The position numbers and the translations under genes are program-made. From Dactylellina haptotyla (lineage: Eukaryota > Ascomycota > Orbiliomycetes > Orbiliales > Orbiliaceae): 64,000 bases of DNA. Below, one piece after another: positions 1-64,000 of this stretch (positions within the stretch are counted from its first letter, which is position 1; every line of letters begins with the position of its first letter). Where the stretch lies: NCBI GenBank assembly GCA_031310005.1, contig CM062379.1, positions 7,719,608-7,783,607 on the forward strand, in the 5' to 3' direction. Below the pieces are notes generated by a model. That model made no database searches, had not been told where the DNA came from, and saw only the letters and a program-made list of their open reading frames with translations.

Positions 1-248
1 CAGCTAAAAAAAGTTAGTCGTTGGATAGGCTGCTATTGATTAACTTATATTTGGGGCTGTTGAAAGATAGCACGCTTGCTGCTATTGGTATTGGTATTGG
101 TATTTCCATACTGATAATCTATTAATTTGCAAATATTTTAACCGATATAAAACTTTTATCGGGTAGATTAATGTGTTTCTGAGATTAATTTGAACTCAAT
201 GGAACTATTTGACAAATAATGGCTTTAAACATTATCGGGGAATCCACA

Positions 249-927
249 CTACTCGGTAATAGTCCACAAGACTTGGTGCTTATTATCAGCGTCTACTTTT
301 TTAGTAATCGTGTAGTGAGTGCTCTTGGTAGTGCAGGCGAAAGTGGCATCGTTGTCGCTTAATTGCTTGGAAGCAACTGTCACAAGAGCCCCACTTCTAC
401 CAATATGCCAAGCCCAATTTGCGGAAATACCATGCGAGTCTCCCTGTAGTTGATATTCTTGTTTCTGTCCCGAGCTGATAGTTGTGGGGGCATCTCCGAT
501 CAGTTTGCCAAAGCTACAGTTGAGACGGCTAGTTTGGAGGTCGCTGGTGGTATTGTTTACAAGTGTGACCGACAAATTGAAGTTCTCAGGTGTACCATGG
601 ACATTTGAGTGATCGTGCCCATATTCTTTGAGCTCATCTTCGAATTTCTTTTTCAAAGCATCTCGTTTCTTATTCAGCGCCTGAATTTCTTCGGATGATT
701 GAACCTTATCATCGAATTCGTCCCAGCTTTCGCCTCCAGTACCTTGCTCATAATTTTTAATGACAAGGTCCTCTCTCACTTTTTGCAGCGTATCATTATA
801 TTCATTTTCATGATCGTGCGCATTCCGCAGCTGCTCTACAGAGTTTTAGTAGAATGCCAATACAGACGGGTAGTAGGTACATACTCGCAATAACTTCTTT
901 GAAGGCTGGTGAGTTTGGGTTCGCCAT
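249..927 (-). CDS. Aegerolysin-like beta-sandwich protein with coiled-coil N-terminus (two exons)
   Basis: Predicted as complement(join(249..835,885..927)), 209 aa. The long frame has no ATG upstream, but a 43-nt first exon starting at ATG 927 (MANPNSPAFKEVIA) ends at a GTATGT donor. A TACTAAAAC branch-like site and a TGTAG acceptor restore the frame with a 49-nt intron. Residues 1-100 are charged and helical-looking (EFDDKVQSSEEIQALNKKRD), probably a coiled coil. The last 100 residues (NLSVTLVNNTTSDLQTS, FGKLIGDAPTTISSGQ) resemble the aegerolysin / ET79-type beta-sandwich pattern, in which an NNTSSDL strand is followed by G-W/L-x-PPxxI. No signal peptide is visible. Aegerolysins are small lipid-binding proteins, some acting with pore-forming partners; no such partner is encoded nearby. 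The family assignment is tentative; the gene model is stronger than the functional call. Confidence 0.55.
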
Positions 928-2441
928 TATATTAATAAAGTTTCGGAGAGAATCGATGCAAGCCTTGACCTTTTTCAAAGAAATTCAATCCAGATGATAG
1001 ATAATTACAATATTAACCAGCCAAAATAAGGAATAAGGACAAATATATATATTTGGCGGTGGCGCTGACCCCGCACGACGTAATGAGTAAGCCTTGCACT
1101 AGCCAGCTGTCATGATCGACATTGCTAAGAGAGAGAATGGTTCTTAGTGCGAATCAAACTGGTCTCGTTCTAATCAAACCTAAATAGTGGAGCCAAATAT
1201 ATTGCGTTGTCGTAGAATCAAACCCGCGCATACAGGCTGGCCCAGTCTCGAACTCAAACCAAAACACAACAGATCTCGTCATTGAAAATATTTTAGGTTT
1301 TACATATCAAGGATCTATCAATAGTTTGAGCATTAATCATTCGTGTTACAACCAGCCGCAATTCCTTGTTTCAGTATAAACTGCAATTTAAGCGCAGGAA
1401 TATCACTTGATATAAGTGAATGAAGCTGGAAATTAAGGTCGAATACGCCTCGCAATCGCTCGAACAAATTCTTGCGACATCTGGGGCAGAAAACTTTCTG
1501 CATCTATAGTATCGTACGACTCACAGGACAACGAACATACAAGGGGCTGCTCTTATGCCTGAGTATTCGAAGATGATGCAAACTTATCAGCGGTAATCGG
1601 GAGGAACGGTCGATGTTTGTTTGAGGTCATTTTACTATAGCCTATGTTTAGCATACGCTGGCTAGGGCGTTTGCCTAGCAAGTTGATTTTTGTATCACCA
1701 TATTCGTAACAGATGGTTTGCAGTAATCCTCTGGCGTTCGAATCTTGATATTCAATGTTACAGTACACTGAAAAATACTCATTTTTTTAACCGCGAACTA
1801 TACTCCCAAGCCGATCGTTTATATTCCGAACAACGAAATAAAGTTAATGATAGCCACAAGGTCTATATAACTTAAGAACTGAGAAGGTTTGAAAGCCAAT
1901 GCGGCTGAGTTCGTGAAACTGTAAGTTAAATATACAAAGATGATGATATCGATGTAACGCAGGTGTGCACTACAGAACTCTAGGCCAAAAGCTTCTTGTA
2001 AGCAAAGACAATAATGTATCCAATTCGGCATGAATTCGCTTTACTCATCAGGGCGGTCGGATATGTGGGGCTTTAATAAATACTGCAAATGTTTTCATAC
2101 ATCAAACATCAATATTCCGCCCTTGCTGCGAGTTTAAAAGTGAAGAGCTCTAAGAGTTGAGACGTTTAAATCTTCCGAAATTACTGATGAGATCAGACGT
2201 GTCGAGTTCATGTGTTGTGGGCACTGTCGCCCCGTTACCATTTTGAATAAACGAATCTCAGCCGCACATCAAGATTGTAAGGCTTCTAAAATTCAGTTGA
2301 TACCGATAAAAACGCGAGGGATGCTGAATCAAAAGAAAGATTTTACATCCACTAACTAATTAGAACAACGTCCCTCCGGAGTCGGGTTCCTCACCTTGGG
2401 AATTCCCCTCTACGATAAACTGTATCCTACCCTATTGCAGG

Positions 2442-3425
2442 ATGCAACTCTGGGCTTTGCTGGAGTGCAATTCTGGTACAGTTGTACCGATCCTTATTGC
2501 TTTTGCGACTTTCCTATTGGCCGCCGAGGCGGCAATTGGCGATATTTTTACCGCACCTACGCCAGGGGAGAGGATCAATGTCGGAAGCCCGTATAAACTT
2601 GTATGGGATGCCTCTATGATGCTATCCGGGATTGGTCTGAATACAGTCACTGTGGTTCTAGGGCAACCTGATGGCAAGGAGTTCCAAGCGATTACGACTA
2701 TCGGAGAGAGTATACCCAACAGCGGATCTTACGTGTGGAGTGTTCCATCAGATCTCGCACCTGGCGTATATCAGCTCAAGATATGGAATGATGATGTCCC
2801 CAACAATTTAGTTAGTATTTCGCAGCGATTCTATCTGAATAGCGTTAGCAACACAGCGGCAACAACGCTGGCAACACAACCAACAGCGGATCAGACGTCT
2901 ACGCACCCTTCAGACACACCACTAAGGACATCTCAGGCTAGAACTACAAGGGCGGACTCGGATTCAGGTTTGAGCTCGGGCTCCGAAGAGTCAAGCTCAC
3001 GGCCCACATCCATCGGCTCCCAAACATCAACGCCGGTAACGGAAACATCGTCAATCAGTTCAACAACAACACCCAACAACACACAAACCCGAAGTTTGAC
3101 CGATTCTCCTACCAGTTCATCGATTCCATCGCCTCCAGCCTCAACCAATCCGCCTATTGGGGCGATAGTTGGCGGAGTAATTGGAGGCTTAGTTGTAATT
3201 GTCACGGGCGCTCTTATTGGCATTTGGATTCTAGCGAAAGAGCGGAGGAAAAAGGCGTTTTACGTAGGAGAGAAAGAGATACCACAATTACCACCCGCGC
3301 CTCCAGACCCCCAGAACCAGTCGATCTGGGGAGGCGGCGCTGTTCAATCGATGAACCCACGGCAGGACCTTAGTGGTATTTACCCAGGACGTGATACTTT
3401 AGTGGAAGGGATTGCAAGATCATAG
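2442..3425 (+). CDS. Kre9/Knh1-domain single-pass cell-surface protein
   Basis: This is an uninterrupted 327-aa frame. Residues 13-31 are a hydrophobic signal sequence (VVPILIAFATFLLAAEAA). Residues 33-132 match the Kre9/Knh1-like N-terminal domain, with the family hallmarks PTPGERINVGSPYKLVW, IPNSGSYVWSVPSDL and YQLKIWND. A Ser/Thr-rich stalk (about 135-235), probably O-glycosylated, follows. A Gly/Val-rich transmembrane helix (239-264) ends in a basic stop-transfer KERRKK, and a proline-rich cytosolic tail closes the protein. This layout is that of a wall-anchored or wall-sensing type I membrane protein rather than a GPI protein, because the hydrophobic segment is followed by about 60 residues. 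ATG 2442 is the first in frame and gives the signal peptide directly. The domain call is firm; the biological role is inferred. Confidence 0.75.
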   Translation: MQLWALLECNSGTVVPILIAFATFLLAAEAAIGDIFTAPTPGERINVGSPYKLVWDASMMLSGIGLNTVTVVLGQPDGKEFQAITTIGESIPNSGSYVWSVPSDLAPGVYQLKIWNDDVPNNLVSISQRFYLNSVSNTAATTLATQPTADQTSTHPSDTPLRTSQARTTRADSDSGLSSGSEESSSRPTSIGSQTSTPVTETSSISSTTTPNNTQTRSLTDSPTSSSIPSPPASTNPPIGAIVGGVIGGLVVIVTGALIGIWILAKERRKKAFYVGEKEIPQLPPAPPDPQNQSIWGGGAVQSMNPRQDLSGIYPGRDTLVEGIARS

Positions 3426-3768
3426 CTTCGATGGTTACCCGGCCCAGTATAGAGATTGGGTATCAACCCAAGTTAATCTCCATCCTCAGCTTCAATAAAT
3501 TTAGAAGGTTCAGATACGATATAATTAATTTAACATGATAATTGAAAATATTGCTTAAAATTCCACTCTAGTCGGTATTCAGCCTTTAATAGGGCCATAT
3601 GCTAGTAATCGCATTCAATATTTAAATCTAGTTTCTTAGGTTTGTCGCTAAATCGAAACGGGTTACATGTAGCGATAAATTTGCTAAAAATAGATATAAA
3701 ATAATATATATAACAATGAAATAACAATAATAGTTGCACTATTTCCGGAGTTGAACTGTCATCAATAC

Positions 3769-5208
3769 CTACGCAGTGGTGGTCCCGAGCGCGGCAGCTA
3801 CGCTCGGATCCACTGCCGGCTTAGTAGAGAAGAGGGCCTTATTTTTGTTTGCATCGACTATAGCCTGCAGTTCGGGAGTCAGGGCGGGGACAGGCCCCAA
3901 AGCCGCACTCTCTTTTACGGCATATTCGGGCAAGGCTGGCTCAATTGGGGCAATAGGAAAGAACTTAAGCATATTGATGGCTGCAACAGGGATAAGGGCG
4001 AGCGTTGCAGCAACGTCCAAGGGATTCAAACCGGGAGCCCACAGCTGCATACTTTCCGTTGGAAGGTCAACTCGGCCAGGTCCAATAACAGCAGGCCCTC
4101 CATTAATGATTGCATCCTTGGTCAGGGCCCATGCTACATTATTATAAAGCACGCCTGAATGTCCATGGAGAACACCTGCCGGTGTGAATGGGCACCGCTG
4201 CTGTAGGTCAAAGTTTAGAACACCAACACCTCGTTTGTCCTTCATATAAGCCGACGCCATATCGCCGATCTGCGGCTGAACGACCTCATCGTACAATGAG
4301 GAGTAAATGGAAGTCGTAGGTACGTAGGCTGAATCACCGTCGTTGGCACGCAGTGTACGGATAAACTTGGAAAAGTACCACTGATGTAGAATCGCTGGGG
4401 CAGCAGCGATCGGGGGGGCCAGTAAGGTGCCATGAAAGTCCGCGGAGATGGCAACAAAGTTCTTTACCAAGTTGCGGGTGTGCGGCCAGTACTTGAGTGC
4501 CCACTGGATCGACAGGTTACCTTGGGACCAACCAATCACCGTGATCTGATGCTTGCTTATGTCGTCCCCTGTGTAGCCTCGATATGTTCGTAGCCATAGC
4601 CAGTGCATTGCGTACGCGATATATTCAGCGTTTTTGGGTGACTCGTCGCACATGGCGCCGGGGACGTTGACCCACGCGAAAGTTGCGAACCTGGGGCTGG
4701 CGTTCCTTAATAATTTGGCAAAATTGTGATGGTAACAACTTCCACCATAGGAGCCAGTTCCCGGCACAAGAAGGACAGGGTGCAGGTCGATGTATTTATC
4801 CCAGTCTGCATCCAGTTGTATGGCAGCTTTCAGCTTATCTTCTGAGATGCTATAGTTTGGAGTTTCAGGAGGGATGTAGCCGCTCTTGTCCTTGACTACC
4901 GGCAATCTAGGATCGTTTGGTGCGGTCACCCTGGGCCATATCCCCCCGATCGGGGCGGCATTGTTATTATTATTTGTACTGTCGATACCCGTAGGAATGA
5001 TGCCACCGCCGATAGTGGAGAGCGCATCACCAGTAACACCCTTGAGGCTTGGCGTGCTAAGGCCAAACTTGCTGGATGGGGCAGCGAATGGGGGCGCTGT
5101 TGTGCCAGGTACTGCTGGTATGGCAGTGGCAGGTGCAGTACTTGCTGGTGTAGCGGCCGGCGTCAATGCCGATACAGCCTTCTGCTTGAGGTAGGAAGAA
5201 AGGCTCAT
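3769..5208 (-). CDS. Candida antarctica lipase B-type alpha/beta hydrolase
   Basis: Intronless 479-aa frame starting at ATG 5208. The core (about 140-360) follows CALB closely. The oxyanion region is LLVPGTGSYGG (146-156), and the nucleophile elbow is GWSQGN with Ser228 (CALB has TWSQGG). The acid lies in SSLYDEVVQPQ with Asp307, and the catalytic histidine is His350 in LHGHSGVL. Further shared stretches are ISADFHGTLLAPP and AYVPTTSIYSS. The expected reaction is hydrolysis of esters, including lipids. The first 90 residues are Ala/Pro/Thr-rich low complexity with no clear hydrophobic signal peptide, unlike secreted CALB, so export may be non-classical, start elsewhere, or not occur. The C-terminal 100 residues beyond the core are hydrophobic then polar and also extend past the CALB length (317 aa mature). 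All three catalytic residues are present, so the gene looks functional. Confidence 0.85.
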   Translation of the reverse strand: MSLSSYLKQKAVSALTPAATPASTAPATAIPAVPGTTAPPFAAPSSKFGLSTPSLKGVTGDALSTIGGGIIPTGIDSTNNNNNAAPIGGIWPRVTAPNDPRLPVVKDKSGYIPPETPNYSISEDKLKAAIQLDADWDKYIDLHPVLLVPGTGSYGGSCYHHNFAKLLRNASPRFATFAWVNVPGAMCDESPKNAEYIAYAMHWLWLRTYRGYTGDDISKHQITVIGWSQGNLSIQWALKYWPHTRNLVKNFVAISADFHGTLLAPPIAAAPAILHQWYFSKFIRTLRANDGDSAYVPTTSIYSSLYDEVVQPQIGDMASAYMKDKRGVGVLNFDLQQRCPFTPAGVLHGHSGVLYNNVAWALTKDAIINGGPAVIGPGRVDLPTESMQLWAPGLNPLDVAATLALIPVAAINMLKFFPIAPIEPALPEYAVKESAALGPVPALTPELQAIVDANKNKALFSTKPAVDPSVAAALGTTTA

Positions 5209-7047
5209 CTTGATTGTTGATATCTAGACTAATAGTTTCTTAATTGGAGTTATGGGGTTTTAGAGTTATTGGGAGGTTGCTCAATTAGATATGATAATAA
5301 CCACCCTGAGGAAGATGAGATCTTGAAAGAATAGGGAATTGTGAGAGCTGTTGGGAACTGTTGATTTATATAAATCGTGTTATTCTGACTACCCCACTTC
5401 TGTCCATGGTTTGAGCTTTTAAGTTTCATATAAAATATTGAATATCAGCTCGAAAAAATCATCGGCGACAGCTATGCCGAGAATCTACGGAAGGTATGGT
5501 GTTCTCTAACTGGATCAGACCCGAAATAGCGATAGCTACCTCCGATTGCGACCTAATCCGCAGGCCGAACCGAACACTAGTCGTATCGATATCAAGCCAA
5601 GTAGTTTTCAAAACAGCGGATTAGATGGATTAACTATATCAGCAAGTACATACCCTGTTCTATTTCTTGCATTAAAGGCTGAGTATATACTAGTTGGCGA
5701 CTGCTCAGCTTTAGGAACTAAATTTCAGAGCTTTGTTGGTTCTAAGCCCTCGGATGTGTTGAGTATATGAGGGTTTATTTCCTCATGCCTGCATCTATAC
5801 CAGCTGATAGAATCCCTGCGAATGCATATCTTTTTCTCATTCTAGCTAGGGTAGAGACAAACAAAAAGGCTTCAGATGTCAAACATCCGGCGGCGCCGAC
5901 AGAAAACTAGGATTGCGACTCATGGCTAAGGCACACCACTGTGACTTGGACTGGGTTGCCTCTCACGACATTCCAGATACCACCTGATGCATAGCGATTG
6001 CGACTACGCATAGCTTCGAATACGCTGTCGAAGCTTAAACTGCCGTTTATTCTTGGAGTTGAGCACTAAAATTCACGGAATGTCATTTTAAAAAGATGTA
6101 TTTGTTCGCGATTGCGACTCTTGCTGTGGGTCTGGTTTAAACCTCCCGAGTTCCGCCACGCCGAGCCGGAAGCGATCGTGAGTGGCCTTATTTATTCCGC
6201 TGTGGATTTCTTTTTGCTTCCCTGGTAAAGCAGCCTGTTTTGCCCACATTGCGATTTAGCGCGCTCTTTGATCATAAAACGTAAGCCGGAGTAAACGGGG
6301 TCGTTTTTATAATGCCTAGGCGTTGTGTAGCTGAGAGTTTGCTGTCAGCGTTCCACTAATACTGAGAACTCGCGCTTCCAAAGAACAGTACCTGACTTTG
6401 TGTTCGCGTGATGCCCTCCGGTTCTGGTAATACGGTGCAACTGAGAATGATTCTGTTTTTGATTTACAGAGTCTAGCGTATATTTTGACGGCCCTGTCTA
6501 TCTAGCATATCCTTGCAGGTTCTAGCACAATAAGACACACACCGCCTATAAGTCTCGCGAGCCCTCCTTCGCTTAGCGGGAATGAACAAACATCTAAAAT
6601 ATCCTATTCGAGCATACAATGGCTCCAAATACAATTTATTACCCCGTATTTTCGAGGAAATAAAGACCTATGTTCAAGAGGTAAATAAAAAATGGGTGAC
6701 TGCTGAGGATTTTCAATGCAGTTACCACAACGCGCTCCTCTGCAAGTTCAGATAACAATGTGAAGGAAACCGAAGTGTTTTTAAACCGTTCGCCAGATTT
6801 AGGAAACAACCGCACTTGTGAGTTCTACCTGAGGGTACCGCTTTTAATCTCGGCGCAAAGAAAACCTCTATTTAAATAAGTTTATCAAACGAATCTTTGC
6901 GTAGCGTAACTAATAATTGGTATTGAAACTGGGGGTATAAAAGCTCGGATATGTACATAAGAACAAAAAATCTAGATGATATCATCAAACAGCCCTCCTA
7001 CGCCTCGAATAACAAGATTTACAGTGTATCAACACTTTGTGAATCTA
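5209..7047 (+). other. Gene-free interval between lipase and small secreted protein genes
   Basis: I see no coding frame with recognisable motifs or plausible exons here. About 5,209-5,400 is probably the promoter and leader of the minus-strand lipase gene. The only structure I noticed is a set of four copies of the 9-mer GATTGCGAC, listed separately. Confidence 0.5.
5544..6118 (+). repeat. Four direct copies of GATTGCGAC
   Basis: GATTGCGAC occurs at 5544-5552, 5911-5919, 5996-6004 and 6110-6118, all on the plus strand; the last three extend to GATTGCGACT. A specific 9-mer is expected roughly once per 260 kb per strand at even base composition, so four in 575 bp is unlikely by chance. It may be a factor-binding site array or the residue of an old repeat; I do not recognise the motif. 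Confidence 0.5.
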
Positions 7048-7434
7048 TCACGGACGTCCGGATGATGTAGGCTGAATCGTAGGTCGAACAGTTGGAGTAG
7101 ATCCTGTGCTGCTTGTGGGTGGAGCAGACCCGGTTGGCGTTGGGTCGGCTTCACAAGGCTTTCCGATCAAGTCTCGCAGCTTTTCCCAGATGATACCGTC
7201 ATATTTGCAACCGCGGAGACTTGGGAAAAGTGGGTGCGCCCGATCGACGGGGACACCAACGCTCCTCGCCCATTCGTTGATAGCGAAGATAACGCTCATT
7301 ATTTCTGCCTCTTGCGATTCAAGAGGTATTGGTGGCGCGGTAACAGGAGGCGGAACTGCGGCCTGAGGTGTGGGCATCGCATTTAGTCCGCTTGCGATAG
7401 TCGCGATGAGGAGAACCAGGCTTGCAGGGCGCAT
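7048..7434 (-). CDS. Small secreted proline/threonine-rich protein
   Basis: Intronless 128-aa frame from ATG 7434. Residues 1-19 form a clear signal peptide (MRPASLVLLIATIASGLNA) with an ALA-type cleavage site. The mature protein begins with a Pro/Ala-rich linker, then a compact segment of about 55 residues with two cysteines (GCKYDGIIWEKLRDLIGKPC), and ends in a Ser/Thr/Pro-rich tail (about 95-128). Small size, secretion signal and lack of a known domain fit the general class of candidate secreted effectors or wall-associated proteins. With only two cysteines it is not a hydrophobin or a knottin. I do not recognise a family. It stands alone, with gene-free sequence on both sides. Confidence 0.6.
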   Translation of the reverse strand: MRPASLVLLIATIASGLNAMPTPQAAVPPPVTAPPIPLESQEAEIMSVIFAINEWARSVGVPVDRAHPLFPSLRGCKYDGIIWEKLRDLIGKPCEADPTPTGSAPPTSSTGSTPTVRPTIQPTSSGRP

Positions 7435-9425
7435 TTTGTGATGATAAGGATAAGAATTGAAGGGATTTAATAATCAGATGTAAATCAGTGATCTGATCAA
7501 TGGACAAGATGTTGTGAATAAATATCCGATTGAGGTATTGCTGAAGCGAATATCTCTTTGATCATCGTACGGAGCTACCACCAATCTATATATACTTTGA
7601 TATAGGGATATCAAGATCACACGACATGACCGCCAAGCCCGAGAACGGACATTCTATTGCTACTACCTACAATGATCATCGCGGCGACCCTGTAATCTCC
7701 TAGATGTTCTCACCAGCCAGGTTCAGAAGGGCGCCCAGTCCCCAATGTCTAACATTTCGCCCGAGTCGGCTTGGTTGATCTGGATCAAGTTTTGAACCAG
7801 ATTTCCCCGGTTTTAAAATGCTGGGTCTAGCTGTAGTGGGATTTCCAACTAGATGTCATTTATCAGAAGTCAGCACGTTATATTGGGCTGAACCCTTGTG
7901 CTTGTCCGGGTAGTGCCTTGTTGCGTTGGAATTCCAGTGGATGCCAAGCCAAAAACTAGCCGTGCGCTGGCTATCTCGCGTGTTGAAGACACAATCCTTC
8001 CCTTCATATATCTTTCTCGATTGAGAGAATTTGGTCTTTGCTATTATTGATTCGAGATGCTTCGCTAGGGTTAAGATGCTTTTGATCGGCATTCTCTGTT
8101 AGAATTATATCTTATAAATATTCGAGTATCATAGGCATCCTCGCGCGAGCATGACTACCAACAAACCACCAAGATATAAGGATGAAACATTCAAAAAGCG
8201 AGTTCAAACAAAGATTAGCTTATCAGATTTCGCAATTTTAAGAATATAACCTTCCGAGATTTGTACTCCGATGCAAGCCAAACATGTCAACAGCCAAATT
8301 AACGGGAGTCGATCTGATACTCCGCTGGGGTCTTTGTTGCACTTATTCGTTAACTGGTCATGCGTGACTGACCACGTTTTTCTACTCTCGGCTATTGCTT
8401 GTCCGCCCGAAGGCAGGGTAATAAAGGAAATTCTCCGAAACTAGCGCTACACTTATGCTAGCTTGGAAGTTTTACAAAGCAATGTAATTGATAGAATAAA
8501 AATGTAAAAAAAGTTCGAATATCTTCCAAGTTTACCGATATAAGAAGAATTATATCTATTGAATATAGGATGAAAGAGAACTCCATTGAGGTAATTTATT
8601 TTACGAACGCTAGAAACTGAAGGTGTTACAGCGCACGCACAAGGTCGCTGGAAGAAAGCACAACACATTCTAGACTCGGTTCACATGAAAAGCTTGACCC
8701 TTAGTATGTAATGAAAACGCAGGCTGCTATCAACGTAGTTATGCGTAGTTGATTTACATCTACTAACCTTCCTGCTTCCGCTGGACGAGAACGCTGCGTT
8801 TCATCGAATATGCAATCAGCTAACCTCGAATGTCTCATGGGGACCCATGTTCGAGACTCTTTACTATTTGACCTACCATATGCAGTAAGAGAGTTAGAGA
8901 ACCTAGATTGAGCTTGTGTGCTAAATGGGGATAAAGTTGAATATCTCTAGGCTTAAAAGGGTTTAGAGCAGTAAGAAAAGGTCGCCAAACAAGCCCTAGG
9001 CTATAAGCAGGCACCCAAGGCCAAAACGTAATATTCCCGATGGTGATACCAGTGATGCATATATTATAGCTAAAGGAAGAGTAGCCTATCAAGATTGTAG
9101 CCACATCTCGCATCCCAAGGTGTCTTGTATCCTCGTAGTAGAATAAGTTGTACCATTGCCTAAAAGCAATCGCAAAAAACGTGTTGGAACTTGGCACCTA
9201 TCGCCTACCTTTCGCGAAAATACAATTGAGATCGGAACCCATATAGTCATGGTAAGTTGCTAATAACTAGCTCCTATATCTACGTTTAAACAGCCTAACA
9301 CTCATAGCAAGCCTTATGGGTACCCTGGGTATAGTAGATCTGTGCATTAGGCCCTCGCGGACCTACTCGGCTTCGGCACGACGGGTATCGCGTTGACGAC
9401 CGTGATTCCCTTTTGTACAGCAGCA
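7435..9425 (+). other. Interval without a supported gene
   Basis: Only short frames are present, such as minus-strand 8835-9197, without domain motifs, signal peptides or convincing splice structure. It may contain decayed sequence, given the broken genes immediately to the right, but I could not identify any parent family. Confidence 0.45.
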
Positions 9426-10432
9426 CTAGCATATAACTCGCACCCGGCGTATCAGCTTCAAATAAAAGCTTTTCAAATCCCAACTTGGAGATCTACAAAA
9501 GTTCTTTAAGGCGTTAACCACTGCTATCAATTTGCCCCAGTCCGAAAATTGCGAATGCGCGCAAAGGCCCTGTACTAATAACTGCGCGTCGTCTCCTCCT
9601 CCTCCATATCCATGGTAGGAAGGATTAAACTCATCGCTATTATCGTTACAATCACCGCTATCAGATTCATGACCATCGGAATCAAAACCAGCATGTATTA
9701 CTGTGGCTTTGGTCCCGAAATGTTGCCTCATGTACTTTTCGTAAGCCTTTTTAGTAGATGCTTTTTCTCTTTCATTCACTTTGAATCTTGGGTATTTGCG
9801 TAGGAATTGTGTTGTTTCGTTAATAATATTGTCCTTAAGACCCGGAATTTGCAAATTCTGCCGCGGCATACAGTTGGACAATCTGTTCGTATTTAAATGA
9901 TTTTGGTGGCATTTTGTACGGTGTTTCGTACATCCAGGTGGCGACCGCTTCAAAGGTATCAGCTGAAATGTTATTTAATGTTACGATACCGGTTTTCGAT
10001 TCTAGAAATTGCCCGTTGCAGATGGCCTTCATATAGCTAGATTTATCGATTACTTTTTTAGAGTAAAGCGGAAAGGATCTCTGCATGGTACCAGACCCCG
10101 CGATGACTTCCATGTCAGTTTCTTTGAAGGACTTGAGTTTAACTAATCTGATAAGATTGAAGGTCAGCCTCGTATCTAGTTGGAGTGATTGATGGTGCTA
10201 TTGTAAAGAAAGGCGGATACTTTAAAATCCAACTATCAGATTCTTCTACACCGGGTGTAAATACAAAGTCATCATCCTTCTGATCAATTATCATGGTCGG
10301 AGGCGGTTCGGCCGTAGATTCGTCATTTTGAGCTATTGCTGGGTGGTGAGTCGTGGGTTCATCGCTATTTGTTGGATTAGGTTTCGAACCGGTTTTCGAT
10401 TTTGAAACCCCGAAACGTGTAGTTGGAGCCAT
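9426..10432 (-). pseudogene. BTB/POZ domain gene, frameshifted
   Basis: The start is ATG 10432 (MAPTTRFGVSKSK). This first frame has a Ser/Thr/Pro-rich leader and stops at 10139. The BTB core continues in another frame (FKETDMEVIAGSG; YMKAICNGQFLES; DTFEAVATWMYETPY; QLYAAAEFANSG) and stops at 9835. A third frame carries on with LKDNIINETTQFLRKYPRF to 9426. Around 9843 one G too many in a short G run explains the second break: with two Gs the frame would read through NSGLKD. The break near 10139-10200 could be a small indel or an intron I cannot place, since no consensus donor/branch/acceptor set fits. Fungal BTB proteins usually act as Cul3 adaptors or scaffolds. The sequence between lesions is well preserved, so the damage is recent or a sequencing error. 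Confidence 0.6.
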
Positions 10433-10740
10433 TGTAAATTTTGTTTGATTCTGTGTATTCGATCTAATATCTTTATTATTATCCGGGCTATAGCGGGGTT
10501 TTAAATAGATCTTTGGTTGACGGCGTCGTAGCGATAAAATAGCTCTCAATAGGTAGAACTCTGAGATGCTGGACTTTATATACCCGTCAGATCCGTTCGC
10601 CAACTTTCCCGGATCCTCGACAAACGCGAATCGAATCGAATATTCACGGAAACATTCCAAAAGAAAAACAGAAGATGAAACAAACTTGCAACACACACAC
10701 ACGTCGCGTGGCGGAGATGTGAATGTTCAGCCTTTTGAAC

Positions 10741-10955
10741 GGAGAAGTTAATTGGATTTCAAAGAAGCCCGCTATATTCCCATGACTCAGATATACCTGG
10801 CAAAGTATTTGGCGAAGAGGGAAAAATTACACATACGCGTGACGTGTCAAAGATATAGAATTTTTTGGATGGAGAGGTTAGTTGGGTTCAAATCAGCCTG
10901 GTTTATACTTTATTCCCATGACTCAAATAAACCTAGTAAAGTATTTTGGCGAAGT
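10741..10955 (+). repeat. Diverged direct repeat, two copies about 130 bp apart
   Basis: Copy 1 (about 10741-10820) and copy 2 (about 10871-10955) share the order GGAGAGGTTAGTTGG-like, then ATTCCCATGACTCA, then ACCT(G)G(C/T)AAAGTATTT and GGCGAAG. Differences include several transitions and small indels. It lies just upstream of the broken BTB gene. Confidence 0.5.
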
Positions 10956-11386
10956 GGTAATCTAGCACCACATTTGTATTGGGCCATGTATACTTATCAT
11001 ATAAGTTTTGAACCTCAAATTCGCACTTCTGAAGCACATTCCTTTGGTTCGAATTGGTGCGATAATCCTTGTTTTGGTTCTTCCAATATTTTTTTTACAT
11101 TGTCTTAACGCCAAAAATATCGGGTTTGCCGGGTTCTACTTTACTCACTTATTAGATCTTGGCTTTAAGAATTTGTGTCCAGACTTCTAGGTCGGTCGCA
11201 GTTAGACTGTTGTTCGTGAGCGCAAAATTTTGGTCCTCTGATTTCAACTTTGTGTTGCGCGAGTCTTTGCTACGAGACGTGAGCAAGCACCAGATTGACC
11301 AACTCAAATAAATGTTATTACTTTTTATTTATAACTATTGTACTCGGTATTCTCTAGGAGATGTTATATTAGAGTTTCTGAAATAT

Positions 11387-11530
11387 CTAGGTATTCATAG
11401 CCCAAAAGTCTAGAAATGTTTTCGCGCCAGATACTGCAGTTGCTGCAGCGTAAAGTTGCCAGACTTTATCTTTATGGCTGTCGGCATAGTCACAGACACC
11501 TTTGATGATTAGGGTTCTATCGAAGACCAT
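11387..11530 (-). pseudogene. C-terminal fragment of a Pfs-type nucleoside phosphorylase gene
   Basis: On the minus strand a frame from ATG 11530 to a TAG at 11387 reads [20 protein letters not shown] then [19 protein letters not shown]. This is the C-terminal signature of fungal Pfs/nucleoside phosphorylase domains ([14 protein letters not shown], then WQxYAAAxAxxxAKxxL). The rest of the domain is missing: the DNA upstream on this strand belongs to an oppositely oriented fragment of the same family. It is therefore a truncated remnant rather than a gene. Confidence 0.65.
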
Positions 11531-12381
11531 AATGTGGTTATAGCGTGTCCGCATAAGCACGAAGTTTTACAAAATTCCTCAGCGACGACAGCTGAAATTG
11601 TAGTTGCCGGGCTGCTTCTCTCATTCCCCGATATTAAATTTATGCTGTTAATTGGTCTGGGGGGAGGTTTGCCGCTGTCAGTTAGGCTGGGTGATGTGGT
11701 TGTTGGTTGCACTTGAGGTCAAACGCCATCAGTAATTTTCGGCGTTGTGAACGAAGGCAGAGTGTTCACGCGAAGTGGCCAGCGTACCAGTCCTCCGCCG
11801 CTCTTCTCGCAGCATTGGCGAAACTGAACACAGAGGACTTCATCAACGCTTCTAAGGTACCGGGCTTACCCCATCACTTAGAAGAACTCAAAACAAAGCT
11901 TCCGGATGTTGCCTCAAAATATCTAAGACCCGATTCTCTCGAGGATATTCGATTTCATTCAGAGTATCATCACATTCGCTCCTCAGCAGATGGAGTAGAG
12001 GATGCATACGGTGTGCCTTGCAAATACTGCGATGCGAGAGAACTATTTGAGAGAGCGCCCAGGACCATGAAGATTCACTATGGTCTTATCGCATCAGGAA
12101 ACCATTTTTTCGATGACTCTATTTATCGAGAATATATGAAACAGTACTTTGAAAACAAAATTTTATGCATGGATACCGAAGCTACTGGGATGTTGAGTAA
12201 TTTACCTTGCCTTGTGATTCGAGGTATTTGCCATTATGCAGACTCGCATAAAGTTGGCTGTAGGGCATGGGAGGAACCTGCATCTGCTATGGCTGTAGCA
12301 TTTGCAAAAGAGTTACTAACCGGTAGTTTTATTGTCCACGACCCCCGGTGTCGATTTTGTGATTGGTCGGGACCGGGGTGA
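11513..12381 (+). pseudogene. Pfs-type nucleoside phosphorylase gene, truncated and broken
   Basis: The plus strand carries most of a purine/uridine phosphorylase-like (Pfs) domain. It starts at [13 protein letters not shown] (11513), then LLIGLGGGLPLSVRLGDVVVG, HYGLIASGN (about 12080), DTEATGMLSNLPCLVIRG and ICHYADSHK, ending at 12381. Three lesions are visible. The N-terminus is missing, with an in-frame TAG directly before 11513. There is an in-frame TGA at 11714-11716. A frameshift lies near 11795-11805, where the frame changes within the SPPP/ALLAALAKLNTE stretch. In intact fungal proteins this domain is usually joined to NACHT, ankyrin or similar repeats and is associated with nucleotide-signal or incompatibility proteins; nothing of that kind follows here. 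The last 12-15 codons may be chance read-through. Confidence 0.7.
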
Positions 12382-12467
12382 CCCTCCCGCTTTCGGAAAT
12401 GTGTTGTGGTTAAACGCCCTATTGGATCGAAAATCGACATTGGACTTCTGCCGGTTAAGATCCCTTA

Positions 12468-12511
12468 CCAAAAAATTGGGTTAATAGGTTGGGTTAACAG
12501 GTTGGGTTACC
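12468..12511 (+). repeat. GGGTTA-containing tandem repeat at the left edge of the AT block
   Basis: Two units of GGGTTAAYAGGTT followed by a third GGGTTA. GGGTTA is a permutation of TTAGGG, in the same strand orientation as the telomeric tract at the block's right edge. Only three GGGTTA units are present, so telomeric origin is a suggestion. Confidence 0.4.
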
Positions 12512-13829
12512 ACATTCAATTTTTAATTAAATAGCTAATTAGTTGGCTAACTGACCGCCCAACTGATAACCAAGGCAACACATCAACCTAGCCAACCAGG
12601 ACTAAATTGCAACCCTAGCACGATTAACAATTGACAAATTTATCAACACCAAAAATCTAGACCTGGTGATGCTTATTAACATTATTATCATTACTGTTTA
12701 TGCTATTAATATTATTATTAATGTCTAGTATTAAACGAACATGGTAAACACTACTAAATCTGGTAGATCTGGTAAACAACTGATTATACCACTAAGCATG
12801 ATACAGTATTAAATTAACGAATACATTTATTAATAATCAATTATTACATTTAGTAGTGGCGGATATTTTGGGGTTGATTCCCTCGTACCTATTATTAATA
12901 ATATATAAACAATCTTTTAACCACTTTTACTAAATTATATATTCTTTCTTCTATAATTTACACCTACCTATTTTCTAATTTTTTAATTACAATTCCATCA
13001 TTATAATGGGATAATTAATAATTGTAATATTATTAAAATTTTATATATATAAGAATAGATTATAACCTATATATAAATATTAAAATTATGGTTATAATAT
13101 TAAAATTAATATTATTATATTTACTTTTAATTTTTTTAATTATTTTATTTATTTTATTTATTAATTTCATTAATTATATTTATTAAGCAATCCCCAATTA
13201 AATATTATAAAGTTGCATTTAGTGTTGAGTATTAAATAATTATATTTAAGGTTATTACTACCTTAATTAAAAAAATTAAGATGGTTATTATACCCATCAC
13301 CTAATTCCACACCTAAATAATTAAAGAGCTTTTAGCTGGTGATTTTTATTAAAAAAATAAAGTAAAGATTTTCTTTTACTCAGATTTCAATATTGCTAAA
13401 CTTAGATGTTATTAGTAGGATATATCCATTAAAAAAAATAAATAATCCAGATTTTAAGTAAACAATCAAAAATATGTTCTAATTATAAACTACTATTTGA
13501 TTATAATTTTAACCTAATTTAATATAAATATAATTTGTTGATCCTGATATTTTCCTTCAATCATATAGCTTAATCAATTTAAGCAACTAAAATTAGAACC
13601 CTCACCCCCTACACTATCTATACTTTAAACAAAGGTTTATTCAATTTATATAAAGACTTTTTTAAAAAAAACAAAATTATTTACATTAATTATTTATATA
13701 ATTGCAAATAATATTTGGGTACTATTATGTATACTCTTACTTATTTTAGATTAAGTATCTCTCGCCTAGATAATAAGGTTAAACGTAGTGTTTGAACAGT
13801 GCCTAAACCAAAAACTAAGGCTATGGCTA

Positions 13830-14185
13830 CCACTATTATTACTACCAAACCTATTATTATTATTATTAGTAGTAGTGATAATAACAATAACTTTAAGTCC
13901 ACCAAATCCAAATTTACTATTACTATTAGTAATAGTAGTAATAATAGTAGTAGTCCTAGTAATAGCTCCAAATCCAAGTTTAGATCCGAATCTGATTTAG
14001 GAAACTCTACTAATAAATTAATCAATAATAACAACAATATTAATGAAAAAGAAAAACCGACTAAAGTGGAAGGACCCAACAGCTCCCAATTATTAGTTAC
14101 TCTAAGTAGTAATGTTAATATTATAAATACTAGTACTAATGCTGATATTAAAAAAAAAGAAGAAAAAGAAAAAAAAAAAAAAAAA
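13830..14185 (+). repeat. Trinucleotide/low-complexity tract (ATT/AGT-rich)
   Basis: Runs of ATT, AGT and AAT triplets, followed by a poly-A tract near 14,150-14,185. They open long spurious frames on both strands. Confidence 0.6.
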
Positions 14186-17100
14186 ACCATCCACTTTATA
14201 TAATTATAAGTAAGAAATTTTTAAACAATTAAAATAATATTTTAATTAAAATTGGAGTGAGAAATTAAAAAACAATTACTCCAACTACTACAAAAATAAA
14301 GAAGATTTAAAACTAAACAATAAAAAGTAATTTTTTTTATATTTTTTTTTAAAAATTTTAAAAATTTTAATTTTTAATATTTGATTTAAAAAAATTTTTA
14401 AAATATTTTTTCAATAGTTAGGTTAAAATTTTTTAAAATTTAAATATATTAAATTTATAATATTTTTTTTAATTTAAAATAAAAAAAAAAAATAAAATTA
14501 ATATCTATATTTTTAAAAAATAATAATAAATTTAGGTTAAAAGTAATATTAAAAATGAACGTAAAGATTTCAATTTTTCTAATTTTTAATTTTTAATTTT
14601 TAATTTTTTTTAATGAACATTAGTTTCCGAACACAAACAAAATGATGGTGATAAATAATATAAGTAATTTAAAATTTATCGAAGGAAAGCTTCAGTTATA
14701 GATGTAGAAATCTCAACCAAACAATAAACATAATAAAATGTAAACCAAAGGATCCATAAAAAAAAAGAAAGGAAAAAAAAAAGAAAAAAAAAAAAAATAG
14801 TAAAAATATAATAATATAATTGAAGTTAATATAAGAAAAAAATGGTAAATATAAATTAAAAAAATGAAAATAAAAAAATATAATAATATAAATATGGGAT
14901 TATAATAAAGATTATAATAAAAATTAGCAATAAAAAAAAAAAACAATAAACAATTGTATTATAAAACAAAAAAACAACAAGGATGGTGGAAAGATAAAAA
15001 ATAGATTAAGAACTTAATATAATAAACTTTTCCAAAACAATTAAACCTTTAAACAAATATACAGTGGAAATATATTAAATGAATATTGATGGTAGGAATG
15101 ATATTGATACGAATAAAATAATGAATTACATTAAAGATAAAACAACAATATTTAAATGGAAAATGAAAATCATTAAACAAAAACGAAAAACAAAAGATAG
15201 AAAATCTTACAGTAAACTTAATTTTAATTGAATAATATTAACTAAGAATAAAAAAAATTAATAATTAAAAATTAATTTAAAAGAATTGATATAATACAAT
15301 GATAGGAAGGATTACACATACAATAAAAGAACGAATAAATAAAATATAATAATAATAAAGACAATATAATAATAAAGAGTAGAGTATAATGATACAATGA
15401 TAATAAATAGAATATGGTGATAAAACAAATTAAATTATTACTAATAATATAATATAATCGTGAGCGAATATTTTAAAAAAAGTTTTAATTAAAAAACAAA
15501 AATAATATAATAAAAAAAAGAATAATAATAACAATAATATAATAATGAAGAAAAGAATGATAACGATAATATGATGATAAATAATGGAATATAATGGTAA
15601 AGCAAATCAAATAACAGTTACTGACAATATAATACAGCTATTGAAAAGAAACTAACAAAAGGATGATGGTTAAACAATTAAAAAACCAACAAATATAATA
15701 TAATAATTTTATACTGAGGTAGAAGTTATCTTAGAAGATGTTTTAATAAAAAGACAATTGTTAAATAATTATAAAATAATAAATATAATACAACGATGAT
15801 AATGATTGATGATTAAATTATTATCGATGATATAATATGGAGGTAAAAATTATCTTAAAAAATGTATTAATTTTGAAAAATGATTACAAATATCAAAAAT
15901 AACGATAATATGATGAAAAAAAAAATAGATTGGAAAAAAACAACAAAAATATTTAATTCGATTAAAAAAATTAAACAACCACTGATGATATAGTATAATC
16001 TTAAAAAAAATTCTAATTGGAAGACAAATTTCAATAAAAACCATAAAATATAATGTGAGATGGAATGATAATTAAATAAAATATATTAGTGTTGTTTATA
16101 ATTTGAATGGAATAAAAATGGTATAAAAATTATAAAATATTAAAAAGTACAAAAGTGGATCTACAATTATTGTAATGGGATCAATTTTATAAATAATTAC
16201 TTTTTATAATTAAAATAAATATTAATATAAGAATAAAGTAAATTGAATTATGCTTATAACACTCTAAATAATAAATTAATATAAATGGGGGTTTTAATAA
16301 AATATATAATATTAATAAATTATAAAAAAATGATATTGTGGGGGGTATTAATTATCACCATAAAATATTTATAATATTGTTATAAAATTGATATTATTAT
16401 TGGTTATTTTTTTTAATCAAAAGTAAGAAAGAAAAAAATAAAAAAAAAGGGGATAGGATATGTATGGGTTATAAATTTCTAATTTAAAAATAAAAAATAA
16501 AATTTAATATATTTGTTTGTAATATATGATCTAATGTTGAATAAATTGATAAATAATATTATTGTAAATGTTATAAATTGAATATAAAATTATTGATAAT
16601 AATATTATGGTATATTGTTTTTTGGAATATCCACTATTTTTTTCAATTATTTTATTTTTTTTTAAATTTAAAAATTAAATTAATATTATTGTTTGAATTA
16701 ATTACAATAAATTGTCTACTTATGTTTAATGATAAATTGTGCTAGATTGTATGTATAACCTGCAGTTATATTGTCATATTGAATAATTTAACTGATTATT
16801 TTAAACTGATAAAAGTTTATAATAAAATATTGGCTAATATTAGGCTATCATAATTAAAAAAGTGGAAAAAGAAAGAGACTAATGAATTTAAAAAAATGGT
16901 AAAACAACCCAATGGTTGATTCAAAATATTGATATTAAAAACCATAGAATACTTTCCATACAAAACCTGTGCTGTTAGATTCTTAAACGATTATATGGTG
17001 AAAAAGTACAATAATACAAAGTATAAAATAAAATAGAAATTTGGGTGATTTAATAAAATAATTGAAACTATAGCGTTAATCAAAAAAGTTTAAATGTAAT

Positions 17101-18290
17101 TAATATTCAATACAAATAGCCCCAATTATTACTATTTTTTAATTAGTAGGACACCAAATTTAAAAACAAAAAAAAAAAGAAGCCAATTGATTTCAGGTGG
17201 ATTGATTGAGGAAGCGATTTTATATAATAATATAATCTTTTTATTCACCAAATCAGTTTAGTAAAAGAAGAGGGACTAAACTAATATAATGGTGAAAAAT
17301 GTTAGAAAGGAGAGGATATCGTAGATGAACTTAACAAAATAAGCTAATTATTTGAAAAGTTTATAATTGGATGGATTAACCAAAACAAATGTCTTACCAG
17401 GATGTTAGTTGACTAAGATTGACTTGCTATTAGTCTGCATAGCTATACATATTATATTAGAGTAAGTAATTAAACATTTAGATACTTTTAATAGGGATTT
17501 AAAATAATAATAAAAGAGTTCTAAGCTTGAAAAATATATATCTAGATTGATATAGAAGATAAAATCCAATTTGGATTTTGTGTACTATATTAGCTACTAG
17601 TAGAGGTTAACCATATACTATTTATAATTATATTATATAATACCAATAAAATGGTTTAGCAAATATAAAATCATTTTTAATAAAAAAATTGAAAAACGTC
17701 TGGGCGATATTAATGAGTTAATTACAAATAAGCCTTTAAAAAAAAACGGAATAGAAAATAAAAAATCAAATAAGGAATTTATTGATTAAATTTTTAAATT
17801 TAATATTACCATTTTGAAATAAAAGTTTACTAATAGTGGTTGGTACAATTCCACAATTCATTTCACCACAATTTTAAATATTGATAAAAGTAGCCTATAA
17901 TTTAAGAAGCCCAAGGATTATATAATTATATTGGTGGGTTTGATATACTACTTGCGGTTAATATTTTTGCGAGACACTATTGATAATCTAAAATCAAACC
18001 TATTACCAACAATAGAGAAAAACGAATAAGTTATTCTAACAATTAAATATTATTAAAGGTACAGATGGAAGTAGTTGATAAATGGGAGTTATATGTTGAT
18101 AAACTTGATACTAAATAACCTAGCCTATGGTTTAAAGAAAGTGATGTTTATATTTAATTAGGTGAACCTATTGTAGGTAGATTTAAAAATAAAGATTGAA
18201 TTTAAATTTAAAGAACAATTAATAACAATTAATGATTTAAAAAAAATAATGTACATATTAATAAAAAAAATAAATAAAATCCTATAGTAG

Positions 18291-21200
18291 GATCTACTAT
18301 TTACTGAGTTGAAAGATTAAAAACCTACTATAGAGTTGGATTGTACTAATAATAATGTAACCCTTAAAATTAAGAATACTAGTAGCATCTTTTTTAACCT
18401 TAACAATCTTGCCGAGTTGGTAAAGGGCATACAGTTTATATAAAACCAATTGTTTATGAATAAAAATGCTAAATTGTATATGCTAAGTGATTTTAAATGG
18501 TTGATTTTTAAGGATTTAGATTTTAAGTGGTATAGTAGATCAGTCAATAATTTCCTGGACAAACTATTCATATTAGTCTATATTACAGGGGGTTTACTAG
18601 TTAAAAGCACCAAAATTAGCTATATTTACTACTAAAATGGGCTTTCAGTAAATAGGAATATCTTTATTATTAGTGGTAAAATTATATTTATTTTATAATA
18701 TTATAAAAAAATGATATTAATTAATTAAATAAAGATGGTATTTAAAATACTATCAAAAGAGGTAGGGAAACTGATAACAATATATTTATAATATATTAAA
18801 CCATTTACCAATACCTTGAATAGGATATATTGTAAAAATAAATTAAAGTTAAATTACCTCTAAAAAAATAATAAGGGCAAGTACTAATTTAATTATTGTA
18901 TATATAAAGTGCTCGAGAAAGTAATTAAAAAAAACTTGGGTATTAAATTAGGTATACAATTATATTAGTACATTGTAATAATGTTTAACAAGGACATCAT
19001 ACACTACAATAAGTTTACAAATGAATAATTTAAAAATTTTAATAACAAGGATCTTATACTGGATGAGGAAGATAAAATCAAAGGTAAGAACACAGATTAA
19101 ATGATAGCAACACTGCAAACCAATTATAGTACACACAGTCAAACGAACTATTATGGTATAACAACAAATCTAGTATTTAAGCTAACATTTAATTTACTAA
19201 AACTATTCAGCAAAATAAATAAAAAATGGCATTAATTCTTAAAATTCAAATTAAAAGAGGAGCAAAATGTTAAAAAATATGAGTAATAAAAATCCTTAAT
19301 CAATATTAATTATACAATAATAAAAGGTAAAATTACCCCAAAACTAGAGTAATTATATATTTTTAATAATTAAAAGAAAAGTGCTACCTAAAAAAAAATG
19401 TTAATATAAAAATAATTAAAAATAAAAATTGTATAAATTAATATTATAAAAAGATAATAATTAACGATAAAATTTAAAATAGTAAAATTTAAAATGACAA
19501 TCAACATCTACAGCGTGATTACCATTATAAAGTATTGAATAAGTGCTAATTTTAATAATGAACCGGATTGGAAAACAATAGCACACAATACCCTTAGGAA
19601 AAAATTCAGTTACTAAACCTTTAAATCAATAGAATAGTTTTGAGGTATAGTAGTAATCCTAGAACAATAGCCATTAACAATTACAATCCTACCTATGGGT
19701 GGGGGTAAAAGCTTGCTCTAAATATTATTGGTGGTACAGAATTGGGAGGGTACGATGGTTATAATAATACTGTATATCAGCCTGGTTAGGGATCTTATCA
19801 GATAGTATAAAGAAATTGGATTAAAAATGGTTCTTTGGCAATTTAGCGAGTAGTTAATAACCAAATGGGTAATAATTGTGGTAATAAAAAGTGCAGTAGA
19901 CTCGATATAAAAGGAAATGAACCAATTCTAGACATTCCTCTACTACTTCTTAATATTAAAAATTAACAACTTGCTTAATTGTATAATTATTGATGAGTAC
20001 CACATGGCGGTGACTAAATAAATGTTTTGAAAAGCAATATACAACCTGCACCACGTTGTGGTACTAAAAATACTTACACTATTCACAATAACAATATTGC
20101 TTTTATATATAAAACAGGCGTTTAAATAAATGCTAAAGCTAACTAAGAGGTTGGTTCAATATATTAAAGTTAAAAACATTTGTATAAATGTAAGTGTAAA
20201 TGTAACAAACTACAGAAATAAACAGACTATCACAATGGCGTGTAAGTTGGCCAAAGAACGTGCAATGAAGCTTCGGCCAGGACAAAAAATCATAATATAC
20301 ACGCAGATGAAAAGGGAAACCATTGTATTAGTTGGACCAAAAATATTGAATTGTAAAAACTACCATGGTAAAATAACAGACGCAAAAAGGAACTCAGTGT
20401 TAGAAAAATAAAAACGAGCAAAACAAGTCTTCTTAACAGCAACAACAATTTTCAATTACGGTGTAGACCACCCAGGCATAATAAAAACAATATACATTGG
20501 GATACCATACAACCTAATTAATTACATGCAGGAGAGTGGTAGGGTGGGACAGCATAAAATAATAGTGTGGTTGATTGTAATAACAAAAGAGTGAAAGTTA
20601 AAACCAGCTGAAAACTTAAAAAAGATGGCGGACGCGAAATTCTCAATGTACAACAGGTAATACCTGGGTAGAATAATGTAAACGAAAAACTACCAAATAA
20701 CGTTTATTTCAAAATTTTTGGATGGGTGCAATGGGATAGACTGCACGGAGTTAAAGGTTAACTTATACAATAACTACTCAATCGCGGAGGCAAGATGGTA
20801 GGGGGATTACACCAAAAAAAAATGGCGGCCAACAGAAATTTGCGAGAGCAGTACTTACGATATTAATACCAATGCCCCAATTACATAGGGATAGAGAATA
20901 ACGCCACCATTGGGGTCGGATTAGATAAGATTCATACTTAACTGGTTGATTAAAAATTGCATGGTATGTAGGCTGAGAAACAAGGAGGGGGATAGCTAAC
21001 AACAATATAAGATGATGTATTGTAACAAATTATAAAAATAGAATTTTAACACAATTGTAAAACTAAACTGATAGATTAAGTGGCCAAGCAACTAGGGCTA
21101 CTGTTAAACATGTGGGTTATTGGCAGATATCTGCAATAAGACAAATTTAAAGAAGGGGGAAAAAAGGGATTGCGATTTTAAATAAATACTATTGGCGATA

Positions 21201-21395
21201 GTTTTCTACAATTAAATACTGAACACTAGGTTTAAAGTGCAATTATGAGAGTACATAGAGATTGTTTGGTGGAAAAAATTCGATTACCCAAGTTAACTAG
21301 CGAAGAAGATAAGCAAACGGTTATACAGGTTACAAATAATGAATGTATTTAGCATAATAAATATATTCAGCCAAAAATTTGTAATGGTGTAATAA
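18291..21395 (+). pseudogene. Telomere-linked RecQ helicase remnant, RIP-mutated
   Basis: One plus-strand frame (codon starts divisible by 3) can be followed for about 3.1 kb through more than 20 stop codons. Its N-terminal part has the extension typical of fungal telomere-linked RecQ proteins (FILVYITGGLLVKSTKISYI; ILSKEVGKLITIYL; KKWH*FLKF). Next come Walker A LPMGGGKSLL (19,698-19,712), the DEYH box in IIIDEYHMAV (19,992-20,003), and PGQKIIIYTQ with YHGKITDAKRNSVLEK. The C-terminal part of the helicase core has VFLTATTIFNYGVDHPG and motif VI, QESGRVGQ (20,529-20,552). The stop after SVLEK (20,409) sits where a conserved Trp is expected, as TGG to TAG would give. A cysteine-containing tail (NCMVCRL; GYCQTCGL with a stop for Q) follows. 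The absence of frameshifts over this length argues for point mutation by RIP. More remains probably lie upstream to about 17,300. The intact protein would be a 3'-5' DNA helicase. Confidence 0.85.
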
Positions 21396-22615
21396 CGAAA
21401 AGAGGGAAGGAGGGGGGGAAAAAACGTTATCATTTTTTATATTGTTAATATTTTTGGTAAAAATTCTATTGCATATTTATTTTGAACGTTTTAATATTTT
21501 ATTTGGGATAAAAATTTTATTATATTTTTTTTATGATCAAGGCGTTTTCAATGGAGGTTAATATACAGTGGAATTTATTTTTTCAGACAAAAAGGTTAAA
21601 AAAATAATGGAAAAATATGATGGGAGTAGGAAATGAGAGTTAGAAATTTTTATTTTATTTTTTAAAAATTTACAATAATATTTTTTTTTTTTCTTTTTTA
21701 ATTGTTACGAACATAAGGACAAAGTCGTATTACAATAAAAAAAGCGAAAATTCAATTGAAAGAATAATGATAAAAAACAAATCCGACCGCGCACATAATA
21801 TGATGGAGAGTAAAAGCGATTAAAAAAACAATTTGATTGAGAGAAGAATTGTAAGAGATAAATTACAAACAAAAAATAAAAGAATAGGAATAAAAAAGAA
21901 AATAAAATAAAAATATAAAATATAAGATATAATTGTAAATAAAAAAATAAAAATAAGAACATCCTAAGATGTAAAAAAAATACATTACAACCGAAAAAAA
22001 TGGAAGATAGAAAATGATTATAAAAAGTATACAATAAAAAAAAAAATAAAAAACCCGACAAAAGCAAAGGGGAAAGCTGTTCAAAAAAAAAAAGAAAAAA
22101 AAATTAAGATAAAAATTATAAAATAGAAATATTAAACACAAAAACGAAATAATAGAATTGAATAATTAATGCAATAGGAAAGAGTTAAGATTAAATATAA
22201 AACATGGTAGTGAATAAAAACAAAAAACAAAATGAAAAAATAAAGGAATGGACAAAGGTTACAGTAAAAAAATAAAATTTTTTTTTACATTTAAAAAAAA
22301 AAATCTTTTTTTTTTTTCCAAAAAAAAATATAAAATCAATTGGAAAAAAAATAAAAACGAAGGGATAATATTTAAACAAAAACGAAAAATATATTAAAAT
22401 AATAATGAAAATAAAAAAGTAATATAAAAAATAAAAATAACACCATAATATCGTTACGTTTTTAAAGTAAATAAAAAAAAAAAAAAAAAAAAAAATAAAT
22501 TTGATTGTACAAAATTGACAACAAACAAAACAAACAAAAACGATATTTATGTAGACTTGTTATGGTAAAAAAAAAAGATAACACAAACCAAAATAAAAAC
22601 ACGATCGAACCATCG

Positions 22616-22621
22616 ATTTCG

Positions 22622-22656
<35 letters not shown>

Positions 22657-22727
22657 AAAAAAAAAGGAAAAAAAAAAAAAGGAAAAAAAAAAAAAGGAAA
22701 AGGAAAAGGAAAAAAAAAAAAAAAAAA
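22616..22727 (+). repeat. Poly-purine (A/GGA) tract
   Basis: About 110 bases of almost only A with interspersed GG pairs. It is one of several homopolymer-like runs at the right end of the AT block (others near 22,470-22,495 and 22,795-22,810). Confidence 0.8.
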
Positions 22728-22903
22728 GCGAAGCGAGACTACTTGGCATAGATTTTTTAAAAATAGCGAATATAGCGGAATTTAAAATTAAATATTAAAA
22801 AAAAAAAAAAGTTAGCGTAGTAGGACGTTAGAGGGGTAGTTTAAAAGAAAAAAGAATAAGGTGAGCGCAGCGTAACGTTGGGTGATAGATGTGAAAAAGA
22901 GAA

Positions 22904-23034
22904 GGTTAGGGTTAGGTAGGTTAGAAAAGAAAAAGTGCGAGCGAAGCGAGCATGTGGGATAGTTGGTTGGTAGATGTTAGGTTAGGTTAGGGTTAGGGTT
23001 AGGGTTAGGTTAGGGTTGGGTTAGGGTTGAGGTT
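22904..23034 (+). repeat. Interstitial telomeric repeats (TTAGGG)n, degenerate
   Basis: Two runs: 22,904-22,923 and 22,976-23,034. The second holds several exact TTAGGG units mixed with TTAGG, TTGGG and TTGAGG. The G-rich strand reads 5' to 3' to the right, the orientation of a right-hand chromosome end, yet 41 kb of gene-bearing sequence follow. Between the runs lies GCGAGCGAAGCGAG. Confidence 0.85.
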
Positions 23035-23059
23035 AGCAGTCAAGTTAGGACAGGAGGTT

Positions 23060-26000
23060 CCAGGACAGGTTGCGGTTGGAGCGACACGACGACAACACGA
23101 CGTTATGGTTGGGTTGGGGACAAACAATCAGGGCTGATGACGAAAGCAAGCAGATCTGTTGGCGATGCGACGAGATTATCTCCGTCGATAAGATCCGATT
23201 AGATTAGATCACGGCATTAGCTCGAACGATCGGTGCAGGGACCATCGGTCGCGTGTTGCCGCCCACTCGGCCATGCTAATCCCTCAGCCATCGTATTTAT
23301 TCACAAGATTCGCAGAGACATTCATATTCTCTCACCGTTTGATATCACAGCCGACCTGTCTGGTCGTATCTCGGTGCGTTCATATCCTCGCGCTGTGATT
23401 GGCCAACCCCACTCACGGATTTACGATTGTCCGGCAAATTAGAGCTCACTGGCCAAAAAAAAAGGCGAATCGAATCATGATAGGTGGCATCGATTACCAA
23501 ACTCAAACTCCTCACGCGCGTGGGATGTGCATATGTTGTTCAACCGAGAGCTCCACGGTCGGGTATGTCGTAGCCTCTTTCGTTAGCCTACTTTTTTTTC
23601 ATTTTCGTTTTTCTACATTTCCTTCCGCTGTTTCTCTTTTTTTCATATTTTTCATTCTTTTTTAGGTTGACAGCCAACATGTTATTAATGTAATGCGGTC
23701 TTACCTATCAGAATTATGCATTTCCAGGTACACACCACCGCCAACAAAAGGCAAATAATACAAAAGGCAGATCAGTTGACATTGGCCCCGGCCCTAAGGA
23801 ATATTGGTGGCGGGTGGAGGAAATAAGATGGAAAGCCAGAAAGCAAAAAACAGAGTTTTTAGTAGGACCACCACCACCCCAGGTTATCTCTTGCTTGTCA
23901 AAACGCCAGTGTTTCGCCTTTTGCCTGCTTCCAGTTGTTCGATGGATTGTCCAGGTCGAATAGGAAGAGGAATATGGGGAGATAGCACAGAAAGAAACGA
24001 AGGGACCCAGACCAGGGAAATGCGTGGAGCGAAGGGCTGTGTGTAATTTTAGCACATCCGAAGATGAGGAGCACCACCGGACAAGACAAGTGAAAAAACG
24101 AGGGACCTGAGTGTTTTTGCTTAGTTACGCCAGCCAACCAGTAAGCCCAGACCCGAGTGGGTCCTTCCCTTCCCCATGCCCATCATCAAGGGAGAAAAAG
24201 CAAAGTCCCGAAGAGCAGGCTGGAAAAGAAGGTCAAGAAAGAAGGTCACGGACAACCCTCCGCCAAAGAAGCAAAAAGGCGAGCAAGACACCAAACAAGG
24301 GAACAAGGAGGAAAAAGCAAAAGTGGCATTGAGATTTGTGGGTCCCTTTAGGCCTGGCAAAAGCAAGCAAGCGCCTTGTTTCATGATTTGACCTCAAGCG
24401 AAAGAGAAAAAGAGCCGGTGCGTAAGGACCTTCTTGGCTTTTGCTTTTTCCGGGGCGCAACCACTCTTCGGTGCAGATGCGGTGGAGGTGTTGCGAGCCG
24501 GGATGGGTGGACAAGATGGGGAGTTGTTACTAAGTAAATATGGGGGCAGCAGAGCGATGTGGCATGGCATGGGGAAAGATCGGAAACCGAACCAGACAAC
24601 AGCAAGGAAACAGAAAAGGGCAGATGTCAGCCAGCCCAGCCAGAGGCAAGTCAAGTGCAAGGTGCGTACCCGCCCGCACCACCTACCAGTATTGCAGACT
24701 TACCCCATTGTAGACCCCATTTTTGTTTGCCTCGCCAACCGCCATGCAAAAGTGGCTGCTACTCCGACTAACCCACTCGCCCATCGGATATTTTTTTCAC
24801 TTTTAAATAGATAAAACTGTCCACGGTGGAGCGTAGGATTAAGCAAAACCGTTCAGCTGGAAGGAACAAGGCGAATGGAACAGAATGGAGGGGTGTGGGT
24901 CGGTTGCCCGTTAGAACGCCATCATGGTATCTACGCATGTACGATGCCAATCCTGTAGGTAGAAAGGCTGCTGATGCCGAACGAGCAAAGCGAAACATCC
25001 GGACGAAACACACAATACGGCCGGCATTTGTCAGGCGAAGCAGCACACGGGTTTGTCTTCGTCCGGCCCGGGTCTCGTAGAAACCGGAAATAAAATATGA
25101 GAAAAAGGAAAGAAAAGCAAGAGGGAGATGGAAACAGGTGCACCTCGCACCGACTGCGATGATGTGTTGTTGGTCGTCAGGAATAGCATCTCGTATCCTT
25201 TCTCATTTACCAGCCCCACATCCACACACACGTATCGTGCAATCTTCCTATCAGCGTCGGATGGGTTCCCAGCCCCGGGTAGAACGCATCAGGATCCCGG
25301 AACACGCGATGTGCAACGAACGGTTGGCTGGATGGCGAAAGACAGTGCTATTCCGTAAATACATTTAAATGCATTTGATTACCCACTTTTCTGGCAAGAT
25401 CTATAAAGAGGGCTAGCACTGTCTCAAACATGGTAAACGTACGCATACCATGTGCGTTGGTGATGGTGATGTACGGTCACTTCCATGTGGGCACCTGAGG
25501 TTTGCCGCTGTGGCAGCGCCGGGCGGGCAAATCTCCTGGTTTAGCGTGAACATGTTTCGAGTTTTACCGCACAGATCCTGACAGCAGTAGCGATCAAATT
25601 GTTGGACGAGAAAGATTCATTTCAGATCCATCGTCGGTTGTACCAGGGGAGTGTTCAGACCGCGAGGGCAAAATTGACCAAATTGCAGCCCGCACACGTA
25701 ACTAAGAACGGCTCTTCGCATGCGGCTTGCAACAGAACCCTCACCTCGCCTCCCCCACCGGACAGCCTGGGGGGAGAAAAAGCTTGATATCCTTGAAATA
25801 TACTTGCAAGCAACAGATATTACATGGGCAAATTTCGAATCATTATAGTTGTGGGGTTCATGTAGGATGTTGTATTACGTCTATAACTTTTTTGTTCATC
25901 CCCTTTCACACAGGGTATATCGTGCAACATACGTGACGAATTAACTGTAATCAACCAGTGTGGGTTGGGTTAGATGATCTCAGTCCTTTTGCGGACTGGG

Positions 26001-29000
26001 CTAAGATTTCGGACGGGCCTTGCGGTAGGCGTGAGGATTCGCACCGCAAAAGAAAAGCTCGGAATCACGAGAAAAAACGGAACCGATCTCATTCACGGAA
26101 AAGCGATGGGCTGAGGGAACATGAACGATCCAAGCCCACACTTGGCAAGCAAAAGCCGAGTTTCATGAAGCACCCGTAAAAGTATGAAAATTGCCAAAGC
26201 ATAAAAGGGAAAAAAGAAAATACCAATACCGAGAGAACACACCCATATTAAAGGGTAAAAAGAAGAAAAACGCAGAAAGCTCGCTAGAATCAGGAATAAC
26301 CGGAGTAAGGGCATACGCCTTTTCCTGGGCATACACGAAAAGTAAATTCGCACAGGAACTGTCCCGTACTGGAAATGGTGTATGATTTCCCCAAGAAGCT
26401 TAACACGTTTTAAGACTTCTCTTCGGTGGCCCAAACGAGGAATGAGCAAGACGCCAGAAGGAGAAGAATAATAACATTCCGATCCCAGATCCCCTTACCG
26501 CAGCGTGGTGTTTTCCCTCTAGGTTCCTCATCAAGAGATCGATTAGCTGGAAGGGCAGAGCGGAGCGTACATCACTTATATGACTTCGACGGTAGTCTCA
26601 TTTTTTCTCATTCTGTTTGATAAGAAGGGCTTGCATACAATAAAATGCAGATAAACACAGGGGAAAATGAGGCAAACATGCCTTAATAAGCGGGATAAAG
26701 GGTTTATGACATACCTACCCATATGTAATGTTCACTATACTAGCGTGCATACCTGCCTGCGGGAAAGGAAGGGAACGAATTCGAAAGAAGGATGTAACGC
26801 CGTCGAAAATTTGCCTTTTCGGTCGCTTTCACCTGCTGGATTTCGGATCTTGCCTTCATGTCGATTAAAATTTGCTTTTCACATTCTTGAGGGGTAGATT
26901 ATGGGATGCGGATGGAGGGGGTCGGGAAGGGCTTGGCACATAAGCTCTTTTGTCTTTTAACCATGATCTCTTTTTTTATTTCTTTCTTTTCTGGGGAATT
27001 TTTTTTTTTGAAACGTGAGACATTGCAGGAATTGGGATGTCCGCGAAACCCAGCCGGGCGAAAAATGAAGATGAAATATGACGGGGCCGATTAGAAATCG
27101 CAGAAGGGGGGCATTGATGATGACGTTAAAATGCCTCGGAGGGTGTGTAGTGGAGGTGGAGGGACGATACCTGCATGATCGGGTACGAGGTCGTCGGTAC
27201 CTATCGACAGCTTCGGATCTTATAATAGCTTACGGAGGTTAGTCCTAAGAGATATGATGACACCTCACAACACCGATAGCATTTAATCTGTCCCCACGAT
27301 GACCGACCGACTTTCTGGATGATCCATTTGTCATCGGTGCATGCATGCGGGAGAAAAAAGAACCGGCAAGGGTTAAAAATAAGAGCGTTGCAGCAGCAAG
27401 AAGCGATGGAGGGAACGAATGCACTGGATAAGAAGGAAGGGGCAAAAAAAAGAATACCTCGTAGAAGGGAACAATATGTTCTTTTTTCGCGTAGCTGGGG
27501 TGGGTAGCCACTACTAACATGATCTGGGATACATAGGCTTTACCCACCCGGCAGCGGACACGAGAAAAGGGAAGAAGCAATGTGTTAGCGGCCCTTTCCT
27601 TCCCAATGTTGGCTGGCAACCTTGAACGACCCATTTTATTTCGTTCGCCGTGTTTGCTTCTTCGTTGTGTTGCTTTAACCCTGAGACGTTTGGGCGTTGC
27701 TTTTTTGGGCGACGTTCCCAAAGTTGGTAAAGTAAAGTTGCGGGAGCACTCCCCCTCGCCATCTGGCGGTGTGTGTGAGAGAGTGTGGGATGGATGGGTC
27801 ATCAGGAGGCTTAAAAATGGAGATAAAAGGAAGTGGCTCTGATCAAACGGATTTGTGGAAGGGAAGGAGAATTCGCCGCACCAAACACTACGCGGTAGCC
27901 CTAACATGTTTGGTGGAGTCGAACTCTTGCCCCGTCCGGTAAACTATCCTTCCTGGTTAACTGATGCGATGAGCGAAGGGAAAAATGAATATCAATCTGG
28001 CGTTCCTGTGAGATGGCGGCCGTCAACGTGTGGAGGCATAGATGGGTCTTCTTATTACGCCGAAAGGTCAGGCGTGTGGTTTTCGTTTTTTTTCGTCTGT
28101 ATTCAGCGCGAAACGATCGAGACGCTGGCTACCTAAAATTCTTGTATTTTCTTCTCAGAGGGCTGAAAAACAGGAGCAGGAAAAAGAATGCGAGCGAGGT
28201 GAAAAAGCACTGTTTCTATGTGGACCTTTGTGGACGTGTGTGCTGTGGATGGATATCTCACGTAGCGGTCAGGTAAAGTAATATGTATTATTACCACAAC
28301 CACCGCAAGCCCCTCTGTCGAGACAATTGAGGAAGGAGGACCCCCAAAAACCGATCGGTTGAGCGCGAAAGAACGACCGAAGTTCCGCCTGTTCTGGAGA
28401 CGCAAGGAAAAATAAAACACAGGCAAGAAGCAAACATGGTAGCGTGAGGGACAAGAAAAAAAGGAAGAAGTTGTGCCCCTTCTGTCACTTAATGACACGA
28501 TCAATTGGTTGGCGAGGAACCGAACGCAGGAAAAAAGCAAAGATTAGGAACAGAGGGAGTCCGGTCCATTACGTCCAGCACGCAGTTTAATCTGAGTGGG
28601 TCCGCCATCGTTAGCCTGGTCGGTGCTGTGGAGCATTCCATCATGCCCTCTTTGGCTTGGGGTGCGAGGGAGCCGATGTTCGAACAAGGGCAATGGCAGA
28701 ATAAGAAAAGAAACACCGAAAAACAAAACACGCCCGCAATATAATCCAAGCTTGCGAGATGTGCGTAATAGCGAGGTTTTTTTTTTTTTTTTGTCTCCCA
28801 GCAGCAGCACACCCCCAAACAATTAATTTTTTGCATTCTAAGCCAGCATGCAGGAAAGATCCTTAGCGTCGAAGACTATTCTGTCTCTCCTCTGCCTCTC
28901 TCTGTTTTTGTTTTTTTCCTTCTTTTATCCCCAGGCCAGGCGAATGGATGAACCATCCGGGAGGAGCCATACCAGCCAAGCCCCATGTTCTGGGAATGGT

Positions 29001-31433
29001 GTCGATGCGTTTTGACTGTGCCTTCTCCGACTGGAAACATGGCGATCGGGATATCCCTCACCTGCACACATGTTAACCTTTTGCCGGTAATGTGATAAGT
29101 AAATAACTGGGCGTGATAAGGGACGACAATAATAACAATAGTAAGGAAGACAATAACAATAACATTAATTATAATTAGGTTTGAGAGTTGTTCGTTGTTG
29201 GGCGCGTGAGTCGGAGGACATTCGCGGGCTGCGGTGGATAGATAGATAGGTAGATAGCCCGGATTGTGAAATATTAATACGCAGAAATGAAGGAGCAAGA
29301 AACAAGTAGAAGGATGACAGAGAGAGGAGAGAGAGCCCCTGTCGGCTGCCAAGGAGGTCCTCGCCCAGGCAATCGTTACACCCTGAAGTCAAACCAACAT
29401 ACGGAACATCACAATCCTCCATGATCATAATAATAAATGAGAAGAAGCAAAAGGGACGCCCACACCCTTCTTCGGGCCTAGTCGAGGAAAAATAGGCTCG
29501 GGAGGTTTCTTTTTTCTGACGCCGCGTGCCCGAGGTTGCTTTTTCGGCACTACTCTTAAATAAAGAGCTTCCCGCCAGAGGAGAAGAAAATAACAGACTG
29601 ACATCCACCTGGGAAAAAGGAAAGAAGCCTGTGGGCTTCTTCGGAAAAAGAAAGGAACCACAGGAAAAAGGAAAAACCGATCTGTGGGTCGGTCGTCTGG
29701 GGTCAAATAAACTACTGCAGGCTGTCTTTCTGGCTGTCCTGGCTTGTCCTGGCTGTCTCCTGCTCTGTTACTCGCCCTCCGCCAGCCAGCTTTTCTTCTT
29801 TGACTTTCCTGCTGGCTCCTACCCAAGTTTTATAGTGAAATCTGACTCGCTGATAATGTGCGGTCGTGGGTCCCGCCGATACCTGAACGTGGAATAAGAA
29901 AACACGGGTTAAGACCAGTTCGTTATAATAAACGCTAGGCTGTGATTATTACCCGTCCAAAGTGCTTTTTCCTTCCCTCTGCTGGGCCTGCGGTCTGTGG
30001 GTTTTTGGCTTTGGCTTGTCTTGTCGTCCGTCTGGCGAGTCGGGATCTACCTGCTAACGGTCCCTCTTTTCTCTCCGCCGGGTCCTCTCTTCCTTTCTCT
30101 TCTTCCTCTCTCTCTCTCTCTTCCATTCCTCTCTCCTTCTTCTCCTTCTCCCTTCTCATCATCACCATCATCAACACCATCACCGCCATCACCACTCCCA
30201 CCGCCTCGCTTCTCTGGCACGTAGAAGCAAGAGCCTTCCTCCCTCCTTGACAGGACATCATCTCGCGGGCCTCGTGTTTCCATTCCTCCATCTGCTCTTT
30301 TTTGCCTTTTTTGCGTCTGTCCGTCCCGCCTGTGTCCTGTTTTATCTGCCCGCCGTCTTCGAAGTTAAAAAAAAGTTTCGATTGATAAGAGTTACTTGTA
30401 TGAGCGTGTATTGTCCTTTGTGAACCCAATCATACCCACCCCGACTACCTACCTTGGCTACATCGTCGTCATCATCATCACCATTTACGATCTGGTGTTT
30501 GGCGTATCGCTCCCTCAGCCCTATCTATATCTGATACTATCTATAATCCCTTCTTGGTCTCGCTCCTCTCCCTTCTCGAGCAAACCATCCGACACCGTTT
30601 CCAAGAATAACCACACCCACCAACCCAACCCGATCCAACCGCAGAACATCTCACCCTCAACTCGCCCTATTCTTTTTTATTTAATTTTTATTTTATTGTT
30701 CTGTTTTCTCTTTCTATATCTTCTGTCTTCCTCTTCTCTTCTTTACCTATTCCTTCCCGCCTATCATTTACGTTTACATCATAGTGTGCCATTGGTGCCT
30801 CGGGTCCTTGCGCTGGTGTTTGTTTGAGCCGACTCGCTTCCCTGCCCACTCAATTCCTTACCGCCAACCCACCTGCCATCCAAAAACCTCGCCTTTTCCC
30901 TCTTCCTTGTTTCTCCTGGCCCGTTCTCTTTCGCATCGCCCCCTCTCGCGAAATCTCCGTTGTTTATTCCTCTCGAAGCATTTTCGCATTGCGAGGCCAT
31001 AAATCCACTTCCACCACCGCAATCCATCTCGTCACGTTTCCTTCCGTTGGTACATACGTCGCCTTGCCCGCATCTCGATAATCCCTTCCCCGTCTGCATC
31101 ATCACACTTCTCTGGGGGAGATCAACTTCACACTCGATCCCCGTCACGTTTTCGTCTGTGCGAGCCCACCCGACAGATCTTCCCGGGGATCCGATTCGAC
31201 CGCAATCCTGTACCAATAACCCACCAACCTCATCTTCAAGTCCGAAGGCTGTCGTAGTTCGCGTCATTAAAAGAGACCAAGTCCAAAGGCTAGCGTGTCG
31301 TCTGCGGAAACGAACCATCCACAGCAGCCTCTCCGACTCGCCTCATTACCAATAACCTTCCCCACTACCCCCTTCAACCACCACACTGCAACGCTCACCT
31401 CTTGTCACGCGCGTGAATCGCGCCGCCGTCGAG
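23060..31433. other. Long gene-free interval upstream of SSN6
   Basis: No coding sequence that I can support. The frames that exist (for example minus-strand 27,245-27,907 and 30,779-31,318) have random-looking translations without motifs. Composition is ordinary, unlike the AT block. The right end is strongly pyrimidine-rich on the plus strand (about 30,060-30,190 and 30,530-30,760, then mixed CT/CA to the ATG), as is common in promoters and leaders of ascomycete genes. The last 1-1.5 kb is therefore likely SSN6 promoter and 5' leader. A CAA/AAT-rich tract is at 29,130-29,175. The remainder holds nothing I can name. Confidence 0.5.
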
Positions 31434-34267
31434 ATGTCTGGTCCTCCGCAAACGTCCCCTCACCACCCGCACAATGCTCCTCCCGGCCCGCTTCCTAATG
31501 GCCACGGTCCCCCAATGGGGCCCGGCGGAAAGCCCAGCGCGTCTCATCAACTCAGCCAACTTAACGAGGCTGTCTGGTTGAAAATTGGTAAGTCCCAGAC
31601 GCAACATAATTCTCTCAATTGGCGCTACTCGAAAGTCTTGCCACATTATCCATCTAAACAGTAATTGACTGAAATTTTGTTGTAGGTTCAATCGCCGAGA
31701 TGATGGGCAACATGGATGGTGCTATGGACGCCTACGAGGCTGCTCTAAGGCAAAACACCTACTCGATACCCGCCATGGAGAATATCTCGCACATTTTGCG
31801 CACACGGGAACAGTTCCCCAAGGCAGTCGAATATCTCCAAGCTATCTTGAACATTGACGCCAACAACGGCGACGTCTGGGGCTCTCTCGGTATGTATCAC
31901 GCCGTTATGCACTCCTGAAATACGCACCGCTAATGAAATCAACAGGACACTGCTATCTCATGATGGATGACCTGCAAAAGGCGTACCAGGCCTACCAACA
32001 AGCCCTCTACCACCTCAGGGATCCTAAGGAACCCAAGTTGTGGTACGGAATCGGTATCCTATATGATCGCTATGGATCTCTAGAGCACGCCGAGGAGGCC
32101 TTCTCGCAAGTTATGAGAATGGATCCTCACTTTGAGAAGGCGAATGAGATCTATTTCCGTCTCGGTATAATCTATAAGCAGCAGCAAAAATTCCAACAGA
32201 GTTTGGACTGCTTCAAATTTATCGTGCAAGACCCACCACGCCCACTCACTGAGGAGGACATTTGGTTCCAGATTGGTCATGTTCACGAACAACAGAAAGA
32301 CGTAAGTAGAGCATGCAATAAAAAATTATAGATGAAAATACTAAACTAAACCCTTTCACAGTTCGAAAATGCGAAGAAGGCATACCTCAGAGTATTGGAC
32401 AGAGATCCAAACCACGCTAAGGTCTTGCAGCAGCTTGGTTGGCTCTACCACCAACGAAGCGGCAGCTATGAAAGCCAGGAAATTGCCATTGAGCACCTCG
32501 AGAAGTCCGTTAGAGCGGGTGAGTACTTTGAACATTAGAACGATGTGCTTGGTTGCAGTGCTAACTTTCACCGCGCAGATAACACCGACGCTCAAAGTTG
32601 GTATCTTTTGGGACGCTGCTACATGTCGCAGCAAAAGTATCCAAAGGCGTACGAAGCCTATCAGCAAGCCGTCTACCGGGATGGAAGGAACCCAACTTTC
32701 TGGTGCTCCATCGGTGTGCTCTACTATCAGATCAACCAATACAGGGATGCGTTGGATGCCTACAGCAGGGCCATCAGGCTCAATCCATACATCTCTGAGG
32801 TCTGGTATGATCTTGGTACACTTGTAAGTGGAATTTTACTTTTTAACAAACTTGATAAAGGTTGATGACTAATTCAAACAGTATGAATCGTGCAACAACC
32901 AAATCAACGACGCTCTTGATGCCTACCAGAGAGCGGCTGATCTTGACCCAAGCAACGTTCACATTAAAGCGAGACTTAACTTGCTCAGAAGCGGACAGGC
33001 GTCTGGAGTTCCCCACAACAACAATGCGCCACCACCAGCTCCTCTACCACAAGACGTCCAACAGTACCAACCAGCCGCTCCTCCCAGTCACAGCTGGCTT
33101 CCCCAGGGCACCCAACGAACGCAACAACCACCTTCGCACCAAGGCCCACCGCCCCCCGGCCCGCCAGGACCGAATCTGGCTCAATTGCCACCTGGCGGAC
33201 CCGGTCCAGCACCATCGCCGTATCGAGGTCCCGACCCAATGGGACCTCGTCCACCAAGTTTGCGTAGTCCTGACATTGGTTCTGCAGATCCTTCTCGGCC
33301 TCCACCTCCACCACCTTTGCACCGCTACTCTCCTTCTCCTAAGATCGGTCATTCCGCCATGTACTCAGGAGCGCCACCCCCATCTAGCAATCAACAAGGT
33401 CTACCACCATCAATGCAGCATCATCCTCAGATCTCGCAACAAATGAACGGTCCACAACATGGTCCACCACCACCCGGGCCACCAAACCGCATTCTGAACC
33501 CACAACACCATAGCCAACAAGGACCAGCACCTCCACCGCCACCGCCACCACCACCTTCGCATGGCCAGCTCAATCCACCCACAAATGGGAATAGTGCAAT
33601 GGGGATGACGTTTCATGGGACTCGCGGAAGTCCCATCCCCGAAATGAAACCACTGGGCGACCGTATGCCATCTCCAAGCTCCGGATTTCATTCACATAGT
33701 GTGCATGGTCAAGCTCATCTTCAACATCAGTCAGGAATCGCTAGTGGCGCACCCGCCCCGACTTCAGCGCACCAGGCCGCTGACAATGCGCGTAATGACG
33801 TCAGAGATCGAGATCCGATGAAACGACCAAGAGAATGGGATGACGAAGCTTCCGACCCTCACCCAAAGAAGCAAGCATCAGATATTACTCGCGAGAGGCT
33901 AGAGAGCCATATGCACCACCGCTCGTCTCCACCTAGGAGGAACACTACGATTTCTCCGGATGTCCAGGGAAGACGCAGTTCGTCGGAGCGCCCACGGGAA
34001 GATTTCCGTGGCCCGCCTCCACCGCCGTCTCATCATAGCACCCCTGGACCGAGGCCCATGCATCAATTCCCTCCCATGAGCGAGTCCCCAGCTATGCAAC
34101 AACCAAAGCGGGAGAACACTGAGATCATTGAGCCACCGGCCAGACAGATGGATGTCGACGAGAACTACGACGACGAGCCAGAAGGTGATGACAGACGCCC
34201 ATCTTCTGCATCTGCTCCTGTCAAGACTGAAGGCGCCCCAAAGCCGGTCGTCAATGGCGATAAATGA
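31434..34267 (+). CDS. SSN6: General transcriptional corepressor Ssn6/Cyc8
   Basis: Join(31434..31587,31686..31889,31946..32301,32362..32518,32579..32823,32882..34267), 833 aa. All five introns have GT..AG ends and keep the frame. Residues about 45-400 are a run of roughly ten TPRs (LNEAVWLKIGSIAEMMGNMD; LWYGIGILYDRYG; WYLLGRCYMSQQKYPKAYEA; WCSIGVLYYQINQYRDALDA; EVWYDLGTLYESCNNQINDA), matching Ssn6/Cyc8 repeat by repeat. The tail (about 410-833) is Pro/Gln/His-rich with poly-proline runs and an acidic end. Ssn6 pairs with Tup1 in the nucleus and is recruited by DNA-binding repressors to silence, among others, glucose-repressed genes; the TPRs bind Tup1 and the recruiters. Here poly-proline takes the place of the poly-Gln tracts of the yeast protein. 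The very long upstream interval fits a complex promoter and leader. Confidence 0.95.
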
Positions 34268-37200
34268 ATCTCACTCTCCCGTGATTAAGCGGTTGAGGCG
34301 GTTGGTGCTACATATACAAAAAGAGCTCTCTTGTTCCTTTGTCCTTTTTTGAGTAATGCTTGATGCTGACATGAATCTTCTTTTTTCATTTTGGGTCTTT
34401 CTCCTCTTCCTCAGCTCTACTTGGTCGCGCTGCTCGGTCTTTACCGCTTTTTATACCCTCAAAACGGTCCCTTGGATTCCCTTTTCCTTGATCCCCTTTG
34501 CTTATACCTTCTATTATATCTAGCTGGTGGTCATTTTTTTCGATACCACCACTTTTAGTATTTTTTCAAAAATTTTTATCTTCTTTTCTACAAGGGCAAT
34601 GGCGGGGTTTGATTCCACAAAATGGGGACATTCGTTTTATTTTCTTTTAACGATACCACTTTTCCTTTTTTCCTCATTTTTCCAATATTTTATTTCCTTG
34701 ACCTACCTTTTTAACTTTTCTTCTATATTTTGCGCAATTTCCTTTTGCATTTTTATTTACTGGCCGTGATTGCAATCTGTACCGTATTTGATTTATGTTT
34801 CCTATCTTTTCTTCTCTTAACTAGTATCCTTTTATTAGTGATATTTTGGTTTCATTTTTTTTATTTCTTCCTCTTTTTATTTGATTTCTGATTTTTAAGA
34901 AGCTATTTCAGTCGAAGCTGAAGCAGACGCAGACTTCGAAAAGCAGAGAGATGTTAGTGTAGATGATATATTTCCCTTACATGTCGCAATAAAGTGGCTG
35001 TACGAGATAAACTGGAGAGAAAATGAAAATAGCAAATAAAATCCTTCAAACTTATTCCAACATCGCCTTAAGCTTATATCTTGGTAGCTTCTTGGTTATC
35101 GAAACCGTCAGTAATTAGAGCTGTTTCGTGCTAGTACCTGTGGCTTTCTGTTCTGCAGCAGTAGGTCCTCGCCGTTGACATCACCGTGCACAATCGCAAA
35201 AGAAAAATGCAATGTGTTGTTGTGTTGCGGCTGACGTTGAACCATGGAAAAGAACCTGCGTTTCTTTTGTTCGTCAGCCCACAGAAAAAAAAAATAAGTA
35301 TTACCCGCTGCAAGTCATAAAAAATAAAAAGTGCCTGGCCTGGGGAAAAGGAAATAAACGCAGGGCAAACGGGTGGTTTTTTTTCGGAGCATTTTTATTT
35401 TTTATTTGATTGTTTTTTTCCAGAAGCCAGTCAGGCCGGGATGATCACGCTATATTAACCGGCGTCCGCCGCTGCTGCCGCTGGGTAAGCCAGGAACGCC
35501 GCTGGGATTATAGACACTTTAATTTTTTTTTCATTTTTCTTCCTTATTTTTCTTATTTATTTTCTATTATTACTTTCGGGTCATATTTCTTTTCGTTATT
35601 TTTGCATGCATGCGCACTGACGACGGCGGCGTATGCTGCTTTAAATTTCAGCGAGGTACATCTATTATGCACAACAGGAAAGGGCTAGGAGACGGGACGG
35701 GTAGTTCTCTCCTTGGTGATATATACAAAAGGTCTTACTATAGGGCTTATTTTCTTTCTTTCTTTCTTTCTTTCTTTCTGCAAAGTCCCTTTGGTACGAC
35801 CTAGATACCACCTTCCTTCGGGCGGGTTAGCTACGTTTGATTGAAAGTGAGTAAGCACTTGATGGAACCAGTTTGTGGGGCGGATATGAGACTTCTTCAC
35901 ACGTTAACGAGAGCGTTTTAGTTTTAGCGGTAAGTGAGGGAGTGAAGGGGAGGGAAAAAATAATCAGAGGTGGCCGTTTGCACAGCCCTACCAGCCGTGT
36001 CTACCACAAAACACAACCCACCAAAAGAAGGGAAAGTATTCACGTTTCAGCTATATTCTTGTGTCTTGGTTTACTTCTAGAAGGGCCAAAAAAAAAAAAA
36101 AAAACCTGCGGCCGTCGTTCTGCGGTCCTCCCTCCCTCAGATCGATCGTCGAGTGGAATATGAGACAGGTAGCGTCCAGGCTATATTGTGCAGGTTTCTA
36201 TATATACTCAAAGGACTGCGGGCAGGCGAGGGCCTATATAAACGTATTCCGAGGCATAGAGACCTAACGGAAACGGGTAGCTTTGTAGGGTCACAACCGG
36301 GACCACTTCATCGGAGTGTACTAGTAGAGTAGATGATCGCCTGGCTTCGGTCGCATTTTGTGCTTGGAGAGTGGCGGAACGTCGTCACTAGTCACTTATA
36401 TAGGGTAGCGCACTACCTGTGTATACGTAAACAGGAGTAAATGCTCTAATTTTAAATGCGGCCGAAGGAGACAACAGAGCTCCCGTAGGTGGTAGTTTAC
36501 AAAGGGGAAAATAGAGAAGATGTTCACGAGCAAAAAAGAAGAGTGTGAGAGTGTGTTTCGGGTATTGCTAAACGTGTGGAAACGATATCCATGTTTAAAA
36601 TTGTGTGGCCGAAGATCACCATAGTTGATCCATGCCAGTTGGCTGTCAACAACATGGTGATGCGCGGAAGCTGATGAGGACAAGGTGATTTTATATACAA
36701 CCAAGATTGGGAAAGGAAAGAAGAAAAAAGGGAAACGCTAAATGAACTCCTGAAATACACCTGGTAGAGATAAAAATGGAACAAAGAAGAAAAATCATAA
36801 AAAAAAGGAAAGCAGCAGGTAAACGAGAAGAAGAAAGTGGTACAAATGTAGAGTTTGGGAGGGTTGTATTATACAATAATACTCGCGGAAATGAAGGAGT
36901 AATGCTAGGAATTAACACGTAAATGCTGCCGTTATCTAATATATTTCTTGCGAAGAAAAGCGAAAATTGGCCAGGCGGTTGATGCAAATTCAATACGAAA
37001 TGAGAGATGCAGTTCTATATCCGGATATAAAGGAAAATGCTGATCGGAAATCTCTCAAATAGGAGATCTTGTGTCGGATGCTTCTATACTGTTTGATGAA
37101 TCGCTCGCGATTCTGTTGTGAAGAAAAAAGGGAGCTTTTGAAAGGAGTGAGAAAGAAAAACGTAAAAGTTCGTTCCAATTTGGGTCGAAAAAAGAAGCGC

Positions 37201-37299
37201 CGGGTATATGTGTATATAGATAGAGAATATATGTTTCAGACGTAAAGAGAAAGCGTTATAGGTCGGTTCGTGAGTAGATTGGGTGCAAGGTCTGACGAC
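34268..37299. other. Intergenic interval between SSN6 and the KRE6-like gene
   Basis: The two genes converge on this interval. The first few hundred bases are T-rich and likely the SSN6 3' UTR. No coding frame is supported in the rest. A (TTTC)n microsatellite is at 35,751-35,779 and a poly-A run near 36,088-36,104. Confidence 0.5.
35751..35779 (+). repeat. (TTTC)n microsatellite
   Basis: Seven consecutive TTTC units. Confidence 0.85.
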
Positions 37300-39775
37300 T
37301 TAAGTGCATTTGTTCTCAAAGCTGTTCAGCGGTCGGGTGTAGTTTGCCATTTCCCTACAGACATATGTTAGAATATATTCCAAGTATGGACTCAAGAGCG
37401 GTTTTGATACGTACCAGGTAGTAGTATTTGGGTTCAAGTACGCAACTGGGTGATCTTTAATATATTGGGTGGTCTCATAACCTGGAGGGTCGCACGTAAT
37501 AGACTCCTGGCCAGGTGGTTGGTAAATACGAACCCAGTCCACGCGCATTTTTGTTGGCAGAAGTTCTAGATTTATCGTTAGCACTGTTTCTTATCGACGA
37601 TGCAAAGTTTATCTGAAGGACATACTGGCAATCTCCGCAAATTCGACAGGTGCGAAACTGGTGCCCATGCCGACGTTCAGAATAACGGTCATTGGTTCCA
37701 TAGGTATAACCCGTTGGCCAATATTGCCGTTCGCTCTGACGGATGGCCCCTCCATACGCCACGATGGTTGCCGACCAACATCCCACTCGATATACCCGTC
37801 AGCACCACCCTTGTACTCATAGGCATAAGTTTGGTATTTCTGCCCATTGTACCATTCGTTGTTCAAAGCTGTGAACCCCGAAATCGCCTGTTGGTAAATA
37901 CCGCCACGGTAGGCATTCATAGTTGTGAGGGACGAGTTGTAAATGGCCATATACTCGTAATCCGGCTGGTACCAGATATCAAAGGGCGCGAACTGCGCAG
38001 ATTGCGAAATGGCACCGACTTTCGAACCTTGCTTGTTTATCACGCTTACAGTAGCCTCAAAAACGTCGATTTCAGGCGCCGAGCGCGATTTTCCAGGTGT
38101 TGGGTGGTCAGCGCCCTGGACAATTAAAAATCGGTAAATTAGCATTTGATAGTCGACATCACCAAATACAGAAGGTGGGTTATAAAGCAAAGGTCTTACC
38201 TTGCAAGTACAAGCTGGAAGCCTCATTCCAGGAAGCCCGCTAATACCGTCCGTCGAGGACTGATTTGCTGTGATGCCGGCATCGCATTCATCGTGATACG
38301 AATACGGCCACATTCCCTCCGTGGAAGCCAAATACCCAGGTCGACCGAGGTTACCCATCGTCCAAAAACCGGGCCAGAGACCAGAGACATCTCCTCGCCC
38401 AGGCAATGACACACTAGCCTCTATGATACCGCCTGTAAAGCACAATTTATTCCAGCTCTGAAGCATTCCCGATCGATACGGAAGATCGTGGGTTGGCCAA
38501 GCGTCAAAGGTAATTTCGAGAACACCATCCTTAGTTGTGACTTGTCCAGGATCGTACCACTGAAAAAATCGAAATGACGGCATATTAGCTCTAATGTCCA
38601 TCAAATAGTTATACGTCCGTCATAATGCGGGTAAGGGGTAACCCTACCTCAGAGTCTTGTGTTGCGCCGTACCAGATGTCGACAGCTTCCCAGAATGGGT
38701 CCTCGCCTGGATAAAAAGTCCGATTGGGAGTGTTGAACTCGTCTGAGAAGACTAATTTCCAATCCTTCCCGTCCGATGCCCTTCTGGTCATAGCGCTGGC
38801 CGGTGTCTCCGGGTCTATCAAGCCCCGCCTTGCATTCTTTAACAACGGCTGGTCTTGAAGGCTTTTGGGCAGACATTCAAGACCACGGCAAGGTGGTTCG
38901 GAAGGTGGTGGATCGTGGGCCATGTAGCTTTGAATAAAGAACCTGAATTACATCAATTGTTTCGTTAGTTTAATCTCAATATTAAAGAATCTCCAAAGAA
39001 CCGCATGTTGAATGGCGACATACAGTATAGGATATCCAACAAAAATGAACATGATACCACCAACAAGTAGCAGCAAGCCGCCCAAGTTGATAAGACCCCT
39101 CTTTGTCCAAAAATTGAAATCTCTGTCGACAGTTTTGCCATCCGGTGCGTGCAATTCGTCATCGGGCTCGATATCTTTGGGATACATTAGTAGACTCTCG
39201 TCTGGAAATATCGTAAACTTTTCGGCTATCGCATAGGTGCTCGAGTCGTCTGTATCGCCTCTAGTCGGTGGCCGCAGCCCAACATCGTTGTAGCTCTCTA
39301 CATCCCATGGCTTAGGGCTACCTAAGGGTGTGGAAAACGGATCCCGAGGGGTGTCTTGGTAATCGTAGACGTCGAATGAATCCCGACTGCTCTCATGTCG
39401 AACGTAGTACTCGGGTATAAAGTTAGAATCGATAGAGTCAGTTTTGTATCTGTGTCCGGCGAATCCTGAATTGGGCGGTAATAGCTTTTCTGTAGATATG
39501 ACCGACTCGTTGTTGTGGTAGTATGGTCGCTCGTGCGCTGGAAGAATGGGGGAGTTCGGCGCTGTAGAATTGGGTGTTAAAGTTCTAATCGGGCCTGTGT
39601 ATTGCGCTCTTTCGGTGTGCACAAGGTCTTCCGAGCTTGCATTCAGTGTAATACGAGGAGAAGATGGCCGTAACTGTTGCGACGAAGGAAAAGGAGGGGG
39701 CATAGAAAGATTGCCCGGTGCGAGCATAGATCTCCTTGCAGGAGGCAGAGGTGGCGGTTGTTTTCTTTGCGACAT
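37300..39775 (-). CDS. Beta-glucan synthesis-associated protein, KRE6/SKN1 family (GH16-like)
   Basis: Complement(join(37300..37354,37415..37565,37626..38115,38200..38559,38648..38942,39024..39775)), 700 aa. It is a type II membrane protein. Residues 1-225 are a Ser/Pro-rich cytosolic region, residues about 229-251 the membrane anchor ([20 protein letters not shown], reading across intron 1), and the rest a luminal GH16-type domain. Family marks are [40 protein letters not shown] and the catalytic-type APEIDVFE (Glu484/Glu489), then TMRVDW-like [15 protein letters not shown]. The last two introns are inferred from CTAAC branch points: one ends at the CTAG before 37565, and one splits a Trp codon to give [12 protein letters not shown]. 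Kre6/Skn1 are needed for cell-wall beta-1,6-glucan and act in the ER/Golgi. I leave the symbol empty because Kre6 and Skn1 cannot be told apart here. Confidence 0.92.
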
Positions 39776-40988
39776 TGTCTGTAGAAACCGTTATACCGAT
39801 ACCATATAGCAAGGAATGTTTTCACGTCGAGTAATGTCAGTTGATAGTTGATGGAATCCCGGATCTACAAAATTCCTGAGCTCGTGTCTCCAGCTGTTGG
39901 TATTTCTCTGAGTCGTCGAGAATGCCAGCGATAAAGCGAGTGTCTGTAGTTGGAAACTGGCCACGAGGACAAGAAGAATACACAACTGCGGTGAGGCGAA
40001 TAGCTAGCTGGGGGGAAATAACGAACGAAAGTACAAGCTAGAGAGCGTAAGAAATGAATAAAGAGGATATAGCTCTAAAGGAGAAAAACAGTCGACGTCA
40101 AAGGTGAAAGTCTAAAAAGTTGCTGGCTTTGACGACTCGATTGCGAGCGAAGCGAGTGCGAGAATGTTCGTGCCAAGATCGTTCATGCACCTAAGTTAAT
40201 TAGGAGAAAAGGGAAAGACCTTTTTGCTGCATCTTGCATGGCGTGGCTAGGCTGGCCGTGGAAAGGGTAGCCAGCAGCCAGTTAAGATTAGTAGCAGCGA
40301 TGTCAATGTTCCTGTTTTTTTTCTTTTCTCTCTCCTGGTTCAGGGATTTGTCCACCCTATGCCATGCGTTTCCCGCCCCTGGTGGGAATCCCATAAGGCA
40401 GGATGTCAAGCAGATTGGCAGATTGGCGGGACCAGACACAGTGCAATTTTTTTCTTCGCGAGCGAAAAGGCTAGTCTCAGGTTGGATCCGGCGACTAAGT
40501 TAGCGTGGAGGCACAGTACAGCCACTGTGTGGTATAACTCGCTGGGCTTCCTGTTCGTGTGCCTCGGCTGGAACACCGCAAACAGGCAAAGCGGCGAGTT
40601 TCGAATTTGCCATTCCCACACAGCAGCAATGGCGGTCATCCCTGATGAATGGCGTTTTGGATCAAGTTTTTCCTGTCGTTTTTGAATCGAAGGTCGAGGA
40701 ACTTTGTTCTTCCGGGAAGCTTGCATGGTCAGAATACGGTCTTGGTTTGTGCCAGTTTTTCTCTCCCTTCCTTGTGTGTCTCGAGCTGAATTCCGCCCAG
40801 CTCCAACCAAAAAAACGGTCGCAACATCTCCTTTTAGGGTTTAGATGAATTTTTTGTAAGGTACATTTGGTCATGCAACAATGTTTGGTTGGCTGGCACA
40901 GCAAAAAAGCATTTTAAAAAGCAGATGCATGGTGATTGTGATTGTGACTGAAATTCAGCTCGGAAGGTACGTTATTATTCTCTGAGGC
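39776..40988. other. Intergenic interval
   Basis: Promoter side of the KRE6-like gene and 3' side of the next minus-strand gene. No coding frame is supported. It contains TGCGAGCGAAGCGAGTGCGAG at about 40,142-40,162, which shares 15 bases with a sequence between the telomeric runs (22,936-22,950). Confidence 0.5.
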
Positions 40989-41836
40989 TCAGCTTTCAAT
41001 CGCCTGCACCTTGACTCCAACCAATTGTTTCTGTGATTTGTCTTGTGCTAGAACGTAGTACCATTTTCGTACATGGTCCTGTGTATATCTATAGACTGCC
41101 GCATCGGCTCCACCGGCGGCTTCCTGAACCGCATCGATCACTTTTCTGTAGGCTCCGGTGGAGTCAAAATGATTGAGCGATAATTTTTCAACATCTTCTT
41201 CTTCTGCCCCGATCAATTTTCCAAACTGAGCTGTAATTTGCGATATCATAATCAAGCGTTAGTAATTTATTACAAGAACCGCCCCCAATTTGCGCCAATC
41301 CGTATTTGCTCACCTTCATCTGGCAAGCCGCCCCCTCCCCACTGAGGAAATGTAACATCAATAAAAGGGTAATCAGCATCTGAGGAATAAAACACCTCCC
41401 CCAAGGCCTTTATCGCTGGGTGTGCCTGTGTTGAAATGCCCTCCTCTTCAGCAGGCGGCTTCGTGGACGGCCCAGAGTAGTCTTTATTGGCCTTGTTCAG
41501 AAACGCAGCATAGTCCTCGTCTGACATTTTCAAGGATCGTGATTGTGAGAAATGACGTGCAATTAAAGTTGGCTGGAATGCGAGGTTTGTATCGAATTGC
41601 CTGGCAGAAGCGATATCCCGACCTTTTGGACCAGGAGGGTAATAGCAATTGTGATATGAGAGGGTCCGAGCGGCTCTGGTGGAATGGGACTTGGCTAATA
41701 TCCGTCGTGTGGCCAATTGGAAGCTGTGAAGCGCCGGCCGGAAATTTCGAGATCGCGATAGGGCGACAGTTGATTGTTTTATGGTTCTGCAGACGACGGA
41801 GGATGTCGCTGGGAAAGTACTGATTGATGTCGTCAT
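40989..41836 (-). CDS. Conserved fungal protein, probable mitochondrial presequence
   Basis: Complement(join(40989..41230,41314..41836)), 254 aa. The intron has a GTGAGC donor, a TTACTAACG branch point and a TTACAG acceptor, and joins GLPDE to AQFGKLIG. Residues 1-100 are rich in Arg, Ser and Thr with almost no acidic residues (RNFRPALHSFQLATRRILAK), as in a mitochondrial targeting sequence. An internal methionine begins the conserved part, SDEDYAAFLNKANKDYSG, which is where shorter fungal relatives start. The C-terminal half (ADYPFIDVTFPQWG, FGKLIGAEEEDVEKLS, KWYYVLAQDKSQKQLVGVKV) looks like a compact alpha/beta fold, but I know no function for this family. Either ATG (41836 or 41527) could be used; the upstream one adds the presequence. 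Confidence 0.75.
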
Positions 41837-42073
41837 GTTGCTTCCTTGCGGTCACCGCCTGTGTCACACACCGACAGAGAGAAACAAAGTCGACAGGAAA
41901 AAACCTCAGGCCAACACCATCGACAACACATTTGCTCAAACACCTCAACGCGCGTGCTCTCCGCGGGACTTTCTAGGCATTTGGACAACCCCGGCCGGGC
42001 TTCTAGATATATATGCCTTGCGTCGACTGTATATCGCGAGCCCCTCCTAGTCTTCCCCCCGTCTAAGTCTGCA

Positions 42074-42445
42074 ATGCCGCCTCGTCCGTCTCTGACGTCC
42101 GCTTCGAGCGCGGACAAGGCTGCGAGCAGCAGCGCCTCGTCCACATTAGAGTCTCCCACCGACGACCCAAAGACCCTAGAACTTCGAGAGTTTGCCGTCA
42201 CGGCTCTGGAGTCCTTCGAAATGCAAGCAATCCTGTCCTTTACCAACGATCAGTCGCTTGCCAGGACTCGGCATCAGCTGCTTAAGCGGCTCATCGGGCT
42301 ACCCGTCAACGAGAGTCCTACAAGCCCGAGACGTGCGGCCGTGGACGAGCGCGAGAATAGTGGCGAAGGCAATGGACTCGAAGGTTCTGAGGACGATGGG
42401 TTCGCAGAGACAAGCTTTAGAAGCTCAAGAGGCTCCCGGAAGTGA
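42074..42445 (+). CDS. Small conserved fungal protein of unknown function
   Basis: A 123-aa frame from ATG 42074. A Ser/Ala/Pro-rich start leads into a conserved-looking helical stretch (LELREFAVTALESFEMQAIL; SLARTRHQLLKRLIG), followed by an acidic, polar tail. I do not recognise a function. It is divergently oriented to the minus-strand gene starting at 41836, with 237 bp between the two start codons. A second plus-strand frame overlaps the end (to about 42,536: EAPGSDVTNIEAAYQEG). I could not find an intron joining the two, so the C-terminus is the least certain part. Confidence 0.55.
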   Translation: MPPRPSLTSASSADKAASSSASSTLESPTDDPKTLELREFAVTALESFEMQAILSFTNDQSLARTRHQLLKRLIGLPVNESPTSPRRAAVDERENSGEGNGLEGSEDDGFAETSFRSSRGSRK

Positions 42446-42579
42446 TGTTACAAATATTGAAGCCGCATATCAAGAAGGCACGATGTTACGACAGAAATAC
42501 CTATCAAAAGCTTCAAATGTTCACCAAAACCAGTGAATTCTCAAACCAAACCACATGATTATTTCAGTATTATATTATA

Positions 42580-44966
42580 TTAGCGGGATAATTCCCCGTT
42601 ATCCATGTTTTTATGGAACCGCTCATGAGCCCCAATAGCAAATATTGGCAGCCTTATATGGCAATTCTTACATACAACTTCCTGACTGCCTTCGGTAGAC
42701 GCAGCACCTTCGGAGAAGCCATCATCGTCAGAAAGAAATCCGTCATCGATTTCGTCCTCGCCGTCCGCTTCTCCATCATTTTCTATCTCCAACCCGCTTA
42801 TATCATTTTCATCCTCTTTGTCATCAGCCGGCAACAAAGACTCCTCGAGTTGCGTCTCCGATAGAGGCCGCTTCTTCTCCCAATCCCCATCAGGGAACAC
42901 CTCACTATACCGCTTAAACATCGCTGCAACATCTCCGCCTTCAGTTCCCGTCTCTCCGCTACCCATATTTGTTGCCGCAATGTTTATCAGCGCGAGATCA
43001 TACTTTCCTCCGCCGGGAATATCCGGCCCGTGTAGTCTTCTGAACAAAGGCACTAAGGCCTCTTTAGCTAGCCTCCTAGCAATTTCTTCAATCCGAGTGT
43101 TTATTGCAAATACGAAATTCGGCATCGGGCCTGACTTTGAGTTCCGTGCTCCGTATTTCATTGTATTTCTGTCCCTTGTTGATATTCGCAATGTTTTTGG
43201 GAATGCTTGCCATTTTTTCGATGGCAGACCAAGTTGTGTGGTGTCTACGAAGGCGTCATCTTGAGACGGGAGCGGAAGAGGAGCTGTGGTTAGCAGGTCA
43301 ATTTTGAGCCTCCGGATCAATGTAATGGAGAGCCGAATCAAAACTGATTCTAATTGGTCTGGAGTGGTATCTTGGGTCACCGCTCCAGCTCTGTATAATT
43401 GAAAAGTTAGGGAGCGTGTTTGGAAATGATAACTAGGATCTCTTACCGAAATGTATCCTCGATAGATACTTGCGTAGGTACTAAAGTCGCTTTTGCGACC
43501 TCCGTATGATCGATTCCGTGGAGTAGCTCCCATATTCGCTGTGCGCCAGGCGGTATATTCCCTATTGACACGTCTAGCCTCTGCCGGTCTAGCAACGTCC
43601 TTGCATCAAGAACCTTCGTTTTCACCTCAGCCTCCGGATAATAAGCCATTAGAAAATCATCCTTCCCAGCCTGCTCAAGACTATCTGTTTCGTCTAGCTG
43701 CGGATCATCTGTTCCCTCGAGATCGAAGATTTGCGTGCTATCCTGTTGAGTAGTGCTCGTAGTTTCACTTTGTGTCTTCGCTTCCGTGACCCGCCGTCGC
43801 TCATTTACGCAGTCCCGAAGGATCCTGCCTGTCTTGCTTCCGATACCTGGAATCTTGAGCACTGGTAGATCATCCAAAAACTCTTGAATATGATCCGGGA
43901 GCATCAATGTTTGAGCACATGGCTTGTTTATTGTGCCTGCCAGTTTTGCCGTAAGTTTCGAGATACACACACCCGCGGAGCAAGTGAAACCTTGTTTGTC
44001 TAGCAATAAGAGGCGTAGATACTGTGCAAGATGAGTTGCTAGGAGAAGTCGTTTCGGTATCTGATCTAGTACCTCCTGAGGCAGTCTGCTGTTTGGTTTT
44101 GTTAAATCTGGATAAAGATGACCAGGGATGACGCTCCATTCGAATTTGAAACCGAAGTTCGGCTGGTCGGGTTTGAGTTGGTAGAATCCAGTAGAGAAGC
44201 CCTCTTTTTCAGCCAGTTCGAGGTTATAATCGATCTATAATTCCAGCGGTTAAATCATCGATCATGTGTGTAAACTGTGAATGGTACCGGCGCACTTGAT
44301 CTGTGACGTCCATGAAGACTTCATCGAAACCTAATCGCTCAATACGACCACTCCATATGTACTCTTTGAGAAACAAAAAATTCTCTTTGGAACAGTCTCT
44401 GAAGAGATCTCTAGACAGCACAGAAGGTTTATGAGCCGATTATATTCTTTGGGATGCATAGATAATCCTTACAAATTCTCGCCGTTGACTACAACAAGCT
44501 CTGGACAAGCTCGTTTTGCTTCACTTAGAAGCTGAAGTTTATGCAGTCCCTTCTTGCGTGCCACATAGTTACAAGTCACTATTATCTGCTTCTGTTGAAT
44601 TGCCACTAGAAGCCGAAGCACAGTCAGCAGGCAGATCTCAATAGAGGATGCCTACCAGGCATTAAAAATATCACAGGGCATACAGGGCATATTCTTGAGC
44701 GCCGGGTTGAGCTTCTCGTGACATGATGCGTAGAAACAATCTTTATGTGGACCGATTAGAAACTGATCTTGTAAAGCGACGATATGGGTTTATTATTGCA
44801 GATATCATATACCGTAGTCCTACATGGCCATGACAAAGTCAAATTAGTATGGGGTTCAGCAGAATTCAGAAGCACGTAAACATGTAAATGCCTATCGCGA
44901 TATCAGCGATGTGCTTACGAAGTGCAAAATCACGCGTCTCGACTTGGCGCTAGTTGCCTTCGCCAT
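42580..44966 (-). CDS. Y-family translesion DNA polymerase, iota type, with UBZ-like zinc finger
   Basis: Complement(join(42580..43390,43447..44234,44296..44410,44473..44605,44684..44740,44813..44819,44919..44966)), 652 aa. The N-terminus reads MAKATSAKSRRVILHF, then DY from a 7-nt exon, then DCFYASCHEKLNPAL. This gives the Y-family metal site with Asp17. The second catalytic pair is Asp111-Glu112 in LGFDEVFMDVTD. Also present are IIVTCNYVARKKGLHKLQLL, the finger/palm stretch SAGVCISKLTAKLAG and the HhH-type LPVLKIPGIGSKTGRIL. The little-finger region follows. The end is acidic and finishes in CKNCHIRLPIFAIGAHERFH, a C2H2 ubiquitin-binding (UBZ) finger. Such enzymes copy damaged DNA. The exons were found by requiring motif continuity; the acceptor before 44740 is AAAG, which is unusual, and the rest are YAG. 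Fungal members are annotated as iota/eta-like. Confidence 0.88.
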
Positions 44967-45200
44967 CGAGCCTCGCAAATCGACTCGAACTATAGATGCG
45001 GCTCAGCGGCTTCAAAATCCTGATGGTGTTTAGGGGATGAAAGTTGGTCAATATTTCCCGAGCATGTTGCATTTTGATCCAATCAACACAACAGATAACA
45101 CAAGATTGGTAATGTTTTTCCGCTGGATATACCCGCGGGTTGTACATTGTGCATATGCATCTCCAATCAAGCCAAGAGGGTGAGAATATTACCAAGTCAC

Positions 45201-45479
45201 TTAAATCGAGGCTGGCGATTTAGCCTGATTTTTGGACTTGGGAGTTTCGCCTCGGGTCTTTGGAGTTGACGGAGTCTTCAGTCCAAAAGGACGTATTACA
45301 ACGGGGTATTTGTGTATGATTTTGGGTTCGGTGTTATTCGGCGTTACAATCTCTTCTATGGAGAGCGATTTAATTATTTTGTAGGTTGGCTGGTTGCAAT
45401 CAATTAACGTAAGAGAAGTGTGTGCAGTGCTACCGTAATGTCTTGGGTTTGTAATTGTTATAATAGTAAGAAATTGCAT
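45201..45479 (-). CDS. Possible small protein, unrecognised
   Basis: A 92-aa frame from ATG 45479, less than 240 bp upstream of the polymerase gene start. The translation (SIEEIVTPNNTEPKIIHKYP; PFGLKTPSTPKTRGETPKSK) has a natural-looking composition with a basic Pro/Thr/Lys tail, but no domain I know. No splice partners found. It could be an exon of a larger gene, a remnant, or chance. Confidence 0.25.
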   Translation of the reverse strand: MQFLTIITITNPRHYGSTAHTSLTLIDCNQPTYKIIKSLSIEEIVTPNNTEPKIIHKYPVVIRPFGLKTPSTPKTRGETPKSKNQAKSPASI

Positions 45480-48045
45480 AATTGAATTCCTGCATGCCGC
45501 CGTATTTGTTTTTGGGTCAGATGCCTATGTACCTTTCTGCGCGGCTTACGGCGAGTGACATTTGCTGTATGGATAGGATAATATTGCTATAATAGCCAAG
45601 AAAACCCTTTCAGCTGGGCTTTTGAAATGCAAATGTGATAGAGCATACGCTTTTCGCCCAAACATCCCAAGATAAGCACAGTCTCACAGAACTGTGGCGG
45701 GGGGTGCGACGCGGTGATGAACTGGCAGGGTCTATTCTGAGGCGAAAGGCTACCTTAACCTGTTCTGCATGAGCATGAATCCTGTAGCTTCTTTGCCAAA
45801 ACCCGAGAATCATCGAGTATCAAAGCATGATAGACGTGGCAGGCAAAGCCGTGGGGTTTTCAAGTGTCTTGAATTGGTCGGAACGAGATGCGACGCGTTG
45901 TGTTGCCAGCACCCCACCCGTCGATCGCCAACTCCGGTTGAGGCTCCACGACGATGGCACTGATTCTTTAACTACTCTATTGATAGAATGTACCCATCAC
46001 CAATGGCATCCTCAGGAACGCCAGCGCTAGACCATGCGGGGAAGAGCCTTGAATTTTGGCAGAAGCTGAGGTATGGTCCCCCAAGAAATTCTTGATGAAT
46101 GAATGCAATCTTACCACCGCTACTATGGAGAAGGCTCTGATGCGGAACTCGGGAATAAATACCCTTGCCTGGAACGGCTGTAGCCGATGAGATGCTGACA
46201 ATACTGACAGCCCATTCCACTCCATCGCCGTGGTGGCGGTGAGGGTAAAAAAAATGGGTGGAAGGATGCTAAGTCCGGCGACCTGGATCTTGGAGCTCGC
46301 CCTTAGGAATCACCACAACCACCAAAAACCACCACCAAGTGACAATAGCAATGTCAAGCTTTTCCCCAACTGACATCATTGGGTCGATCGATTCCTGGTC
46401 GAACCGCACAATTTAAGCTACTAAGGGTTCCTCCAGATGCAACAGCCAAGCGTCCTTACTGGCTTGTGCGGGGGCCCTGGGAAGGGTGCTGTTTAAGCTT
46501 CTTTTCTGGTCCTCGTATTTAATTGGAGGCCTCGAGGCGAGGAATGTCCATCATAATTGGCAAACTGTGCATATTAGTGCATGAAGATGCGGGGCAAAGG
46601 CATGTTGTTGCTGGTTCTGGTACAAAGTACGCAAGTGTTTGCATTCGCGAAGCTAACCGACGTATCACAATTTCCCCTCTCAAAGCACTAAAAGAGCGAT
46701 TGCGATGGGGGAGCATTGGCGTTTGACTCGGCGATACCAAGAATTTCAGATCGACTCAAAGAACATTGAATCCGAGTCGTCGATGATGTCTTCCTTTCCG
46801 TGAGGAAACGGCAATATCCGAGAAACTTTTGAACGAAACGAGGTCGGGATAAGTTGCTAGGCTTGCTGTGGTTAATCTAGGCGGGGGCTTCTGGAAACAG
46901 ACGGGTACAACGGAAACCTGCTCGAATGGGAGCCGGGCGAAGGGACCCTGAGGTACCTCGACCTCGGATGACATATTTTGCCTGGAGACGCTCTACGCGG
47001 TTGCTGGCTACGATCGCCCGTTGGTCAAGCCATTAGCCTGACAGCTCCTGCTATTTTCACAACTAGGTGGCTGCTGAATGCACAGAAGATTAACTCTATC
47101 CGTATGACCATTCTGCATATTACTGCATGCAGTGGGGTGACAAGAACACCACTTTATGGTGACATTTTCACAAGCATTTCTCCGGGCTTATTCGATCGAT
47201 CACCAAGAATATTTTGGTGTATCTGAGATATGAGATCTCTGATAACATTGGCCAGTTTGCTGTCTACGTATGCCACACTCTCCAGGTTTCATAGCAACCA
47301 ACGATCATCGTCTGTTTCTGACGCTATTACTTTAGAGTTGGTGCATTGGTGTGTGTGGCACTGCCCGAGCTCCTTCAACTCCTCCGCTTCCTTTCGAAGA
47401 GGGTTCTCGCCTAAGCTTTTTTGAGGGCTCTCAAACCGCCTTCAGCTTCGTTATCTTTCAAAACCCCCCACTGATACATTGTTAAACACCTTATGTGCGT
47501 TTCTGCAGATGTTCATGCAGGAAAGGCACTTGGCCAAAGTTGAAAGCACTGCCGCCTCTTCATTCCCAATCGTCGATTCGCAGGAAAGCAAGAGGGCCCT
47601 GCTGCCCCGGCAAACCTTGTACGGAAACAAGCTTAAGGCCTCCCCTGCAAGAATCCCCGGACTCGAAACTCCAAATGAGGGGCACGTGAAATGCTTCGGC
47701 CACCTCTTTACCCCTCGGAACGAATCATTTCCAGACCCATGCGGAGTAGCAGCTGGAGGAGCTTAACCTCGATAAACACCACCACCACCTTTTCTTTGCC
47801 TTAGGCTCGATTGTTTTTTATAAAATATAACCACCATCCATCCCATTCACACCCTCCTCAAATCATTATCTCATACAATAGTTACCACCAAACCAAGAAT
47901 TCCGACTTGCACCCTATTATTCCGACAAAACATCCGACTATTATAAACATTCCAACCTGGCAATAACATTGGATTTACTTCCGACCTTTACACCGTATAC
48001 CTATTCGCCTATCTTGTCTCCGTTAACAACACAATACCGCCCACG
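45480..48045. other. Interval without a supported gene, upstream of pyruvate dehydrogenase kinase
   Basis: Several frames of 60-95 codons exist, for example minus-strand 46756-46974 (MSSEVEVPQGPFARLPFEQV) and plus-strand 47479-47766. None has motifs or splice structure that would support it. The part from about 47,760 is rich in C and A and looks like a promoter/leader for the kinase gene. Confidence 0.45.
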
Positions 48046-50043
48046 ATGTCGTGGAAGATGTCGCGGTCGCTTCTCGACCAGATCTCGCACTACAGCAGAT
48101 TCCCGGCAACACCGGTGAGTCTACGACAGATGGTACAATTCGGCCAGAACCCATCGCCTGGTAGGTTTTTAATTCCTTTATGGACTGGATTTTATGGGGT
48201 TTGAGGCTTATCAATGGGGAACAGGTACACTGTTTAGAGCATCCCAGTTCTTGAGTGAGGAGTTGCCAATCAGACTGGCACATCGAGTGAGAGAGCTGAA
48301 CAACCTGCCGGACGGGTTGGGCGAGATGCCCTCTATTCAGAAAGTCGCAAACTGGTACGCCCAGTCGTTCGAGGTAAGAAAACATCGAATCTCCTGTCAA
48401 TCTTGCATATATTCTTTGCATCTATCTGCCCTTTTGGTTTTGCATATTTGCGTCACTGCTCTCACTCGCTCGCTTTCCTCTCACGACGGGGCGACCATGC
48501 GGCCGCTGCCCATCAGCCAGCCAGCCATGTGAAAGTGACTCAATTTCGGCTGCCCGGCTCTTTTTGAGTTGTGTTGCGGCCGGCCTCGGGCAGTTTGCTG
48601 GGGGACGTCACCGCAACACATCGCACCATCGGAACATTCCCTCGCTTAGTTTTCGTTTTCGAGAAACATGCCCATGATCCCGATCCTTGATTTCCGTCGA
48701 TGCAGCGAAGCTAACTTTATCGGCTTGACATGGGTCGGGCGAAATTGCCTCGGCCCAACGGGAGCCATCCGCACTGCTTTATAGGAAATAACCACTCTTC
48801 CAAAGCCTGCCCTATCGGCAGACGTCAAGAATGCTTTGATCCGAGGGACCCGAGGGGCCCCTCTGCAGCTGTCAATGACGACGGAAAATCCCTCGATAAC
48901 AAAGGGGATGTATACAAGTTCTCCAGTGTATGGAAACACAAATAACGGCGCTAGGAAGGTGGCCGCCGCCGGCCGGTATGTTCCCGATAGCACAAAATCA
49001 TTGCAGGGGTTGCAGCGTGGGAGTAGCCAGCGTCCGCAGGATGTTGACGACCGTGAATTTGAGCACAGCCGCTATTATGCCACCATTGACGAGGGCGTCA
49101 GATGGCCGTCCGAGATCCTTGACTACAACAAAAAATTCACGGACACCCTAAAGACGATCAAAAAGAGACACGACCCTGTCCTCACCACTGTCGGTAAGTA
49201 GTGCTTATCATCTCCTATTTGTAATGATACGAGCTCGTGCTAATTTGAGCCTTACATTACAGCACTGGGTATCAATGAGTACAAGAAGCAGCGTCAGAGG
49301 AATGGCATCGATGATACAATCCAGTCCTTCCTTGACAGATTCTACATGTCTCGTATCGGCATCCGTATGCTGATCGGTCAACATGTTGCACTCAATGAAC
49401 AACCCAGTGTGAAAGACCATGTCGGCATCATCTGCACCAAGACTAATGTGAAAGAGCTCGCTGAAGAGGCCATCGATAACGCAAGATACATTTGCGAGAA
49501 TTACTATGGTCTCTTCCAGGCTCCTCAGGTTCAACTCGTCTGCAAGGATGACTTGAACTTCATGTATGTTCCTGGTCACTTGTCGCACATGCTGTTCGAG
49601 ACTCTCAAAAACAGTCTCCGTGCTGTTGTCGAGACCCACGGTGTTGATGAGGAGAACTTCCCTGCCGTCAAGGTCGTTGTTGCCGAGGGCAAGGAAGATA
49701 TCACCATCAAGATCTCTGACGAGGGTGGTGGTATCCCAAGAAGTGCCATTCCATTGGTCTGGACCTACATGTACACCACTGTCGACAAGACTCCAGATAT
49801 CGAGCCGGGCTTTGAGAAGAACGACTTCCAGGCTCCGCTCGCTGGTTTTGGGTACGGTCTGCCTATCTCTAGACTGTATGCTCGATACTTCGGTGGTGAT
49901 CTCAAGTTGATCAGCATGGAAGGGTAAGCTGATATTCCGTCACCAATTGATCACCACAACTACTAACAATATATCTTAGATATGGCACTGATGTCTACCT
50001 CCATCTCAACCGTTTGAGCACCTCGTCCGAGCCACTCAACTAA
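48046..50043 (+). CDS. Mitochondrial pyruvate dehydrogenase (acetyl-transferring) kinase
   Basis: Join(48046..48160,48225..48373,48785..49193,49263..49923,49980..50043), 465 aa. The N-terminal helical domain has SLLDQISHYSRFPATPVSLR and LSEELPIRLAHRVRELNNLP. The HATPase part has the N box in FETLKNSLRAVVE, G1 box DEGGGIP, and G2 box GFGYGLPISRLYARYFGG; it ends YGTDVYLHLN. These are the diagnostic PDK/BCKDK motifs, and HYSRFPAT with the YMSRIGIRMLIGQH stretch fits PDK. The kinase phosphorylates and inactivates the E1-alpha subunit in the mitochondrial matrix. Intron 2 is 411 nt, far longer than the others here (57-69 nt). Exon 3 starts at EITTLPKPAL after a TTATAG acceptor and carries a fungal-type low-complexity insert (about 100-190) before RYYATIDEGVRWPSEI. 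Confidence 0.93.
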
Positions 50044-50844
50044 TTCTTCTCGCCTATAACATTCGAAATATAACCGTCTCCGACCTCACAATACCTATCT
50101 TCTCAATATAATATCCTCATTACGTTTCTACTTCAACCCATTCACCAGAATGGGATACTGTTTTAACAACAGCTTACGACGAATTCTTTTAACGATTTTT
50201 GACGAATGTCTCTTTATCTTTACTTCCTTTCTCAATCTCGATTTATTCCAACCTCAGGCTGAACCTCTCGATTTTCCTTCTCCACCGGTGGGGTAGCCCA
50301 CTCACTTACGACTTTCATCACTATATTATATTTTCTATTTAACACCAACCACAATTGTATACTAGCTTATGATACCTACGGTGTATATTTTTTCTCTTTT
50401 TCTCTTTTTATCTTTCGTTCAATGTTCACGGTGGGAATCTGGCAACTTATTTATCTTCTTCTTTTTGTTGTTCTGGGAATTGGCTTTTTATCTTTACCGG
50501 CGACCTTCAAGGTATTCCTTTTGTCTTTGTTTTGGTTTTTATTCTACGGGTTTATTTACTTCCTTCGTTTCAAATGGGCGGGATCTGTACGACGTATCGT
50601 TTTTGATAACCAAAAGTGGAGTTTTTTCTTTTCCGTTTGTCTCTTCTTAGGAATATGATATCTCCTTTCTTCTTTCTCTCATCAATTTGCTGTTACATGA
50701 TATTATTTTTACCGAAATCCTGTAAACAGTGGCGGGGGAAAGAATGATAACCGAATAAATAAATAAATAAACTCTATTACTCTGGATTCTTTCTGCTTCG
50801 CAGCATATAAAATAAGTATTTCATAATTATGAATACTAAGTTGA
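50044..50844. other. 3' region of the kinase gene, including (AAAT)n
   Basis: T-rich sequence, likely the kinase 3' UTR. The kinase and the next gene are convergent. A short (AAAT)n tract lies at about 50,754-50,771. The frame at 50,369-50,658 is hydrophobic only because of T-richness. Confidence 0.5.
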
Positions 50845-52081
50845 TCATACATCTCCACCTAACCGTCTAATATCTGCTTTCGTCTGCTCTATATCCTCGA
50901 GTATCTGTGCATACTTTACCACATCTCTCTTAACTCCCTCCCCGAATCCTTCGTACTCCTCCAACTCGCCCTCCGCTTTCCTCCCCTGCTTTTTCAACCG
51001 GACTTTGGTGTCCTCTAGGTGTTCTTTGTAAAATGCCAGTGCGTTGACGGTATCCTGATCGTACAGTCTATCCAGGGCTTCGAAATACATTATCTTCACT
51101 TTGCCTTCGAGGGAGTCGGACACCAAGGACAGGTGTTTCGCTTGGGTCTTTTGCGCCCGGGCTGTCAAGCCGTGTTTTGTCTGTTCGACCAGTTTTATGG
51201 TGGAGGAGATTAGGTTTCTGTTCAATTCTGCGAGTTGGAGAGAGCGCTGGAGGGATTGACAGCGGATTTGGTGGAGGGATTGGCGATGGAGGTCGAGAGT
51301 GTCCAGGCGGGTGGAGATAGTTGATGGGAGAGTGAAGGGGTTTGGGTCTGGATTGGTGTCACTGGTGCACATGTTGGCGAGGTCGGTGGCATCTTCGAGG
51401 AGGATTTTGTTGAGTGATTTGCAGATTAGGGGGAGTCCTTCCTGTGGAGCGTTAGTTTTGCTGTTTAATTGAGTGAAAGGTTTTCAGCTATATATGTGCT
51501 CATACTAGGAAGAATGCTTCGTCGTCTTTTCTAAGGACGGCGCCGGAGTTCTGGCTTGATAGGTAGAGGTCTATCACTTCTCTTAGCTGCGGTGGAGATA
51601 TTAGCTATTGACTATGTTACGAGGGTTGATAGTAATTGGGGACCAACATCTGCTGGTAAATCATTTAAGGTATGGATCAGCCTCTGGCGAATTATTTTCG
51701 TTCGTGCTAGGTCTTCACGGATCACCGTGAGTCTCTGCAATAGTATCAATTGGTAAATGCGCTAAAAAAGAGAGTTGGTGAAGCTGATGTAACCAAGCTC
51801 ACCTTGTCGACATCCTGGCTCTCTTTGATACTCTGGTTCGACAGCTTCGAGGACGCGTCCGGGTTCAGCTTGTTTGTTTTAAGATCCTGAAAGACCGCCT
51901 GGAACTGTGGGTTCTTTTGTAGAACCTCGTCGGGGAATATGGGTATCATGGCCCGCCAATGCACCGAGTCTTCAAGTCGGCTGCTGTAGTATGGAGCGCC
52001 GTGGAGTGGATCAGGTGGAGGTCCTTCTGTGATGTTGTGCAGTTCCACAAACCGCCTTTGTGTTGCGCGCCGTAGTGCCAA
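50845..52081 (-). CDS. Probable augmin (HAUS) subunit 4-like coiled-coil protein
   Basis: Complement(join(50845..51441,51506..51586,51648..51761,51803..52081)), 356 aa. The start region has FPDEVLQKNPQFQAVFQDLK, resembling the LLQNPYFSKLL-type motif of HAUS4. The C-terminal half is continuous coiled coil (DRLYDQDTVNALAFYKEHLE; LEEYEGFGEGVKRDVVKYAQ), and length is close to human HAUS4 (363 aa). Augmin recruits gamma-tubulin to spindle microtubules. The intron before 51441 has ACTAAC and CACAG; the intron before 51586 ends CGCAG. For that second intron two donors are in frame: GTTGGT at 51647 (61-nt intron, chosen) and GTAACA at 51620 (34 nt, very short, adds nine residues). The exon chain is solid; the family call rests on faint motif likeness plus length. 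Confidence 0.6.
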
Positions 52082-52206
52082 GCTTTTCTAGTTCAAGATC
52101 GCCTGAGTCCTTCAACACGGTCTGCCAATTGCTCATCGCGCGACCTCGTTATACCACCGCCTTCTCAACATTGTAGATATCACCAACATCGGCAATACCA
52201 CCCGCG
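52082..52206. promoter_or_regulatory. Compact divergent promoter
   Basis: Only 125 bp separate the start codons of the HAUS4-like gene (minus) and SNU66 (plus), so both leaders and core promoters must share this stretch. I see no clear TATA or CCAAT box. Confidence 0.55.
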
Positions 52207-54369
52207 ATGGCGAACGATAACGTCGAGGAAATCTCCATCGAGGAGACGAACCGCATCCGTGTCTCTCTCGGCCTGAAACCGTTGCGAGGCACGGAGCCCG
52301 CGCCAGCACCACCAAAGGAAACCGCGCCGGCTAAGAAAGATGGGACTGGCGATGGCGAAATCTCAATCGAAGAGACCAATCGCCTGCGGATTGCGATGGG
52401 GCTGAAGCCTCTGAGGACTGATCCGGCGCCTGGTTCTGCACCTGCTGAAGACGACAACAGCTTCGACGCGCAGGAACGACGTGCTGCTGATAACTGGAAG
52501 AAGCACGAGGAGGACCTTTTGAAGAAGAAGAGAAGGGAAGAGGCTAAAGACCAGATCAGGAAGGCAAAGGATAAAGCTGATAGGGAAAGACTGCTGGAGG
52601 GTAAAGGGTTGGCGGATGATAGTGACGAGGACGATGCGAAAACGTGGATCAAGCAGGCGAAGAAGAGGCAGAAGAAGGCTGCTGCTCAGATTGAGAAGGA
52701 TCTCAGGGAGCGTGAAGAGGAGGAGGCTCGTCTGAGGAAGGACTATTCCTCAAAAGATCTAGCTGGGTTGAAAGTTGGCCATGATCTTGATGACCTTGGA
52801 GACGATATCGATGGCACCGTTCTTACTTTGAAGGATTCTGAAATTCTTGCGGATGACGATGAAGGTAGGAATGGCACGGAATCACCTGGGACGCTGCATG
52901 GCTCAGATGCTGATAATTATATAGGAGACGAGCTTGAAAATGCCGGTTTGGTCGAAAAGCAAAAGCTCAAAGAACGTCTAGACGCCAAGAAGCGCAAGCC
53001 AGACTATAATCCCTACGGCGACGACGATGACGGCGAAGCAGGTGTTCTCTCGAAATACGATGACGATATTGACCCAAATAAGAAGCGGAAATTCTTTGTC
53101 CTCGACGATAGTGGTTCTACAAACGCCGCTCCTCCCAAGAGCCTACAACGACAAATGCAGATATCCGAAAAACTTAAAAAGATCCCGATTAGTCTGGATA
53201 TTCTCAAACCTGCGGCGGAGGAGCAATCGGATTACGTTGATCCGTCAACTATCAAGGTAAAGAAGCCAAAAAAGAAGAAAGTCCGAACTCAAAGACGTCT
53301 TGCTGAAGAGGATGATGATATATTCCTGCCTGAAGCTGTCACTATCAACGGAAATAACACCGCTGGTAATGCTGGTGGCAGCGCGATGAATGTAGACTCC
53401 GAGAACAGACCAAAGAAAGTTTTCGAGGAATCGTTTGTCGATGATGATGATTTGTCGGCCGCATTGACGATCCAGCGACGGGCGGCGCTGAAGAAACAGA
53501 AGGCGCTGAATCCAGAAGAGCTGGCGAAGAAGCTCAAGGAGGAAGCTGCTGATGCGATGAAAGACGATGAGGAAGAGGCGCCTGGGATGATCATCGATGA
53601 TACTACAGAGTTCGTTGGCAGTCTGCAGGCACCAATTCTCACCGAACGTCGACCTCGAGCTCCGAAGGCCGAAGTCAAGTCTGAGCCCGAATCGCCTGAC
53701 GCTGATGCTGAAGGTGATCTCGCGATGGACGGTGCCGACTTCGGCAGGAGCGTATCTCCGGAAGCCCAGGAGGTCAAGAAGGAGCCTGCTGAGATAACAT
53801 CGACTGGATTGGAAGAGGAGGCTACGATTGGCGTCGGCGTCGGCGCCATGTTGTCAATGTTGCGGCAGCGACAACTGGTGGACTCTGCAGTTGATCCGGA
53901 GTCGCATAGAAAGATGCAAGAGAAGGAAGCATTTTTGGCTCGCCAGCGCGTCGCTCAGCAGGAGGCTGATCGCAAGGCCAGAGCGGCTAGGGAGAGAGAT
54001 CGTAACAGCGGTAAATTTGAAAAGATGTCTGCTCGTGAAAAGGAAGAATACGCTCGTTATGAGAATAAGATGCGAGACACCCAAGAGGCGAGAGAAGCTG
54101 CTGCTAGGTTTAAGGATTATAAACCTGATGTCAACATTGAGTATAAGGATGAACACGGAAGGGCGATGAACCAGAAGGAAGCGTTCAAGTATCTATCGCA
54201 TCAATTTCACGGCAAGGGGTCGGGTAAGCAGAAGACGGAGAAGAAGCTTAAGAAGATTGAAGATGAGAAGAAGAGAATGGCGGCGAGCAGTCTTAACCCT
54301 GAGGGAATGGTGGGCACGATTGCGGATACAGCGAAGAAGTCAAGGACGGCCGGAGTCAGACTCATGTGA
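52207..54369 (+). CDS. SNU66: U4/U6.U5 tri-snRNP protein Snu66 (SART1 family)
   Basis: Intronless 720-aa frame starting at ATG 52207. It opens with two HIND motifs, the elements through which Snu66 binds the ubiquitin-like protein Hub1: ISIEETNRIRVSLGLKPL (9-26) and ISIEETNRLRIAMGLKPL (52-69). Then come charged coiled-coil segments (WKKHEEDLLKKKRREEAKDQ), acidic stretches, GLKVGHDLDDLGDD, and the SART1 C-terminus (FKDYKPDVNIEYKDEHGRAM; KEAFKYLSHQFHGKGSGKQK). This is the standard SART1 layout and length. The protein works in the nucleus in tri-snRNP assembly and spliceosome activation. Its gene is itself intronless, in contrast to the exon-rich neighbours. It converges with the peptidyl-tRNA hydrolase gene, leaving 175 bp between the stop codons. 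Confidence 0.95.
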   Translation: MANDNVEEISIEETNRIRVSLGLKPLRGTEPAPAPPKETAPAKKDGTGDGEISIEETNRLRIAMGLKPLRTDPAPGSAPAEDDNSFDAQERRAADNWKKHEEDLLKKKRREEAKDQIRKAKDKADRERLLEGKGLADDSDEDDAKTWIKQAKKRQKKAAAQIEKDLREREEEEARLRKDYSSKDLAGLKVGHDLDDLGDDIDGTVLTLKDSEILADDDEGRNGTESPGTLHGSDADNYIGDELENAGLVEKQKLKERLDAKKRKPDYNPYGDDDDGEAGVLSKYDDDIDPNKKRKFFVLDDSGSTNAAPPKSLQRQMQISEKLKKIPISLDILKPAAEEQSDYVDPSTIKVKKPKKKKVRTQRRLAEEDDDIFLPEAVTINGNNTAGNAGGSAMNVDSENRPKKVFEESFVDDDDLSAALTIQRRAALKKQKALNPEELAKKLKEEAADAMKDDEEEAPGMIIDDTTEFVGSLQAPILTERRPRAPKAEVKSEPESPDADAEGDLAMDGADFGRSVSPEAQEVKKEPAEITSTGLEEEATIGVGVGAMLSMLRQRQLVDSAVDPESHRKMQEKEAFLARQRVAQQEADRKARAARERDRNSGKFEKMSAREKEEYARYENKMRDTQEAREAAARFKDYKPDVNIEYKDEHGRAMNQKEAFKYLSHQFHGKGSGKQKTEKKLKKIEDEKKRMAASSLNPEGMVGTIADTAKKSRTAGVRLM

Positions 54370-54544
54370 ATGCGCGTTTATAGAATGTACTTGGGAACTG
54401 CATTGGAGTTTGGAGGTTGTATTGTATCATTTGGTTTGATTGCTCTCTATGATATGCATCTCGTTCACTGTATATTACGTCGTAATTCTATCCTACAAAG
54501 CCTTGTCACACTGAAAACCACCACGATGCGCCTGATATGCTAGT

Positions 54545-55273
54545 TTAAAGGAGCTTTAGATGTCCGGTAATCTGATTGATGACGCTCTTCGGAGCTGGGC
54601 CAATGCCCAAGACCGTTGACGAACCGGCGGCGATTTGTGTCCTGCCCGCGTCGTGAACAACTTTCGCGACTAAGCCTAGACTCATAGCTTGGGCTTGTAG
54701 GGTTAGAAGCTCCTCCTCGGAATCGACTTTGAGAGCAATCTTGGCCTGTCCCATGTATTCCCAGCGTTTCAGTAGTAGAGGGGCGTGGCGGGAGACGGCT
54801 TTGTAGCAGGCGAGGGTGGCGTGGCCGCACTGGGCTGCCATCTTGCCTTTGGTCATGCCGAGATCGGTTCTTACGCAAAAAACCTATTATTTAGTAGTAA
54901 GGTTAGGGATATAAACACTCTTGGGTGCTATTCGGCGACTCATGACACATTGGGTTTGTAAAGCACACACCAATTTACATTCCTCGCTGAGGGCACTGGC
55001 GCCGAAGTGGCTGTAATCTGATTGGATCATCGCTTCATTGTCACTATCCTCCTCTTCCTCTCCTTCCTCGGCTTCGCCCGCACTGATGTTTTCAAAGGAG
55101 TCTTTTAGGGAAGCGGACGAGGATTTGGATTTGGAGAGAGCTGCTGGAGGCGGCGCGGGGAGATCACGAATCCGGGTGGTGCTGGAGCCAATGATGTAGC
55201 CGCCCAGGCCGCTGGCAACGACGGTGACGAGCAGGGCGAGGAGGAAGTTGGGCGGGAAGTCGAGGCGGATCAT
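54545..55273 (-). CDS. PTH2: Peptidyl-tRNA hydrolase 2 (Pth2)
   Basis: Complement(join(54545..54883,54971..55273)), 213 aa. The intron has a GTGTGT donor, CTAAC branch and AATAG acceptor, joining EECKL to [20 protein letters not shown]. The core carries the Pth2 signature [17 protein letters not shown] and the downstream [32 protein letters not shown] and [11 protein letters not shown] end. An N-terminal hydrophobic helix ([20 protein letters not shown]) followed by an acidic linker matches the membrane-anchored eukaryotic form, usually on mitochondria. It releases tRNA from peptidyl-tRNAs that have dropped off ribosomes. The start is the first ATG in frame. It is divergent from the aminotransferase gene, with 760 bp between. 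Confidence 0.94.
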
Positions 55274-56033
55274 TCTTACAACTGGCTGACTGCGGGGAGG
55301 ATGTGTCGATGAGCGGCGTGGAAGTGGTCGAGGATCGTGTTCGTGTTTTTTTTGGTGAGGTTACTCTTTTGGGCGGTTGTCTGTGTGACACATCGCCGGA
55401 CCCCGTCGACACCACAACGCTTCGCCCGGTTGGAGGTATATGCGTATATATACAAGTATCTATATATGCCTATTATATGATTATATGCCACTAGCAGCGA
55501 TGATGGTTCCTATGCTAGCTTGGTTCGAAATAGAGCTGTGTGGAAGCCGCTCTAGCGTCGGCATGTGAGGGGCGAGTGAGGACATGCGCATCAGATAATG
55601 CCGGGCGATCGCCTGATAGCCGGCTAATTGTCCGTCAGGGCACAAATTGCTGAAAGAGTTAGCTCGTTCAGCCAGCAGCTCGCCGATTGGCCGAAGTTCC
55701 TTCCGCTCCCACTATGATGCAAGGTCACAGTGGTGCTCTGAACGGCGTCAAAAAATTTTGACAGTTGCTGGCGTGGTGCGAAAAAACAAGCGAGCTCTCT
55801 CCGGCCGGTTCTCGCTCTCAGACTCTCTCCTTCTCGTCCTCACTCGTCTCTGCTAGGGCTAGCTGACCTTCCTCTCCCTGCCATTGCTCATCCAATATAT
55901 CGTCCCTTTCCGCCTTCTTCCTCGTTCTCAGGTCTTCCTCTTGTCTCGTACCCAACCCTCTGGTCGAACTCCTCTCCCCTCAATCAATTGTGTGTGTGTG
56001 TCTCGCTTTTTATTCTTTCTTTAAATATAAAGG
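55274..56033. promoter_or_regulatory. Shared divergent intergenic region of PTH2 and the aminotransferase gene
   Basis: A 760-bp promoter region without coding sequence. The last 200 bases are CT-rich on the plus strand and contain a short (TG)n just before the ATG at 56034. Confidence 0.5.
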
Positions 56034-57862
56034 ATGCAGGCTATTACTCGCTCGTCGCTGAGTGCCGTGCGCGCTTCGGCCCGGCGAAGCGTATTTTCAT
56101 CCCGAGCCGGAGCTCATGCTGTTCGGACCGTGTCCGCTTGGTCCAAGGTTCCGGAGGGCCCCCCAGTAAGTCTCTATTCCCCCAGAGACATTATCACCGT
56201 GCATTTTATTTCTTATTTTTCCTGTTGGTTTCTCGGCTGGAATGGGTGGTGGATGGACCGCGCGCGGGAAATAGTTTCTCCACTGTTGTCGTTACACTAG
56301 ATATCTTGCTAACCTATCATATCGTGCATATCTAGGATGTAAGCCTTTTTATCGCCCCGGGTCAATTGATAAGAACGCAGCTTTGGTGTGTTTTTTTGGT
56401 GACTAATCTCGTTTCCGTCGCGGTTCGGATTATATAGGCCATTCTAGGTTGGTTTATCCATGCTGTGTGTGCTGTTGTATAATCTTCCAGTGATGCTGAT
56501 ATATTTTGTCCGCAGGTATCACCGAGGCTTTCAAGGCCGATAAGAACCCAAAGAAGGTCAATGTCGGTGAGTTCAACCCCCTCCTATATTTCTCAAACAC
56601 GAGGGAAATGCCCTTGCTGATATAATCTCTCAGGTGTCGGTGCGTACCGTGATGACAAGGGCAAGCCATACGTTCTCCCATCCGTCCGAGCAGCCGAAGA
56701 GAAAATCTTTGGCGAAGGTGTCGACAAGGAATACGCCGGCATCACCGGTGTCCCCAACTTTGTTAAGGCCGCCGCCGTCCTCGCCTATGGCAATGACTCC
56801 ACCCCGTTGAAGGAGAACCGCATCTCCATCACCCAATCGATATCCGGAACCGGCGCCCTCAGAATTGGTGGCGACTTCCTCGCTAGATTCTTCCCAGGCG
56901 AGAAGACCATCTACATCCCAACCCCATCCTGGGCCAACCACAAGGCCGTCTTCACCGACTCTGGTTTGAAAGTTCAGCAGTACAGGTACTACGACAAGAC
57001 CAAGATCGCCCTCGACGAGGCTGGTATGCTCGAGGACATCAAGGCTGCTCCCAACGGCTCCATCATCCTCCTCCACGCCTGCGCCCACAACCCCACCGGT
57101 ATCGACCCAACCCAGGCGCAATGGAAGGAAGTCTCCAAAATCATCAAGGAGAAGGGACACTTCGCTTTCTTCGACATGGCCTACCAGGGTTTCGCTTCCG
57201 GTGATACCAACGGAGACGCCTTCGCCGTCCGCCACTTCGTTGAGGAGGGTCACAACATTGCCCTCTGCCAGTCTTTCGCCAAGAACATGGGTCTCTACGG
57301 TGAGAGAGTTGGAGCTTTCTCACTCGTTTGCGGTTCCGCCGAGGAGAAGAAGGCGGTTGACTCCCAGCTTAAGATCCTCATCCGCCCAATGTACAGGTAT
57401 GTTATCGTGATTTATTGTTACTCATTGAACGTCAAATGCTAACGTGTATATTACTAGCAACCCACCTATCAATGGTGCCCGCATCGCCAGCCAGATCCTC
57501 AACGACCCAGAATTGAACAAGCAATGGCTCTCTGAAGTCAAGGGAATGGCTGATCGCATCATCGTCATGCGTGAATCCCTCAAATCTGAGCTCGAGAGAC
57601 TCGGTTCCCAGAAGGACTGGTCCCACATCACCTCCCAGGTATACCCTATATCCCCCCTTACAAAGTATTTAGAGTTAGGCTAATATGGATGATGTAGATT
57701 GGTATGTTTACCTACACTGGTCTCACTCCAGAGCAGGTTGACCGTCTCGCCAAGGAATTCTCCATCTATGGAACCCGCGATGGACGTATGTCTGTTGCCG
57801 GTATGACCTCTGGCAATGTCGGGTACCTCGCCGAGGCTATCCACAAGGTCACTTCCTCGTAA
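56034..57862 (+). CDS. Mitochondrial aspartate aminotransferase, with 3-nt and 10-nt exons
   Basis: Join(56034..56165,56336..56338,56438..56447,56516..56566,56634..57396,57458..57638,57698..57862), 434 aa. Residues 1-35 are an Arg/Ser/Ala-rich mitochondrial presequence. The enzyme proper starts VPEGPP, then Asp45, [20 protein letters not shown]. The PLP lysine is Lys282 in [26 protein letters not shown] and [13 protein letters not shown] are further family blocks. It interconverts aspartate + 2-oxoglutarate and oxaloacetate + glutamate (malate-aspartate shuttle). Reproducing the conserved GPPD-x-ILG requires a 3-nt exon (GAT, flanked by CTAG and GTAAGC) and a 10-nt exon (after TATATAG, before GTTGGT). 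Without the 3-nt exon the frame survives but the conserved Asp is lost. Branch-like sites (GCTAAC, GACTAAT, TGCTGAT) occur in all three introns. The rest of the model is unambiguous. Confidence 0.93.
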
Positions 57863-58344
57863 ACCTGGCATCTTCTTCCTTCTCGTATTCATGCATTTCG
57901 AGGGCGGATTTTATTGTAGATACTTTTTTTAAGTTTTGGAGGAGATCTATTCGTAGTGGTGGTCAATTGACGATACATTTTTCTTGTATTTATAGCTATA
58001 TGATATAAGTACGGTTAGAATCTGGCCATTGCGACATTTTAGAGGTAAAAACCAAAATATTTCTCTACGTATTTCCTATTCTTACCGTGTAGATGTTATC
58101 CTAAGTGACACAACGCATTTTACCCACTCTTACAATTGGCCAACCTCTAATAGTTTGAGAATGAGGCTGAAAGCTTTCATATCAATATGCAGTCACCTGC
58201 GGTCTTGGGGAGCGGCAGGACTAAATATTTAAAATAGAGCCACAGGTGCGATTTCACGGGATCAGAACCTTCCCTCATCTTCCCCCTTAGTCGCCAGTCG
58301 CCCCGGCTGCCGTAGCCGTTCGAATATCTCCAACTTTCGCGGCA

Positions 58345-61300
58345 ATGGCGCACAGACAGCTCACCGGAAAGGACCCGGACTACGAGTTTATTATGGCACT
58401 GGGCCACGGCGGGTTCGGATCGGTCGCTAAAGTCCGCCGCATCAGAGACGGTAAGGTAAGTTATGTGTGATCTGACCAAACCCACAACTTGCCAACGAAA
58501 ACACTGTTAATTATGAATTACTATAAATATTATAGGTTATGGCATGCAAAGCGATTGATTGCCGGCCTGATCCGAATATTTTCGTATTCGCGACCCGCGA
58601 GATAAACACCTGGGCCTCCTTCGCGCTGTCGGAAAAGTACATTGCGAATTTCAGTCAGGATGTAGCGTGGACTGAGCGGACGAAGACGGTTAGGTTGTAT
58701 ATGGATTTCTACGAGGGTGGGGATTTACAGCGAGTGATTGATCAGTGCAGGCATGAGGATACTCTGGTACATCCTTTCATGGCGACTTATTGGTCGATGG
58801 AAGTGGCAAGAGGGGTGAAGGCTTGTCATGATCATGGGATTATTCATAGGGACTTGAAGCCTGCAAATGGTCAGTTTTTGGCTGGAATCTTATCGGGGAA
58901 GCTGTGTAAGTAGTTTTGCTAGGGTTGGGACTGATAGTGAGAGGTTATAGTGCTGCTAGCTATAGCGTTTAATTATAATGAGATGTTATGGGCGCTGACT
59001 GAAGGGCAGGCATTAACTGGTAAGTACCGAGATATTATATTCGAGGTTTTACGATAACTTTGGATCAGGAACGAATGCTGACGACTAGGCCGTACATTGT
59101 ATAGACGAGCAGCTAGAACTTGCTAAAGACTACTTGACCTGGATAGAAACTCGCCCTCCCTGGTGCCACATCACGGATTTCGGGCTCGGCAAGTTCTCGA
59201 ACGCAGCACATCTATCTGGCAGGAACACTCGCGCCTCATTTATTGGAACAATGGGAACCGCTGGTTTCATAGCGCCTGAAACTGTTGCAGGTAGCTTGAG
59301 TCAAAACTTTTCCATGAAGTCAGACGTTTATAGTTTAGGTTGCTTGCTGTACGCTCTTTGTAGCTCTGAAGCCCCTCCACCGGCAGGCAGAATACCATTG
59401 AGGATACCGGAAGAATTCCCCATTCGCCTGAGAAATATTATCACGCGGTGCACTGAAGCGGATCCGACTAAGAGACCGAATAGCAGAGAGGTTGCGAATG
59501 AGATCAGTGAGGCTTATGTGGACATTCTCGAAGACCGCAAATTCGGCCAAATGAAATATAAGCTCGAAAATGCCTGTTCTATCTTTCCGCCCCAACTATC
59601 TGGCCCCAAGACTGTCATTATACCTCCGGAAGCCACCCAAACGCCTACTACATTTATTCCGATACCCCCCAAAACTGTCCCGGGGTTTATCCCGATATCC
59701 CATAGCGAGAGCCTTCCGCCCCAATCATCTGGAAATGAAACCATTCCACTGCCTCAACTACCAGACGCCGAGGTCAGGATGCCAGAATCCGATGCTATTT
59801 CCGTTTGGTCAGATCAAAAAGTACCCATTGTTAATACGAAGGAAGCAAAAAGGTCATCTAAAAATGGGCTTTTGGGTATGGTGAAAGAGTGGGCTCATAA
59901 AATTGATGGGAGGCCTACAGGCATTGAACACCGGAATTTAGATGATCAGAGAAGTCAGGCCCAGCTTAATGAGGAGCTACGGATTGCATTAATAAAAGGT
60001 GATTCAATCTCAATGGATCTTCTCATTAAGGCTGGTGCCAACCCGAGAGCCAAGTTAGTCGGCGGCAAGTCCTCTATATTCCCTCGACCGAGTATGAAAG
60101 TTGGAAACGACGTATTCCACCGGGAATTCGAGGAATTGAAGAGCATTGAAGAACGTCCAGGATCCTCTCGTTTGATTCACTTTGCAGTATTTGCAGATTC
60201 ACCGACATGCTGCGAGGTTCTTCTATCGCATGGCGCGAAGATAGAAAATGACCCTCTGGATACCGAATCCGTCCTTAGCCCAGTCATCCTGGCAGCATTA
60301 TCCCATGCCAGCCTTGTTGTAGAACCGCTTGCTAAGTATGGATACAGTCTGGACGTCTATAATAAAAGTACAAAAGCGACTCCACTCATTTTTGCGGCTA
60401 TGTACGGTCGCAAAGAAGTGATGATAAAACTTCTTGATTTCGGTGCATCACCTATGGGTATATCAAAAGAGGATGGAAACAATGCTTTACTGGCGATGAT
60501 CGAGCTCGATAGAATCGGAATAAGCGAAATGACGGATTGTGCTCGTATATTGTTAACAGCTGAACCAAAGCTCGTCAACGCGATTAACTTTAAGGGAAAT
60601 ACGCCCATCATGCTCGCCGCCAAACATGCATGCTCTACTTTAGATCGCGATTTGGATTTGGTTGAGTATTTGATATCCAAGGGAAGCAATCCGTATATAA
60701 AGAATTTCCAAGGGAAAGATACTTTCCAATTCCTGGAAGAAGAAAAAGGTGTATTGTTTCCCAAGCGTGTAAATGAATTGCTCATGTCAACAAGGTTGGA
60801 GCCAGAGTCTGCGGACATGGATTTCGTCCCAAACACAGCAGGTGAGCGTCTACCATCAAACCTAGTAGTAACAGGATCCTAGGCGACAATATTTAAAACA
60901 GTACGGGAGGCTGCTACTGAAATTAGTGTCCCAATTCTCTAGGTCATGATAAAAATTACAGACGGGTGCGTTCGAAACAGCATAATGCCAACGAGTTTCC
61001 CCAAGTACGAAATGAAATCAGTTTCTTAGATTCTGTAGAACAACTTAAAAACGCCGCCAATATCGGCGAAGATACCTCCAGAGGGGAACCAGGACACCAC
61101 AACAATGTCGTCACAGAGACTGTAGAATATCGAAACATGTACCAAGGGAAACCCCAAACTGACCTCAACAGCCTGCTGCGCGCCGCTTTGTTTTCAGACA
61201 ATGCGAACGAAATGGACTACCTCATCAGGGCGGGTGCGGATCCCAGAGCACAAGTGTTTGATGACAATTTGTGGCTTTGCGAATATTCCGAGCTCAAGCA

Positions 61301-62042
61301 AATGTTTCCGCTTGGGGCGATACTTTATAAGTTCAAAAATTGGGCAAAACCTGCGAGGTTGGCTCGGTTAATTTCCTTTGCTGTGTATTGGGGACTGGAA
61401 GACTGCTGTTACATTCTATTATCGCATGGCGGGGGAGTCTTGAATGATTTACCAGACCCTGAAAGCAACTTCTACCCAGTGAACCTAGCAGCAATGTTTG
61501 GTTTTGCCAACCTTGTGGAACCGCTTGCAAAATTTGGTTACGATTTGAATTTTACAAACAAAACTTTGAACGAAACTCCGCTTATATTGTCAGCCACTCG
61601 GATTCAAAAAGACGTTATGGGGAAGCTTCTGGAGTTTGGTGCATCACCAAATGTTGTTGATGGTGCTGGATGCAATGCCCTACACCATCTGATTAACAGT
61701 CCGGGGTACGAGATGATAGACAAGCTAACGTGTGCTCGTTTATTACTCGAGACGGAACCCAAACTCATCAATGTGCCTAATGGCCTTGGATATACTCCCA
61801 TTATGTTGGCCCTAGCAAAGTATACAGTGGGCTCCAAGGGGTCTGTTGAATTTATCGACTTGCTGATTGACATGGGCGCCAATCCTTATGACAGGGGTGG
61901 GAGGAGCGGGAATGCATATCAATTAGAGCGCCTGGGTGATAATACACTAATAGCAAAGCCAGGTAGTGATGTATTCAACTCGTTGGAGAAATCAAAATTT
62001 GGTGGATGGAATCCACTTACCGGGCTACTCAACTGGAGATGA
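58345..62042 (+). CDS. Protein kinase with two related ankyrin-repeat blocks
   Basis: Join(58345..58455,58536..58869,58951..59019,59105..60841,60943..62042), 1116 aa. The kinase domain has a Gly loop LGHGGFGSV (19-27), Lys42 in MACKAI, catalytic loop HRDLKPANVLL (141-151), DFG at Asp196 (TDFGLGKF), then MGTAGFIAPE and SDVYSLGCLLYAL, so all key residues are present. An insert of about 45 residues sits between the catalytic loop and DFG. A Pro/Thr-rich linker (about 320-440) leads to ankyrin block A (about 457-725), then a linker encoded across intron 4, then block B (about 824-1085). The two blocks align over their whole length (LLIKAGANPRA / YLIRAGADPRA; LAKYGYSLDV / LAKFGYDLNF; TAEPKLVNAIN / ETEPKLINVPN). 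Exon joins were set by frame and motif continuity; the intron at 58870 gives KPANVLL. The kinase type is near NEK/other fungal kinases; substrate unknown. Confidence 0.85.
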
Positions 62043-62993
62043 CACGCCAGACTAGGATTGACAAAACGGACGAAGATGCGGAGCTGGATCAGAGGGCTGT
62101 AAGTGACACAAAGTCTCCCAAATGAACACGAGATTGATAAGAGCCTATTTTGATCTCAAGTTCAGAACTGTAATATAAATATTCATAATTCATAGCATGA
62201 TGAAGATAACATCTAAAAGAATTTTCATCTTGGAGTATAAACTAGCGAGGTTTACTGAATGATAAAAGTAAACAACTAAGAATCAATTACATTCCTAAGG
62301 TAGGTACGTATTCAGCAACTCATTTCCTAGTAATTCATTCTTCCTCATCCTGTCGCCGCGGTCAATCACGGTCACTATCACACTCATATGGGTGAATGCC
62401 TCTTTGACAGAAAGACCAGTTTGTTTTCTTCCATATACCATGTAGAACTCTTCCACATTCACATATCTAAAACTCGGATCTCTTCCTACTCTGTACCAAA
62501 TTTATCATTTTGATCACATCCCTCTAACACCCGAGTCTGCAACTTACCGAACCGCTGTGCAGATGGATTCCAACATCTCAGTTTCTGGACCTAAGGTAGT
62601 TTCGTCGACGGCCACGGAATATGCCACAATTCCTTTAAATTTAGCAGATACAGATTCCTCATGACAACTCGCAAGTCTTTTCCAAAACTTGGTTCTATGT
62701 TCAATATGCATTGCAGAACCAGGTCAGTATCCACCTTCACGTTTACGTCCTCAGTAATATCGCAATCCCCGGTGCAAGGTATCTGCGACCTGTTCCGTCT
62801 AAACGGCATCAACATCTGCTTCCTAAATTTTCGCAATTCATCTTTCGACTTTTGCGCAGCATAGGTCTATCACCCCTCACGGTTGGATCTATAATATCAA
62901 ATCGGAAACGGTGAAGAAGGTGCCTATGATTGTGGCGAGGGCGGGAGATCGATTTCCGCCTTAGATATCCGAGTGAACGGGAAGTTTCCGTGT
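62043..62993. other. Interval with no supported gene
   Basis: Downstream of the kinase gene. Plus-strand 62,100-62,300 is AT-rich and probably 3' UTR. A minus-strand frame at 62,591-62,836 may be the downstream remains of the decayed gene to the right, but I cannot join them. Confidence 0.4.
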
Positions 62994-63403
62994 CTATAAT
63001 CTTCCCAATAGTGTAGAGATTGGAAAACGTGGTGATTTGCGATCCCACCAAATTTCCCCGTCTTCAATGATTGATAGGTTGCGGAGTCCTACCCCAGCGA
63101 GACCAGTCTTTCTTACACGCGCGATAGGTCACAGACTCCCATAGGGTGTCGTAGCGAAAGTCGAAGGAAATGTTCGGATCGTTAGTAGATATAGGGAGTA
63201 GAATGGGAATGTGTTTTGAGAGCACAGGACTATCGAGGCTTCATGAATTCATCGTGGATTTGTTTGTTAGCTTGCAGGGTCCAGAGCGACGGTTTTTGGA
63301 GAAGGGTCTGATATTTTAGGTTGCCGAGAGTCGGGCCTCCTGGGGATATCTTGGAAATAACTAGTTACTGGTACACCAAGTTACGGATTTCGGGAGGGAG
63401 GGT
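62994..63403 (-). pseudogene. Decayed fungal LPPEIRN-type (F-box/2EXR-like) gene fragment
   Basis: On the minus strand the hallmark start TLPPEIRNLVYQ (from 63,403) is followed at once by a TAA. The same frame then continues LVISKISPGG and TLQANKQIHDEFMK. A frame change gives ASIVLCSQNTFPFYS, and a further frame gives GLAGVGLRNLSIIEDGEIWW, ending at 62,994. LPPEIRN, then a leucine-rich L-x-x-NKQI-x-x-E stretch, then an NTFxF motif, is the typical order in a large fungal family of F-box-like proteins. At least one stop and two frame changes mean it cannot be translated as it stands. Confidence 0.5.
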
Positions 63404-64000
63404 TATAAAACTATTGATATTATTATTACTATGCATTTGGAAACAAGCTAAGGTTTTAGAGATGGGAGAATTGATTATCGATTTGGGCGATGAACTGTGC
63501 AGTGTGTCCCGCGACTAATCGGGGGGTTCACCACTATTCTATCGAGAATACACAAGTTGAAATGTCGGAAGAAGCCTAGTGTTTTTTTTGGCTTCCTGCG
63601 CGAGCTTTGGCTTTGTGATGGGGAATTCGAGTTGGGGTGTGTTGATGCAGATGGTTATCAAACTCTGGGTGTTACCAGCTAGCTTCCCCACAAATAAGCC
63701 AATTATTCCCCAATCATTTGCTAAAAAAGTAGTAGAGTAGGACTCTAATTCCTCCGACCATTGGAGATAAGTGCCCGTTCCTAGTCGGAACTCGGCAGCG
63801 GTCGTGCATATGTTCAGCTGATTCTTGGAGTTCAAGCGTTCTGGAGTTAAACTATAAGCATCTCAAACCGAGATTTCATTTTAGAGCTTGCCGAGGATAG
63901 CTCGGACGAGCAGTTTTCAGAATATTTTTTTTTAGAAAAATTCGAGATATGCTTGATCATCCGCTTCTGTTACCTAGCTACCCGGATATGTATGGTTTTG
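63404..64000. other. End of window, no gene recognised
   Basis: Only short frames without motifs. It could hold the upstream part of the decayed minus-strand gene. Confidence 0.4.

What the first reader, a model, noticed from the sequence alone, without database searches (positions are those of the whole stretch)
56166..56515. A 3-nt exon and a 10-nt exon in the aspartate aminotransferase gene
Between CCA (56165) and the exon starting at 56516 the conserved peptide GPPD-A-ILG-ITEAF can be rebuilt only if GAT (56336-56338) and GCCATTCTAG (56438-56447) are separate exons. The GAT triplet sits exactly between a CTAG acceptor (GCTAAC branch point upstream) and a GTAAGC donor. The 10-nt exon sits between TATATAG and GTTGGT. 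The Asp is conserved from animals to plants in this enzyme. A single-codon exon is near the lower limit known for spliceosomal introns and too short for ordinary exon definition.
Basis: partly seen in the sequence, partly recalled or inferred. Interest (0 to 1): 0.85.

Follow-up and report, generated by a model that had tools for sequence, protein, structure and literature searches.

The report
Conserved single-codon exon in fungal enzyme
In this fungus the gene for a mitochondrial enzyme has one conserved amino acid on an exon of only three bases, and many database versions of the same enzyme from other fungi lack exactly that amino acid, which suggests an old tiny exon that gene-finding programs often miss.

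Summary
The gene is a mitochondrial aspartate aminotransferase of a probable orbiliomycete fungus: 434 codons, seven exons. Exon 2 is GAT (56336-56338) and exon 3 GCCATTCTAG (56438-56447). Of the GT/GC-AG splice paths tested, exactly one rebuilds GPPDAILGITEAF; none did in 3,000 shuffles. All six introns have a CTRAY branch point with no AG before the acceptor.

The new evidence is comparative. Of the 120 best relatives of the intact protein, 10 lack exactly this Asp. Two targeted searches raised this to 69 of 257 proteins, from at least ten classes of Pezizomycotina; none of the 82 proteins from sources other than NCBI, UniRef and nr lacks it. A Sarocladium strictum annotation and a protein from a 1.6-kb contig differ by this residue and one substitution. 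Asp is present in 79 of 80 bacterial relatives; the other alignment starts past it.

Best reading: an ancient, constitutive single-codon micro-exon, spliced stepwise by intron definition and often missed in annotation. Exons of 1 and 3 nt are already known, so this is a new member of a known kind. No transcript of this fungus and no second fungal DNA could be read.

The parts
56034..56165 (+). Exon 1 (132 nt): start codon, presumed transit peptide, ends ...EGPP
   Evidence: open frame and splice donor CCA|GTAAGT
56166..56335 (+). Intron 1 (170 nt), GTAAGT...ATCTAG, branch point GCTAAC 23 nt from the 3' end
56336..56338 (+). Exon 2: single-codon micro-exon GAT (Asp45)
   Evidence: only splice path found; only AG-GAY-GT in 56166-56437; same residue missing from 69 of 257 database proteins
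56339..56437 (+). Intron 2 (99 nt), GTAAGC...ATATAG, branch point ACTAAT 31 nt from the 3' end
56438..56447 (+). Exon 3: 10-nt micro-exon GCCATTCTAG (Ala-Ile-Leu and the first base of Gly)
   Evidence: residues DAIL replaced by other letters or missing in database proteins P0063, P0245, P0252, P0254
56448..56515 (+). Intron 3 (68 nt), GTTGGT...CCGCAG, branch point GCTGAT 16 nt from the 3' end
56516..56566 (+). Exon 4 (51 nt), completes Gly and reads [16 protein letters not shown]
56634..57396 (+). Exon 5 (763 nt)
57458..57638 (+). Exon 6 (181 nt)
57698..57862 (+). Exon 7 (165 nt), to the stop codon

Best explanation
The gene encodes mitochondrial aspartate aminotransferase. Its conserved Asp45 is encoded alone by a constitutive 3-nt exon, followed by a 10-nt exon. 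The spliceosome recognises each short intron as a unit (intron definition). Because the branch-point/AG complex of intron 1 and U1 on the donor of intron 2 would overlap across three bases, the two introns are most likely removed one after the other; either order leaves all remaining splice sites intact. Skipping would need a 272-nt intron, against 59-67 nt for the gene's last three introns. The exon was probably present in the common ancestor of Pezizomycotina and is kept because the enzyme needs the Asp. Shown: anatomy, uniqueness of the path among those tested, database pattern. Inferred: actual splicing, its order, constitutive use, age.
For: One GT/GC-AG path gives GPPDAILGITEAF, with minimum intron 20, 30 or 40 nt; 0 of 3,000 shuffles. 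6 of 6 introns carry a CTRAY branch point 13-31 nt upstream with no AG in between. 10 of the 120 best relatives lack exactly Asp; over three searches 69 of 257. Control: among 214 columns at least 97% identical, isolated one-residue gaps occur only at Asp45 (10) and Ser402 (3); the Ser402 gap is in P0046, P0068 and P0090, one lineage including a sequence from jgi/lgn sources, so it looks like a true deletion. 82 of 82 proteins from sources other than NCBI, UniRef and nr have Asp, including P0003, 431 aa, 80% identical to the query, longest contig 2,086 nt. Pairs: P0146/P0081 identical at 423 of 425 positions, Asp the only gap; P0190/P0217 416 of 422, Asp the only gap. Ten classes. Asp in 79 of 80 bacterial relatives.
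Against: No RNA from this species and no second fungal genome could be read; scans of viral contigs and genome contigs returned no fungal locus. The donor after GAT is the weakest of the six by U1 pairing (-4.3 kcal/mol; 21.5% of all GT on that strand of the window pair as well). 96 of 175 NCBI/UniRef/nr proteins do have Asp, so many species are annotated correctly or lack a flanking intron; the Aspergillus, Penicillium and Talaromyces proteins listed all have it. Searches used queries without Asp and are enriched for such proteins by design. The 82 other proteins are not proven transcripts: some lie on long genomic contigs (P0087, 2.8 Mb) and intronless genes would show Asp anyway.
Confidence: 0.92

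Rival explanations
1. The Asp codon is normally skipped: the 272-nt intron 56166-56437 is removed whole and the enzyme lacks Asp (GPPAILG). The Asp-less database proteins would then be real.
For: A frame-preserving skip path exists, one only; P0001 of Arthrobotrys entomopaga and 68 others are annotated that way.
Against: 82 of 82 proteins from sources other than NCBI, UniRef and nr have Asp, 54 of them with a longest contig of at most 2,100 nt; near-identical pairs differ at this residue; Asp in 79 of 80 bacterial relatives; the relative P0002 (Drechslerella dactyloides) is annotated with Asp.
Confidence: 0.04
2. Regulated alternative splicing: both forms are made and the inclusion of Asp tunes the enzyme.
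For: Skipping keeps the frame; the micro-exon donor is weak; a regulated micro-exon is known in a filamentous fungus (Xlr2, PMC11121469, abstract and outline seen).
Against: No Asp-less sequence among the 82 from sources other than NCBI, UniRef and nr. No isoforms were measured here.
Confidence: 0.06
3. A spliceosomal twin intron (stwintron): one intron interrupting a splice motif of another, so that the two are excised in a fixed order.
For: Two introns 3 nt apart in an ascomycete, stepwise excision expected.
Against: Each donor, branch point and acceptor is complete on its own; three coding bases remain between them, and no motif has to be rebuilt.
Confidence: 0.01
4. Ordinary sequence coincidence: Asp comes from a different splice path or the locus is a pseudogene.
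For: None found.
Against: No other path in the enumeration (internal exons up to 120 nt, at most two); open frame over 434 codons; YAG-GAY-GTRWG in 13 of 20,000 shuffles.
Confidence: 0.02

Closest known systems
1-nt exon of CYP621A in Fusarium (PMC12940212; abstract, part 1 of 3 of the text, and Discussion read)
   Same: Ultra-short exon in an ascomycete, inside a conserved motif, inferred from the need to rebuild that motif, conserved among orthologues
   Different: 1 nt, frame-changing if skipped, one genus; supported by SRA reads. Here 3 nt, frame-neutral, apparently subphylum-wide, no reads seen
1-nt exons of APC11 and VPS55 in land plants (PMC4674806 abstract and Discussion; PMC8831610 passages)
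   Same: Ancient, missing in reference annotations; for APC11 the authors propose intron definition with stepwise removal
   Different: Plants, 1 nt; verified by RNA-seq and RT-PCR
3-bp micro-exon of Drosophila homothorax (PMC7392893; abstract and passages)
   Same: Single-codon exon conserved over long evolution
   Different: In flies it is an alternative to a 48-bp exon that contains it; developmental regulator, not a metabolic enzyme
Xlr2 micro-exon of Trichoderma (PMC11121469; abstract and outline)
   Same: Micro-exon in a filamentous fungus
   Different: Regulated switch that gives or removes a DNA-binding domain
Spliceosomal twin introns of Ascomycota (PMC6616335 passages; other titles and abstract starts)
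   Same: Neighbouring introns removed one after the other
   Different: In stwintrons one intron splits a splice motif of the other; here all motifs are whole

Membership tests
Spliceosomal micro-exon (constitutive, ultra-short) | Internal exon of a few nt between canonical acceptor and donor | tested here: met
   CTAG|GAT|GTAAGC and TATATAG|GCCATTCTAG|GTTGGT
Spliceosomal micro-exon (constitutive, ultra-short) | Each flanking intron has its own donor, branch point and acceptor | tested here: met
   CTRAY in 6 of 6 introns, no AG between it and the acceptor
Spliceosomal micro-exon (constitutive, ultra-short) | Present in mature mRNA, constitutively | not testable with these tools
   No RNA of this species; indirect support from 82 of 82 proteins of relatives from sources other than NCBI, UniRef and nr
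Spliceosomal micro-exon (constitutive, ultra-short) | Conserved in orthologous genes of related species | tested here: inconclusive
   Inferred from Asp-less annotations in ten classes; no second genomic sequence read
Spliceosomal twin intron (stwintron) | An internal intron interrupts the donor, branch point or acceptor of an external intron | tested here: not met
   Donors, branch points and acceptors around the two micro-exons are contiguous
Mitochondrial aspartate aminotransferase | Aminotransferase class I and II domain and mitochondrial-type N-terminus GPPD-ILG | tested here: met
   PF00155 on the locus; best solved structure is a mitochondrial enzyme, E 3.4e-175; closest proteins 90, 88 and 80% identical

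The most novel reading that the evidence does not exclude
The 3-nt Asp exon, and perhaps the 10-nt exon beside it, date from the common ancestor of Pezizomycotina and have been spliced constitutively in a housekeeping gene ever since, making this one of the oldest and most widely shared single-codon exons and a systematic error in public fungal protein sets.
Probability: 0.7. Interest if true: 0.7.

Novelty: new member of a known kind. Interest (0 to 1): 0.57.

Why it matters
If confirmed, a conserved single-codon exon in an enzyme of many filamentous fungi gives a simple, genetically tractable test of how a spliceosome handles two introns three bases apart without exon definition: order of removal, fidelity and what prevents skipping. 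It also means that many public fungal aspartate aminotransferase records lack a residue that their relatives keep, a warning for annotation, modelling and phylogeny. The signature (one conserved residue missing only in annotated proteins) is a cheap way to look for other such exons.

Tried and rejected
Second gene copy as independent evidence: rejected, the copy at G000:C6 is identical over 9,901 nt. Cytosolic paralogue (L004): it reads APTDPLFG without interruption, so the micro-exon is not shared with it. Fungal DNA in other collections: two scans of viral contigs gave no relative and one of genome contigs kept 80 of 109 relatives, all bacterial by title; these served only to test Asp conservation. 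RNA structure around the exon: nothing beyond shuffles, z -0.19; no Rfam match over the gathering score in 55900-57900. Predicted structure of P0002: helix 45-55 starts right after Asp44, but residues 1-44 have pLDDT under 50, so a helix-cap role is only a guess. Genome-wide splice-site statistics: not done. Literature: no paper on a micro-exon in fungal aspartate aminotransferase turned up in the listings; searches returned no paper at all, and the library omits most subscription journals. PMC3162530 (passages) describes software that can rebuild one-residue exons, with no mention of aspartate aminotransferase.

Full report
Gene and source. The window is the end of contig C1 of a 39.8-Mb genome in 11 contigs. 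The closest proteins to the predicted product are from Arthrobotrys entomopaga (P0001, 90%) and Drechslerella dactyloides (P0002, 88%), so the fungus is probably an orbiliomycete (class of Arthrobotrys; the assignment is inference). The gene matches PF00155 and the best solved structures are mitochondrial aspartate aminotransferases. Joining 56034-56165, 56336-56338, 56438-56447, 56516-56566, 56634-57396, 57458-57638 and 57698-57862 gives 434 codons and a stop.

Is the tiny exon forced by the sequence? I enumerated splice paths from exon 1 to exon 4 with up to two internal exons of at most 120 nt, donors GT or GC, acceptor AG, outer sites movable by 20 nt, and minimum intron 20, 30 or 40 nt. 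Exactly one path gives VPEGPPDAILGITEAF; exactly one gives the Asp-less form, by a 272-nt intron 56166-56437 (minimum intron 30 for the latter). With the outer sites kept and the rest shuffled (dinucleotides kept, donors GT only, minimum intron 45), 0 of 3,000 shuffles gave the full peptide. For the Asp exon alone, 419 of 20,000 shuffles had AG-GAY-GT, 13 had YAG-GAY-GTRWG and 1 also had a branch point upstream; the window has one YAG-GAY-GTRWG in both strands together.

Splice signals. All six introns have a CTRAY branch point 13-31 nt from the 3' end and no AG between it and the acceptor, so scanning from the branch point reaches the used acceptor first. U1 pairing energies of the six donors are -5.6, -4.3, -6.4, -9.4, -8.3 and -7.2 kcal/mol; the donor after GAT is the weakest, and 21.5% of all GT on that strand of the window pair as well. 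This is the weak side of the case.

Comparative evidence. The 120 best relatives of the intact protein include 103 with Asp, 10 lacking exactly Asp (GPPAILG) and 7 with other disturbances at this place. The 39 from sources other than NCBI, UniRef and nr all have Asp; the Fisher test of 10 against 64 and 0 against 39, the 7 disturbed ones left out, gives p = 0.015. Two further searches with queries lacking Asp (enriched for such proteins by design; 120 of 341 and 120 of 1,181 hits listed) bring the total to 257: 178 with Asp (one of them, P0149, a basidiomycete by name), 69 without, 10 disturbed. All 82 from sources other than NCBI, UniRef and nr have Asp. Of these 82, 54 have a longest contig of at most 2,100 nt (40, 14), as expected of transcripts, though intronless genes would look the same.

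Control for chance annotation errors. Aligning the 120 proteins, 214 columns in residues 34-432 are at least 97% identical. Isolated one-residue gaps occur at Asp45 in 10 and Ser402 in 3, and at none of the other 212. In less conserved columns there are more: position 22 in the N-terminal extension (46), 154 (4), 11 (3) and single cases. The Ser402 gap is in P0046, P0068 and P0090; two are Xylographa and P0046 is from jgi and lgn, so it is likely a true deletion. The Asp gap behaves differently: it is scattered over many classes and seen only in NCBI/UniRef/nr proteins.

Near-identical pairs. P0146 (Sarocladium strictum, annotated) and P0081 (longest contig 1,622 nt) are identical at 423 of 425 positions; the only gap is Asp and there is one substitution. 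P0190 (Cytospora chrysosperma) and P0217 (longest contig 5,094 nt, so not clearly a transcript) agree at 416 of 422 with Asp the only gap. P0068 and P0090 (Xylographa) read GPPDVSTAILG and GPPDVSIAILG, as if the start of an intron (GTAAGT would read Val-Ser) were translated right after Asp, while the close P0046 (95% and 94%) reads GPPDAILG. P0064 reads GPPVSITEAF, as if an intron started right after GPP. P0063, P0245, P0252 and P0254 lose DAIL and resume at GITEAF; P0063 is from a pezizomycete and P0245 from a sordariomycete, which suggests that the second small exon is also shared; this is weaker.

Distribution. Asp-less annotations come from Orbiliomycetes (P0001), Pezizomycetes (P0153, P0176), Sareomycetes (P0178), Coniocybomycetes (P0089), Xylobotryomycetes (P0028), Arthoniomycetes (P0141), Lecanoromycetes (P0034), Leotiomycetes (P0169), Dothideomycetes (P0187) and Sordariomycetes (P0120). 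With early-branching classes included (branching order recalled), a single origin before the radiation of Pezizomycotina is the simplest reading. No Asp-less protein named Aspergillus, Penicillium or Talaromyces was listed; they may lack a flanking intron or be annotated well.

Need for the residue. Asp is aligned in the five solved mitochondrial enzymes displayed. Of 80 bacterial relatives, 79 have Asp there and one alignment starts past it; many of these local alignments begin at this very residue, which biases the count somewhat. The cytosolic paralogue in this genome reads APTDPLFG in one uninterrupted frame. In the model of P0002 a helix begins right after this Asp, but with low confidence there.

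Mechanism (inference; the U1 footprint is recalled). U1 on a donor covers the last three exon bases, here the whole exon, and touches the acceptor of the intron before it, so both introns can hardly be defined at once. Stepwise intron definition, as proposed for the 1-nt exon of APC11 (PMC4674806, Discussion read), fits. Either order leaves intact sites. Intron lengths of 170 and 99 nt against 272 nt for skipping may favour inclusion.

Place among known things. Exons of 1 nt are known in Arabidopsis (PMC4674806), other land plants (PMC8831610, passages) and Fusarium (PMC12940212), and 3-nt exons in animals (PMC7392893, passages). The abstract of the Fusarium paper calls its case the first for a fungal gene. 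A stwintron is excluded by definition since no motif is split. I found no paper on this exon (listings; nothing returned), within the limits of that library. So: a new member of a known kind, notable for breadth and for the annotation error it appears to cause.

Noticed in passing
23120-64000: The last 40.9 kb of the window (contig end) is also present inside contig C6 (about 1188052-1228840) at 99.98% and 99.5% identity in two pieces; either a recent segmental duplication or redundant assembly.
   Followed up: partly
61963-62061: A 99-bp stretch of the window is absent from the C6 copy, the largest difference between the two copies.
   Followed up: partly
52177-54366: Upstream neighbour on the + strand encodes a SART-1 family protein (PF03343; a tri-snRNP splicing factor family, recalled), probably coincidental.
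   Followed up: partly
54548-54883: Divergent neighbour on the - strand matches peptidyl-tRNA hydrolase PTH2 (PF01981).
   Followed up: partly
database proteins P0046, P0068, P0090: A one-residue deletion at the position of Ser402 shared by two Xylographa proteins and a close jgi/lgn sequence, likely a true lineage deletion.
   Followed up: partly
L004: The cytosolic aspartate aminotransferase paralogue has no intron at the micro-exon position.
   Followed up: yes
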